This document shows, in pieces, positions 1 to 64,000 of a DNA stretch of 64,000 nucleotides. The translations under genes were made by a program, and so were the position numbers. The notes beneath the pieces were generated by a model. The model was not told the DNA's origin and made no database searches. It worked only from the letters and a program-made list of their open reading frames with translations. This stretch comes from Cystobasidiopsis lactophilus (lineage: Eukaryota > Basidiomycota > Agaricostilbomycetes > Agaricostilbales > Chionosphaeraceae). The DNA is taken from the NCBI GenBank assembly GCA_001599975.1, contig BCIO01000002.1:1054001-1118000 (forward strand). Reading direction: 5' to 3'. The first letter of the stretch is position 1. Each line of letters starts with the position of its first letter.

Positions 1-2
1 AA

Positions 3-197
3 GGCGTTTGGGTTTTCACTGACCAGACCGACTTCTTGGGCGCCTCGTCCTCCGACCTGTTTTCGTTCGCCGCTTTGGCCCCGCTCTTCTGTTCAGAGGT
101 CAAAGTCAACGTTGCTTCCGCCCAAGGCGACCCACAAAGCTACCCAGAGTGGGCTTGGTCCGATGCTGGCTACGTGCTTCAAGTCGCCGAGGAATAA
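3..197 (+). CDS. 3' end of an unidentified protein gene (partial)
   Basis: An open frame runs in from the left edge and stops with TAA at 195-197. It encodes about 64 C-terminal residues ending in WSDAGYVLQVAEE. The frame shows no internal stop, uses GC-rich codons like the neighbouring genes, and is rich in aromatic and acidic residues. I do not recognise the family from this tail. The 5' part lies outside the window. It could also be one exon whose donor I have misread as coding, so only the direction and the stop are offered. Confidence 0.45.
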   Translation, partial: GVWVFTDQTDFLGASSSDLFSFAALAPLFCSEVKVNVASAQGDPQSYPEWAWSDAGYVLQVAEE

Positions 198-783
198 AGT
201 AAGGGCGTCGTCAAGGTTTGAAGCGCCAGAGACGAATCTAGCCGTGTTGATGCGGAATCCCCGAGGGAGGCATCGTGTGGACTTGTGTCAATGGTGGCGT
301 TCAGACTCAGAGTATTTCGTCGCGCTTTGGGAGCAAAGGGTCCCGAACGTTTTGTGCTTGTGTCATCCGTATTCTTCTGCTTGAAATTGCACCTGGTGCT
401 AGACTCATCGTGCAGAGAGCGCCGTGGACGAAGTTGCCACAAGTCCCCTCTCGACAAGTTGGTGGCGCCCCCAGCCAAAAAGCTCGAAGCTCGAGAGCGA
501 AGCTGGCCTCTAGCCCATCACTCACCACTTAGATCTCCATTTGTGGCTGAGCTTCTGTCATGGCTGGATTCGAGGCTCTGAACGACGCCACCCGCCCAGC
601 TCGGCGCGGCTATCAGGTCGCCTTGCAGGCGCTTCCGATATCACGATGATACAGAACCAGGTTTTCTATCAGCGTCCACCTGCTATCCGTGTGCTTGCTC
701 TTGCATCTCGCTGTGCCTCTAAAGTGTTGCCGCTTGCCTTGCGCTCCCTCTTACATCCGACTTTTCGAGGAAATTGCCAAAAA
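198..783. other. Intergenic stretch with no gene seen
   Basis: About 590 bases lie between the partial upstream gene and the aldo/keto reductase start. Only short overlapping frames are present, and none has a motif or sensible splice sites. It presumably holds the 3' UTR of the left gene and the promoter of the reductase. No clear TATA element was seen. Confidence 0.5.
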
Positions 784-2185
784 TGGTCAAAACCGCTGTG
801 AAGCTCAACTCTGGCTATTCCATGCCTTTGGGTTCGTTTCCTGATAGATTGAGCTGGGAATGCCACAAATTCAATGCAATCGCGATCGACAGTGGGCCTT
901 GGAACTTGGCAGACGCCCAACGCCGATTGCGCCGAGGTCGTCTACAATGCCATCAAGACTGGCTATCGCTTGATCGATTGTGCTGCCCTGTACGCCAATG
1001 AGAAGGAGTGCGGTAAGTAACGAATATACCTCGATTGGCTGACGCTTAGCTCAACTCATTTGCCACAGGCGAGGGTGTCGCTCGCGCCATTAAGGAAGGC
1101 ATCGTCAAGCGAGAAGAGCTCTTCATCACTTCTAAGCTGTGGTGCTTCTATCACGAACCCAAGCGCGCCGCTGAGGCCATTCGCCGCTCTCTCGCCGATT
1201 GGGGCCTGGAATACTTCGACCTTTACTTGATTCACATGTTCGTTCCCATTAGCCGCCTTCGTCTTTGTTGACACGTGCTGAGTCCTTTCTAGGCCTGTTT
1301 CGGTGCGGATGTTGAAGAGTTGATTGGACCGTCCACCGGCTGACCGATTCTGCCCTGACAGGCCGAGTACACTGATGTCTACCCGCCACCCGACTTCCAC
1401 AAGGGCGACTTTTCCAACAAGATGTCTCGTGTGCCTATGTCCACAGTATGGGGCGCTATGGAGAAGATGGCCGACGAAGGCCTCGCTCGCTCCATCGGCA
1501 TTTCCAACTTCAATGGCCAACTATGTGAGCTGCGCCCTGTCTGCTTTGGTCATACAGCACTTGAGGCTGAAAGAAATTCGACAGTCCTTGACCTTTTGAG
1601 GACGTGCCGGATCAGGCCCGCAGTCATTCAAAACGAACACCACCCTTTCCTCACCCAAGAGTCGGTGATTTTCGCCTGTTCTTTGACATCCCACCTTCTT
1701 ACGCATGGTATCCCAACAGACCTCTGGTGGCTATGATGAAGGCATACAATGTGGCCTGGACCGCGTTCTCTTCGTTCGGCGGTAGCTCGTACCAGGGCTC
1801 AACTAGCTTGTTCGACGCCTCACCCGTTAAGGCAGCCGCTGAGCGATTGGGGAAGAGTGAGCCATCGGTCCCTCGGGCGAACGGGAACCCTTTGCTGAAC
1901 ACGCTTCGATGGTGACAAACAGCTCCAGCCCAGGTTCTCCTCCGATGGGCCACCCAGCGCGACATTGCTGTCATCCCCAAGTCGAGCAAGGTGCGCCTCC
2001 TTCATCACTGCTCTCAGTCTGACTTGATTCAAAGATTGGAACAGGTCGAGCGCCTGGCCGAGAACTTGGCGTGCCTCGACTTCGAGCTGACTGGGGACGA
2101 GATCAAGGCCATCGCTGCGCTCAACATCAACCACCATTTCGACAACAGCGGTGACTTGGATATCCAAATGGCGATCTTTGCATAA
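784..2185 (+). CDS. Aldo/keto reductase, multi-exon
   Basis: NADPH-dependent carbonyl reductase of the AKR superfamily, probably cytosolic. The N-terminus begins [20 protein letters not shown], the usual first strand of these barrels. After splicing the catalytic tetrad is visible: Asp and Tyr in [16 protein letters not shown], Lys in FITSKLW and His in YLIHMP. The segments [20 protein letters not shown] and AVIPKSSK are also family hallmarks, the last binding the NADP phosphate. I read about eight exons. The first introns are 832-892 and 1013-1068, and each later apparent stop falls inside a GT-AG intron that restores the family frame. The exon around 1300-1370 is the least certain. The protein ends ...DIQMAIFA. 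Physiological substrate unknown; a polyol or xylose-type reductase is possible. Confidence 0.85.
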
Positions 2186-3312
2186 AAGTCCATGACCCGC
2201 AAATGCGTCAAACGAATCGCAGGGACTTGGAGCTTGGTGGTGATCCGCGAAACCTCTTTATGCGCAGAGCCTTCCAAATAGACTGCATTCCAAATCTGTC
2301 GTTTCTTCTTTTAACGAGCTCTAAGAACACAATGCAAAGGCCAAAGGCCCAAAGCGAAATGATAATAAAGGCTCGAGGAGCAAAAAGAAAGGCTCTTACA
2401 TTGTCGGAATCCCCTTTCGGGGCGTGGGGGGCGTCCAGATCTTGCAGTGGGGGGCTCTTGACGATAATTTGTCGGCCAGAGGGGGGCAGCTACGTCGGAA
2501 GTAGCAGGCTGTCTGCGAGTTTTTGTCTACATTAGGCTCGAGAATACTTTCGTTCACAGAGGGAGACAACTCACCGGAAACGAGGCTAATGCAGACAAAA
2601 CCGAACTCATGACGTTCCGATTCGGGGCAAAAGGTGGTCAGCTAGGAATCTTCAAGGCCAAAGGGTGAAATTTCACGAAAAATCTGCGAAATCAGCGAAC
2701 TGTTAGGCCACTGCTCTGCAAAAAGACGCCTGCTTGTGCACGGCGCACTAGTCACAGACGAGCGCAAAAAAGGAGAAACTTTGGACCGAAATGCACAAAG
2801 GACGACCGAACAAAGGGCCAGGGTGGCAAATGGCTTCAGCGGCTCTAAGACGAGGCCCATTGTCTTGCAATCACGTCTAATCAAACCTTATAGTGCATTA
2901 TTGGAGAGCCAAGTGGCCGGGACAGCGCGCGGAGGGCAAGGCGAGCGTGACGTCTGCCAACCTCTTTCTGCGGAAGATCTGAACGGGCGAGTCGACTTCT
3001 TCGCGTTCTTTAGAGATTCCAGATCGATCGAACGACTCAAGATACATTACTGATTACACAGATACAAAAAGAAACACAGATCAGCGAGCGGGTTTCGGTG
3101 AACAGCAAAGCACGGCGGGTTTGGAGGGAGCGCGTTTGGACAAGGGGATCCGAGGCTGCCTGGTCTCGGGAGTGGCAGTGGCGGGCGCAATAGGACTGTT
3201 ATATATCCACGAGTGCTGCGAGGCCAGGCCAGCGCGATCCTGAGCGGAAAGGCCAAGGTTCCACTTAATCGTCGACGAGCAGCGCCAAGAGGTGAAAGCG
3301 TTCTCCCAAAAG
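2186..3312. other. Intergenic stretch with no gene seen
   Basis: About 1.1 kb lies between the aldo/keto reductase stop and the F-BAR gene start. The frames here are short and lack domain motifs or plausible splice sites. It presumably contains the 3' UTR of the reductase and a long promoter or 5' UTR for the F-BAR gene. No repeat or RNA gene was recognised. Confidence 0.5.
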
Positions 3313-6300
3313 ATGGCTTCGGCGGCAGGCTACGGCTCGCCGGATGATTGGTGCAACTCATTCTGGAGCGTTGACGATGCCGGAGTGGAGGTGGTGCTCA
3401 GCCGGCTCAAGAATGGGTCCAAGACGCTGGACGATTTGCGGGCTTTTTATAAAGAGAGGCGAGTGGCGGCCTCATGGCTTGGTCTTGGACCTCTCTGATG
3501 GTTCACACAGGGCCAGCATCGAGGAGGAGTACGCTAGGAAGCTGGGCCGCCTGGCAAAGCAGCAACTCGGGCGAGATGAGACGGGGTGCGGCAGCCACTT
3601 CCCCTTGGCTCGTCATATCCACCAGGCTAACGACTGCGTCTTCGGAGCACAGCACCACCAAGCAGGCCTTGGACCGGGTCAGGGGAGAGCTCGCTAACCA
3701 GTCGGACGCTCACGAGAAGCTGGCATCGTATGTTGCTCACCGCTTTGTTTGTTTGTGCGCTCACCTTGCCCGGCGTCGCTCTCAGGATGGTCCGCCAATC
3801 GCTCGAGCACAAAGTGCGCGAGTTTGAAAATGTCAGGGAGTCCAAGAAGCGCAACGTAAGAGCACTTCGCCCCTCCCGAATTCGCATTTGTTGACGCTGG
3901 GCAAACGCACAGCCTCAAGCGGCGATTGAGAAGGCGCTCAAGACCAAGCAGCAGCAAGAGAATATGGTCAATAAGGTCTCTTTCTGCTTCTATCATGGTT
4001 CCTCGTGAATACGTGTTGACGTGGAAGGGAAACAGGCCCGAGAGAAGTACAAGGTGGACTGCATCGCCATCAATGGCTACACGGCCCAGACGTCGCTGGT
4101 GCAAGGGCGGGATCTCGACAAAGTGTCGGCCAAACTGGACAAAGCCCAGGCCACCATTCAGGTCAACGAGCGCGAGTACAAGTCTTACCTCGCCGCTTTG
4201 AAGGAAACCACCGGCAAGTGGAACCTCGACTGGAAGACCTTCTCCGACCTGGCCCAGGATCTGGAAGAGGAGCGCCTCAACTTCTTGCGCATCTCCTTGT
4301 GGGAGTACGCGAACGGCGTCAGCTTCATTTGTGTCACCGACGACGAGGTGCGCTCTTTGACTTCCACTCAAAGTCATCGTAATCCTCTCTGACGTCCAGG
4401 CTCTGATGCGTATAGTTCTGCGAGAATGTCCGCAAGTCGCTGGAGCAGTGCGACGCCACGGGCGATCTGGCCGACTTTGTCAAGCGCAATGCCACCGGCC
4501 CTCGCATCCCTGACCCGCCCACTTTCGTCAATTATGCGGCCGGCGATGGCGCCGCGCCCAGGCAAACCTTCAAGACCGCCAACTTTGCCCGCTCCTCCGC
4601 CCGGACCGAGATTGTGCACACCGGCCAGTCGCTGCAAGACCTCGCCAGCTCCATCAAGCCCTCCACGGTTCCTCCCATGGCGGACCCGAACCAGCAGCAG
4701 CAGCGCAGCCGGCCGCAATCTCAAGTGGAGCCTTCCAGGAGCAGGTCCAACTCGCGGCCGCGCCAGGATTCCGAGCCGAGCGCACCCACTTCGCGAAGCA
4801 TTACGCCCAACCCCCCGCCCAACTCGGAGTACAGCACCTACAAACCTGACCCCATCACTGTCCCTCCTCCTACTTCTTTCACGACCCATAATCGAGCAGA
4901 GGAATCCCCGGCGGCTTCGACCAGCTCTCCCCGCGACGCGGGTGGCTTCCAGCAGCAGCAGCAACAGCCTCCCGCTCCTCCTAAATCTGCCATGAAGTCC
5001 CCTGGCTCTTCTTCAGTTGGCACACCGTCCACACCTACGCAGAAGCAGGACCCCATCGCTGCCGCCTTGGCCGCGCTCCGGGATCCGAACAGGGCGTCGG
5101 AAGTGGCGGAGCGCCTGCCCATCTCCAACAAGACGATCGACCGGCAGAAGTCGCAGTCCCAGCGCTCGTCTTACTCTGCAGAGCCTCAGGGTCCCGGACC
5201 CGTGTCAAGAAGGAACACCGCTGGCGACCTCTACCAGCAGGGCCAGCAACAGCAGCAGCCTTCCCAGCCCCAGCCCGGGAGGAATCAGCAGTCCCGCCAG
5301 TCTTACGTCGAGCCCTCCAGACCAACCTATGAGCAGCACCAGTCGCAATATGGCGGTCGCTCCCGGCCCGTCTCGCCAGCCCCGTCAAGCGGGCGGCCGG
5401 TCTCCCCAGCTATGCGGCCCGGCTCTTCTGCTGGCCAGAATGCCGCCATGAACCCTCAGGTTATGCACAACAACTACCAGCAGCCTTACCACGGCGACCA
5501 GCGAAGTCGGTCTAGGGCCAACTCGGTCGCTTCGCAGCACACTGGCCACACCCACCTCACCCAAAACATCCCCATCATGCAAGAGCAGCCTCAAGGTGCC
5601 CAAGCCGCCTATGAGCGAGCCAGTAACGCCAGCCCGCATCCATACCAGGGCAACCTGCAACAGGGGAAGCATTTTCAGCAGTCCACCAGGCCAATCTCGC
5701 CTCGACCCGGTGCTTCGCCAACGCCTTATACCGAGAACCGATACGCGCCCGCTGCCTCTCAGCAACAGCAGCAACCTCTTCCGGCGCAACGGCAGCCTAG
5801 CATGCCAAACCATGGCCATCAGCAATCGCAGTCCTCTCTGCGGCCAACCTCGCCAGCTGGCCCGCCGGTGCAGCAACAGCAACCCCCAGTCCCAGACTAC
5901 ACTAGGCCTACCTCTGCTTTTGGCTATCATCAGCAACAGCAGCAGCCCGGCCCTCCACAGCAGCAAATGCAGCCTCAGCATCAGCCAAGTCTGCCGCCGC
6001 AGCAACAAGGTCCGATTCCTCAACAGCAACAGCGCCAGCAATCCATCGACTATCGCCCTGGCGGCGGCACCCCCATGTCCCCCATGTATACGCCACAGCA
6101 GCAGCAAGGACAGCAGCTAACACCGGCGCAGCTGTATGCTCAGCAGGCTCAAGCTCAAGGCGGCGGCTCTCCTGCGCCGCAGCAGGCCCAGAACCTCTAT
6201 CGGTCACCGAGCGCCCACGACTTGGCTTATCAACAGCAACAGCAACCCATGTATAATGGGGCTCCTGGGTCGCTCAACCAGTTCCCGCAACAGGGCCAGC

Positions 6301-6749
6301 CGCCGTATCAGCAGCAGGCAACGCCTCAGCAGATGCGCTCTCCCTCGCCCGCGCCTCAGGCTCAAATGCCTGTCTCCCAATCTCAACCAATGTTGGGGCC
6401 CCAGTCATCGCGAAATGGGCAAGCTCAAGGGCGGCCGGTTCTCTTCTTTGGTGAGCATTTGGCTTTTCCTCTTCGCCTCCAATTCCTTATGACATGGCGG
6501 TCCAGTACGAGCCATGTACGATTATCAAGCGCAAATACCCGAAGAGTTCTCGTTCCAAGCCAACGACATCATCGCCGTGTTTGTGACCGACCCAGACGGC
6601 TGGTGGACGGGCGAGCTGCTGGACGAGGAGCGAAGGCAGCTGGGTGGTAACATCTTCCCTTCTAATTTCTGGTGAGTGATATCGTGGCCCCTTCGATTGC
6701 TTGGAGGACTTGCTCACACCTACACTCTCACAGCACGCTGTTGGAGTAG
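3313..6749 (+). CDS. F-BAR and SH3 domain protein, Cdc15/Imp2/Hof1 family
   Basis: Predicted membrane-curving scaffold of the cytokinetic ring. Residues 1 to about 260 form an F-BAR domain (DDLRAFYKERASIEEEYARK is the signature, then VRQSLEHKVREFENVRESKK and WNLDWKTFSDLAQDLEEER), split over about six exons. A middle region of about 680 residues, in one exon from 4413, is disordered and rich in Gln, Pro and Ser with many CAG/CAA runs. The C-terminus is one SH3 domain: ALYDY-type start AMYDYQAQ, then DGWWTGEL and GNIFPSNF. The single C-terminal SH3 fits Cdc15/Imp2/Hof1 rather than Bzz1, which has two. The ATG at 3313 is the first in frame. The first intron (3459-3510) is GC-AG. The second, near 3580-3620, would be only about 40 nt and is less sure. 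Confidence 0.88.
3459..3510 (+). other. GC-AG intron in the F-BAR gene
   Basis: The exon ends ...AAAGAGAG and the intron opens GCGAGT and closes CACAG, 52 nt. Splicing here joins KER to ASIEEEYARK, the conserved F-BAR helix. The nearby GT (3463) leaves a phase that runs into TAG after about 12 codons with the same acceptor, and no other acceptor restores frame. The AG|GCGAGT context resembles known GC-AG donors. Confidence 0.75.
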
Positions 6750-6922
6750 CGCTCCAAGTGGACTTTTGCGATCACATAGAACAATAGCGACAAGTACGAT
6801 TGCCATAAATACGATTGGAACTTTCTTGAATGAAAATTCAAATGACGACGGGGTTTTGCTGATGTACACATTCGCGGGCAGGGCGACACACTGCCCGGCG
6901 CTCTAAGGAGTCAAACACCCTA

Positions 6923-9900
6923 TCAATTCGCTACCCCGTTGAACGTGATTTCTGATATCTTCACGTCGCTCGTTAGGATCAGGAGACTGGCCACCGTTTT
7001 GATGGTGAGTCGAACGGAGGAAGTCGTCACGCCTAGCGGGATCAACACAATGGTCGGCAGGCCGGTGGCCAAGAGAGGTCCAACCAATTGAGTCGAGCCG
7101 TCATCGAAGGTCTGAGAGAGACATGTAAGAACGGGTGCGAGTCTGGAAAAGAGTCCTAGCTTACGAGGTAGGAATCCAGGACCAGTGAGCCCAACAAGTT
7201 CAAGGGAGAGTAGATCTGGACGGATGTGATCGTCTGGAGAGATACACGAGGATTAGCCTAGAACGGGAGGATGCAAAGGAGCAGCACCAACCTTGTCGGT
7301 AGGGAAGTTGACCTCCACCCATGACCCCGCCGGCGTCGATGGGGTCCAGTATGTGGAATAAGACCCATCCATGATGTTGTTGGCGTCCAAAGATGTCGTC
7401 TTGTTCGAGGAACTGGCGAACCAAGTCACAGTCGGAGCCGCGGCTTTAGTGCTCGTTGTGGAAGATGCCTTTGTCGAAGTGGTGTCCACAGTCGAGCTCG
7501 GCTTGGAAGAGCTGGTGTCCACAGTCGAGCTCTTGGTCGACGAAGAGCTAGTGGTGGAGCTCGTGGCCTTGGAGGAGCTGGAACTGGAGCTCGATTTCGA
7601 GGAAGAAGAGGAGCTGGAACTGGAGCTCGATTTCGACGAAGAAGAGCTGCTGCTGCTGCTGCTGGCTTTTGAAGAGGAGGACGAGCTGCTGCTGCTCGAG
7701 GCCTTCGAGGAGGAAGACGAAGACGAGCTTGAAGAGGACGACGAGGCCTTAGATGACGAAGAACTGGAAGGAGTGCTGCTGGACGACGAAGACGAGGCCT
7801 TGGACGAGGAGGACGAGCTGGGAGCCACGCTGCTGCTGCTGCTGGCCTTGACTGAAGATGATGAGGAAGACGAGCTCATGACCGAGGATGAAGCGCCATC
7901 ATCACAGTTGGTCGCGGCGTGAGCGTCGTTCGTGTCTGGAACACACTGAGAGTAGAAAGAGCTGCTCGAAGAGCAGTAGTAGCCAGTGGTGCAGCAGGTG
8001 CTACCAGTCCAGCTTGATCCACCGCATTGGCCGTCTGAAGGGATGGCAGCCAAGGAATGAGTTCCGCAAATGATTGGTGAGGTCAGTGTAAACTCACAGG
8101 CAGGAGCAGGGCTGGAGCATGTGCAAGTGGAAGCAGGAGCAGTGCAAGAGCCATCACCAGAGCCGGGCAAGCATTGTGAGTAGAATGCGCTCTGCGGTCG
8201 CTGATTTGAGCCTCAGCTGAACTTGAAGTGCGGAGGGAGTGCTTACACCATAGGCACAGTAGTATCCAGCTGAGCAGCAGCTGCCGCCGGTCCAGCCTTG
8301 ACCGCCGCATTGGCCGTACTGCGCGCACCGGTAAGAAATCAGGGCATCAGATGCGGCATATCAGGCAACTTACGGCGGCCACCAAGCCAGTAGACGAGCA
8401 AGAGCCGCACGACGAGGCCGAAGCCGAGGCGCTGGCCGACGAGAGAGTAGACGACGAAGAGGTAGGCAGCGACGAAGTCGAGGACGCCATGGAGGAGGCA
8501 GATGAGTCCATCGTCGAGGACGCCATGGAGGAGGCAGATGAGTCCATCGTCGAGGCGGACGAGCTCTTGGCAGACGAAACCACCGAAGAGGACGCGGATG
8601 ATGCCTTCACTGAAGACGCGGACGAAGCCGAAGAAACGTTGGCCACGATTGACATACCCGAGGAAGGAAGCGCGACCGATCCGTAAGAGCTGGCGATGGA
8701 CGAAGGAGCACTGAAAGTACTGGTCAGAAGACATCTAAATGAGCATAATCAAAGACGAACGCAGAGGACACTCCAGACGAAGACCCGGCAGGGACGCCGA
8801 AAGCCATAAATTCAGCCAAACCGACATTGCCGGTGCTATCGCTGACGCTGGTGACAGTGAACAGCAGAGAAGTCGTGGTCCTCGCAGTGAAGTTGACACT
8901 GGTGGCTGATCCGTCGTTGTTGAGAGCGGGCACCGTGACAATCGAGCCATCACTGAACGTGAGGGTGCCGCCAGTGACCTGATCGGCCAAGTTGGGGCGG
9001 TCATACAGAGCAACAGAGTAGATAGTGTAAGCCTGGGTCCAGTTGAGCTGCAAGTAAGCGTTGGCGCCTTCGCCATCTGTGGCCCATTCCTTGCTCGAAT
9101 CGCCAGGGTAGCCGTCGGGGACGCCATCGATGGCAGCGCTGGCATCCTGGTTCGCGCCCGCATCCGGAGACGAGGCGGTCGCGGTCGCCAAGAGCGCGAC
9201 GTCGGCGTACTGGGCGACGGCCGCAGCGGAGGCGGAGGGCGCGGCCGAAGAGGCAGATCCAGAGGCCGAGCCCGCGAGGACGCCAAAAGCCATGAACTCA
9301 GAAAGACCGACGTTTCCAGTGGTGCTGCTGACTGCCGTGACGGTGAACAGAATGGAAGTGGTGGTGATCGCTGTGAAGTTGACTGCAGTCGCCGATCCGT
9401 CGTTGTTCAAAGCGCCGACCGTGACCGACGAGCCATCAGAGAAGGTGAGCTTGCCACCAGTCACTTGATCGTTGGTGTTCGGGCGATCGTAGAGCGCAAC
9501 CGAGTAGATCCTGTACGGCTGGGTCCAGGTGAGCTTGAGGGTGGCGCCAACACCTTCGCCGTCGGATGCCCATTCCTTGGTGTAGTCTCCAGGGTAACCA
9601 CCGACATTGCCATCGTTGGCCGCGCTGGCCGGTTGGCCACTGCTGGACGAAGAAGCGGAAGCCGTAGCGAGCAGAGCGACGTCCGCGAACGGGCCCGCGG
9701 CAGCTGATGCCGAAGCGCCAGAAGCGCTGGCGCTCTTGCTTGCAGAGGCAGAACCAGAGGAGCTGGCCGCAGCCACGCCGAAGACTTGCAACTCGGAGAG
9801 ACCGACGTTGCCGGTCGAGCTGCTGACGCTAACGACCAAGAACTTGAGCGAAGTGATGGTCTTGGGCGAGCCGATGGAGACAGCAGTAGCCGAGCCATCA

Positions 9901-12900
9901 TTGTTCAAAGCGCCAGTATTGACAGACGTGCCATCGCTGAAGCTTATCGTGGCGTTGGTGATTTGATCGTTAGTGTTGGGGCGATCATAAGCGGTGATGG
10001 AGTAGATGGTGTAAGGCTTCGACCAGGTGAGGGTCAAGTAAGCGCCAGCACCTTGGCCGTTGGAAGCCCACTCCTTGGTGTAATCGCCCGGGTAACCGCC
10101 AATGACGCCGTCGATGGCGGCGGTGGCAGGCTGACCAGACGAGGAGCTCGAGGCTGCGACAGTCGCCACCAAAGCAATGTCTGCATAAGAAGAAGCCGAG
10201 GCGCTGGGAACCGAGGACACCGTTGAGCTGGCCCCGCTAGCCGATGCAGATGAAGCGGCGACACCAAAGACCTGGAGCTCCGAAAGGCCTGCGTTGCCGG
10301 TTGAGCTGCTGACACTGACAACCAAGAACTTCAAGGACGTGATCGTCTTAGGCGATGCGAGCTTCACGGCAGTAGCTGATCCGTCGTTGTTCAGAGAGCC
10401 GGTGTTTACCGAGGTGCCGTCACTGAAGGAGATGGTGGCATTGGTGATCTGGTCGTTGGTGTTGGGGCGATCATAGGCAGTAATGGAATAGATTGTGTAG
10501 GGCTTGGACCAAGTGAGGGTCAAGTAAGCGCCCACGCCCTGACCATTAGAGGCCCACTCCTTGGTGTAGTCGCCAGGGTAGCCGTCAATCACACCGTCGA
10601 TCGCAGCGCTGGCTGGCTGGCCTGAAGACGCGCTGGAAGCGGCAGCAGTGGCCAACAAAGCGACGTCAGCGTAGGAAGAGGCCGATGCGGCGGGAGCCGA
10701 CGAAACGGTGGAGGATCCACTGGCAGACGAAGAGGAGGCTGCAACGCCAAAGACTTGAATTTCCGAAAGGCCGACGTTGCCGGTGGATGCGCTGACGCTG
10801 GTCACCACGAACTTCAACGTGGTGATAGTGCGAGGGGTGATCGACACTGCGGTGGCTGAGCCGTCGTTGTTCAAGGCGCCAGTGTTCACGGTCGTGCCAT
10901 CGCTGAAAGTAATCGTCGCACCAGTGACCTGATCGTTCGTGTTGGGTCTATCAAAAAGCTGTTGTGCACAAACAATTAGGACCAAGTCTTTAAGTGGGCG
11001 CAGCACGGAAACTCACAGCGATGGAATAGATGGTGTAAGGCTTCGACCAAGTCAACGTGAGGGTAGCACCAATGCCTTGGCCGTTGGACGCCCATTCCTT
11101 GGTGTAGTCGCCAGGATAGCCGTCCGTGACGCCGTCAATGGCCGCGCTGGGTGGTTGGCCAGACGAATAGCTGGAAGCGGTGGCAGTGGCCAACAACGCG
11201 ATATCGGCATAAGACGAGCTCGAAGCGCTAGGAGCAGAGGAAGAAGCCGTGGAGGACGCAATGGACGAGGAAGTGGCGGACACTGTAGGGCAGGCCGCGG
11301 CGCCCCTCAGGTACACCTGAATCTCACCAAGACCGGCATTGGTGGTAAGGTAGCTGACCGAAGTGACGGTGAATTTGACGGTAAGAGACGAGACGGTGGC
11401 GCCCAAAGGAACAACTGTCGCTGAGCCATCGTTGTTGAGCGGTCCGGTCGAGTAAGTTTTGCCGCCGATGGTGAGCGTGCCATTGGTGATCCAATCGTTC
11501 ATGTTTGGCCTGTCATAGAGCACAACAGTGTCGAACTAATTTGGAAGGCTTGAGGAAAATTCCAAAAAAGTGTCGAGAGCGCGAAAACTCACAGATTGCT
11601 TGGCAGTCCAGGTCAGAGTGAAGGTGGTGCCTGCAGTGCCGCCGTACGACACCCACTCCGCCGAGTTGTTGTAAGGGTAGCCCGAAGGGTTTCCATCAAT
11701 GGCCGCGTAAGTCGAGTAGCCCGGGTAGGTGGAGGACGCAGTAGGAACGGCTTTCAGCGCCAAGTTGGCAGTGCATGGGACGGTGGCGTTGTAGGTGGCA
11801 TTTCGATTGGTGTAAGTGACCGTCGTGTCCGAATTGGTCATCTTCAGGGCGTTGGTGACGACCCACTGGCGGGGCAGCCAATCCACTTCGGGGCGGCCGG
11901 CCTGCTTGCACGCGGCCAAGCTCTGGCACTCTTCGTTGTCATAAGCTGCGGGCCAGAAAGTCAGCATGGCCAAGTCACTGCGGGCAGTAAGATGTGCTCA
12001 CGAGTGTAAGTGAAGAAGGCATTTTGCTTGGTGGTCAAGCCGGAGCCCGCCACGTTGGTGGCGTACGAAGTGGCAGGGTAGCCCATGTAACCAGCAAACG
12101 TGCTAGGCGAGAAAGAGGCCTGCAGTCCGTTAACCATGCGAGCCGTAGTCTGATGATCGGGATGGTCGCCCGTGTTGTAGTCGGACAGGTAATCCAGGGT
12201 GGAGATCGCGGTGGCTTGGCGGGCGGCCATGATTTCGGCAAGAGCCTGCTGGAGGGTGGACAGAGTCCAAGTAGCAGTGCCAACAGTGTTGCTGATGGTC
12301 GAAATCGAGCCAGAGTACAGCTTGAGCAAACTCTGGGCGCCGGTGGAGGTGTAGCCATAGCCTTGCATGCCACCGTCCGGAAGACGGAACCACTGAGGTT
12401 TGCTTCTTCAGAACACCCATTACGAAGGTAGGTAGTATTGGAGCTCACCACTCGCTGGATCGTGGGCATGCCAGTCAAAGTTCGGATGAGAACAGGCTGT
12501 CCCGCCAAAGTGGCGTTGACTTCGGTCCCTGTTTATAAACCCAACAACTTAACATCGAGATGGTGACAAAAGCGATAAGGTAGAGAAGGACGAACAGGAG
12601 TCGGTGACACCAGCCATGTAGGCGTAAGCCGCTTCATTACCAGCCTCACGGCTCGCGGGGTAGGTTCCCGGCAAACCAGCATCACCAGACGTCGTGAAAA
12701 CAGTCTGTTCAAAGCGAAAGATGTATACATGAGCGATGTGAAAGCCATGGTTTGGCACCAGAGGAACACTGACAGTCAGACAGCTCGACGCAGACACGTA
12801 GTTCTGCACGGCGGGCGATTGGAAGAGCAGGTCGTCATCTAGAGTAAGGGCACACCAAGTCGAGAGTAAGATTGGTGGCCCTTAAGTATGACGACGGCGG

Positions 12901-13031
12901 GCAGCAGGCGGCGTACCTGGATGGGCAACAAAGGAGAGGAGACCGCCAGTGCAGGTGAAAGCCTGAGCTTGTACCCGCAGCACTTGCAAGGTGATCACCA
13001 CCAGCAGGGTGGTGAGGTAAGATTTCGCCAT
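6923..13031 (-). CDS. Secreted PIG-L-type deacetylase with discoidin-like repeats and two CBM1 modules
   Basis: Predicted extracellular zinc N-deacetylase carrying many binding modules, roughly 1,750 residues. The ATG at 13031 starts a signal peptide (MAKSYLTTLLVVITLQVL). A PIG-L/LmbE domain follows: zinc motif AHPDDD at residues 36-41 (split by an intron), TSGDAGLPGTYPASREAGNE, and the second metal motif GDHPDHQTT. Next come six tandem discoidin-like (F5/8C, DUF7402-like) modules between about 11790 and 8780, each with a DRPN..D motif and a LNNDGSAT motif. A Ser-rich linker leads to two fungal CBM1 modules (YGQCGGQGWTGGSCC, 8160-8318; DGQCGGSSWTGSTCC, 7935-8035). A poly-Ser linker and a divergent discoidin-like domain end at TGA 6923-6925. 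About 12 introns. The substrate is not shown; chitin or another N-acetylated glycan is an inference. Confidence 0.85.
7512..7900 (-). repeat. Poly-Ser/Lys low-complexity linker coding region
   Basis: On the minus strand this stretch encodes long Ser runs broken by KASS, KSSS and STVDTSSSK units. It links the second CBM1 to the last discoidin-like domain. On the plus strand the same bases read as an open Glu/Asp/Leu-rich frame, which I treat as the shadow of the Ser codons. Such linkers are normally O-mannosylated and extended. Confidence 0.7.
8477..8548 (-). repeat. Exact 36-bp tandem duplication in the first Ser-rich linker
   Basis: Two identical copies lie at 8477-8512 and 8513-8548, both in frame. 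Each encodes a 12-residue unit of the type TMDSSASSMASS in the linker before the first CBM1. The exact match suggests recent slippage and a length-variable site. Confidence 0.85.
8780..11790 (-). repeat. Six tandem discoidin-like module repeats inside the deacetylase gene
   Basis: Six copies of a module of about 135 residues run head to tail, with approximate spans 11310-11790, 10740-11220, 10260-10680, 9780-10190, 9285-9690 and 8790-9210. Shared blocks are YADVALLATA, IDGVxxGYPGDYTKEWAS, YTIYSI, YDRPNTNDQ, LNNDGSATAV and STGNVGLSE. Copies 2-6 are much more alike than copy 1, which has a divergent DRPNMNDWITNGTL segment and an extra intron. Short Ala/Ser spacers separate the copies. Confidence 0.85.
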
Positions 13032-13676
13032 GGTCCCAACTCTTGCAAGTCAGAGCCGGGCAGGGCAGAGGTCGCGGAGGTCGCTTCTTCTTGGACCAAT
13101 TAAATCAATAAAAAAGAGAGGACAGATGCAGCGTTTTGCATCAACAGTCGGGCAAGTCACAACGAGAAACAACAGATGGCAGTCCTGGCAAGATGATGGG
13201 GAGCCAGAAAGCCGTGCAGCTGGTGAGGAGGAAGGCGACCAAAGTTTACTCTGCGATCTGGCCGAACCTGCAAGCCGCCTTTGCACCGTGCGCTGACTTT
13301 TTTAAGGTACAAAGTTCTGCGGCTGCGAGCTGGGCAGGCATCGAGGGGCGCGTCGGGCACCATTCTTGGACGACGATTGCCAAAAGGAGGGTGGCGAGCG
13401 CCGTCGGATTTGGCAAAGGTCCCACTCGGCGCCGCCACCTCGTCGGGCCCTGGCTCGTCCATGCGTTCCTTTCTCGGCAGATGCTTGGGAGCACAAGCCC
13501 CCGAACTTGCCCTTGCCTGAACCTTGGCTGCGAGCGACACACGAAAGCTTTTTTTGGCTGGGACGACCTTTGCCTCGGACTCTGCCTGCCTTCTGCCTTG
13601 CCGGGCACCTAGGTTTTGCTCTCAAGCCATCAACCACACTCGTTTGAACACTCCGTCACTCTTTTAACAAGCAACA
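13032..13676. promoter_or_regulatory. Divergent promoter between two secreted-protein genes
   Basis: The 645 bases lie between the ATG of the deacetylase (minus) and that of a Cys-rich secreted protein (plus). No convincing gene is present here. The head-to-head arrangement of two exported products suggests coordinate control. No specific operator was identified. Confidence 0.5.
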
Positions 13677-14495
13677 ATGAAGCTCGCCGTCGCTCTTCCG
13701 CTGGCCCTCGCCATCGGCCAAGCGTCCGCCTGGTCCTTCCTAGGCAAGCCGGTCGCTGCCACCACCGTCCAGAAGAGGAGGATCACGGGCGAGAGCGAGG
13801 AGGACTTCAAGTATGACAAGCGGGAGATCGCTCACGGCGCTGAGCTCGACAAACGGGCTGGACTGGCCGACCTGCTCGGCAACGTCGTCTCCCAGCTCGG
13901 CGACGTTGGAGCTATCATCAGTGCAGTTGAGAACGGCGGCGGCGGAGGCTTGGCGTCCATCATCTCGGCTGCGAGGTCGGCGGCGCTTCACATTCCCACC
14001 GGCCAAAGTCGATCCCGGACGAAGGTCACAGCCCAGGCCTGCGCATCGCGTGCTGGCTTAGGAGGTTCTTGCGGCGGTTCCATCACGTCCTGCTGGTGCG
14101 TTCCCTCCTTCCCTTTCGTACGCTCTCTGAAAGTTCCCGGCTCACCCTTTTTGGCGGCGAACAGCGAAATCGGCCTTCTGTGCAATGCCGGAACGTGCAC
14201 CAACCTGTGCCCTCGCACGACTCTGCAGCCATACTGCCTCTCTGACTCCGACTGCGACGCCACCTTGGGCTACTCTTGCCTCAGCAACCAGTGCAAGCCT
14301 CCCGCCACCGCCGCCACCGTTACTGTTGGCTCCAAGTGCGACCAGGGCTCGGGCAACACTCTCTTCTGGTGCGTGGATCTTTTCACTGTCGTCTTTCTTT
14401 GTCTTCGCATGCTGACATAGGAGGTGGGGTGCTGCAGCCAAAAGGGATTGGCCGTCTGCTCCAGCGGGACCTGCGTGACTTGCTCGCTCCATTAG
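13677..14495 (+). CDS. Secreted cysteine-rich protein of unknown function
   Basis: The ATG at 13677 opens a clear signal peptide (MKLAVALPLALAIGQASAW). A pro-like segment with basic pairs follows (QKRR, DKRE, DKRAG), which look like Kex2-type sites. The rest has about 18 cysteines after splicing, with blocks such as CNAGTCTNLCP, CLSDSDCDATLGYSC, CCSQKGLAVCSSGTC and a C-terminal CVTCSLH. Two introns are placed, near 14097-14164 and 14373-14420. The second donor was chosen so that the reading keeps the CC and CxxC pattern up to TAG at 14493-14495. I do not recognise a named family. It could be a wall protein or an effector-like small secreted protein, and the divergent deacetylase supports an extracellular role. 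Confidence 0.7.
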
Positions 14496-14847
14496 ATGTT
14501 CTCGCTCTGGCTACCGTTGCTGCTTGTTTTTAGAGCGATTTTCGATAGTGCATTCCCCAGAAGCGGACCCTTCGCGTGTACAATAAATTTCGCGGCGCCG
14601 AACTCGCAGGCCGTGACGGATCAACCGGTTGACGGGCGCAACTTCCGGAAGTGCAAGTGCTGTCAAGCTCTTGCAAGCGGGTTAAGCTGCTTGCAAGAGC
14701 TCGAACTCGCGCGTTTCAGTGATCACCGCTTGCCTTCATTCAACCATCCTGTCCCTCCCTACTGTTGCCGCCTGCTTTGTAGTCGCTCTAAGGACTCGTA
14801 CATATTGGCCTTGAAGAGAGCGACGGGCAAGCGAAGGGGATGCGGCC

Positions 14848-16373
14848 ATGGCCCTCTCCAGTCCGACTCGACTTCAACATGGTCAGTAGCACTCGGCCCC
14901 TTTGGCTTCGGCCTCCTTTGCTCCCCCTGAACGTCAGCTAACCTGGAGACGGCTGCCATAGACGCGCTCTGGCCGTCACGAGAACACCAATATCGACCAG
15001 CAGAAGTGAGCGAGTCGCCGCCCAAAAGTGGCCTGCCGGGATCCAAGAGCAGCAACGACCTGGCCTCAGACCAACTCCACAAAGGCGCTACTTGGAAGGC
15101 CGTTGTGCGCAAGGCGTCCGGCAAGTTCAGGCGCTCGCTATCCTCCTCCAACTTGGCCGGCTCGTTTTCCGCGTCGTCGATCCCCGAGCCCTCCTCGCCC
15201 GTCACAGAAGCGTCAGGGAGTGGCTGGCTGGGCAACAGGCGTAAAAGCAGCGGGAACCTAAGGCAGGAGGCCAAGAAAGGCTCCAGCGGGCGAGGTGGAG
15301 GCCAAGGAGCTTGGTCCGATCTGCCGCCGTCGCCATCTTCCTATTCGCACTCCCACGCGCTTCTGCACGACTCTCCACCATCTTTGGCACCATCTAGACC
15401 CCTCCAGCGCAAAAAGTCCTCCCCTAAATTCGACGCTGGCTACATCACCCCCTACCAGCTCCACGAATCTCCGGCCGTCTTCCCAAGAGGCTCCTTAGAT
15501 GTCCCAGCGACGAGACCGGCAGGCTTTCGAAGATCATCGTCCGAGTCCTCGTTTCGCGAGCCAAAACACTCCGCCATGCCTCGGAGTCGGTCTTCCCACG
15601 GCGGCCTAGAATCCATGGCGTCCGCAAGAGATGCCATCCATGGCCACCATGGGTTTCTCACTCAGAGCCCGCCGACGGCCACGTTCTACGAAGACTCGGA
15701 CACGTCGTCTTTGCATTCGTCCTCAAGCGGCGAGCGGGGGCACGCGAGGCACGACTCGTCCCGCTCCAACCGAGGCGGCCCTATCCCACCCGTCCCACCT
15801 CTCCCAGCTGCCTTCCAAGCTTCGTCCTCGGGGATAATCCGGCGGCAGCAAGACCCTTCCACCGTCACCCAATCCTCCATTGACTCGCTTTCCTCCGCCC
15901 ACTCGGACACTTCGGACGCGATCCCATCCTCACCCTCGACCTCTATCGCATCGCTCCCTACATCTAATCCAGCACCGCCGGATACCATCACTCGCCCGGT
16001 TCGCTTTCCCGCTATGTTCCAGTTTGTCAGGCCGGAAGAGATCGACGGTCCAGACCTGCTGTATGGCGGCTCGGCCTCAGCCGCAGATGTGCCCATCGTG
16101 CACACGCCATCTTCGTCAAGAGGCAACACTCCGAGAAGGGAAAGCGAAGACTGGGTGCCGCCACGCCGCAGCGAAAGCCTCATGCGTCCACCGCCAGCAC
16201 CGTCAACGAGCTCGGGCGGCGACGGCAGAAGCATTCGGTCTCGCACGTTGACTGCCGGAGGGCTGACGATGCCGGCGCCGGAGAAGAAGGTGGACAAGGC
16301 CAAGGCGTTTGAGGACTTGCTGTTTGGCGACACTACGGTCAAGGTTCGCTTGACTCCGGCTGGGGCAGCGTAA
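14848..16373 (+). CDS. Ser/Pro-rich protein of unknown function
   Basis: Two exons are read: MALSSPTRLQHD begins at 14848, an intron runs 14882-14961, and one long exon ends at TAA 16371-16373. The product is about 480 residues and mostly disordered, rich in Ser, Pro and Arg. Two stretches look less random: TWKAVVRKASGKFRRSLSSS near the N-terminus and the C-terminal VDKAKAFEDLLFGDTTVKVR, which may be short conserved motifs. There is no signal peptide or membrane segment. Many SxxR/RxxS sites suggest a phosphorylated regulatory protein, but that is inference. I do not recognise the family. The start is the first ATG that splices cleanly into the long frame. Confidence 0.6.
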
Positions 16374-16680
16374 TACTGGAAAGCTGGCGGCTGACTTTGG
16401 AAGGATCAAGAGGAGAAGGAGGTGTTAGATACGACTTTGCGCGGTCGGTCCGGTGGCGGGCCATCATTAATTCTTTGGACGAAACGCTCACGAAAGTGTA
16501 CTTTTAGACTTACCTGTTCCGGCGACTTTGCTTGTTACTGCTCGATGCTGACGTGAGCGGATCTTGAAACAACTCTAGGCGCAAAACTTCGTGCGCGGTT
16601 CGACTCTCTGGCTTGGACAGCCGCCATCGTCTCTCTGAACGGGAGGAAACCGAGTGATTGCACGCTACAAGATGTTGTGG
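16374..16680. other. Short convergent intergenic stretch
   Basis: About 307 bases lie between the stops of the Ser-rich gene (plus) and the reductase (minus). Nothing but presumed 3' UTRs is seen. Confidence 0.5.
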
Positions 16681-18138
16681 CTATTGGAAGAGATCGGTAG
16701 AATGTTTCATGTACCGGCCGCCGTCGATTTGAGCATTGTCGATGAGGGTGCGAAGCTCCTTCAGCTCCTCGGTGGTGAACTTGATCTTGGCGGCGTCGAT
16801 GTTCTCCTTGACGCCTTCCACTCGAGTGGATCCAGGGATAGGAATGATGAGGTCGGACTGGTGCAGAAGCCAAGCCACGCAAAGCTGGGCGGGTGAGATG
16901 GACTTCTTGGAGGCAAACACTTTGAGTTGCTCGACCAGCTGGAAACATTCCTGGATAAGCATCACAAGCGGGGTCCAAAGATGCAAAGACGGACCTTCAT
17001 GTTCTTGTCCCACGCCTCATCTTGGAAGCGCTCGAGCATTCCTCGGAAGTCACCTGGCTTGATGTCATCTTTCTTCAAGGTGCCAGTCAAGAATCCACGG
17101 CCGAGAGGGCTATAGGCTGCGATGTGAACTATTTGGGAAGAGTCAGCGAGCTGCTAGAGATGCCACAAGAACGAGCACCTACTGCCACTGAAGACCAGCG
17201 TGACCAGCAACAGTCAGTCGTGACCAGGACACACTAAGAGTAGCGACATACAGCTCTTTCTGTTATCACGAGGATCATTTAGTCACGAACAGGCAGGAGC
17301 AAAAGCAATAAAATTTACGCAAGCGTCCAGCACACCATTCTGCTCGATGTCCAACGCCCACAGAGAGTATTCACTGCAGCATGATCCTAGGTCACTTTGA
17401 TTCGACCTACCATTGAAAGCCTCTTACACTTCGACCATGGTGATGGGATGCACAGCGTGAGCGCGGCGGATGGTCTGGGCAGAACATCTGCAAGGCCAAG
17501 CCCATCAGCTCCCTGAGGCACCTGCGAGAGGAGAGCACTCACTCGGACAGGCCGATGTACTTGAAATGACCTTCTTCTTTCAGCCTGACTAAGTTCTTCA
17601 TGGTCTCTTCAATCGGGCGAGAGGTGTCAACGCGAGCCGATTCAAACAAGTCCATCTTCTTGGTGCCGCCCAGGACGCTGTTGATGTTGGTGACGCTGCG
17701 GAGGAGGCTCTCATAGGATGAGTTGGGGCCCTTCATCAAGTCGTTGTCCAAAATGCCGCCCTTGACGGAGAGGAAGGTCCTGTCGACGTATTCTGGGTTC
17801 GCCTTGTAGAAGCGAGAGAGTAGCTCCAGGTTCGACGTGGCACTGCCAGGGTTCCCATAGAACTCGCTGGAGACCGCATCGTCAGCCGATGCTCGAGATA
17901 AGCAGGTCGATTCGAAGTGCTCACCCAGAGTTGAAAATAGTCACAGGCGAATCGGTGCTGTCCGCGGCTGCCTTCATGGCAGGAAAGGCCTCTTCATCGG
18001 GTTTGACATCTGGCTTCCAAGTGAAGTTCATCAGGCTGAGGAAGGGCAAAAGATTGAGCCATTGAAATGCAGGATGCATGATGAAAAGCGAAAGGCTTGC
18101 CCGTAACCCATTCGATCAATGTTAGAGGGCAAAGACAT
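16681..18138 (-). CDS. Aldo/keto reductase, pyridoxal reductase (Plr1)-like
   Basis: Predicted NADPH-dependent AKR of the pyridoxal-reductase type, cytosolic, about 340 residues. The start MSLPSNIDRMGYG leads through a GC-AG intron to LMNFTWKPDVK. Family blocks in order: NSGEFYGNPGSATSNLELL (the Asp/Tyr pair of classical AKRs reads E and Y here), FLSVKGG (catalytic Lys), FESARVDTS, IGLSECSAQTIRRAHAVHPI, VEVEYSLWALDIEQNGVL, HIAAYSPLGRGFLTG, AQLCVAWLLHQ and IPIPGSTRVEGVKENI. About eight exons; the intron near 17130-17240 is the longest and hides what looks like a break. A TATA-like CTATAAAG lies about 65 nt upstream (18203-18210). The gene is divergent from BNA1. The exact substrate could be another aldehyde. 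Confidence 0.82.
18036..18100 (-). other. GC-AG intron in the Plr1-like gene
   Basis: On the minus strand the first exon ends ...GGTTACGG and the intron opens GCAAGC and ends CTCAG, 65 nt. Joining gives GYG|LMNFTW, which matches the family pattern. The upstream GT (18107) with the same acceptor gives an immediate TGA. GCAAGC is close to the GCAAGT consensus of GC-AG introns. Confidence 0.7.
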
Positions 18139-18397
18139 GGCGGTCCGGATTGATGCACGAATGGTGGAGGTGGCAGTAGCGGAGAGAAAGTGGAGGGCGC
18201 CTTTATAGCGCGTCGGACCGTCTTCGGCGCTACGGCGATGAGCGAGGGCCCCGTTCGGCTTCGTCCATAAGGAGCTGTAGGGGTGGCAAAGCAGACGAGG
18301 GGACGTGCGCACGCTCTGCAGCAGGAAACGGTGGATCCGGGCTCGATCCGGTCACAAAATCTGTCAACGCAATTTTTGGCCTGCAACGCCCATCATC
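18139..18397. promoter_or_regulatory. Divergent promoter, pyridoxal-reductase-like gene and BNA1
   Basis: The start codons are 259 bp apart, head to head. A TATA-like CTATAAAG at 18203-18210 reads toward the minus-strand reductase. No operator was recognised, but the short spacing implies shared regulatory DNA. Confidence 0.5.
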
Positions 18398-19236
18398 ATG
18401 CCTCTCGCGTCCCCGATCAACTTTCCCAAGTCAGTGGCCTTCCCGAATCCATCTCAGACCAACGATTGAATGATTCGAAGCACAGATGGCTGGCCGAGAA
18501 CGGAGACCTATTGAAGCCGCCTGTGAGTCAGCTTCCGAAGGTGGCAGCAATAGCAAGTCGAAAGTGTGCTTGCAATCAGGTCAACAACTTCTGTTTGTAT
18601 AGCTCTGGAGACTATACAATCATGGTAGTGGGAGGTCCGAACTCAAGGAATGGTCAGTAGGCCCTACAGCCAGCTCGAAGTCATGTTCAACAAAAAGAGG
18701 GGCAGACTACCATTTCAACGAGACGGAAGAGTGGTTCTACCAGTATAAGGGAGGCATGCTACTCAAGGTGTAAGCTCGGTCCATCATCGGCCAAGGGCAG
18801 AGTCCGAGCTTGCCTGCAGCGTCGACGACGGCGAGTTCCGCGATATCAGGATCGAAGAGGGAGAAATGTTCTTGCTGCCAGGTCAGTCCGCGCATAGAGT
18901 ACTAGAGACTAGAGACTAAGATTCGCGTAGCTAACACACCTCACAACCCTTGCCGATTTGCTGACACCATTGGTCTGGTGGTGGAGCGCAAGCGGCCCGC
19001 CGAGAGCATTGACCGGCTAAGGTGGTATTGTCCTTCCGAAACGCACAAAAAGCCCTTCATCATCCGGGAAGAGGCTTTCCACTGCACCGACCTAGGCACG
19101 CAGCTCAAGCCCCTCATTCAGGTTTGCTCCAATTTCTTTGCATCTTCTTGGTGCTGACGGACGCCCTCAGAACTGGATGAACAATGAAGAGTTGAGGAAG
19201 TGTCCAGACTGTGGAACTGTGGCGCCGGCAAAGTAA
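18398..19236 (+). CDS. BNA1: 3-hydroxyanthranilate 3,4-dioxygenase
   Basis: Fe(II) dioxygenase that opens 3-hydroxyanthranilate to the quinolinate precursor in the kynurenine route to NAD. About 176 residues from seven exons, the usual length for fungal Bna1. Seen after splicing: [40 protein letters not shown] with the metal His (about 50) and Glu (about 56), [30 protein letters not shown] with the second His (about 94), and [18 protein letters not shown]. The C-terminus ends [11 protein letters not shown], keeping the CxxC of the rubredoxin-like site, together with the Cys in WYC and FHC. All introns are GT-AG. The stop is only 14 bp from the stop of the convergent gene. Confidence 0.95.
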
Positions 19237-19250
19237 AGCAGCTTGCAATC

Positions 19251-20416
19251 TTATGAACCTGAAGCTTTCGCCTTGCCCTTGCCGTTCGCTTGCCCCGGCT
19301 TCTTGGCTTTGGGAGCTGGGGCCTCTTCCTCTTTCTCTTGCGGTGCTGGAGGCACGTATTGCAAGTCGTAGAGGCCAGGCGGCAAGACCTTCTTCGGCGG
19401 GTCGGCTTGCTGCTTGAGCCAGCCCAGGTCGTCCTCATCAATCCACCCCTGCGGCCCAGCCACTTCCTCTTCCTTTGACGGAGTTTCCGGCCGCTTTGGA
19501 TTCTTCTTGGTCGTTGTGGTCGTGACGGTCGCCCTCTTCGATCCCAGCTGCAAGCTCAGCACCTTGCGCGGCTCCTCCTGCTGCCCCGAGTACGCCTGCG
19601 CTATCCGGTTGTCCAATGACCTGCCCGTCAAATGGGCCGCTTGAGAATTGAGAGCTGGGAACTTGATCTTCTGCCGCTCCTCGTCCTCCAGCTCCAGCTT
19701 GCGAAGGAGCAGCGACTTTTCCCTCTCCAGAATCTTTGAGCGTTGAGAGAGCAGGTTGGTCCGGGTGCTGAGGGTTGCTGCTGGTGGCATGAGTGGAGTA
19801 AGGCAAGATGGACAGGGTGAAGTGGGCGGGTTGAGTGAGCAGATGACGAGCGCGCAAGATGGGCAAAGCGGCGCCTGGTCTGAGATGGGGTGCTGGCGCG
19901 CTGTCCAGGGAGTGGTGTCAGCATGAAAGACTCTCTAACGCGGATCTAAACTCACACTGGCAGAAGCATTTCGCCTTCCCTGCCAACTCGGGCTTGGCCA
20001 TCCACAGCAAAGTCCGGTCAATCCGCTCAACCACCTCTTTCACCTCCTGGCTCATGCTCTCGATCACATCTTGGTCTGTCAACTTTGGCGCTTTGAAAGG
20101 TCTCTTGAAATGGTGAAGGTCCACTGGCGTTGGCCCTCGAGAAGTTGGCTCGGGCGTCGAGGGCTTTGTTGCTGGCCCAAAGCGCTTGTTCAAGTAGACC
20201 GAGATGAAGTCCAAGGCTTGAGGCTCGGTGCCCAAGAAGCTCTGTTTCTTGGAGTTCAGCCTTACGGTATGAAACGAGAGGCAAGCGGCAAACCTGGAGG
20301 TATTCAGCGCAAGCAAGTCTCGTCGGCAGCGAGTTTAAGTGCGGGAGAATCATCTGCTTGACGGTGGCAGCGTCCAAGCCGGTCAGGAGGGTTAAAGTAT
20401 CAACCGTGTCCGTCAT
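19251..20416 (-). CDS. RQT4: ASC-1/TRIP4 homologue, RQT complex subunit (zf-C2HC5)
   Basis: Homologue of activating signal cointegrator 1, the Rqt4 subunit of the complex that dissociates collided ribosomes. The N-terminus MTDTVDTLTLLTGLDAATVK looks like the ubiquitin-binding N-terminal part of the family. A middle segment carries FKRPFKAPKLTDQDVIESMS, then the zinc finger CFCQCRQHPIS...LCPSCALVICSLNPPTSPCPSC, built across an intron. The C-terminus continues TNLLSQRSKILEREKSLLLR and DEDDLGWLKQQ and ends in a Lys-rich tail at TAA 19251-19253. Three exons. An in-frame ATG at 20524 would add 36 residues; 20416 is preferred because the extension looks non-conserved. The family assignment rests on the finger and its flanks. 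Confidence 0.78.
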
Positions 20417-22262
20417 TTTCTCCCCAAAAGCAGCGACAGTGGCAATGCAGGAGAGCTCGTTCGAATTCGCGGTCGTCGAAGGTTGACCCCGGTGGACGAC
20501 CTCGACCCTTTTTTCTGGTCGCATGCTCGTGTTCTGCCAGCTTCTGTGTCATTTGAGCTCGATTCCAGTCCTACTAGGGCCAGAGAGAGGCCACAGCCTT
20601 GTCAGTGGCTCCAATCGCCACCTTGCTTCGAATGATGATCTGCTGCCTGCTCGCGCTTGCTCCCTATTTTGGTCCATTTCCTGTCGTACATTATGTATTT
20701 TTGAAGTATAAGAAGTGATTCTGTGACATTGGATTCAACAAAGAAGTAGTTTCTGAGGTTTTCGAAAAGTGGACCTTTGCTGGGTGAAGTCTGGGACCAA
20801 CTTTTTCGGAGCTGTGCCCTGGCGTTGATTCTTGCTTCAGTTTCTGTCACATTCCGTGCCCCAGACCTAGAGTTTAGGTTTGCGATTGAAGAAGCCGCCA
20901 TTCAAGAATCTTTTGGCCATTTGCCACCCTACTTTGTCCTGGCCATTGTTCGCGCTAAAGCCAGCTCTAAAGGAGCCGCTCGCACAGCGTGATTTCAGCT
21001 GGATGGATAGCCTAACAGTCGGGGACTTTTCAGATTGGATTTTCGCCCTCTGGCCCTTTCAATGAACCTTTACATTTTACAAAGACCAAGGCGGGCGGGT
21101 TGGATCCAAAGTAGCAGAGCCGTGATTCGAGTTGCGCACGATGCCTTGCAGCAGGCTTTGAAGAGAAGGGGCTAGGGTGACTTTGGACGAAGCGGCTTGC
21201 TACGATGCTGGAGCTGTGCCCGTCCACTGCAGTGGGTCGCATGCGCGACGGCATCGAGCAAGTCCAAGGCTGGCCGATCAACGAAAACTTACTAAGTAAG
21301 GCATTCCTTTTTTGCCACGACCCATAGCCTTTTCATTCTGGGAGCGGCTGTCCCCCACTCTGCTTTTTGTATCTTGTCTGTCCAAACATTCTGCTCGAGA
21401 TTGTTAATCAAGCGTGTAAAATAGACTCCAACGTTGCCTGTCTAAGAAGTTTCAAAAGAAGAAAGTCAAGAGCTGCTCGCCACCAACGATCTCCGAAAGT
21501 GCACATTTCGTCTGACAGGTACTTTCGATGCCCCTCACACCACAATTCATCATCACTTGTGTTTTTAGTTCGTGACTCTTGAAAGTGTACCTGAAGCGGT
21601 GGGCGTGGAGATCAAAACTTGGAAGTGGTGAACCCGAACAGTAGAGGCGAGGCCCGCCGCACTATGATCGGCCGCCCTGCGCTATCAAACTTTTCAGCTG
21701 AAGTCTTTATCTCTAAAGTGAAAAAGAGCTCTGACCTTGCTAGACTTGAAAGCAAGGGAGACATCGCGCTCGGTGGCAACCGCGGTGGCGACAAGTCTCG
21801 AGCTCTTCAATTTGCCCATTCGATGCACGAGCACCGCCTGTGAAGCGGAGGCTGTGATCGAGCTTTATCATAGGATCGGAGTCAGTCCTGATCTCCTTGA
21901 AGAATTTCGAAGAGCAAGTCACCCACCTCAAATCTGAACGTCACGACCTTGCGACTCTTCGGCGCGATGGGCCTCGACACGCACCACTTCGACTTCTACA
22001 TCTTGGGAGCTTCTTGATATCCATGTTAGGCGCGAACCCCAACCACCTCAAAAGGAGCCAGCCGATCCCAGAAAGGTGCACAAACAACGCTCTTGGGCAA
22101 GCGAGCAGCAACGACGCCAACAACTTGGGGGCCAGGGAGAGCACAAGCAGCATCCAAGCATCCATAAAAGTCACAAGCAACCAAAAGCAGCAGAGAGCAA
22201 GCGGCCGGTCGAGGACAAGAGGGGGTGAGCGCTTCTTGCGCTCGATCGACCTGCCTGTCCAA
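20417..22262. other. Long intergenic region, possible unrecognised small gene
   Basis: About 1.85 kb lies between the Rqt4 homologue (minus) and CSN6 (plus), head to head. Most of it has no convincing frame. An exon-like piece at about 21204-21295 reads MLELCPSTAVGRMRDGIEQV and continues to GWPINENLL before GTAAGG. Frames at 21619-21843 and 21737-21937 could be further exons, but no family or consistent splice chain could be established. The last 100 bases before CSN6 hold a CATAAAAG element near 22162. Confidence 0.3.
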
Positions 22263-23717
22263 ATGAGCGTCGTGTCCAAGAATGTCGAGTGCGCTCTGCC
22301 CACATTGCAGCTCAGTAAACGCATGACTGACGAACGCAAACCAGGTCTGGGCTGAGCATTGCCTTGCAGTGAGTTCACTTTGACCTTTGACAGCATCAAG
22401 TCTTGAAGTCGGGGTCGTGCTCACAGCCCGCTGCCTTTGCTCTCCGTGTCCGAGCACTTCACGCGCACCCGACTGCAAACGGGCAGCAGCGGCGTGCGGG
22501 TCGTGGGCGCCCTGCTCGGCACCCAGTCTGGCCGCGAGGTCGAGATCGCCAACTCGTTCGAGTTCGCCTTCAACGCGGGCTCCTTGGACTTGGACCATGG
22601 CTTGTTCACCACTCGCAGGGACCAGTGTGCGTGTTCTTACCTGCCACAATAGCCTGGGGAGGCTGACAGTATTCTGGGGGCGCACAGTCAAGCAAGTGTT
22701 CCCAACGTATGAAGTCCTCGGCTGGTACTCGTCCGGCGCAGAGCCGACCCAAGAGGACCTCGACATTCACAAGCAGGTTGGTCTTCGTCCCCACACATTA
22801 TGCGGGAACGGCATGATGTTGAGGATATTTGCAACAGCTGCTGGTGTACAACGAGAACCCGCTGTTCCTCCAAATCTCGCCCAACTCGCTCCCGACCAAC
22901 GGCAAGGAGCTGCCCGTCGTCATCTACGAGTGCGTCACCGAGATCATCGCCAACCAGTCCCACTCCCTCTTCGTCCGCGCCCCGTACAAGATCGAGACCG
23001 GCGAGGCCGAGCGCATCGCCGTCGACCACGCCGCCAAGCCCTCTGGCCAGTCTGGCGGCGATTCAGCCGGTGCGTTGCTGTCCTACCTTGATCTGCTGTT
23101 CCGTGGCTGATCGATGAGTTCGTTGATTCATGCACAGAGATCGCCTACTACACCACTCAGCGCAACGCCCTCAAAATGCTCCACGAGCGAGTCTCGCTCA
23201 TCACCGAGTACCTCCAGAAAGTCCGCCAAGGTGCGTTGTCCTTGCTTTGCACTATTCCTTTTGAGAATTCGGTTGAAGGTTCGCGCACAGGCCAAGCTCC
23301 AAAGGACCACGAGACGTTGCGCCAGATCTCCGCCTTGATCAGCAACCTGCCCACCGCCAGATCCGCCGACTTCGACCAGGAATACAGGACCGTGAGGCTG
23401 GAGTCTCCCTCCGTGAAAGTCACAGCATTTTCTTATGACGATTTGGCGCCACAGGAACAAGCGGACGCCGAGCTCTCGAGATACCTGGCCATTCTGACCC
23501 AAGGCTTAGGCCCAGTCAATGATGTGCGTTCGACGGCTCCTTTCACTTTTGCCACGGGTTTCGATGGCTGATGGGAGTGTTTTCTTCACAGCTCGTCGAC
23601 CGGTTCTCAATCGTCTACACGCCCACCGACACCAACCAAGCCGGCGGCGGGAGCGGCCGACAAGGTGGTCGAGGCCGAAGGGGCGCTCGAGGCATGTCGG
23701 GCATGATGGACTACTGA
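22263..23717 (+). CDS. CSN6: COP9 signalosome subunit 6 (MPN-minus)
   Basis: Structural MPN-domain subunit of the COP9 signalosome, which removes Nedd8/Rub1 from cullins. Visible blocks: PLPLLSVSEHFTRTRLQ, VVGALLGTQSGREVEIANSF, FPTYEVLGWYSSG, DIHKQLLVYNENPLFLQI, LPVVIYECVTEII, EAERIAVDHAAK, then ALKMLHERVSLITEYLQKV and PKDHETLRQISALISNLP. The JAMM zinc motif is absent, as expected for CSN6 rather than CSN5. About seven exons. The first exon (MSVVSKNV...) and its donor are uncertain: a donor at GTGCGC inside it gives the right phase, the more obvious GTAAAC does not. The C-terminus is an Arg/Gly-rich tail, GRQGGRGRRGARGMSGMMDY. Confidence 0.85.
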
Positions 23718-24158
23718 TCGCCTTTGACCCCCCATCCTTTCCCACCAAAATTGGGGCCAGCGCGGGCTCTCTACTTGTAACAATTTCGAACGACCTCAAA
23801 ATTTACCCTTTCCTAGCATTGTAGCATAGCCTCTCTTCCTTCTAGAGCTCTCCTTCTTCCATTGTGAAAAAGCCATTTCTCGAAGCTTTCGAGAGTTCGC
23901 ATTTCAGTACAAGATCGGGTGGCGAACAGGAAAAGCGATCAGGTAATGAGAATTGTCCGTGTATCAACACAAAACGAACGGCGTTCCCTCCTTTCTATAG
24001 GGCACAAATGGAAAAGCGCGAAACAAACTCTTGGACTTGAGTGGCGACTGAAGATTTGGTGGCGAACATGAAGCTGGCGAAGCTGAATTGACCGACCTCT
24101 ATGGACTCTTCAGATACATCCAATGAGAACTAGGTGCAGGAACGGAGAGAACCCACTT
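23718..24158. other. Convergent intergenic stretch with no gene seen
   Basis: About 440 bases lie between the stop of CSN6 (plus) and the stop of the intronless membrane protein (minus). They are AT-richer than the flanks and consistent with two 3' UTRs. Confidence 0.5.
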
Positions 24159-25664
24159 TCAAGGCGTTCGGCCCAGCTCGCGTTGGAGAGCGAAGTATTC
24201 CTCTCGCCGCTTGAGCCTCCACTCGTCCTCCTGCCTTTGCAGCTCTGCCCCTCCGGCTTCCATCATCCTCTGCCTTTGAGCTTGCCAGTGGCCAGCGATC
24301 TCTTGCTCCAGCTCTTGGGGAGGCGCATGATGGGCAATGAACTCTCGATAGCTGTAACCGCCAACGGCGAGGAAAAACAACCCGACGTTCAGGAAGAAGG
24401 CGAAGAACGTGAAAGCTATAATTGTGGCCAGTGATAAGAGGAAAATTGGCAGACCAACGCAGCAATAGACGGCGCAGCAAACTTGTCTGAGGAGTTGAGA
24501 ATAGGGGCGCACTGCATCAGCGAGATACAAAGGCTTTTTGCATAGCCATTGATAGGCCTGGTCCATTAAAGCGGCGGGTGAAAAGAGGTGCTTCATAAAG
24601 GCGGCATCGTGGCCGGGCCGGTACTCTACGAGGTAGCCACTGTTGTACTTTTCTCCGTGGTATGCATAGAACACCGCATATCCATAGTCGCCTTCATCTA
24701 TGACAAGGTCGCATGCGGGATGACCTTGGTGCCAAGCTTCATCCCACCGAATGGATCGATTTTGATCATCTCGACTTGGCCAAGAACTTCGGAAGAGCAC
24801 GACTCGTGTTAGGGATCTCGAGCTCGCCATCAGCCAAGCGCGCCAAGTCGCCGGCATACGGTCGAGTGCCGCGACGGCTTCTGCAAACGTCAAATTGCCC
24901 ACAAGCCTCGGCGAGACCCATCGCTGGCCCAACTGCAGGTTATGATTGCTAATGGACTCGAAGGGGATCAACGTCGTCGGTTGGCTTGCAGGCAAAGGCC
25001 CTTGCAGTTGAAAGACCAAGCTGGCGGAGCAAAGGGAGCCGAGGCGCCAGCACAGCTGACCAGCGAGTAACCAGCAATTGGAGCGAAGCACATTATAGTT
25101 GGGCATTGAAGCACGGATTTGCTGAAGGTGCAGAGCCAGGTAGTGGAGGAGCGGGGCCGGAAATGGACAAGCTCGCTCCCATTTGAAGGTCAAGGAGCAG
25201 AGCAAGGAGCCGGATCCGCGTAAAAATTCGATGCGATCGGAGATTTTAACCACATCATAGGCTGTGGCCGAACGCTGCTGGAACCACGGTCGGCCCTTTT
25301 GCCTCTGAGCCGACGAAGGGCCAGCGATCCCATGCAGAAGTGAAGCGACATCGGGTCGCTGGGCGTTCGAGCTTTCTTGGTCCTCCTCTTGAGCAATGTA
25401 AATCAAATCAGGAAGAGCGAGATTGTCTGGCGCCTGATAGCGGTCGAGACGGAGGAACGATGGGACGCCGTCGCCATTGGTGACCTCAACCACAAGGTAC
25501 TCGTGCTCCCAGCCCGTTGACATCTTCATCCAATCAATTCGCCTCACATGAAGCTCGCCTATCTCGGGGTTTGCCAAGATCCATTCGCAAATAGTGTTCT
25601 GGAGACTGTCGGGAAGGTCGCCAGCGAGGGCCGCAGCTCGGGCAAGCTCGTAAAGGGAGGGCAT
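24159..25664 (-). CDS. Intronless lineage-specific membrane protein, paralogue A
   Basis: Single-exon frame of 501 codons from ATG 25664, in a neighbourhood where almost every gene is split. It is homologous along its length to the gene at 41727-43661: LPDSLQNTICEWIL vs LPDSLQSTFCQWVL, RIDWMKMSTGWEHEYLVVEV vs RIDWMKATQGWEHEYLVVEI, TNGDGVPSFLRLDR vs TNGDGLPPSFLRLDR. Residues about 400-450 hold one or two strongly hydrophobic segments (GLPIFLLSLATIIAFTFFAF). The C-terminal tail is charged and helical, ending EEYFALQRELGRTP. No signal peptide and no known domain were recognised. The function is unknown; a membrane-anchored protein with a cytosolic N-terminal domain is the simplest picture. Confidence 0.75.
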   Translation of the reverse strand: MPSLYELARAAALAGDLPDSLQNTICEWILANPEIGELHVRRIDWMKMSTGWEHEYLVVEVTNGDGVPSFLRLDRYQAPDNLALPDLIYIAQEEDQESSNAQRPDVASLLHGIAGPSSAQRQKGRPWFQQRSATAYDVVKISDRIEFLRGSGSLLCSLTFKWERACPFPAPLLHYLALHLQQIRASMPNYNVLRSNCWLLAGQLCWRLGSLCSASLVFQLQGPLPASQPTTLIPFESISNHNLQLGQRWVSPRLVGNLTFAEAVAALDRMPATWRAWLMASSRSLTRVVLFRSSWPSRDDQNRSIRWDEAWHQGHPACDLVIDEGDYGYAVFYAYHGEKYNSGYLVEYRPGHDAAFMKHLFSPAALMDQAYQWLCKKPLYLADAVRPYSQLLRQVCCAVYCCVGLPIFLLSLATIIAFTFFAFFLNVGLFFLAVGGYSYREFIAHHAPPQELEQEIAGHWQAQRQRMMEAGGAELQRQEDEWRLKRREEYFALQRELGRTP

Positions 25665-26683
25665 CTCGTGCGGTTTCTGGACTGCTACAAGGCGGGGTTT
25701 GAGCTCCGTGTCTTTTCATATGCACGAAATGCGACGGCTAGGCAGAACTGACAAGTGAAGTTTTCAGCAAATGCCCCAAGTCGGGTGGCAACTGCGTTTC
25801 TCAAGGAAGGAGAAGCCCCTCAGTCTACACCCGTGTTGGCTTGGAAGTTTGAAAGGACGAGTAGCCGTTCTGGGTCTAAGAAGGACCGAGGAGATGGCCG
25901 GCTGCGGAAGAGAGGCATCGTCGCCCAAAAGGTCTGCTCCACCACCACCAAACTCAGGCGCCCTCAGGCCTCGCTCAGGACTCAGATGATGCTCAAAAAT
26001 GCCCATATGCGACTCCGGGCGAGATGGCGGAACGCAAGATTGTCCTCTCTGGAGACCTCAAGGCCTCAATTTGCCACTTCGACCAGTGAGAGACGCGTCC
26101 AAGAGCAAACGATTCTTGGTCTACCGCGCGTTCTAAGCTTCAACTCAAGTCCTTCAGGAAGTTTTACAGGATTGCAAGGCCTGTGGTGACGAGTGCAGGG
26201 CTCTGCTAGACTGCGCGTCGAGCTTGCTGCGACTGGCAGTTCATGCCGCCACGGTGGCAAAAATCTCGATGCTTCGCCCTGTGTTTCAATCTTGCTCCAC
26301 GCTTTCCTAAGGTTCTTTGCTTCACCTCGTCCGGCTACGCTCTGCCCTTGAGCCCTCGACGCAGCTTGTCGTCATTAGTAATCCTCCCCGTACTCGCACG
26401 TTTTCCTTTGGCTGACTCCTGAGCATCCCATTCTCGTTATTTCCTTCAAGTCCGCTTTCAAGTCGTCCGCGGCTCGGGCATCTCTATCTTATCTCGGCCA
26501 TCAGTCTGATCGAGCTGATACATACAGCTTTTGCCACCAAGTTCGCTATCATGTGCCTGCTCCAAGATCTAGCTTGACAAAGCTGCTTGTCAGCAAATGC
26601 TTAATCATGAGAACCTATAAAAGATGATAGGCCTTCTCTCTCTCTCTCCAACGTCCTCCCACACCCACGTCCCACACTTAAAC
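25665..26683. other. Divergent intergenic region between paralogue A and an SDR gene
   Basis: About 1 kb lies between two start codons pointing away from each other. The longest frame here lacks an ATG and has biased composition. The right end contains a TATA element and a CT-rich tract that belong to the SDR promoter. Confidence 0.5.
26616..26623 (+). promoter_or_regulatory. TATA box and CT-rich tract of the SDR gene
   Basis: TATAAAAG lies 61 nt before the ATG at 26684. It is followed by a (TC)n tract at 26634-26648, the usual pyrimidine-rich leader of highly expressed fungal genes. Confidence 0.55.
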
Positions 26684-27490
26684 ATGTCTTCCATCAACCG
26701 TCTCGCAGGCAAAACAGCTGTAAGTTTATATCTTACCTTGTCCGCTCCACCAAGACCACCAGTACTCATGGTGTATCTACAGGTCATCACAGGCGGAACG
26801 ACAGGCATTGGACTCGCTTCAGCCAAGCGCTTCATCGAGGAAGGGGCCTTCGTCTTCGTCTACGGCCGACGCCAGGATGCCGTTGACGCGGCTGTAGCTG
26901 AACTCGGTTCCAATGCTCGCGGAATTGCTGGATCCGTCTCCAGCGTGACAGACCTCGACCGGCTCTTCGCAGCAGTCAAGGAAGAGCGTGGCTCCCTCGA
27001 CATCATCTTCGCCAATGCCGGCGCCGGAAGTCAGCTCGCGCTTGGAAAAATCACTGCCGAGCACATCGACGAAACGTTCGACACCAACGTCAAGGGTTCG
27101 ATCTTCACGGTCCAAGCAGCGCTGCCATTGATGGGCAAGGGCGGGTCGATCATCCTCACTGGATCGAGCGCTGGCACCACTGGATCCCCGGCAATGACTG
27201 TCTACAGTGCCAGCAAAGCAGCCGTTCGCAACCTCGCTCGCACCTGGGCAGAAGACCTCAAGGGCACTGGCATCCGCGTGAACGTGCTCTCGCCGGGACC
27301 GACCGCCACCGACCTTGCCAAAGCTGCTTTGGGCGAAGAGGGCGTCAAGGCGTTTGGTGGGATGACGCCGCTTCAGCGCATGGCTGAGCCAGCAGAGATC
27401 GCGGCAGTGGCCGCCTTCCTCGCCTCGTCAGACAGCAGCTTCATGACCGCCAGTGAGGTCGCTGTCGATGGCGGTCTTGCTCAGCTTTAA
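26684..27490 (+). CDS. Short-chain dehydrogenase/reductase
   Basis: Classical SDR, about 247 residues, probably cytosolic and NADP-dependent. MSSINRLAGKTA is followed by one GT-AG intron (about 26720-26782), then VITGGTTGIGLASAKRF with the TGxxxGxG cofactor motif. YGRRQDAVD after the second strand suggests NADP preference. IFANAGAG, the catalytic Ser in ILTGSSAG and YSASK (Tyr, Lys) complete the active site. The ending FMTASEVAVDGGLAQL is typical. The proteins most like this are the bacterial-type SDR oxidoreductases common in fungi, and the single short intron may reflect later gain. Substrate unknown. Confidence 0.9.
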   Translation: MSSINRLAGKTAVSLYLTLSAPPRPPVLMVYLQVITGGTTGIGLASAKRFIEEGAFVFVYGRRQDAVDAAVAELGSNARGIAGSVSSVTDLDRLFAAVKEERGSLDIIFANAGAGSQLALGKITAEHIDETFDTNVKGSIFTVQAALPLMGKGGSIILTGSSAGTTGSPAMTVYSASKAAVRNLARTWAEDLKGTGIRVNVLSPGPTATDLAKAALGEEGVKAFGGMTPLQRMAEPAEIAAVAAFLASSDSSFMTASEVAVDGGLAQL

Positions 27491-27667
27491 TCTGCTGTAG
27501 ATGTGCCAAGTGCGCTCCTTCCTAAATTGAATGCTCAACTGTCCATCTGATGTTCCTCAAGGATGGCTTGTGTTGGCACCCTCGGAGGATTGATTCTTCT
27601 GACACTTTCTGTGCCTTGTATAATCGCAAGTTTTCTGTACCTAGAGTCTGCGACAAGGGTTGCAATA

Positions 27668-28581
27668 CTACAATCCTGGCACCTGACTTTGGAACCTTTC
27701 GAGACCCATCCCACTAAAGAAATGCCACCCTAAGATCGGGACCCGGGTGCCATATGAAAGGTCAAACGAGAGTCTGTCAAATTTACTGTTAAGACAACTA
27801 AGGATGTAGACAGGAACCTGCGCACCATTTCTTGACGGGCCAACGTTTGTTCTTGGAGGGTTGGGTGGATGTCGCGCCACCGCCGAATAAGGAGGAGGGG
27901 AAGGAGCTGCCCAGTATGAACGCAGGACAGGAGCGACCTTTTCCGACATCTCCATAAATATCGCGACCACCGCCGCTACCATTATCGCATTCAAGCTCCA
28001 AATCAGGCAGACAAAAAAGCCGCCGACCCCCATGATGCTGCCCGCAAGAAAGCCCACACAGAGTACGGGCAGCAAGGATAAGATGACGGTGAAAACCACC
28101 GCGACGAACCAAGGCCAGACGCAGATTGTGAAGGCGATTTTGTAGCAGTAGGGGAAGACGAGAACGATGACCTTCTTCGCCGCCGAGAAATGACGGTTAT
28201 CGATCGGTATGCCAGCAGAAGAGAGAAGGGTGGATAGTGCACCCATGTCGATTGAGGACGCAGTCCACTGCATCACAGTGTAAACGGACAAGCAGAGCTG
28301 CACAAAAGAGGGCCACCTCACAATATCTGGATTACTGCGGTCGCCGAACGGGCCAAGGTCCAAGATCCGATGACATTCCGCAAACGGTGACGAAGCCAAA
28401 ATGAAGACCGTTGCGAAGCAAGACAAAGTCGCTGGGCCTGATCGGTCAAGTGCACGCCGCCAAAGTAACTCGAGGAAAGTCTTGAGAGGAGGTCAGCACC
28501 CGCCCAAGCACCCGGCAGCCGTTTCAAAGGAGATCTCGAAGAGAAGAAGCACTTATATTTACAAGTTGTCGAAGGACCCAT
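27668..28581 (-). CDS. Hypothetical multi-pass membrane protein
   Basis: A frame on the minus strand is rich in hydrophobic segments: SFVQLCLSVYTVMQW, FPYCYKIAFTICVWPWFVAV, VFTVILSLLPVLCVGFLAGS and GGFFVCLIWSLNAIMVAAVV. Then comes a Pro-rich tail (SPPPYSAVARHPPNPP) ending at 27668. The long frame has no ATG of its own at its upstream end. A first exon MGPSTT from 28581 with an intron gtaaat...gatcag joins in phase, which is the start given, but it leaves just 45 bp after the MTC1 stop. A later start is possible. No family recognised; four membrane spans are predicted by eye. Confidence 0.4.
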
Positions 28582-28626
28582 TACGAGGCACAGATTCTGG
28601 AGGGAGGAGTAACGACAGGCGGGAGA

Positions 28627-30210
28627 TCAATCTGCTTTGATGGGAGGGGCAGCAGCTGACGGTGGAGGAGGGGCGACTGGCTCAGCTGAGATTGTGGCCG
28701 GAGGTGGCAAACTGGGTTCTGGTGTCGGTGGCTGCACCTTTGCTTTGCCTGTCTGTCGGCCTCTCACGTAGTCCTGTGCAGAGTGTAGCATGCAAATAAG
28801 CCAGGAGCAACTTATAAAGGGAGGGAAGATCCGTACCTGACCGATGATCTCGACGCCCTTGCGGATGATGTCGACCATCTCGTTCTCCATCCATTCGTTC
28901 TCTTCAAACGGGATATCCAACCAAGACGCTGGCATGCCTTGCGTGACCGTCTCGTGATCCAAGCCGTTGAGCGCGTCCTTGAACACGAACAGGAAGTAGA
29001 GCTGCTTTTCCGCGGCCGCGTTGGTGGAGGCGAAGGGCAGAGGGGCGAGGACAGGCTGGATGCGGAGGTAGACGGGACAGATTGTGATGGGGAGGTCGTT
29101 TTTACTTTGCGAAGAGGCAGGGGCTGAGGCCGAGGCGGAAGGAGGGTGGCGCTTGAGCAAAGCCTCCATCTCCGCCTGGGCCATCTTGTAGCCCGAGTCG
29201 AAGCCTTCGACCGTGTTCAAGTTGCGGTCTTCGTCGTTGACGTCTACCGCGGAAGGCTGGTCGGCCGAGCCCTTGTTGACGTGCAGCTCGCCGCCTTCGA
29301 CTTGCTCCATGACCTGTGGTGAAAACCAAATGAGCCGGCATTACTACGGCTTAGGGGGTCATTCTACCCACCTTAGCCAGAGCACGGTAAACGAGGGTCT
29401 CGACGCCTTCGTAGCCGAGCATGTCGTGGCTGAGCCAGACCTGGATGACCTCGTGCTCGGCGATGGGCGGGGCGACGGCGTTGATGATCTCGCTCATGGC
29501 CTTCAAGCCCGTCTTCTTCAAGCCCTCGACGTCGACGTGGGAGTAGATGGTGCCCATCAAGCCGGCGCTCCATTTTTTGGCCTGCTCTTGCTGGGAGGTC
29601 AGCTGGGACTGGAGGGCGGCGGGCGAGAGGTTGTTGGGGTCGGAAACGACCTCGCGGGCCTGCTTGACCGCTGCCGACGCGCTGTTCCAGACCGAAGACC
29701 AGCCCCAAGAGCCGGCGCTGGCGTGACCCCGCTCGTCGTCCTGCGCTGAGGCAGCTGCAGCGGATCCCCGACTTTCACCAGCGGCAGGCACGTTCACGCC
29801 CGAGGACGGGGAGGCCAGAGGAGGCTTGGTGGCCATGGAGCGAAGGGAGGTGCGCGAAGGGGTGCGCTGCAGGTCGGACGAGGTGCGAGGGGGAGCAGCG
29901 GCGGGCGGCAGAGGGGTCGAGCTTCTCTGGGCGAGCTGGTCGAGAAAGTCGAGGGCTGACTGGGCCTCGTCCTTATCTTGGCCTTGGGGCTTGGCCTGGG
30001 CGACGGGAGCAGCGGAAGTAGGGGCCACGTTGGGAGCGGTCACGGAAGCAGCGAGCGTCTGAGAGCTGGGTGCGCTGGACGAGGCGCCGAGCTCGTCCAG
30101 CTCGTCGAGGAACGCAAGGACTCTGTGCAGAACAACACGCCTAAGCCACGCCAGACCAGCATTGGGAGCAGCAGAACGCACTCCTCGCGCGAAGTCTTCT
30201 GGGCGGCCAT
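28627..30210 (-). CDS. MTC1: Maintenance of telomere capping protein 1 homologue
   Basis: Mtc1-family protein. In yeast it is linked genetically to telomere capping, and the protein associates with Golgi/COPI vesicles, so the direct role is unsettled. About 490 residues in about four exons. MAAQKTSREE is joined by a GTGCGT intron to VLAFLDELDELG, a conserved start. A Ser/Pro-rich segment is followed by SWGWSSVWNSASAAVKQARE, GTIYSHVDVEGLKKTGLKAM, HDMLGYEGVETLVYRALAK, then PASWLDIPFEENEWMENEMV and EIIGQDYVRGRQTGKAK. The tail is Pro/Ala-rich. The start codon is 31 bp from the RFC1 start on the other strand. Confidence 0.8.
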
Positions 30211-30241
30211 TTGCGAATCACTGTTGCGCTCCAACGAGCGA
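30211..30241. promoter_or_regulatory. 31-bp gap between divergent MTC1 and RFC1 start codons
   Basis: The MTC1 ATG (30210, minus) and RFC1 ATG (30242, plus) are separated by 31 bases. Transcription of one or both genes must start inside the partner's transcribed or coding DNA, or 5' UTRs are near zero. No TATA is visible in the gap. Confidence 0.6.
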
Positions 30242-33200
30242 ATGGCCAAACGCAAGGCGGTCGAGGACTCGGACAGCGACGTGGAGGTCATCTCGTCGCC
30301 GCCGCCGAGGCGCAAGACGAAGACGCCAGTCAAGAAACGCGAGGACAGCGTCGACTCTGACAACAGCAGCAACAAACCATCCGCGCCCAAACGCCCAAAG
30401 CTCGACTTGACCCGTGCGTCTTTGCCGTTCACATTGCAAACTATGGATTTAACAGTGTTCAATGCAGCACCAACGGACTGCACGGCGACCTGCTTGATCG
30501 GCGAGGTTGTCATCTTCACCGGCGAGCTCGAGGGCTTGACAAGGGAGGAGGCCAAGAAGCTGGTCACCGCGTGCGGCGCCAAGATCGTCACCTCGCCCAA
30601 TGACAAGACCACGATCGCCGTCGTCGGCAAGGACGTGAGCGAGATCAAGACGAACAAGCTCAAGAAGATGAAGATTACATGCTGGGACGAGGCTCAGTTC
30701 TATGCCAACCTCAGGGAGAGGTGGGCTGCTTTCTCCTCTATACATCATTGTATTTTTGTTCAGTGTTCAGCGCTACAGATCTCAGCCAGACTACAAGCCC
30801 AAGCTGTGGAGGCCAGGCATGGCTCGCGATGGTCCCGAGGCTCCAGGTCGGTGGCGATTCTTTATCCTCTAGATGGCAAGCTCATCTACGTATTTGACTC
30901 GCCCGACAGGATCCAAGGAAATTCCCGAGGGCTCGCCGAACTGCCTGGCCGGCCTCACCTTTGTCTTCACCGGCGAGCTGTCGTCCATCGACCGCGAGTC
31001 AGCCCAGACCCTGGCCAAGCGCTTCGGAGGCCGCGTGACGGGCGCCCCATCTGGGAAGACATCTTACGTGGTGGTGGGCAGCATGGCGGGCGAGTCCAAG
31101 CTGAAGAAGGTCAAGGAGATGGGCATCGAGACTTTGGACGAGGACGGCTTCTTCGACTTGATCCGCAATAGGTTCGTTCTGGGCCTCTTCTTGATCTCTT
31201 TAGTTCATTGCTGAGATTGCGGCCATTGTACTTCGAACAGAAATGCAGACGAGGCGGACGACAAGTTTCTGGAAAAGCAAAAGAAAGAGGCCGAGAAGAT
31301 CGAGAAGGAAGCCAAGGCGATGGCTCAAGCTATGGGCCCCAAAATGGACTCTCCGTGAGCGCACGGTCACCCTAAAGTCACAGTGCTCTTGCTGAGACTT
31401 CTCCTTTCATTCGCTCGTGCCCACAGACAACAGAAGGCGCAGCTATGGACGACGAAATACGCGCCGACCGACCTGAAGCACATCTGCGGCAACAAAGGCC
31501 AGATCGAAAAGCTGCAAGCCTGGCTAGAGGCCTTCCCCAAGTCGCAGGCCAGCCACTTCAAAAAGCCGGGCAAGGACGGCATGGGCTGCTTCCGCGCCGT
31601 CCTCATCTCTGGCCCGCCTGGCATTGGCAAGACCACATCTGCCCACTTAGTCGCTCGTTTGGCTGGCTACAGCGTCATCGAACTCAATGCGTCCGACACT
31701 CGTTCCAAGAAGCTGCTCGAGCTCAGCCTCAGGTCGGCCGTGGACAACACCAGCTTGGACGGCTTCTTCAACGTGGGCACCAAGTCGAAAAAGCAGTTCG
31801 AGGGCCAGCCGGACGCCGGCAAGCCCGCCGTGCTCATCATGGACGAGGTCGACGGCATGAGCGCCGGCGACCGCGGTGGCGTCGGCGCCCTCAACATCCT
31901 CATCAAAAAGTCCAAGATCCCCATCATCTGCATCGCCAACGACGCCTCTTTGCCCAAGATGAAGCCCTTGGCCACCACCACCTTTGCCCTGAAATTCCAA
32001 AGGTGGGTGGTGAGCGCGCGCTATATCCATCACACTTTGCTGAAGGATGAGTCGCGCTCGAATCTCCCCACAGACCCCAAGCTGCTGCCTTGCGCTCCAG
32101 GCTGATGACCATTGCCCACCGCGAAAAGGTCAAGGTGTCCGGCGCCGTCGTCGACCAGCTCATCAACGGCGCCCAGTCCGACATCCGCCAGATCATCAAC
32201 ATGCTCTCAACCTACGCCCTCACCGCGCAAGGCGAGATGGACTTTGAAACGAGCCGCAAACTGGCTGCAGCGTCGGAGAAGAACATGGTCCAAACCCCCT
32301 TCACCCTAATCGACAAGATCTTTGGCCCGTACACCTTCTCGCACACCTCCAAAATGACGCTCAACGACAAGCTCGAGGTCTACTTCCACGACTTTGGCGC
32401 CATGCCCTTGTTCGTGCACGAGAACTACGCCAAGTTCAAGATGAGCCGGTCGAACGGCGAGAGCGGCGTGGGCTTGGAGATGAAGCGCATCGAGCTCGTC
32501 CAGCGCGCGGCCGACTCCATCTCTGAAGGAGACCTCTTGGACTCGGTCATCCACGGCTCGGAGCAGCAGTGGAGCTTGCTGCCCGCCCACGGTATTGCCT
32601 CCACCGTCCGACCCGCCTACTTCTGCTACGGTGTTGGAGGATGGGGTGGTGCCACTGGAGGGCCCAACACGCGCGCTTTCCCGGCTTGGTTCGGCAAAAA
32701 CTCGTCCCAAAACCGCCTCAAAGGGGCCTTGGGCGAGGTGCAAATCCGCATGCGCCTGCACGTCTCTGGCGATCGCAAAGAGATCCGACAGTCCTACCTG
32801 CCTTTGCTCGCCGCGAAATTAGCTGCACCTTTGGCCGAAGACGGCGCGGAAGGCATCGAGTCGGTCATCGAGCTCATGGACGACTACTTCCTGACAAAGG
32901 ACGAGTTCGACACGGTCATGGAGCTGGGCTTGGAAGACTCGAACGGCGAGGCCTTGCTCAAGAACGTCGACTCCAAGGTCAAGGCGAACCTGACCCGAAC
33001 GTGAGCCGTTTCCCGCTCACCATCTGCCTTCGCTTGCTGATGGGTGAGTTGGTGGATCACAGCTTTAACAAGGGCAAGCACCCCATTCCATTCCACAAGA
33101 GCACCGACATGGGCAAGGTGTCCAAAGTCGGCAAGAGCGCTCGCCCCGACATTGACGACATCATCGAGGTGCGATGGTCGCTCTACCTCTTGCCATTCAG

Positions 33201-33456
33201 TTGGCTCATGACTGCTTTTGTTGCACAGCTCGATGAGGAAGTGCCTGAGGACGAGCCAGAGGAGAAAGACGATGACGACGAAACGGCGCTGTCGAAAGAG
33301 TGCGTCCGAATACTTTTGCCTAATCAGGCTTCTTTCTGATGCCTCTGCTGTTCGTCGCACAGCAAGCTGCTCAAGAACAAGAGCAAGAAGCCGGCCAAGG
33401 CCAAGGCCGAAGGCGACGCTGCTCCCAAGAAGCGGGCGCCCAAGAAGAAGGCGTAG
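30242..33456 (+). CDS. RFC1: Replication factor C large subunit
   Basis: Large ATPase subunit of the RFC clamp loader that places PCNA on primer ends. About 900 residues from about 11 exons. N-terminus MAKRKAVEDSDSDVEVISSP with a basic patch RRKTKTPVKKRE. A BRCT-like block (EVVIFTGELEGLTREEAKKL, about 30481-30722) precedes the canonical RFC1 BRCT (NCLAGLTFVFTGELSSIDRE, about 30931-31168), so two are present. The AAA+ core follows: LWTTKYAPTDLKHICGNKGQ, Walker A GPPGIGKTTS, ELNASDTRSKK, Walker B VLIMDEVDGM. The RFC1 C-terminal domain includes FTLIDKIFGPYTF, FVHENYAKF and LMDDYFLTKDEFD. A Lys-rich tail ends at TAG 33454-33456. The acceptor near 30763 was chosen to keep frame. Confidence 0.95.
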
Positions 33457-33752
33457 TCGGAAGGGCTTTTGTACGCTTCCCTGGCGGTGGCGCGCGTTCT
33501 CTACGGACTCTCTGCTTCTCATAGCAGTTGTGATGACTGAAATCGACGACTTGTACCATTTGCTTCAACTACCACGAATAGACTCGAGGCCTGAGACGGG
33601 GCGCGAACTTGCGCGAGTCGCCTGTCGTTCCTGAACGCCTGGACGATTGACTTTCCTGCCAACGCAATAGTTTCTTGGCCTGCCAACCGTCCGCGAGGGT
33701 TGCGCTTGTTCTGGGAGAGGGCGTCGAAGGCATCGAGGAGGCCGAACAGCAA

Positions 33753-36036
33753 ATGATGACTTCAGCCGTTTTGGCGGCCGTCGCTCCTGGCCAGCAGCCC
33801 ACGCCCAAGGCGATCCACCTCAGGCTGTCCCAGGATGCACTGGCTACCATGCTCAAGGGCGGCGTGTCCATGTCGCTCGTCGAGACGCCGGGCGCTGCGA
33901 TTGTGAGCCCCCGTCTCTAGAGAAGCAGGTCGTTATTTTGGGGCTGACTGAACCTCTCTCGGGGGACAAGACCTTGCGGGTCGGCGCCACGAATCACCGC
34001 CTGATGAGCGTCAAGGAGGAGTCCGTCCATCAGGTCTGGCATTCGTCCCAAGCGAGCAACGAATGGCAGCTCGTTGGCCAGCTTACCGAACGGGTCCTTT
34101 TGGAGGCCGACATGGGCGACCGGGTCAGGCAGACGTCCGAAGCGGCCAACGCTGCTAAAGGAGAGAGGCATATCGTGGTGCTTGATGGGGATCCGCACGC
34201 TAAGAAGGGCAAGCCTGGCTCCCGTACGTTCTCTTGCTGTTTCCCCGGCAATCGGCCCACGCTCAATTCTTTTGTCGCATCTCAGGAGCTGGCACGCCGC
34301 TGCGCTCTCAGTCCCCAGCTGCTGCGAATGGGTCGAGCCCGCGGACAGCGCAAGCCGCAGCGCCGGCGTCGAAACCCAGGCAGACGCCAAGGCTCGTCGC
34401 CAACCACATTCCCGTCAAGCGCGGCGTTCCCCAGGTCGCTCCCGCTGCCGTCGAAGAGTTTGAGATCAACGGGAACCTGGCCCAAGCGAGCGGCTCAACT
34501 GCCGGGCCATCAACCAGTGCAGCGGTGCCAGGCGGAGTGGGCCCACCGCGGCCTTCGCAAGGCGAGCAGGAGGATTCCTCGTCCGCCGGCGACTCGGAGC
34601 CCTCGCGCCTCAGCTTCTCGTCCAACTCCATGTCCTCTCGGACGAGCGTGTCTTCTGGGGGCGACTCGCCGCCTTCCAAGGAATTCCTGCACATCGACAT
34701 CGATCCCACCAAAACATCCGGCGCCAGCGGCCCACCTCCCTCCATCGCCGTTCTCACCGCCACCCCGATATCAGAGACCAGCTTCAGCGCCCTTGGGTTC
34801 AATATGCCGGCCGCTGCGGTCCCGACGACGGTCCTGGAAGAGATCGAGGATTCAGAGATGCAGGACGCCACCTTGCTCTCCTCCCATTTGTCCGCCTCCC
34901 AACAAAAGCAGTCCTCCTCCTCCTCGCTCTCACCAAGCAGCCGAAGCAGCTCGCTCGAAGCCAAGCCCATGTCCAGGTCCTCGTCCGGCTCGGGAGGCTC
35001 GAAACAAAAACAGCGCGAGGCGCCCCTATACAACCCCATGGCGCCGCCGCCGCCCGCTTCGGTGCCGCCACCTTTAAAACGTAGCTTGACAGACATGGAC
35101 TCGTCCCCCAACCTCTCGAGCTCGGAGGAGAACAACGGCGGCCGGGCGTCCAAGTCGCCCCGGATCCACAATGGCCCCAAAGCCAACGCGCGGACCGCTG
35201 GCGGCGCCCGCTTCTCCCGCCCAGTCAAGCTATCACCTTCACCTAGCCCTAATGGATCTCGAGCGTCGACGCCCAAGCCCAGCACGTCAGCCCACCTATT
35301 ACCAAGTGGGACCACCACTTTAGCGGCTTCCACCCCGCCGCTCTCTTCGCCCAACCTGTCCACTTCTAAGAAGCGCAAGAGCGCATTGGAGCACCACGAC
35401 ACAGAGGAGGAGCTGGACGGCCTCTATGGTGCCGCTGGCGGGTCGCCGAAACCGACGAAAAAGCTCAAGGGCACGAACGGGTCGACGACGGCGAGCAACC
35501 TGTCCACCACGACCACGGGAGGCAAGCGCGAGTCGCGGATCTACTACACCTCGTCCTCGGAAGACGAAGAGCCGCTGTCGACGACGACTTCCACCACCGC
35601 CAAGAACCGGGGGCGGCCGACGAAAGCCAAGCCGCTGCGGACGGCGGTCACCTCGCTCTTGAAAGAAGAGGCGCCTCTCAGCCGGGCCAACACACCGGAG
35701 AGCCGGACTCGGTTGGACTCGGCCTCGCCTTCGTCCTCGGCCCCCTCCTCCGCGTCGTCAGTGATCAGCTCCGAGTCGGACTACCGGCAGCAGCACGCGC
35801 GCTTCGCCCTGCTGCACTACGAGTTCGAGAAGCTGTGCACGCTGATCAAAGGCCACGTGGCCACGTACGACAAGCTGGTCGAGGGGCAAGACGTGCCCGA
35901 GGCCATCCGGCTGGCGGCGCCCGCCAAGAAGGAGTCCATCGCTTTGGTCGCCAAGGCCAACGAGGCCAGGGCCGAGCTGGTCACCCTCAAGAGCGGCCTG
36001 TGGGCTTGGGCGCGCGCTCACGCTGGCCGCGCCTGA
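33753..36036 (+). CDS. ELL-family RNA polymerase II elongation factor (probable)
   Basis: Probable ELL homologue, a nuclear factor that limits pausing of RNA polymerase II. The N-terminal part reads HLRLSQDALATMLKGG, SMSLVETPGAA, then after an intron (33903-33973) TLRVGATNHRLMSVKEESVH and QLVGQLTERVLLEA, the order of an ELL N-terminal domain. A disordered Ser/Pro-rich stretch of about 500 residues follows. The last 90 residues are helical (YRQQHARFALLHYEFEKLCT ... LVTLKSGLWAWARAH), placed like the occludin/ELL domain. The stop is at 36034-36036. The start is uncertain: 33753 is the first ATG in the frame, but the frame is open to about 33675 and an upstream exon near 33530 is possible. Confidence 0.6.
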
Positions 36037-37068
36037 ACCCCATCTCCCTGTGTGTCCACCACCCAAACCAGCATTTCTCTTCATCCATCATGTTCTTTCG
36101 AATATATCCCACCCACCACCACCTTCCTTCCAGTCTGTCTTAATCTTTGGATTTCGTTTCAAAAGGAGGAAGCAACCCAACAGCGTGTGTCGAGAGCAAA
36201 AGTAAACACTTTTACAAACTGCTTGTTCCTTTTCTCTTTCTGTAGCAAACCTCTCGCACGCTTTTACGCAAACAAACCCCACGCACTTCGTTGTCTTCTT
36301 ACAAACCATTTTTAGCTCTCTCGCTTTTAAACCTGTAATTGATCGTTTTTTGCCACTTTGCCTTTTCGCCACCCTTTCTGCTTTGCCTTAGAGCTGCTCG
36401 TGCAAAGGACAAACATTGTATGGGGTAAAATAGAAACATCTTGAGGGATATTGCAACAATCGTTCAAAACAAAACAGCGTAAAAAAACACAAGCGGCTTC
36501 GGTCGCTCGTGCGTATAAAACACCCAAACAAGCCGGCAAAAAGCTCCAGGCTTATTAGACTGACGCTTGCGATATTGGGAGGGAAAGACTTCTTGGGCTG
36601 AAAGCGAAGGATATTGAAAAAAGGGGGAGGGAGGGGGAAACGATGTGGTGGTGTTGGGAGTTAGCTTGGGGTGCCTCGCCAATGGAGTTTGAGGTTTTGA
36701 AATCGTCTGTTCGTGTGATAAGCTGGAGGGGGAAGATAAGAAAAGTGGAGTGGCGGTTTTGTAGACAAGGCGTGTGGCTGTGTGGGGAACCATCCAACAG
36801 AAGGGTTCGAAAGTGTGCTGCACGACAAAAGAACTGATTGGCCCCCAAAAAAGACGAAAGAGTTGCTACTGGACAAAGACCAAGGCGTCGAAAGGGGAGA
36901 ACGAGGTGGATGGTGTTGATATTTCTTCGGGGAGATTTGAAAGCTGCGTGTTGTTGGAGGGTCGATTTAAAGCGAGGGTCGGAGAGGTAACGAGGTGGGT
37001 TTTGGTTGATTGTTTGAAAGACGACGTTTCTATGCTGGGATGCTGTCCGTTGCGCAAAACCACATTAA
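36037..37068. other. Convergent intergenic region with no gene seen
   Basis: About 1 kb lies between the stop of the ELL-like gene and the stop of the secreted protein on the minus strand. It contains A- and T-rich tracts (for example 36480-36490) suited to 3' UTRs and polyadenylation. No frame shows a recognisable motif. Confidence 0.5.
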
Positions 37069-38058
37069 TCAGCAAGAAGACTGATGGAGGGAGGGAAAGG
37101 CAACGGACAACTCCCACATCTCGTTCTTGTTGCCTTTGGTCCAGGCGACGAGCTTCATGACCTTCTGGCCCAAAGAGTGGACGACCTGGTTGATCAACGC
37201 CCTCGGCGCTTCGTTGGTGATGTGATCCGTAGCTACCAAACTGTGCCTCCCCTCAGTCTCCCACTCTTTCTTGTGAGTGTAAGGGAGAGACGCACTAAAA
37301 AGGCCCGTAAGATTTGGACTTTCTCGACTTCTTCTTCTTCGCCATCCTCCGCTTCTCCAAGCCGGTGCCGAAGAGGTCTTCTAAGCCATCGTCAAAGTCG
37401 TCGGAGAAGATGGAGCGCTCCTCCAGGTCGGCGTCGGCCACCCCGCGCTTGAAGTTGGCGCCCGCGGGGATGAGGAGGAAGGCCTGCTTGTAGTTGGCCT
37501 TTTGCTTGGCGTTGCCGCTCGCTAACAGCCCCAAGGCGCATTCGTACATTGCTTTTGTACCCGCACACACTTTCAGCCTTGCTCTCAAGGTGGGAAGTGG
37601 GGGACAAGGACGAACCTCCAGCTCCATCAGCGCCAATGCTGGAATCCCACTGAGCCGAGACGCACTTCCTCTGGCCCGAGGGACCGGAGCCCATGACGGT
37701 GTGCTTGGCTGAGCCCTCGTTGTGCTGGACGACGGTGATGGGCGAGCCTTTGCCGTACGCGGGGTACAGGTTGTTCCGATTGCCAGTCAAGCGTTGGCCA
37801 GTCGCGACCTTGTCTCCCTTGTCAGCATTCCTATAGGCAGCTCATAACGAGTGCGTACATTTTGAATGTAGTAGTTCCCATTGGGGATTTGCTTAGCTTG
37901 TTTCTAATGCTCCATATTTAGGTCACTCCCAACAAACAACAAGAGAGGGAAAGACGAACGATGACAGAAGCCGAGTTTTGCTTGCCGTGAGCGACTTGAG
38001 CAGCCGAAGTGAAGCTGGTTAGGCTCAGTAAGAGCACGACCAGGGCTTGCTTTAACAT
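37069..38058 (-). CDS. Secreted trefoil-like protein with a Lys-rich internal segment
   Basis: The ATG at 38058 begins a signal peptide (MLKQALVVLLLSLTSFTSAA). Five exons give about 240 residues. The first half resembles a ricin-type beta-trefoil: IPNGNYYIQNVATGQRLTGN, GSPITVVQHNEGSAKHTV, KCVSAQWDSSIGADGAGAMY. The rest continues QAFLLIPAGANFKRGVADAD, an acidic run, the basic stretch EKRRMAKKKKSRKSKSYG, and after a GTGCGT intron VATDHITNEAPRAL...WTKGNKNEMWEL. The stop is at 37069-37071. The short last exon is supported by that join and by the W residues typical of trefoil repeats. Function unknown; carbohydrate binding is inferred from fold only. Confidence 0.6.
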
Positions 38059-38486
38059 TTGTGTTGGAAAAGGAATGGATGAGTTGTTATAAAGAGCGTG
38101 GTGGGTTGTTCAAAGGGAAGCCAGGGAAGTCGCGCGTATTTTAGTGAATCGAGTCCAGCTTGATTTGACGGTTGATGTTATAGAAGGGCGAATGGTCGCT
38201 TGGAGAGGACAGAGCAACGGAAGAAGGGCGTTGTGGGCGGCCCGGAACAAACGTGACTTTTTGGGCGAGGCCAGAGCGAGCCAGAGCGGGTTTGTTTACG
38301 GTTCAACATCGACCCAACCCAGATTGCGTTTATACATAGGGTTCATCCGGATTGCATATATCACAAGCGAGAGCAGGGGCCCGAAGAAAGCCAAAAAGAA
38401 GGATAGGACAAGAGAGCGTGTGGCGCATCCCTTGAAGAGTACGCGGTCTGTGTTCTGGGTCGAAGCATGACGATGGAGGCGGAGGG
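38059..38486. other. Same-strand intergenic stretch
   Basis: About 430 bases lie between the 5' end of the secreted trefoil-like gene and the stop of the APH-fold gene, both on the minus strand. A TTATAA-like site near 38090 could serve the secreted gene. Nothing else was seen. Confidence 0.4.
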
Positions 38487-40013
38487 CTAGAGCTTGGAAG
38501 TGGACGTGTCGGAAGCCAGGCGGCGGTCGATGGCCCGGTTGAGGAAGGTGCCCATGGCCGCGAAGATGCGCAGCGAGTCCTTCGCCCGCGTCGACGACGC
38601 CGACCGGTTGGCGTACCGAGCTCCGATTCCTATATATTGTTCACTCGTTTAGTTCTCGGGATTTTGAATGGGAGAGGGAGAGAAATCGGACCTTGGAAGA
38701 TGACGAACACTGTGGCATCGTCCGTCAAAGCGAGCTCACAGGGACAAAAGAGCTACGAAGGGAGAGAACCCACTGCGGAAGAAAGCCCAGGTGACCATCC
38801 AGTCCCACTCGTTCTCCGTCACCTTGTAGCCCACCCCGGCGCTGTACCGGTCCAGCAGGTCCCGCAGGTCCGGGATGCCCGTGTGCGACTGCGGCAGGTT
38901 CTTGACCGCCTGCAGCAAAGGGTGGTTCACCAGGTCGTGCTCCACGAACAGCGGGTCGTTCGGGTCCATCGATAGCGGCATCAACGCCGAAGTCAGGTCC
39001 ACCAGCTGTGAGAAGAGGGCAGTGAGGAAAATACTCCTTGGGGGGAAAGGTGTATAGGGGATGCCTCCACTCACAGGATGGCCAACAGTGACCAACTCCC
39101 AATCCAGGACAGCGACCACTTTCGGGTCCGTCGGCGCATACATCTAAGAGGCCTACTCTCAGCATTTTGTCTCTGCCCTTTCAAAGAGGGGGCAACACGC
39201 ACCAAGTTGTCCATCTTCAAGTCGCCATGCACCAGCCTGGGGGTGAACGAGCGGGGGTAGGTCTGCTGGAAGTAGCGCACGGCCTTGTCGAACTCGCAGC
39301 CGGCGAACCCCACCTCCTCCCCCGTGTCCGCGTCCTTCACGCTGGCCTGCTTGTGGCCTAACCCGCCCAAGGTGCGCAGCTGCCGGGCGAAGAAGTTCTC
39401 GGTCGAGGCGAACTTGGGCGGGAGGTTCAGCTTGGACACGTCCACCGAGTGCATGGCCACATGCGTGTCGATCAGCGCTTCCCAGCTTTTTTTCACGCCC
39501 ACTCGTCAGCCTGAAAGAAAGACGAAAGAAGGGAGAGGGGGGGCTCACTACTTTCGCCGCTCGTCAACCGGAATATCCGGCAGCGTGCAATCCGCCTTCA
39601 CCCTCCCTTCGACAAACTCCATCAGGTAAAACTCGGACCCAATGGCGGCCAGGTCGGTGCAGTAGTGGATCATCTTGGGCACCGGCACCTGCTTGGCGCC
39701 CGGCAGCGAGTTGTACTCGTTCACAGCGGCCAGCACGTTGAACTCGCGCCGGATGTTGTGCGCCGTCTTGGACAGCAGCTCGCCGGGCGGCTTCTTGCGC
39801 AAGACCGACTTCCGACCTTGCGAGTCGCGCACCAAGAAAGTCGGGTTCGATTGACCTTTGCGAACACCATGATTTTAATTTGGAAGTTGAGGCAAAGGGA
39901 AGGGAGAGAGAGAGCGAACCGGTGGAAAACTTGGTCACTTCCAAAGGCGGCGTGATCCCTTGCACCGAGTTCTTGATCAGGTAGGCGGACAGCGTGGCTT
40001 GATCTATCGACAT
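38487..40013 (-). CDS. APH-fold phosphotransferase, ACAD10/11 N-domain-like
   Basis: Protein-kinase-like small-molecule phosphotransferase of the APH/choline kinase superfamily, like the kinase part of ACAD10/11 that phosphorylates hydroxylated acyl chains. About 380 residues in about six exons. MSIDQATLSAYLIKNSVQGI; then SNPTFLVRDSQGRKSVLRKK with the ATP Lys, the helical TAHNIRREFNVL, EFYLMEFVEGRV, the catalytic loop RLVHGDLKMDNLV and the metal Asp in VVAVLDWELVTVGHPLVDL. A C-terminal helical part ends DRRLASDTSTSKL. There is no acyl-CoA dehydrogenase domain in the gene, so it is a stand-alone kinase. The substrate is inferred from the family only. Confidence 0.82.
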
Positions 40014-40741
40014 CTTTTGTGTGTGTGTGGTTTGGAGAAGGGAAAGGGCAGAACAGGATCAAGTTTTTGGGATGATCCCGGGATGCGCGAGTGATGTGGG
40101 GAGTCGTCGGAGGGCAAGGCGCGTGTTCCCGACGGCGAGCGCTCTGGAAGCGTGTGGCCTCGCGTTGGTTGAGGTTGGGTGGCGATTGGAAATGGGTCCC
40201 AAGATGGAAAGAGGACAATGCAAAAAGAGGCAGGGGTATGCGGAAAATGCGAAGAGGGGGCACTGAGAGAGAGGATTTCCCTAATTTTACATTTTTTGGG
40301 TGGTGGTGGTGAGAAGTCGTTCGCGAGTCGTTGCTGTCGAGGAGTGAGGTCGTTCTTGAGGAAGGTGGTAGTCTGCTATAGATGCTGGCGGTGGAGTGCT
40401 TTCGTACAGAAGGGCGGGCAGTGAGAGCGACGGCCAAGTGGTGAGCTCGCCTGCTTTCTGTGACCAAACCTCCAGACGAACTGTTAGCCATCGCTTCAGA
40501 TCGTCTCAAAGTCACCCACAATAGCTCTAGATCCGTGAACAGGTCATGATGGAGGCGAGTACTGATGGCCACGTAGTCTGTGACGGGTTTTCAAGCCAGA
40601 GCTCACGAGCTTTGGTACGAAGCCACTCACTGCCTCTCTCGAGATTCAAGTGAACCAGTGTTCAGATTAACCGCAGCCACCGCAGTCTGTGAAGCAATGG
40701 ATATCAACGCGAACACTCAAGATGTAGGGCAAGTTCCACAC
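40014..40741. other. Intergenic region between two minus-strand genes
   Basis: About 730 bases lie between the start of the APH-fold gene (downstream) and the stop of BET1. The side next to the APH start is purine-rich on the plus strand, that is CT-rich in the gene's direction, as in fungal leaders. No gene was found. Confidence 0.5.
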
Positions 40742-41339
40742 TCACACAAAGATCCAAAACACGAGAATGAGGAACAGCATCCCTGCTCGTTGGTCAATCA
40801 GGTCACCTGAAGCAACGCTTTGAGAAGGGAGACGTGGGACGAACAGTACCACCAACGCCCGCCTGTCCGCTTGGCCATCTTCTTCATCCGGTTGAACGTC
40901 CCGCCCAGCAAGCCCGTCGTCTCTGAGAAGCTGTCGTTCTGTTCGTACGCCCAACTCCTGTGCGTCAGCTCAGACCTGATGGTGCAAGGCAGCGCCACGA
41001 ACCATGCCGTTGAGCAGCTTTGTCGAATCCCTGACTTCATTGCCTATCCCAATCGTAATCTGCGTGCCGATGTCTGGCCTTCAGACGAGTGCTCCGTCTG
41101 AAGTAGCAATCACGACGCACATCCTTGAGCATCTTGACCTTGGCGCTGAGCCCTTCGAGCGCATCCTCGTTCTGCGACTCGAGCTCCTCCGCCGTCCGCG
41201 CGTTCGAGTACTGCCCAAACGGCGAGGCCCGTCCCGAGCTCGGGTTGCTGTAGTTGTTCTCCTGCTGCTGCTGCGGTGGGATCAAGGCAGCCCGGTGCGA
41301 GAGCGTCGACCCAGAAGCCGGCGTGTAACGGTACTGCAT
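40742..41339 (-). CDS. BET1: Bet1 Qc-SNARE
   Basis: Tail-anchored SNARE for ER-to-Golgi vesicle fusion. About 140 residues from four exons. MQYRYTPASGSTLSHRAALI, then a Gln-rich stretch and the SNARE motif: RTAEELESQNEDALEGLSAK, VKMLKD|ITIGIGNEVRDST and LLGGTFNRMKKMAKR with the usual heptads. After a short last intron a hydrophobic anchor (AGMLFLILVFWIFV) ends the protein at TGA 40742-40744. The ATG at 41339 is the first that fits; upstream in the same strand ATG 41510 meets a stop. The anchor is short, as in other Bet1 proteins. Confidence 0.85.
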
Positions 41340-41726
41340 CTCTCGGTCGACGTGGAGAGGAAGATTTCTTGCGCTCTTGCCGCGACCTGGCCTGCGCACA
41401 AGTGCCCACTTCTGGCTTGTGCTTCTGCTACATCAACACTACTGCACTTTAGCGCGGCTAGGCTTCTGCAGAGCCAAAGCCAGATTCTCGGGCGTGGGCT
41501 GCCATCTTTTTGAGGCATCAGGCAGGACTCGACTTCTCCTCTCGATGGCCCCCATCTGACTTCAGAATCACATGCTTAGGTACTCAGTAGAATCTTTCGC
41601 CAGAGCGAGCCCGCTGCAGGGAAGTCCAGCGCTCCTTGGATCCTTGACGACGTACTGCTGGTGTAGCAACTCTTTGCTTGGCGTCCCTTCGGCGGCAGCT
41701 CTCAGTGGCCTATCCTACACGTCTTA
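41340..41726. promoter_or_regulatory. Divergent promoter, BET1 and intronless paralogue B
   Basis: 387 bp lie between two start codons pointing apart. No TATA or known operator was seen. A housekeeping SNARE and a lineage-specific gene share this space. Confidence 0.4.
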
Positions 41727-43661
41727 ATGGACACCGGATTGAAGTCTCTCGTGATCACTGAGGGCGGCTGTTGTGTCGCCGATGAGCGCATCTCAATCCA
41801 TCCGCTTGTTCGGCAAGCCCAGATGGCCGTCAACTCCCTTCCCTTCACCGAAGGACGCTGTTGCAACAATCTTCAACCTCTCCCGCATGACCACTCGGCC
41901 CTCGCACCTTTCAAGCCTCAGCAGATTGTTGAAGGCCGCTGTTGCCGGTCAGAGCTCACAAAGTTCGACCTTCTTCTCGTCACGCACGGCAGCTGTTGCA
42001 ATGTTCAAGAGCCTCTCCCACTGCATACGCTCGCACAACAGGCAGTCCGAGCCGGCCGCCTGCCTGACAGCCTCCAGAGCACCTTTTGCCAATGGGTCCT
42101 CAAGACTCCAAGAGTCCAGGAGCTTTTAGTCAAAAGAATTGACTGGATGAAGGCCACCCAGGGCTGGGAGCACGAGTACTTGGTGGTGGAGATCACCAAT
42201 GGCGATGGCCTTCCGCCTTCTTTCCTCCGCCTTGATCGCTGCCAAGACACGAAGGAACTCCCTCTGCCCCCGTTGGTGTTCAGTGCCGAGCAGAACGAAG
42301 ATCAATATGTGGCTGGAACTGAGGAGGGAGAGGCGGATAGCAACGTTCCAGACTTTCGCGCCCTCTTGACCACGGACGCCACCCGCCTTACGCAGGCTTC
42401 GTGGACCAGCAGCTCGCGATCCTTGCTCTTGTCCATGGCTCGTGATACGGTAGCCATCTCTCAACACAAATCCAGCCTCGTCCAATCAAGCATCCGCCTT
42501 TGCTCCTTGATCTTCGACTGGGAGCCAGTCTCGATGTGCATGGCACCCTTCCTTCTGTACCTCGCCATGCACACTCAGTTCATTCTCCAAACCGCTCCTT
42601 CATACACAATTTGGGATGCCAACTGCTTTTTTACCGCCAGTCAGCTTTGCCTGCTCTTCGCCACGTCGTGCTCGGCTTGCCTGACTTTCGACCTGGCCCA
42701 TGCTTTCGACTCTCCTATCTTACGAACCCTCTTTTACTATGACGAAGCCCCGAACCTGCCTTCTCAAGCGTTGTTTCCAATCGTGTTGCCGCAGTTATCC
42801 GAGGGGGCGCTCGGTGCTATCATCCACGAGGTCGAGTCCTCGCCTGTGACTTGGCGCGGCAGCACTTTAGCGGGCATTTCCTGCATTCTCTCCCTCGTCT
42901 ATCCCTCCGGGTGGCCAAGAGCAGTCCAGTTTGCGAAATACCACGAATGGCAACTGGCCAAGGTCCAGTACCTCCAGCGCGGCCGTCCCATCACTATCAT
43001 CCCGGGACGCTATGGTTTTCAAACCCTGCTTGCCTACTGGGAAGCCAAGCGAGATGCCCAAAAATCCTTCCACTCAAGCAGGCCAAGCGATGTCCTCGAG
43101 CATTCCTGGTTCTATCCGTATCACATGCGGATGGTGGCCAAAGTAGAGGCGGTCAGACAGGTCGTTGCAGATACCGTTCGGGCAGCTGTGATTTTGTTTC
43201 CGATGGCCACGGCACCGCTCGGGTTCACATTTCGCTTGGTGGACGGAGTCGCTGGGGCGATCTTCTTCCTCGTCGTTTTCGCCTTAGGACTCTTTCAGCC
43301 ATTTCTCGGGCGAGTCTTTGAGATGTTTGGGGGCCTCCAAAGTGGGTTTGCTGGTGTCAAGCCCGATTCCAATCCCGTCGACCCCCAACAACCGCTCCTC
43401 CGAGTGAGGTATGACTGGCACCCTCGCGCGTATCGAAGACTGGAAGAAGAAGGGGAAGATTTCAAGCTGAAGACGCAAGAGTGGTGGCACAGGCGTTGCC
43501 AGCAATACTATGACGCCCAGTGGCGATTGCTTGGCCGGTGGGTCGGCCTCTTTTCTTTGCGACGATTGGAGCAGTCTTCAACACCTGTTTGCTCAAGGCC
43601 GATCAAGGTCAAAGTCATGCTCCCTCGGCGCAACAACGTCAGCAGTTTTCAGGCCAAGTAG
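41727..43661 (+). CDS. Intronless lineage-specific membrane protein, paralogue B
   Basis: A single-exon frame of 644 codons, homologous to the 24159-25664 gene from about residue 92 (LPLHTLAQQAVRAGRLPDSL). Shared blocks include RIDWMKATQGWEHEYLVVEI and TNGDGLPPSFLRLDR. Hydrophobic segments lie near residues 485-535 (AVILFPMATAPLGFTFRLVD, AIFFLVVFALGLFQPFLGRV), as in paralogue A, followed by a charged helix (EEEGEDFKLKTQEWWHRRCQ). Unlike A it has about 90 extra N-terminal residues with four CC motifs and a longer C-terminal tail. If the extension is not translated, no clear ATG exists near the homologous start in this frame, which supports the start at 41727. Function unknown. Confidence 0.7.
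   Translation: MDTGLKSLVITEGGCCVADERISIHPLVRQAQMAVNSLPFTEGRCCNNLQPLPHDHSALAPFKPQQIVEGRCCRSELTKFDLLLVTHGSCCNVQEPLPLHTLAQQAVRAGRLPDSLQSTFCQWVLKTPRVQELLVKRIDWMKATQGWEHEYLVVEITNGDGLPPSFLRLDRCQDTKELPLPPLVFSAEQNEDQYVAGTEEGEADSNVPDFRALLTTDATRLTQASWTSSSRSLLLSMARDTVAISQHKSSLVQSSIRLCSLIFDWEPVSMCMAPFLLYLAMHTQFILQTAPSYTIWDANCFFTASQLCLLFATSCSACLTFDLAHAFDSPILRTLFYYDEAPNLPSQALFPIVLPQLSEGALGAIIHEVESSPVTWRGSTLAGISCILSLVYPSGWPRAVQFAKYHEWQLAKVQYLQRGRPITIIPGRYGFQTLLAYWEAKRDAQKSFHSSRPSDVLEHSWFYPYHMRMVAKVEAVRQVVADTVRAAVILFPMATAPLGFTFRLVDGVAGAIFFLVVFALGLFQPFLGRVFEMFGGLQSGFAGVKPDSNPVDPQQPLLRVRYDWHPRAYRRLEEEGEDFKLKTQEWWHRRCQQYYDAQWRLLGRWVGLFSLRRLEQSSTPVCSRPIKVKVMLPRRNNVSSFQAK
41760..41999 (+). repeat. Four-fold GAAGGnCGCTGTTGC motif in the N-terminal extension
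   Basis: A 15-base motif occurs at 41760-41774, 41850-41864, 41931-41945 and 41985-41999, all in the same frame. It encodes TEGGCC, TEGRCC, VEGRCC and THGSCC. Spacing is 90, 81 and 54 bases, always a multiple of three. Confidence 0.8.
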
Positions 43662-45428
43662 CCGCGTTCTTGCGTCTTCACTTTCTTCTCCAGGTGGACT
43701 CCTCTGGTAAGAGGGTCTTTTCACTCCTAAAGTTACACCGATACAATGACGATGGCTGTCCACAGATTGATAGTCTGTCGCATGTCGAAAAGCGATGGTG
43801 TTGGGCTAGCACTTGCTGTTTGTTCCTACTACCTTTGTGGCACTTTGACCTCTTCGTAAGAGTGGTTTAGCTTGCATTGGAGGTCAGCCCATCTCCTGCG
43901 TCGAGCCTCCCCGTGATCTCAATTCCCCCCAGTGGTCTCAACCACAACCTTTGCCTGCTATTTGACGTCTGCGACAGCCTCAGTGACTCATGTGCAGGAA
44001 CTAGAGATCTCAGACATGCGCCTATGAAGATTATCTCCCTCGGCGACCGTTGAATCTGGTTGGATCTTAGCCATCGTGAACCAACAGCGGCCTGCCGACT
44101 TGCCTTGGATGCCCTTTCTTTCTGTCGCTTCTATTGCTTTGTGTCTGTTCGTGACTTTCTACGGTTCTGGGAACAATCAGTTCTGTCGCCGCTTGGCTTT
44201 TGGCTGTGTGAACCTGCATGAATGTTGTGCATGAATGAATCTTGCTCGGTTAGCTCTGGTGAGATTGCCTCTCAAACCTTCACTCTGCATTCTGTTATCT
44301 GACGGCCTGCTTGTTACAAGGCGTTGCCTCAGAACAAGCGGGATTGGCGAAGAGGACTTGTCGACGTGTGAATCCCAGTGTGGCGACTTTGCGCCTCATA
44401 GCGCCTCAATGGCTTATCTTTCCGCCATCAAGACGGGCTAACAAGCCACTTGCAGATCTATGGGACTCCCTAGGTCGCCCATGGGCTCGAAGAAAGCCTG
44501 CGGAACAAGAACCGCGTCATAAGGTGAATCTCTTATCCTTGCCTGGCCGCCAGCGCGCCTGTTTCACGCTGACACCTTATTAGACTACTGCACGATGGCT
44601 CAGTGACCCAAAGTAGCGCGGTCGATCAGCCCGATCTGGACAAAAGTCGAGGGCCGCCTCCCCCGCCTCCAAGTCGGCGTCGACTCCGTGGCCACCGGAT
44701 CTCGCGAGCCAAGGGCAACGGGTCATAGGACGTGGGAGATACAGATGATGATGATTGGTTGCAAATTTTAGTGCCATGCTTAGCGGGTTTGGCGATCATG
44801 TGCAAGCTTCTCGAAGGACCGCGTGGAGGCCATCCTCCTCAGGCCCCCTTTGGAGCCGGACACCCAGCTGCGCTGCCTTGAGCGCCGAGGGTGGCACCTT
44901 GCCTCTGTCTCTTCTGTTTGTGTAACGACCAACCCCCCATTCCAGCGTTCTGTGTTGCAGAGGCGGAACCCCGACCTTGAAGGCGCCATCTGCTCGCTGC
45001 CGCCAGGGCCGGTTTCGAGTCGAGGGCCCACCTGCTTCGACCTCGGGCTTCAACTCTGGCTGGCTGGTTCCCTCTGGTTGGTCTCACTGCAGCTGCCAGC
45101 ATCCGCAAGCCTGGCCGCCCAAGCCCGCGCTCCTAAAGGCACCCAGCTTGCGCCATATTTACCTTCGCAGCACACATTTTAGTCAAGGGTCGGTCTTCGC
45201 CTCGGCCTGGCCCTCAAACCTGTCTAACGTCCGCGTACTGTTGCAGAGTACGAACAGGAGCCACAAGTTAGAGGAACAGGCCCGAACAAAGGGAGGACGG
45301 CGTCCCCGGCCTGTCTTCACCTTCCCCCTCACCTTCCCTGTAAGGCCTCCACCACCGTCCGCCTCCCGCGCTGTTGCTAACTTATTCTGGCTACCTCCTC
45401 ACACTCTTTACTCTCTCCCCTGCTCACC
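43662..45428. other. Long intergenic region with no gene seen
   Basis: About 1.77 kb lies between paralogue B and the kinase, same strand. Frames are short and mostly lack ATG. The last 150 bases are CT-rich on the plus strand and lead to a good context, CACCATGG, so a long 5' UTR of the kinase is likely. Confidence 0.5.
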
Positions 45429-48400
45429 ATGGCCTGCGTCGCTCTAAGACCCGAAGCCCCTCATCTCAGGCGAATGGCGAGCATCCAAATCTCGCCCGCC
45501 CCGACCCAGCTGCCGCTCCACCCGCACGCCCTCCAGCAGCCCGCGGCCTCCTCTCAGAATGCCGTCCCAGGCCTGTCCCGCCTGGCCTTTGCTGCCTCGC
45601 CTACACCGCCCTCGCCACGGCACACGCCGAGTCCTGCAGCGCTGAGCAGGGGCGAATCCAGCTCGGGCTACATGTCCCGCCGGCCCTCTGCCGCCCAGGC
45701 CTCGCTCCAGTCCTTCTTGGAGGGCGTCGAGTTCGCTACCCGCTGCGCTGCCTCGTCCTCCGACCGGCGCGGCGAGTCTCGCGCAGCCAGCCGCCAGCCC
45801 TCCACCGTCGGCGTGGGCCGCTACCCTTCCGAGCACGAGCTGGAATTGCGTGGGCGCAAAAAGTCACTGGCAGAAGAGGAGGAAGGCTTCATCTCAGACG
45901 CGGAGGACGACCTGGTGCTCGAGGAGGACGACGTTGACGAGCTCAAGGTGTTTGACGCCGGCGACCGCCTCAAGGTCGGCGCCTACCACGATGGCATGCT
46001 AGTGCAAGACTGCTTCCCGCCTGCACCCTCACAAGCCAACAACGAGCAGATCAAGCAGCTCGAGATCGTCCGGAAGCTCGGCTCCGGGTCATACGCTGTG
46101 GTCTACTTGGCGCGCTCCATTGGCTCGGACGACGACGATGACTTTCTGTCCGACAGCTCCGCCTCTACTGCCTCTCATGGGAAGGAGTTCGCCCTGAAAT
46201 GCCTCTGTAAAAAGAATCTGTCCGAGGACCTGCTCGAAGTCCAGCGTTTCGAGGTACGCCTTCCCGCTCCCTTACGTCCGAACCTCCCATGCTCACCATG
46301 TGCTTTCTTTCAATCCTTAGGCCACCCTACATCAGTCCTTGCCAGCGCATCCCAACATTGCCGCTATGCATGGGGTAAGCGTCTGTTTCGTTAGCGTGTG
46401 ACTCCATGCCTTCGGGTGTTTGTCCTCTCACGGCACCATCTCATTTTTAACTCTTCCGCGGGCCTTGTGCTTATTTTTTGGTGCCTTGCGTTCATGTGCA
46501 GGCTTTCGAGACCGACGCCTGGTTGTTCCTCATCCTCGAATACTGCCCGGGTCAAGACCTGTTCTACTGGCTGGAGCAAGCCCGCGACCACGAGGCGCTC
46601 GACTCGCTCATGCACCCCTCCGCCTCGTTCAACATGGCGAGGGCGCAGCATGCCAAGCTCGCCAACGAGATGCAAGGCCCCGAATCGCACTCCGCCACGC
46701 CGCCGTCGCCCACCTTGCTGTCCATCACCGCCATGAGCTCGCTTCTGTCCCGCCGCCGGCTTCGCTTAATTAGTCGCATGTTCGTCCAGATGTGCGAGGC
46801 CATCGAGGCCTGCCACAAAGTCGGCATCTCCCACCGCGATATCAAGCCGGAGAACTTCATCTGCTGCGACGACCAGGCCAACTCGAGCGGGCTCGAAAGG
46901 CGCGTGACGGTCAAGATCACCGACTGGGGGTTGGGCACCAGGGAGAAGGAGTGCGGCGACTTTGACTGTGGCTCAAAACCTTATGTGAGTTGGCCTATTT
47001 TTTCCACATGTAGCTCTCAGCTCAGAGACCTTCGCAAATCCCAGATGGCCTACGAGTGCCGCAACAACTTGGCGCCCACTTACTCGCCTCGGGAAGCCGA
47101 CATTTGGTCCCTCGGCATCGTCTTGCTGAACCTGCTCTTCCACCGCTGCCCATGGTCGGACCCGTCCTTAGACGACCCCGACTTTGCTGAATACTGCGCC
47201 AACCCAATCCGTTTTTTGAACGACCGGTTCAAGGGCATCGGCCCGGAAGTCTCCCACTTCCTGGCCACGCGCGTGCTCAACTGCGAGGGTCCGCGGGTTT
47301 CGGCGGGCCAGTTTGCACGCTGGGCCTCGGGCTTGGTTAGGATGATGTCGCAAGATCCCACCAGCAACACGCCTCCCAGGCACAACGTGGCCGTCTCGGA
47401 TGCTGCCGTGCCCTTGTTCGCCAGCCGCCCCATCGCGTCCGACGTGCGCAAGCTCTCGCAGATCATCACCCAGAACAACAGCAACCGGCCCTCGCCTCGC
47501 AACTCGCTCTTGTCGCAGCAAATGCAGAAGTCCGGCTCGCAAAACGAACCTTCGCCTCGCACTTCGTACGATTTGCCCCGCGAGCTTAATGACCAGCTTC
47601 AAGCCAGCAAGCTGGCCGATGCCCCTTCTTCGGACGAGCCTGTCAAGGGCGTCGACCTCTCTGTCGGCCACGGCAGCGAGACGGCCATGTTAGCGGCCAA
47701 GGCGAAGAGGCGAAAGCGGGGAGCCCGGCGAGGACGATCGACCGCCCGCGAAGGCGATGGCGATGGCGAAAGTCACCACTCACATTCGGAAAGGCCAAGG
47801 CGCAAGGACGACACGCTGCACGGCCTAGCCCAAGCGTCGCAGAGCTTGGCCCGCGAGCTGAGCAAGCAGCCGGCCTCGCCACCGCCGACCGGCAAGGACG
47901 CGACCCCAAAAGCCAAGTCTGGCGTCTTCTCCAAGTTCAAAAGCGGCAACCCGGATCTGGAGGCTTTCATCCAGCGGGCAAAAGAGCGAGACGACGCGAT
48001 GAGTGGGGCGGGCGTTTACAGCGCGCCGGCCAAGATGCAGCTCAACAGCTTTGGCTCGACCAAGTCCAACGGCTCGTCTTGGTCCACCGACGAGGAGACT
48101 CGCAACCACTGGGCGTCTACTTCGAATCGTAGGGCCCGCTTGACGCATCGGTCGACTTTCGATTCAACGACTGCCTCGTCAGCCTCCTCCCCCTCGCGGC
48201 ATTCCGACTTCTCGACGGCCTCTTTCTCGTCGGTAACGTCCACCAAGTCTAAATCCAGCCTCGTCAGCTCGGACGCCACGCCACCAGCGAACCCACCAGT
48301 CTTGCTCGATCCCATCCAGGAGCGCTACCCCTCTGCATCGTCGCCGCCATCCACTTACAAGGCGGCCCCCATCAAGCAGCAACAGCATGCACCCGCCAAA

Positions 48401-48490
48401 CCAGAGCCACCTCTTTCCACCAGCGCCAATTCGGCGTCGACGGAGAAGCAGCACGGCAAGTTCTCGTTCAAGCAGCTCTTCCGCAACTAG
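45429..48490 (+). CDS. Ser/Thr protein kinase, Ran1/Ksp1-like, with a DWG motif
   Basis: About 950 residues in four exons. A disordered N-terminus of about 210 residues is followed by the kinase domain: glycine loop LGSGSYAVVYLAR, ATP Lys in FALKCLCKKNL, FLILEYCPGQDLFYWLEQ, catalytic loop GISHRDIKPENFI, then ITDWGLGT where DFG is expected. CGSKPYMAYEC and EADIWSLGIVLLNLLFHRCP complete the C-lobe, like the GCGS-PYM-PEC pattern of Ran1/Ksp1/Vhs1 kinases. An insert of about 60 residues separates helices D and E. The C-terminal 450 residues are Ser/Pro/Lys-rich. Such kinases act in nutrient and growth signalling; that role is inferred. All three key catalytic residues (Lys, HRD Asp, DxG Asp) are present, so activity is expected. 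Confidence 0.85.
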
Positions 48491-49005
48491 GCCTTTCGAC
48501 TCGCTCTCCAACAAAGTGTAAAACATAAACCCTCAAAACACAATCATCTTCTCGCCCTCCATGTCCACCCAGTTTTGTCATTCTCAGCAAAAGAAGGCGC
48601 CGCAAAGCTTTCGTCCCAGCCTTCGCTCTTCCTCGATCCATCAAACCCCCCTTTTCCAGCATTTTTCTCTCTCCCCGCCCTTGTGTACAAATTGGTTTCT
48701 CCTGCCAGGTGGTAGAGGGCGCGAGCGTCGCGCATTCCGGTCATTTTTTATATCATGTTTCCAAAACTTTCGGTGCTTCCATGGGCGAGGCCCGGCACTT
48801 TCCACTCCTTACTTCCCAGCTTTCTTGCTCTTTGTACAATACTGGAAACCTTGCAAAAGCCCATCTTATAAATTTCGAAGGTGGCGCCTGACCACTTCCA
48901 TGGCTTCGAAGCTTCGAAGCCTCTCCAAGCTCGCCGCTCGCCCTGCACCCACCACCCCGGGCTGTTCCCGCGTTGCACCAAAGCCAAGCCCGTTTTCGAT
49001 TTTGT
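48491..49005. other. Same-strand intergenic stretch with no gene seen
   Basis: About 515 bases lie between the kinase stop and the next ATG. They are pyrimidine-rich and contain only short frames, consistent with a 3' UTR and a promoter. Confidence 0.5.
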
Positions 49006-52000
49006 ATGGAAGATGCAGGAACAGCCACCGAGCCAGCTGCTGTTGTCGCCGCCACAGTGACAGAACAAGAGCTGCCCTCCCAAGAAGAACCTGTCCCTGC
49101 GCCTGTCGCCCCCCTCGCCCTCGCCGCCGAAGAGCAGCCAGTAGCTGCTGTGCCAGAGCCCGCTGCTGAGCCCGCGCCAGTCGCGCCAGATGCCGCCGAA
49201 GCAGTCAAACCGAATCTCGAGGACAAGGCGGCCTCCATCAAAGGCCCTGACTCCAATGCCTCGTCCCCAGCGCCCTCTGAGCGCCCGGCGCCCGTGGCGA
49301 CTGCCAAGAAATTCGCCAGCAGCTTGAGCGTGAACAAGAAATTCTTAGAGAAGTGCGTTCCAATTTGCTTCTGAGATGGAGGAGAAAGCGGTGGCCTGAC
49401 CGCCTTTTGTCTCCTCGCTGTGCAGAGCTGGCAGCACAGAGGCGGCCAAGGCTGGCGGGCCAGCTAAGAACAATCTGGCCATGCCAAGTGAGTCCCAGGC
49501 CTCCCCAAGGCCACCACGCCGTGAATCTCAAAAGTCGCCCTCGTGCGTAAATCCCACAGCCTCTCGCTCGCTCACGCCCTCTGCGTCCTCGCCGGCCTTG
49601 CTACACGCTACAACACCCTCTCCATCCCTGGCCAACCCATCTTCTGGCCCCCGCCTGCTCTCAGGCAAGATTTCGAGCCAACCATTTGCGACCCTACCGG
49701 CCGGCGCTCCGTCTCCCGTGGGCTGGGCTCGCTCGCCAGGCGTCAATGGCGCCCCTACCGGCCCCAAGAACGGCCCCCAACTCGTCTCTCAACTTGATAT
49801 CATGGGTGGAGGCGGGCCAATGGGAGCAATGGGTCGAGGCCGTGGGCGCGGTGGACTGGCCATGCGCGGAGGCAGGGGCGCCGGCAGAGGAGGTTGGGCT
49901 CCAGTCGACGCACCCGACAGAGGCTGGGCAGCCAGCGAAGGCGATTTCCCAAGCGTGGCAGAAGCGGCCAAAAGTGAGTCTCTTCAATTTCACATTTTCT
50001 TGGTATTTAGGCTCGGAGTGCTCACGACTCGCGCGCGCAAACAGGCAAGCAGCTCAAAGCTCGAGCTATGGCAACAGCTGCGGCTGCAAAGGAAGCCAAG
50101 GACAAGCGCTCTCAAGAGATTGCGGAGGAGGCGGCTGCGGCCTACCGCCAGCATTTGATGGAAGACCTGGACGCCTTTCGCGGCGTGCACTTGAACCCTA
50201 ACCAGCACTGGGACGAGGTGCGCTTCCTTTCCCTTTTTTGCGTTGGGTCTATCCTCAGGCTGTGTGCAGATGGACGACGACGACTTCGGCGATGTGGTCG
50301 ACTTTGGCGACGGCGTCCGCTACGAGATTCCCACCGAGGCGGAGACTCCCTCCATGCCGCCACCAGCACCCGCAGAATCTGCGTCAGAGCCGGAAAGGCC
50401 ATCTGGTCCGCCTCCAAGGCACGACTTTGATCGTGGCGAGCAGCCCGCTCAGTCCAAGAGCCTCTTCAACGACCGCCTCGGCCGCTTTGAACCCTACGCC
50501 CGTCCCAACAGCAGCAAAGCACTTCCCGCCGAACCAGCCGCAGCACAGCAACAGCGAAACACGTCTCGCTCTGTTGAAAAGCCATCGCCGAAGCAGGCCA
50601 AGGCTGAACTCGCTGCGCAACCCCCACCTCCTGCGGCCACCAACAAGCAGCCAGCTGATCTTCCGAAGACTAATCCGTGGGTCAAGCCGGCGCCTCCTCC
50701 TCCTTCGCAGCCACAGCCAGCTACGGTGCCACCACCAGCAGCAGAAGCCACCCCGGCGCCTGCCGCCCCTGAAGCCAAACCTGCAGAACAGCCAGCAGGG
50801 CCACCTCCTGAGGACACCAACACTCACGAGTACCACAAGCGGGAGATGCACCTTCACGCCGAGCGGGCGAAGAAACGGCGGCAGGAAGAAGAGGACGAAC
50901 GCAAGGCAGCTCAAGAACGGGCGCGCCAAAAAGCCCTCGAGATTGAGGAGAAGATGAAGGCAGCAGCAGAGGCCAAGAAGCAAGCGGAGGCGGCGGCAGC
51001 AGCGGAGAAAGCCAGGCTGGCGGAAGAGGCCAAGGCGGCGGCAGCAGCAGCGAAAGCGGCGGCCGAAGCAGCAGCAAAGGCGAAGGCCGAAGCCAGCAAG
51101 CCAGCCTTGCCAGTTACCACGTCCTCCATCATCGCCAGCCAGCTGCCTTTGTTGGATGTGCCCCTCCGACCCGCACTTCCAAGCCAAGATCAGGCATTTG
51201 CCACCAAGCCCCCCGCAGCATCTACTGCAAAGACTGGCGCACCACCTTCCAAGCCTGCCAACGACAACTGGAGAAAGCCGGATGCCAAAGCACCGCCAGC
51301 AGTGGCTTCGGCAGAGCAGCCGCCCGTGCAAATTCCGACTGGGCCCTCGCCAAAACCACCGGCGGGTTCAACCCGCATTTTGGCCAACGCCTTGCCCAAG
51401 TCCGAACCGCCACCCTCCAAAGCCGATAATGCGACAACGTGGCGACGCTCTGTTGCCGTACCACCGGTCGAACTTACATCTGTTGCTCCAGCACCCATCT
51501 CGCCGCCGCCACCGGCACGGCCACAGCAAGCTTTGACCTCACCGACGACTTCGCCGCCTCTGCCGTCTCCGCCAGACTTCTCCAGGCAGCCAAAAGCTCG
51601 GACCGTCTCGTTTGCTTCACCCGAGCACAAAAGCCGAGAGCCACCGAAAGTCAAGCTAGTCGCCGCAACGGAGTCTAGAGCGCTCTCTTCTATGACTTCG
51701 CTGGACGACGCCATGTCTCGCCTCTTGGGTGCCTTGAACCACAGCAAGGAGACGCGCGCGGCCGAAGAGCAGTCCAAACCGGTCGACCGCCACGCTGTTT
51801 CGGAACCGCGGGTGCAGCCCAGAGACTTCAGTGCTCAGGAGGTCGACCTGGCCATTTCGGTGCGAGAGCGATCGCCTTCTCCGAAACCCAATACGCCTTG
51901 GAAGACATTCCCAAAGGTCAAGCCGCCAGCGGGGGGTCGCGAGGTGCCCGACTTGGTCGAGAATCGTAACTCGTCTCGCAACAGCAGGCCAGACAACAGG

Positions 52001-53439
52001 CTGTTGGTCGTCTCTTGGACAGCTCCAAATTCGAATCGAGCCCACTCCAACTTGTTGCGCGACTTCTCTTTGTTCCCGCCACCGTCCAAGAATGGGCCGC
52101 CTGCTGTTGTGCTGCCGGGTCAGCTTGCCAAACAGGCTGCTCAAGCTGTCTTGGCCTTGAACGCAGCTGTGGTCCTGTCAAAGCCGGAACTGCCAGAGAC
52201 CGTTCTCAACCTGTTTGATCCATTGGAGGCGGTCTCGAGCCCTGGCGCCTTTCGAGCAACCCAAGCGCCTCATATCAGCGTCGCGCTTCCTTCCTCCAAG
52301 CCCGCGCCACGGCGCGGTGCCCGCGTCATCCCTGCTGTTCGCCTTCCGCCGTCGAGCTCGCGTGCCACCGTTGCATCCTCGAGCACCGCTGCGAGCATGC
52401 CGCTTCAAGGGCTAGACGACTTCTCGCCAGTGACAGTCGAAAATCTAGATGGCGAGGCCATGTCGGAGCAGGTCGAAGAAGCGTTCGATGTGAGAATCTC
52501 GCTGGAGTCAATCTGCCAGACCTGGAGCTGAATTTGCGGCAGGCGACGTCCTTCAACTATGTTGGGCACAGAGCAGCGCTATCGCAGTCGGGCCCATGGG
52601 GCCCAAGCGATCCGCTCGGCATGGTCAAGAAGGTTTGGGAGCAGCCCTCGCCCATCAATGAGCTGCAGACCCACATGCCCTCGTCTGAGCTGGATGGCTC
52701 GCTCGAAGACATCATGGACGACTTTCCAAGTCACTTGCCCAGCATGAACGATCTACGCTCTGACGACGGACACCTTTCAGACTCCCTCGAGACGCCGCAG
52801 GCCACGCCAGCTGCCCCATTACAGGCCGCTCTGCCACCCGCTGAAAAGCCAGAGTCGACTTCGTCATTCCCATCCTCGAGCAAAGGCTCTTCGCCTTCCT
52901 CAAAATACAAGCTGCCCCCCAGCTTCGTCCCTGCCAACACTGCCGTGCTGCCCGGCGCGAAAACGACTCAGTCGTGGAGCGGACACCAGCCGCAATCTGG
53001 TTCTTCGAGACCCAACAGCTCGGCGTCCTCTTCGTATACGGCGCCATTTGGTCCCGTCAACTCAATGGCCATGGGATCCACCATCTGGCAGCCGCAACCC
53101 TACGCCTCGCGCGGTGGCGTGCCCAATTCGATGCCTCCTTCTTCATCCCCCTATATCACCTCCAGCGCTTCCTACCCTGCTCCCGCCATGTACTACCAGC
53201 CCCAACCGACCTCGCTCCCCCCGCAGCGCATGCCGTCTTACCAGGGCAATGGCCGCCCGCCCCAGCAGCAGCAGCCCTTTTACGCCACAGCGTCCCCGTA
53301 CGATCCTGCCTTTAACGGCCAGTTCGTGTGGAGCTACCAGCCTCAGCCTCAGCCCGCCTCTTACGCGCCGAACATGGCCAACGGAAATGTGAACGTGGGA
53401 CTGGACTTTAGGAAGAAAGGCAGCCGGGGTCCGTGGTGA
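49006..53439 (+). CDS. Large disordered protein with RG box and Ala/Glu/Lys helix
   Basis: About 1,360 residues in about six exons, starting MEDAGTATEPAAVV. The early segment AKKFASSLSVNKKFLEK looks like a conserved short motif. Next comes an Arg/Gly box (MGRGRGRGGLAMRGGRGAGR), then WAASEGDFPSVAEAA, a form seen in RNA-linked proteins. After it are LMEDLDAFRGVHLNPNQHWD and an acidic MDDDDFGDVVDFGDG. A long charged coil (HAERAKKRRQEEEDERKAAQ ... EKARLAEEAKAAAAAAKAAA) lies mid-protein. The end is Gln/Pro/Tyr-rich and finishes VGLDFRKKGSRGPW. Introns at 49974 and 50218 join in frame. No catalytic domain was seen. RNA or translation-linked scaffolding is a guess from composition. Confidence 0.7.
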
Positions 53440-54273
53440 ACGAGCATCCAACTCGGACTTTCCTCTCTCTCTCTCTCTCTCGATGCAAGCCAAGCAATGT
53501 ATAATCTCAGACCCTCTCTGTGTCTTGCCCACATGCCGGCCGTGAGCGCGCGTGAGCCTCTGGTCAGACATCTTCGGCCTTCATGAGCGAGCGGTCGCGC
53601 GATTTTGATCGCCACCATCCTTCTGACCTCTATCAATCTTGGTGCGGGTTGAGTATCGTCGGTTCTCTTGTGTGCTAGCTTTCGATTACAGCAACGGTCA
53701 AGATCTCAACGACTGGATGCTCGCACCTCGAGGCTGGCTTGCAGCGAAACGGCCCTCGCTTGGTGTTTCTTGCACTGGCTGACGCTATTCACCTACACTC
53801 TCGCTAGAGATAGTCTAGCTCTTTGCTTTTGAGCCGTGCTCGTCTCTCGCTTCGATAACTTTCTTGCCGTGGATCCCCCACCCAGAAGGCGCGGAAGAAG
53901 CTCGAGTGATCTTGCCTGACAAGCGCTGTCCTTATTCCTGGCCTCCAGACCTTTACTTCTGTTGGCTCTCTATGAAAATGCGCTCTCATGAAATGCGCCA
54001 ACCTGCGCTCGTTCTGTTGACGATCCTCGGCGGCAAGGCGGTCTCTTCCACAATGTCGCGAATGCCCTCTTTAGGATTCAGCCGCATTCTGCACCAACGG
54101 ACTCATTAACGGCGTGCTTAAATGCAAAACTCCCTGGAACTGGCACCTTCGATGCCTTTCCGATACTCGTCGTTCGCTAGATTGTCGCCGGTTTGTCTTC
54201 TTGATCTTCAAAGACCACCTCACACTCGCGCCAGCCCCTTGGACATAAAAGAGCAATTCATACTCGCTTTTCC
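53440..54273. other. Same-strand intergenic region with a CT microsatellite
   Basis: About 830 bases with no convincing gene. A (CT)9 tract at 53463-53480 lies just after the stop of the upstream gene, in its likely 3' UTR. An ACATAAAAGAG element near 54243-54253 could be the TATA of the next gene. Confidence 0.5.
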
Positions 54274-56014
54274 ATGGACGCTCGATTTACGGCACTGCTG
54301 GCCGAGCTTGCGGAGCTTCCTCATGATGTCAATCCCTACGCCACTTTTGAGCAGGCCATCGCAGACACTATTGCCTCAAAGTCCAATAGCTCGTTCTATG
54401 TATCTTGCTACGTCAATCTAGCCCTCTATAGCGTCTGCTTCTTGTGCGCCATCACCACACTCGTTCTCCGCTACAAACTCAACACTCTCTGGCTGTTCAA
54501 AAAACGTCAGACCGTGAGGGCCGTGACATCTTCAATCCTTGGGCCAGCTGAACTTCCCGAACCAGTCGTCCGGATCGCTTGTCTTGCCGAACTCGTCGAG
54601 TCTGTTTACAATTTTCAGGTGGGTCTTGAACGGGAAGTCAATGCGGCAGTCCTTGAACAGTTTCGGCCAGCTTGCTGCAATGCTGCACATCTATGGTCAG
54701 CATCTCGCTCCTGGCAAAAGCCTCCAAGGGTGACATGAGCCCGGTACGCCGCTTGCTCGGACTGCACATTTCAAATTGTGCTCATGCTCACACAGGCGCC
54801 ATTTGTCGGGGTGCTGCCTTTGACGTACTTGCCAATTGCACTTGCGGTCTGGTCCCAGACGGCGGGCATGTTTTTGAGTCAGCTGGCCGCGCGGACGAGC
54901 TGTGTCAGGATTTGCCGCATCCCTCTGACTGGTTCGTCCCCTTTCCTGCCGCTCTGCTGTTAGTTAAGGCGCTTCGTTCAGCCACTTTTGCAAACATCAT
55001 CTTCCTGGGCTTCTATCCCTGCGTCCTGTTGGTCCAAATCCCGCTGGACGTGCTTTCAACCCGCCACATGAAGCACATCTGGACTGGTTTTCAAACGATC
55101 CGCTCCTTGATAAAGCCTAATATGGACGCTTGGACTCCTGGATCCCCCTTCGCATTGGATCTCAAGTGGCTGCCTCCTCTACAAAGTATGGAGCGCAACA
55201 TGGTCGACATGATCAACGACCTCACAAAAGGTGAGCTGTGTGCCAAGATGCCATTCGCCTTCTTGGTTGATCCGGCCATACTAGTGTTCCAAATCAACGT
55301 CACCATTTTCCTCATTGCATTTGTCCTCTTTCTGCCGACAGCGTCGTTTTACACCTTTTTGCTGTATCGCCAGCTGGCCTACACCAGGCAATTTCAGTCC
55401 TCTACGCACACCAAGTCGATCAGCATGAACACCCTCGGGCAACTTGAAAGGTCTTATAAGTCAATGCTTGCCGAGGTCGTGGTTGTCTTTTTCACCCTGA
55501 GCTGCTATTGCGGACTCACTCTCTGGGCGGCGATCGACCTGGAAACAATCTATCTGAGCAGTCGTCTCCGAAATTTGATATTTCTGATGGAGTTGAGTCA
55601 CTCGCTGCCATTTTGGCCTTCACCGCTCACCCGCATGCCAGATATTTTACCTTCAGCGTGCTCGGCCTCGTAATGAATTGCTTGCTTCTTCTCCGCTCTC
55701 TGGGAGAGTACCGTTCGCTCAATTTCACGCCGCCTTCAACGCCGTCTTTCCTTCGATCCAGCACGAAGCCGCAAGATTTATCTGATCCTGTGTCTTTGTT
55801 CCAAGCCATCAAGGTGACCAGCGAGCAGGTAAGGCCATCTTCAGCCGAGACCATTCCATTTGGTTTGACATTGTGGCTCGATTAGGTTGTGCACATCGAG
55901 AATGCCGGCGGACAGGGCGCCCTCGAACTCGCATCGGCAGAAAAGCCTGTCGTCTTAGCAGACTTCTTTGGCGCAGACAAGTACAGAGTAGCGGACGAGC
56001 AATATGGTTTGTGA
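54274..56014 (+). CDS. Multi-pass membrane protein, tandem paralogue 1
   Basis: About 430 residues from about eight exons. It starts MDARFTALLAELAELPHDVN and has several membrane segments: VNLALYSVCFLCAITTLVLR, VGVLPLTYLPIALAVWSQTA, NIIFLGFYPCVLLVQIPLDV, INVTIFLIAFVLFLPTASFY and SMLAEVVVVFFTLSCYCGLT. The tail reads VVHIENAGGQGALELASAEK and ends at TGA 56012-56014. It matches paralogue 2 (56720-58543) in sequence and in the positions of several introns: after FKKRQT, and before LPLTYLP and the LTA/FAN junction. This was the evidence for choosing frames. No known family recognised; six to seven spans suggest a receptor- or transporter-like topology, but no motif supports either. Confidence 0.65.
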
Positions 56015-56719
56015 GGACGGGTCTGTGGGTAGTCGCAGAGAGTTCATTTGCCAAGTTGAACTTGGGTTGCGCCACCGGTGGCGTCTCTTCCCACTCGCGC
56101 TTGGACGCTGTCCTTTGTTACCTTGATAGATAGATCAACAGAATAGTATTCAGCACAGTGGAATGCAGTTGGTCCTGATCTGCCAGAAGTGCCACTCCTC
56201 CGCAACTTGCCACTGCTTGCCAGCGTGAATGAAGTCCGCCACCACCCTCCTGCATCGATGCTTTCTTCTGTCCGATAGGTTCGGCCTACAACCGACTCTC
56301 TTGATGTGCATTAATTAGGCCCGAGTGGTCAACCTAGAGGATTTCACGAATCGATGGAGGCCCTTTCGGCACCAGCCAACTTTTGCTTCGAGTTGGGCTT
56401 GCCCAGTGTTTCCGTATCGGCGCGCTCTGCACAGCACTTTCAGAGCTCAGTACCTCGCTCCGCGTCATTCTGCTTGATCTGCTCTATCGGCTTGATGCTC
56501 TCTGGGCAATTTCTGCAGGTTTCTGCCGTGGGCGTTTTCAAGGCGTCTCAGCAGACCTCATTCCGTTCCGCCCTTACGTGCTTCGAGCGCCGCCCTGTAG
56601 AACTCAGATACAGACCCTTGAAAACAGCTCTAGCCCCGCTGAGGCCGCCTTTCCGGCCGCTTCCTTTATGCCTGGCGACGCCATTCTTGTGATCTTGCTC
56701 CCGTCCAAGTCCCTTGAGG
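56015..56719. other. Spacer between the tandem membrane paralogues
   Basis: About 700 bases. A 112-codon frame from ATG 56354 exists but shows no resemblance to the neighbours and no motif. Presumably 3' UTR and promoter. Confidence 0.45.
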
Positions 56720-58543
56720 ATGGACGCTGCCCAGTTTCTGGCGCTTTTGAACGAGGTGCAGCAGCTTCCACCCGACGTAAACCCCTATGCAGCGTTTTGG
56801 ACCAGCCTGCGTGGCGTCCTGGAGCTCGCCGTCCCGGATTCTTGGGTCGCAAACACCTGCCACGCCAATGTCGCGCTATATGGAGCGACGTTCCTGGTAT
56901 CTGCGGCAACTCTAGTCTTGCGCCATCGCATGGATACGCTTTGGTTCCTAAAGCGACGACAAACGGTATGTCTCCTCCCGCCGGTTGATACAATTCTTAT
57001 CTCACGATGCCGCTCGCTACAGTCCTCAGGCTTTCTCTATCTACCAAACTCGTCGGCTCTGTTCTCTGTATTCAGCTTGCTATGCTGTGTGCTGGCCATC
57101 GCTGCCATTTTCCTCCTTGTCGCTGTTAACACTGGAACCTTCAATCCTGTGAGCTCGTCGTCCAAAAGCCCATCTCAGATACTCAAAAACGCGTACATAG
57201 TCCTCTTTCATGGTGATCTTGCCCTTGACCTTCTTGCCGGTGTCATTTGCTGCCTGGAGCGAACTCGGAGGGATGGTGTTCAGTCTGGTATCTCAGACGC
57301 CAGCCAAATTCTTGGGTGTGCGACTCACAGGTAGGTCGTCCTATTCAAATTATCCGCCAGTGTCGGCTCACTCGATGATCGCCACAGCCCGATGGGCCAA
57401 TGCTCTCGTTCTCGGTTTTTTCTGTGTGGCGACAGTATTGGAGATCCCGATCATGGTTTTAGCAGCAAGCACCATGCAGCACCAATGGTCGGACACACAA
57501 GCCATTCTCTCCTCGGTAGATGCCGCCAGCGCCAGCTGGACCCTCGGCGCCCCTTTCATCGTAGACCCAGTGTGGATCCAGCGACTTCAGAAATTGCCAG
57601 GCGATCTCCCACCTCTCCTCGACAACATCAGTCGGAGTATGTCAAAGCGTCGAACGAGACCAATTTTGGAGAGAGTGCTGAATTTGCCCCTCAGCTTTCA
57701 AAGTGAATGCGGCAATCTTACTCTTCGTGTTGATCGTGAGGCAGTCATCATATAATCAAAACGTGGCTGGCACGCACTCACTGTCAGAGCAGGTATTTGT
57801 TCCTGTGGCGCTGCTCTACGCCTCCGCTGCTCATCGTCAATTGCGACAAGTTTCTGCGCCCACCCTCGGACTGCTCCAACGATCTTATCACTCGATCCTC
57901 GTGGAAATGGTCGTGGTTTTTATTACTCTGGCAGCTTGTATGTGCTCTCCCGGCCGGCCGATATCGAGCTCATCAAACGACCTTCAGACTGCGCGGTCAC
58001 CCTCTGGGCGGCATCTGGTCAGCTTCACCATGACCGCGAGGTTTTGTGACTCATCCGTGCGAGCAGATACCAGGCACATTTATTTCTCGCCCTTCCTCAG
58101 GAGCTTTCTCTTCGTATTCCAGTGAGCCGTCTCAAACCTTTTAACAAAACCTGTCTGACGGATGGGACGCCATAGATTCTCGATATTTGCTGGCCTAGGT
58201 CTCATCGTTTCTTCTTTGCTTCTGTTCCGATCTTGGCGGGAATATGGCTCCTCCCAGAATCACTTTGCTGCACCGACGTCGCCATCGTTTTTGCGTTCGT
58301 CGAAAACCCGCGATCTCTCGGACGCAATCTCGCTCTTTAACGCCATTGTCATCACATCAGAACAGGTCAGTCTAGTTGGCCTTCGGCATGTAGAGGTGGC
58401 TGACATCTTCCCGGCAGGTTGTGCACGTCGAAGCGGGCGCCGTGGAATTGGATTCTGCAGAGAAGCCGTTGTACCTCCCTGGACTCCGCAACGATCTCAC
58501 AAAAGAGAGGTCTGTGGCTACTGATGAGTTGGGCCTTCAGTGA
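56720..58543 (+). CDS. Multi-pass membrane protein, tandem paralogue 2
   Basis: Tandem copy of the gene at 54274. MDAAQFLALLNEVQQLPPDV aligns with MDARFTALLAELAELPHDVN, and TLVLRHRMDTLWFLKRRQT with TLVLRYKLNTLWLFKKRQT. Later segments: FLYLPNSSALFSVFSLLCCV, FMVILPLTFLPVSFAAWSEL, ANALVLGFFCVATVLEIPIM, VNAAILLFVLIV, LQRSYHSILVEMVVVFITLA. The C-terminal exon VVHVEAGAVELDSAEKPLYL ends at TGA 58541-58543 and matches the tail of paralogue 1. About eight exons; the internal ones near 57600-57720 are least certain. Sequence divergence is high while intron sites are kept, so the duplication is not recent. Function unknown. Confidence 0.65.
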
Positions 58544-58783
58544 CTGTCGCAGGTGGGCGTTGGTGTTCGGGGCTGCCTTTCGCACTTCTTTCTGCTACTG
58601 TAGCCACCTTTGATTCCCTGCGGGCTAGGACTTGGGACGTAACTAGACGTCAGCAACATCTTGGTTGCATTGCGAGCTCGATTGAAACACTTTCTGGAAC
58701 ATTTGCCACCTACCATGAGTGTCTGGTGAGGCTGCGAAGAGAGGGGCAGAAAAGCTTTGAGCGACAGTTGCTCCGGTCGAGCC

Positions 58784-61075
58784 ATGTCCGTCTTCTAGTC
58801 AGTCCCAATCATAGCACAAAACCAAAGCAAATTGCTGACGCGGTGGCGGGGAGCAGCAAGTTCAAGGCGTGGAAGGAGCCGGCCACGATTCCCGTCGAAG
58901 GCACTGGCATTTCTGTTTGGGACCTCAAAAAGGAGATCATCACTGCCAACAACCTCGCGTCGTCGGCCAAGGAGTTTGACCTGCACATCTTCAACGCACA
59001 GACCAATGAAGGTGAGCCCTGACCGCTTGTTCGGGCGTCGGACGGGGGCAGCATTCCTCAAATCCTGCCCCAAACACAGAGTACAAAAGTGACAACATGA
59101 TCGTGCCCCGAGCGGCCTCCATCCTGGCTCAGAGACTGCCTGCCCGCAAGCACGGGCGAGGGACGGCCGCTGCCTACGTGACTGACTTAACTCCGACCTC
59201 AAGCAAGCCCGAGACGTCCGCCGCCGGCCGCCAGCCCAAGAACTGGCGTGGCCAGACCATGTCCCGTCGCTTCGACGGCAGAGACGACAACAGGAAGGTG
59301 CGTATCGGGAACCGTTCACACAGGAGTGTGCTCAAGCCTTATGCTTCGCATAGGTCAACGTCGTGGATCCAACCGTGGCCGATTCCATAGACGTGGATGC
59401 GGGTGAAGCCGCCCAGATCGAGGCCATGTTTGAAGCTTCGGGACAACAATGGGAGGAGACCCAAAAGCAAATGGCACAGTTTGTTCCGCTCCTAAAGCTC
59501 TTTGCCTGCAATCTCCAGAGTTCTGAATCTGGTTTGGTTTTTGTGTCTTTCTTTTTCTCTCTTCTCTTCCTCTTCTCCGACATTGCAGAGCAAGACGCAT
59601 TTCGTTCCATCCTCGAGGCGGCGGTTCAGGTCCGAGAGGCGGCGGCACGCAACACCAGCCAGCGCAAACTCATCACAAACCGCCTCCGGACGGCTACGTC
59701 TGCTATCGCTGCGGTCTTACTGGTAGGCCTCTCCCTCCTTCGTACTATCAACTGAGTTCTCAAGTCAAGCGGGCAACGCGTTAAAAGGCCACTGGATCCA
59801 AGAATGCCCGACTTTGGAAGATCATTCGCTCGACGGCCGGCCTCGCATCAAGCGCACCACCGGCATCCCAAAGAGCTTTCTCCAGTCTGTTGAGGGTCCC
59901 ACGGCCGTGGACAAGCAGACCGGCTTGATGATTGGCGCTGATGGAGGCTTCGTCATTGCCCGCCCCGATTCGTGAGTTGCGCTCCCCTCATAGGTCGGAG
60001 AACTTTGCGCTCAGAACTGCGACTCACAGAGCTTCCTGGGCTCAACATCGCTCAGTCGCCCCCAAGAACTTGACCGCAGAAGACGTCCAAGGTTTGCAAC
60101 CCGAGGACCCCGACCTCACTTGCCCGATTGACAACAAGCTGTTGCGGGAGGCCGTGAAAACGCCCTGCTGTTCGACCTCCTTCTGCTTGCGTTGCATTAC
60201 GAACCACCTGAACTCGAACGACTTTGTGTGCCCCGAGTGCGAGTCAAAGATCAAGAGCCTGGAGCAGCTCAAGCCGGACGAGGACCGCCGGCAGCGCATC
60301 GCCGACTACGTTGACGAGATGGTGCGCAACAGCAAGGAAGAGGCCCAGAAGGAAGACGAGCAGCCCGAGGAAGGCGACCCACCGGCGCCGGGCGCGGAAG
60401 GCGCTGAGACTGCTGCTCCTGTTGAGGGTGCTACGGATGAGAAGGAGGCTGCTACTCCGGTTGTTGAGGTGAGTTTTTTATCATTGCAATGGCCCAATTG
60501 GAGGCTCAAATCAAGTGCAGCAGGCCAATGGCAGCGAGGCGCCGTCTCGAACTGGCACGCCCACCGAGAACAACGCGCCCGTCCCTCTGCCTCCTACGAA
60601 CGGCAACCAGCAACCTCCTATGGGCAATATGATGGGAGGCTATAACCAAATGCCCATGATGCCGATGATGCCAATGATGAACCCGCTCGTGATGCAGCAG
60701 CAGCAACTGATGATGATGCTCTCCAACCCGGGCCTGCCGCCTCCAATGAGAAACAACCTTCAAGCGCAGTACAACCAGATCTCCGCCATGCTGGCCAGCC
60801 AGCAATTCCCACAGCCATTCCAACAGCAACCGCCACCACAGCAATTTGGCCACCACCCTTATGGCGCGCCGACGCAACCTTTCCGAGGAGCGGGTCGCGG
60901 TGCAAGAGGTGCTCGAGGAGGCCGCGTCAACCCTTTCTTGCCTGACCAACCGGCTGGCAAGGACGTGGGCTTGAACGCTCTGCCCAAGGGATATATCGCC
61001 AATCAGCTCAAGCGCAAGACGTCGGACGACGGCCAAGAGGACCCGAACGGCGACAAGCGGCCTCGAGCCGAGTAG
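58784..61075 (+). CDS. MPE1: Mpe1/RBBP6-type cleavage and polyadenylation factor subunit
   Basis: Subunit of the cleavage and polyadenylation factor; the DWNN domain binds the complex and the RING-like domain acts with ubiquitin. MSVFY is joined by an intron (ta|gtcagt) to KFKAWKEPATIPVEGTGISV, then WDLKKEIITANNLAS, the DWNN fold. The zinc knuckle CYRCGLTGHWIQEC is intact when read across an intron and preceded by an Arg/Gly stretch (HPRGGGSGPRGGG). IPKSFLQSVEGPTAVDKQTG is the usual linker. The RING/U-box reads LTCPIDNKLLREAVKTPCCS ... CLRCITNHL ... CPECESKI. The C-terminus is Gln/Met/Pro-rich with RGAGRGARGARGG and ends at TAG 61073-61075. About eight exons. Confidence 0.92.
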
Positions 61076-61172
61076 AGAAGAGAGAGAGAGGGGCTTTATT
61101 TGGATTACAGGACACTTCCAAAATTGTATCCTATCCTCATCACGCCCAATCACGCTTTGCATTGATCCACGG

Positions 61173-62242
61173 CTAGCCCTGCGCTGCCACATCCCCTGAC
61201 TGCGCGTCTTTTGATGCTGTGACCTTGACCTCCTCTGCGTATGGCTTGCTCATCACCACCGGCACTTGATTGGGGGCTAGTTTCTTTGGTTGAACCCGCC
61301 AATCCCAATCATCAGGGGCCATCGAGAGCCCATCGGTGAGCCCACGCCACCTCCTACCCGCAGCGATCAGAAGCTTGGCCCGTTGGTCTAGACCTGAGAT
61401 TTTAAGATCAGCGGCTTCCAGATTTGCAAAAATCCGCCCGTCGCTCACAGTCTTCAAACTTGATGGCCGGCGGTACAACGCCCTCTCTGTCGGACCCACT
61501 CCACCAAGTCTGAAGGGCTCATAAAGTGAGCATTGGGCCCGTAAAGCTCATCTGAACGCACTCTGGGCCATGCCACATGTGGAGGCTTAAGATGATGACC
61601 GTAGTGCATCATGTAACTACTGAGAGACGGGTGCATGACATTGCTCCGAAAATCAAGGCCCCAAGGAGCTGGGATTTGCGGCACGATGTCCCAAAGTGCT
61701 GGGTCGGCTTTGGAGTCGGAACAGTAGGACCAGCGTTCGCCCTCGTTGAACGAGAGTGGCTGGCAGGCAAGGATCTGCAGCGCTAGGTTTGGTCCAAAGG
61801 AAAGAAAGAACCCGTTGCGGTAGACATGGTCATTGGCAGGCACTCGAGTAGCCAGCAGCCAATCGACATCGTCCATAGCTTGACTGACACGAGTGAGTCG
61901 GCGATGCGTGAAACGCGACCAGTCCCAGGTCGCCTTCGCATCTCTAATCCAGTCTATTGGCCTTCCGTCCTCCGTTCTATCTTTCGTAAAACAGTACTCC
62001 TCATAGTCTTCGAGTCGGCGGCCCTTGATCTTTGAAAAGCGAGTGTAGATGGTGACGCCTTCTTCAATGGCAGGTAGGAATTCAGATCGTTCGAGGGCGT
62101 CATTGAATCCGCTGAAATCGGCAATGGCGTTTGTCAGTCGAGAGATATCGAGGCGGTCTTGGGCTGAGATTCTGTACGACCTGACGGACAGCGTAGGCCG
62201 TATCCGAATGCTTTTCGGCGCCAGCACACTCTTGAATACCAT
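61173..62242 (-). CDS. Hypothetical protein with a possible mitochondrial presequence
   Basis: ATG 62242 starts MVFKSVLAPKSIRIRPTLSV, basic and free of acid residues for 26 positions, like a mitochondrial targeting peptide. The body includes TRFSKIKGRRLEDYEEYCFT, RDAKATWDWSRFTHRRLTRV and WDIVPQIPAPWGLDFRSNVM. The frame would end at 61454, but a GTACCG...TCTCAG intron (about 80 nt) joins it in phase to LDQRAKLLIAAGRRWRGLTD and the ending VPVVMSKPYAEEV...DVAAQG, TAG at 61173-61175. So what first looks like a frameshift is read here as an intron. No family recognised. The stop is 97 bp from the convergent MPE1 stop. Confidence 0.5.
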
Positions 62243-62749
62243 GTCGAAGAGAGTGCGTTGGTCGCACAAGAAGAAGGAAAGAGAAGCGACAAAAGGGGGC
62301 CTGACGATTCCGGGCGCTCGGTCCCATCCCACGTCAGATCAGCGCGGCCACCTTCAGTGTGCGTTGTTTCGTATGGTTTCGTGTGCCAAAGGACAATTTG
62401 AGGACACAGCAAGCAGACATCGAGCAACGCTGGATACAAACTCCGCTTTAGCGCAGGCCACCAGCCAAGTTGCCGCTCGATGAAGCGGGCTCAATCGCAG
62501 TCAATCGCACACAGCATGTTCAAGCCATCCACTGAATGCATTCCGAGAGGCATTTAAGAGATTGCAATGGCAAGCCAGTGGCGGCTCAGTCCAACCTTGG
62601 TCTTCCGCCTTCGACTCGGGCGTGGCCAAAAGTGCTGGGGCAGGCAAGAAATGAACTTGCATGAGAAGCCGCTCTGTGCAAAAGAATAATATTGCCACCC
62701 GCTGTACAAGATGTCTCTCCCGCCGGGGAGGGGAACGAAGGTGGTCTCT
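62243..62749. other. Same-strand intergenic stretch with no gene seen
   Basis: About 500 bases lie between the 3' end of the complex I subunit gene and the start of the hypothetical protein, both on the minus strand. No motif was seen. Confidence 0.5.
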
Positions 62750-63916
62750 CTATTTTTTGGGCTCCTCCTTGGGCGCCTCCTTTGGCGGCAGCTTGAACGT
62801 CTCCGGCCGCGCGTCCGTTCCTGGTCCGACTTGCTCCCATGGGCTGAGCGCGCCCGATAGGTCCCGGAAGGCCTGTGGTCAAAGTTTGAGCTCTGGTAGA
62901 TCGCGGTGTTTTGAAGGGGCGTTTGTTACCTGAGACAGTTGCAGAGGTTCTGTGAACAGATGAGGCTCAAGACTTGCATGAAGTAGGGTCAAAGATCGTC
63001 GCTGCTCACCTTGAACCACCCGCTTTTTCTCCTCGTCATATCTGACCTCGACGTAGCCCTGTGACGGACACTCCTTCAGAACAGATTCTCTCCTGAAGGG
63101 AGGATATCAACCCACGGTAAGAGGGAAATCCTTGCGAAGAGGATGACCTGTGCAAAGATCGCCAACCATCAGCTCCGAATTCAAGCAGCCGAAGGAGGGG
63201 GACGAAATGCGCACCTTCGAAGCCGTAGTCGGTCAAGATGCGCCTTAGGTCGGGATGGCCGACGAAGAAGACGCCGTACATGTCCCACACTTCGCGCTCG
63301 TACCAGTCAGCGCCGGAGTAAACGGGCATGGCGGAGGGCACCGGCGAGACCTCGTCGGCGTAGGTCTTGACCCTTATCCTGGAGGCGTGGGACACGGAGA
63401 GCAGGTTGTAGACGACCTCGAAGCGCTTGGACCTGGAGGGGTAGTCGGCGCCGGCGATGTCCATGACCTGCTTGTACTGGGTGCCCGTGTGGTCTCGCAG
63501 AAAAGTGAGGACGGGGACGACGCTCTCGGGTGCGATGTACACTGTACCGGTTGGGGACAATTAGTCACAATTGAACTAAGGCAAGGGACCAAGCCACGCA
63601 CAGACCAGCTCATCCTTGTAGACGGAGAACTGTTGGATGAATTTGGGGAGGCAGGCCGTCAAATAGGCGCCAAAGTCGTGCAGCGGGCCCTGCAAGTGCT
63701 TGGACGCCGGCGCATCGCTCTGGGCGTGCGGCTCCTTGTACGGTGGCGGCGCTGGCGTGCCAAACGGGCTCTTAGGCGGCGGGGCTTGGGACAGGCCAAT
63801 GAGATTGGCAGCATTTAGGGCATCGCAGGCGCAGGCTCACTGTTGAGGGCGGCAGATGTAGTGGCGAACGACCGCTTAGAGCAGAGCCGTACGGACTCGA
63901 GCAGCCGCCTCTGCAT
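62750..63916 (-). CDS. NDUFS3: Complex I 30-kDa subunit (NDUFS3/NuoC family), mitochondrial
   Basis: Core subunit of NADH:ubiquinone oxidoreductase, in the Q-module facing the matrix. [20 protein letters not shown] is a mitochondrial presequence and ends at an intron after SAALN. The mature part reads [60 protein letters not shown] and [10 protein letters not shown]. The family signature is [20 protein letters not shown] with [20 protein letters not shown], continuous after removing introns. The tail [20 protein letters not shown] ends in a Lys-rich stretch with TAG at 62750-62752. About 265 residues, normal length, five or more exons. Confidence 0.93.
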
Positions 63917-64000
63917 CGTGTACGAGTTGCTGGTCCAGGATCAAGGTGTGTTGATGGCCGGCGATGGCCAGCGGAGAGTTGCCGAAGCCCTCTCTCCAAG

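What the first reader, a model, noticed from the sequence alone, without database searches (positions are those of the whole stretch)
6923..13031. Secreted PIG-L deacetylase fused to seven discoidin-like modules and two CBM1 modules
Seen: one minus-strand gene codes a signal peptide, a PIG-L domain with both metal motifs (AHPDDD, GDHPDHQ), six tandem and one terminal discoidin-like modules, Ser-rich linkers and two CBM1 domains. Known: PIG-L enzymes remove acetyl groups from GlcNAc, some fungal secreted ones carry a DUF7402-type module, and CBM1 binds crystalline cellulose or chitin. Inference: an exported deacetylase that clings to wall polysaccharide through up to nine binding modules. I do not recall this combination being described.
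Basis: partly seen in the sequence, partly recalled or inferred. Interest (0 to 1): 0.78.

Follow-up and report, generated by a model that had tools for sequence, protein, structure and literature searches.

The report
Wall-clinging secreted fungal sugar deacetylase
This fungal gene encodes a large secreted protein that joins a zinc deacetylase to seven sugar-binding-like modules and two cellulose-binding modules; it is an unusual member of a little-studied fungal protein group whose substrate has still to be measured.

Summary
One minus-strand gene (13031-6923) has 14 exons and encodes 1777 aa: signal-peptide-like start, PIG-L domain with all five catalytic residues, six DUF7402 discoidin-like modules, Ser-rich linker, two CBM1, a second Ser-rich linker and a seventh, diverged DUF7402. 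A model that misses one 69-nt, stop-free intron (12773-12705) gives 1800 aa; removing it raises the PIG-L score from 31.1 to 50.2 bits. PIG-L-DUF7402 arrays are common in Microbotryomycetes (3-12 modules in the 39 best hits), and 1 of those 39, from Pseudohyphozyma bogoriensis, also has a CBM1 before its terminal module. So the combination is in databases, though my paper searches found no description. New here: window modules 2-6 multiplied in this lineage while end modules look like older, fixed slots; the double-CBM1 block shares three intron positions and phases with a 3xCBM1 gene elsewhere in the genome; DUF7402 is also joined to glyoxal oxidase in this genome and to AA14 LPMO in relatives, which suggests an unnamed carbohydrate-binding module. 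Most likely a wall-bound de-N-acetylase of GlcNAc polymers or oligomers; activity and substrate are inferred, not shown.

The parts
6923..13031 (-). Whole coding gene, 14 exons: 13031-12917, 12838-12774, 12704-12596, 12528-12449, 12392-12002, 11945-11593, 11535-11017, 10958-8761, 8710-8374, 8318-8247, 8191-8098, 8034-7292, 7233-7165, 7111-6923; 1777 aa
   Evidence: All 13 introns GT-AG, one open frame
12963..13031 (-). Signal-peptide-like start (aa 1-23, cleavage near AQA by eye)
   Evidence: Sequence; not run through a signal-peptide program
12705..12773 (-). Stop-free 69-nt intron missing from the 12-intron model
   Evidence: 23 aa absent from P0010 and P0009; PIG-L score rises from 31.1 to 50.2 bits without it
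11776..12938 (-). PIG-L / LmbE-like catalytic domain (aa 32 to about 310), introns included
   Evidence: PF02585 50.2 bits, cut-off 28.2, matched at aa 32-210; end at about 310 by the start of module 1
12831..12926 (-). Motif AHPDDD (aa 36-41), split by intron 1; H37 and D40 proposed zinc ligands, D39 base
   Evidence: roles by position from rat PIG-L (PMC4101496, section 6)
12150..12170 (-). Motif GDHPDHQ (aa 198-204); H200 proposed acid, H203 proposed zinc ligand
   Evidence: roles by position from PMC4101496
11308..11763 (-). DUF7402 module 1 (aa 315-447)
10743..11205 (-). DUF7402 module 2 (aa 482-616)
10260..10667 (-). DUF7402 module 3 (aa 642-777), 91% identical to module 4
9774..10181 (-). 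DUF7402 module 4 (aa 804-939)
9279..9683 (-). DUF7402 module 5 (aa 970-1104)
8793..9203 (-). DUF7402 module 6 (aa 1130-1266)
8416..8783 (-). Ser/Ala-rich linker 1 (aa 1270-1375; 53 of 106 Ser), contains an intron
8171..8318 (-). CBM1 a (aa 1390-1420), split by an intron
   Evidence: PF00734, two stretches in the protein; ends by eye
7943..8098 (-). CBM1 b (aa 1445-1475), its first codon split by an intron
   Evidence: PF00734, two stretches, 41.2 bits for the whole protein; ends by eye
7439..7903 (-). Ser-rich linker 2 (aa 1489-1643; 104 of 155 Ser)
6935..7435 (-). Terminal diverged DUF7402 module 7 (aa 1645-1774)
   Evidence: PF24135 46.5 bits

Best explanation
A secreted PIG-L (LmbE-like) zinc de-N-acetylase that removes acetyl groups from GlcNAc units of wall chitin or chitin fragments and is kept on insoluble polysaccharide by an array of weak sugar-binding modules. 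Shown here: gene structure, domains, complete catalytic residues, fold similarity of a relative's catalytic domain to diacetylchitobiose deacetylase, and how the modules are related. Inferred: that it is exported and active, that GlcNAc polymer or oligomer is the substrate, that the DUF7402 modules bind wall polysaccharide (possibly chitosan, the product), and that the CBM1 pair adds a grip on crystalline cellulose or chitin. The Ser-rich linkers, probably O-glycosylated, would let the catalytic head and the anchors reach separate surfaces.
Against: No activity, binding or expression data. PIG-L relatives also act on small glycosides, so the fold does not imply a polymer substrate. The genome has 11 exon-level matches to the CE4-type deacetylase family PF01522, five of them with E below 1e-11, which could do this job. 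CBM1 in a genome with many AA9 and AA14 matches points as readily to plant cellulose as to chitin. A profile of 12 modules searched against PDB sequences did not return the chitosan-binding module; it returned CBM32 of C. perfringens hyaluronidase/O-GlcNAcase, lectinolysin and CASPR2 (6 sequences). The fold list also holds matches with no link to walls, such as factor VIII and APC10.
Confidence: 0.5

Rival explanations
1. A plant-wall enzyme: the deacetylase works on a GlcNAc-bearing or other acetylated substrate in decaying plant material, and CBM1 tethers it to cellulose next to the fungus's oxidative enzymes.
For: The genome holds AA9 (21 exon-level matches) and AA14 (13) LPMO matches; CBM1 is classically cellulose-binding (recalled); DUF7402 is joined to glyoxal oxidase and AA14.
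Against: PIG-L enzymes are known as amidases of GlcNAc-type substrates, which plant walls hardly contain (recalled). No GH6 or GH7 match was found, but the controls of those searches were silent, so absence is not shown.
Confidence: 0.25
2. The PIG-L domain acts on other organisms' or soluble glycans (bacterial wall fragments, GlcNAc glycosides); the modules only hold the enzyme at the cell surface.
For: The fungal group (48 rows, 100% support) lies among bacterial and unnamed PIG-L proteins; a profile of the family matches MshB, which acts on a small glycoside.
Against: Nothing here points to a bacterial target; nearest folds of the catalytic domain include chitobiose deacetylases.
Confidence: 0.15
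3. Mainly an adhesin or matrix protein; the enzyme domain is a relic.
For: Everything after the catalytic domain (modules and linkers) makes up 83% of the chain.
Against: Catalytic residues are kept here and in nearly all of the 39 best hits.
Confidence: 0.07
4. Two neighbouring genes wrongly joined (PIG-L-DUF7402 part and CBM1 part).
For: The CBM1 block resembles part of a separate gene elsewhere in the genome.
Against: Continuous frame and normal introns; P0009 from another fungus has the same order, and in six relatives a terminal module follows a long linker in one predicted protein (P0001, P0004, P0006, P0009, P0013, P0021).
Confidence: 0.03

Closest known systems
PIG-L + DUF7402 array proteins of Microbotryomycetes (e.g. 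P0001 Sporobolomyces pararoseus, P0005 Microbotryum saponariae, P0007 Meredithblackwellia eburnea)
   Same: PIG-L followed by 3-12 DUF7402 modules (39 best hits); in six of those examined a terminal module after a long linker
   Different: No CBM1 in 38 of those 39 (precomputed Pfam column)
P0009 Pseudohyphozyma bogoriensis 'Carbohydrate-Binding Module Family 1 protein'
   Same: PIG-L, five DUF7402, long linker, CBM1, linker, terminal DUF7402
   Different: One CBM1, not two; different sequence beside the CBM1; placed apart in the PIG-L tree, though a joint clade is not rejected
Actinobacterial PIG-L + DUF7402 proteins (P0057 Arthrobacter, P0060 Frigoribacterium, P0065 Modestobacter)
   Same: Same domain pair, 37-41% identity over 91-93% of the N-terminal 478 aa
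   Different: 2-3 modules, no CBM1 in the precomputed Pfam column
N,N'-diacetylchitobiose deacetylase of Pyrococcus (PDB 4xm2, 3wl3)
   Different: Archaeal; 16-18% identity; no binding modules (recalled)
CBM32-type modules, incl. chitosan-binding modules of Paenibacillus sp. IK-5 (4zxe, 4zz5)
   Different: Not returned by a sequence profile; sugar specificity of DUF7402 unknown

Membership tests
PIG-L / LmbE-like deacetylase (PF02585) | Profile match above curated cut-off | tested here: met
   50.2 bits against 28.2 with corrected splicing; 31.1 with the uncorrected one
PIG-L / LmbE-like deacetylase (PF02585) | His-Asp-His zinc ligands, Asp base, His acid | tested here: met
   H37, D40, H203, D39, H200 by position against rat PIG-L (PMC4101496 section 6)
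PIG-L / LmbE-like deacetylase (PF02585) | De-N-acetylase activity | not testable with these tools
   Needs an enzyme assay
DUF7402 (PF24135) | Profile match above cut-off in the modules | tested here: met
   7 stretches; the terminal one alone 46.5 bits against 27
CBM1 (PF00734) | Profile match above cut-off, conserved cysteines | tested here: met
   Two stretches, 41.2 bits against 20.6 for the protein; Cys pattern
CBM1 (PF00734) | Binds crystalline cellulose or chitin | not testable with these tools
   Needs a binding assay
CBM32 | Beta-sandwich fold like solved CBM32 | tested here: inconclusive
   Strong fold matches for a relative's module; weak profile match to C. perfringens CBM32 (2.3e-05); membership in the CAZy sense not tested
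CE14 (CAZy) | Assignment by CAZy | not tested
   No CAZy or dbCAN library on hand; two candidate GlcNAc-PI de-N-acetylases of T. reesei are listed as CE14 in PMC3526510 (one passage)

The most novel reading that the evidence does not exclude
DUF7402 is an unrecognised carbohydrate-binding module family, carried from bacteria into fungi with its PIG-L partner and then spread to LPMOs and glyoxal oxidases, whose arrays bind the glucosamine product of the enzyme. The protein would then be a self-localising deacetylase that builds chitosan patches and stays on them, with array length set separately in each lineage by tandem multiplication.
Probability: 0.15. Interest if true: 0.62.

Novelty: new variant of a known kind. 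Interest (0 to 1): 0.4.

Why it matters
My searches of the open-access library found no described function for this large secreted fungal PIG-L-DUF7402 group (the word DUF7402: 0 papers). A working member would add a second type of secreted fungal GlcNAc deacetylase beside the CE4 chitin deacetylases, and DUF7402 would become a testable new sugar-binding module. The gene also shows how a multi-module wall enzyme is put together: end modules that look fixed, a middle that multiplies, and a CBM1 cassette shared with another gene together with its introns.

Tried and rejected
Terminal module as a different family (F5_F8_type_C_2 or NADase_transloc, as the first Pfam table suggested): rejected, it is a diverged DUF7402. 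PDB sequence searches with the N-terminal part and with one module gave mostly antibody chains, taken as noise. Own-genome search with the PIG-L profile found nothing, probably because exons are short; a protein query found five exon matches, all in this gene. GH6 and GH7 searches found nothing, but no control rang, so absence is not claimed. The search with the CBM1 block did not return P0009, although P0009 has a CBM1, so that search cannot show that the combination is rare. One origin for all fungi including Aspergillus against two transfers: the AU test does not decide (p 0.327; 26 of the 92 rows had been dropped, 5 long-branched or their kin and 21 near relatives). One CBM1 gain against two: the tree needs at least 2 changes over 40 scored rows (13 of 53 left unscored: 5 outgroup, 8 partial or short) and 0% of 200 bootstrap trees join the two, but holding the window and P0009 together is not rejected (p 0.084 and 0.226).

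Full report
The gene. On the minus strand a single open frame can be spliced from ATG at 13031 to TGA at 6923. The first splicing (13 exons, 12 GT-AG introns, 1800 aa) already shows the domains. Against P0010 and P0009 it has 23 extra residues in the PIG-L domain. They correspond to a GT-AG intron of 69 nt, 12773-12705, a multiple of three without stops. Without it the protein has 1777 aa in 14 exons, and the PIG-L score rises from 31.1 bits (best stretch on profile positions 70-125) to 50.2 bits (positions 1-125 of 129). Of the other 12 introns, 9 hold a stop if read through, 2 more shift the frame and 1 does neither.

Domains (numbering). Signal-peptide-like start (1-23, by eye); PIG-L (about 32-310); DUF7402 modules at 315-447, 482-616, 642-777, 804-939, 970-1104 and 1130-1266; linker 1270-1375 (53 of 106 Ser); CBM1 at 1390-1420 and 1445-1475; linker 1489-1643 (104 of 155 Ser); a seventh DUF7402 at 1645-1774 (46.5 bits). 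There are 12 N-glycosylation sequons. The C-terminus has no hydrophobic tail, so a GPI anchor is unlikely (by eye).

Catalytic residues. The review PMC4101496 (section 6 read) gives, for a homology model of rat PIG-L, zinc ligands His49, Asp52 and His157, base Asp51, and Asp51 or His154 as acid. By position these are H37, D40, H203, D39 and H200 here. Among the 39 best hits, 37 have AH[P/A/G]DDD, one more has HPDDD, and P0036 seems to start after it; 39 of 39 have HxDH.

Relatives. A search with the whole protein gave 53 hits (only the 7991 candidates sharing most words, of 0.55 to 1.75 times the length, were scored). The best 39 are fungal or unnamed: 37 bear names of genera that I know as Microbotryomycetes, 2 are unnamed; 38 of 39 have a precomputed PIG-L domain, and they carry 3 to 12 DUF7402 modules. 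One of the 53 has a precomputed CBM1, P0009 of Pseudohyphozyma bogoriensis; none of the 58 hits of the N-terminal search has one, but that search could only return proteins of up to about 835 aa. A search with the CBM1 block gave 6 long proteins, none with PIG-L; it did not return P0009, so it is not a test of rarity. The Microbotryum genome paper (PMC4469406, passages) says CBM1 was absent from all Pucciniomycotina it compared except R. glutinis.

Origin. In a tree of 92 PIG-L rows (96 domain hits, 5 too short dropped, the window added) 40 basidiomycete rows, one chytrid, six unnamed rows and the window form one group (48 rows, support 100) among bacterial and unnamed rows, near a Modestobacter protein. 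This fits transfer from bacteria into fungi but does not prove it: most neighbours are unnamed, the root is a midpoint, and the two Aspergillus rows lie elsewhere with the AU test undecided. Within the group, a 44-row set (mostly Microbotryomycetes, with Saitozyma, the chytrid and unnamed rows; 98/97) excludes the window, which sits with the unnamed P0073 (92/64) near P0074 and P0078. P0074 and P0078 leave the alignment right after the residues at which the window's fifth intron (12001-11946) lies, and read on into unrelated letters, so they look like fungal genes with an intron in the same place. The window's taxon is a fungus related to, but perhaps outside, Microbotryomycetes.

How the array grew. 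In a tree of 65 modules from 11 proteins (94 modules had been extracted from 18 proteins) window modules 2-6 form one group (96), with m3 and m4 91% identical. Window module 1 falls in a 12-row group (93) with the first modules of other species, which also holds P0007 modules 3, 5 and 7. Terminal modules of P0001, P0004, P0006 and P0009 form one group (98). Middle modules of several relatives also group by protein, with exceptions. So the end slots look old, and the middle multiplied or was homogenised within lineages. The window's terminal module is a long branch and does not join the terminal group in that tree; by BLASTP it matches the ends of all six relatives tested, best P0021 (34% identity, E 2.7e-11).

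CBM1 cassette. The genome gives five exon-level CBM1 matches in two genes. The other gene, on the same contig 2.4 Mb away (L016), has a signal-like start and three CBM1. Its first two CBM1 and the window's two share three intron positions with phases 0, 0, 1, the stretch QCVPDxNDAHAATNCD (15 of 16 identical) and 67% DNA identity over 353 columns; intron sequences align poorly, so the duplication is not recent. The other gene has an extra intron in its second CBM1. The best tree needs two CBM1 changes (window and P0009), but a joint clade is not rejected.

Setting. The genome (22.1 Mb, 8 contigs) has exon-level matches to AA9 (21), AA14 (13), glyoxal oxidase (10) and CE4-type deacetylase (11). 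So both cellulose and the fungus's own chitin are possible partners of the CBM1 pair.

Literature. Searches for PIG-L with CBM1 and fungal (1 paper, on a snail), DUF7402 (0), PIG-L with CE14 and fungi (3), a wider mix (32 papers, 15 listed), LmbE with fungi and gene transfer (1), AA14 with discoidin and others (46, 6 listed) and Pseudohyphozyma or CBM1 (351, 6 listed) showed no description of this architecture in what I saw. I saw titles and abstract starts only, except for the papers named above. Subscription journals are mostly not held.

Verdict. A real, apparently complete, unusual gene; a new variant within a database-known but, as far as searched, undescribed fungal group. The mechanism is likely but unproven.

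Noticed in passing
about G000:C2:3508564-3510540 (L016 2565-4540): Gene with a signal-like start, three CBM1, Thr-rich linkers and a C-terminal part that I could not name; its first two CBM1 are homologous to the window's CBM1 block.
   Followed up: partly
G000:C6:1742100-1746235 (L014) and G000:C1:4594062-4595548 (L015): DUF7402 modules (about four and one) followed on the same strand by glyoxal oxidase matches, apparently fused; a combination I did not know.
   Followed up: partly
P0048, P0049: Microbotryomycete AA14 LPMO domains followed by three and four DUF7402 stretches.
   Followed up: partly
window 13668-14420 (+): Divergent neighbour: small protein with a signal-like start and Lys-Arg sites that look like Kex2 processing (recalled pattern); no Pfam match in that frame.
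   Followed up: no
window 4416-6675 (+): Gln-rich frame followed by an SH3-like stretch (6493-6675, by eye), convergent with the PIG-L gene; the frame 4416-6647 gave no Pfam match.
   Followed up: no
G000:C1:4434751-4443419: Cluster of AA9 LPMO exon matches within 9 kb.
   Followed up: no
P0074, P0078 (unnamed metagenomic): Nearest sequences to the window's PIG-L; both run off into unrelated letters at the site of the window's intron 12001-11946, so they are likely unspliced fungal genes.
   Followed up: partly
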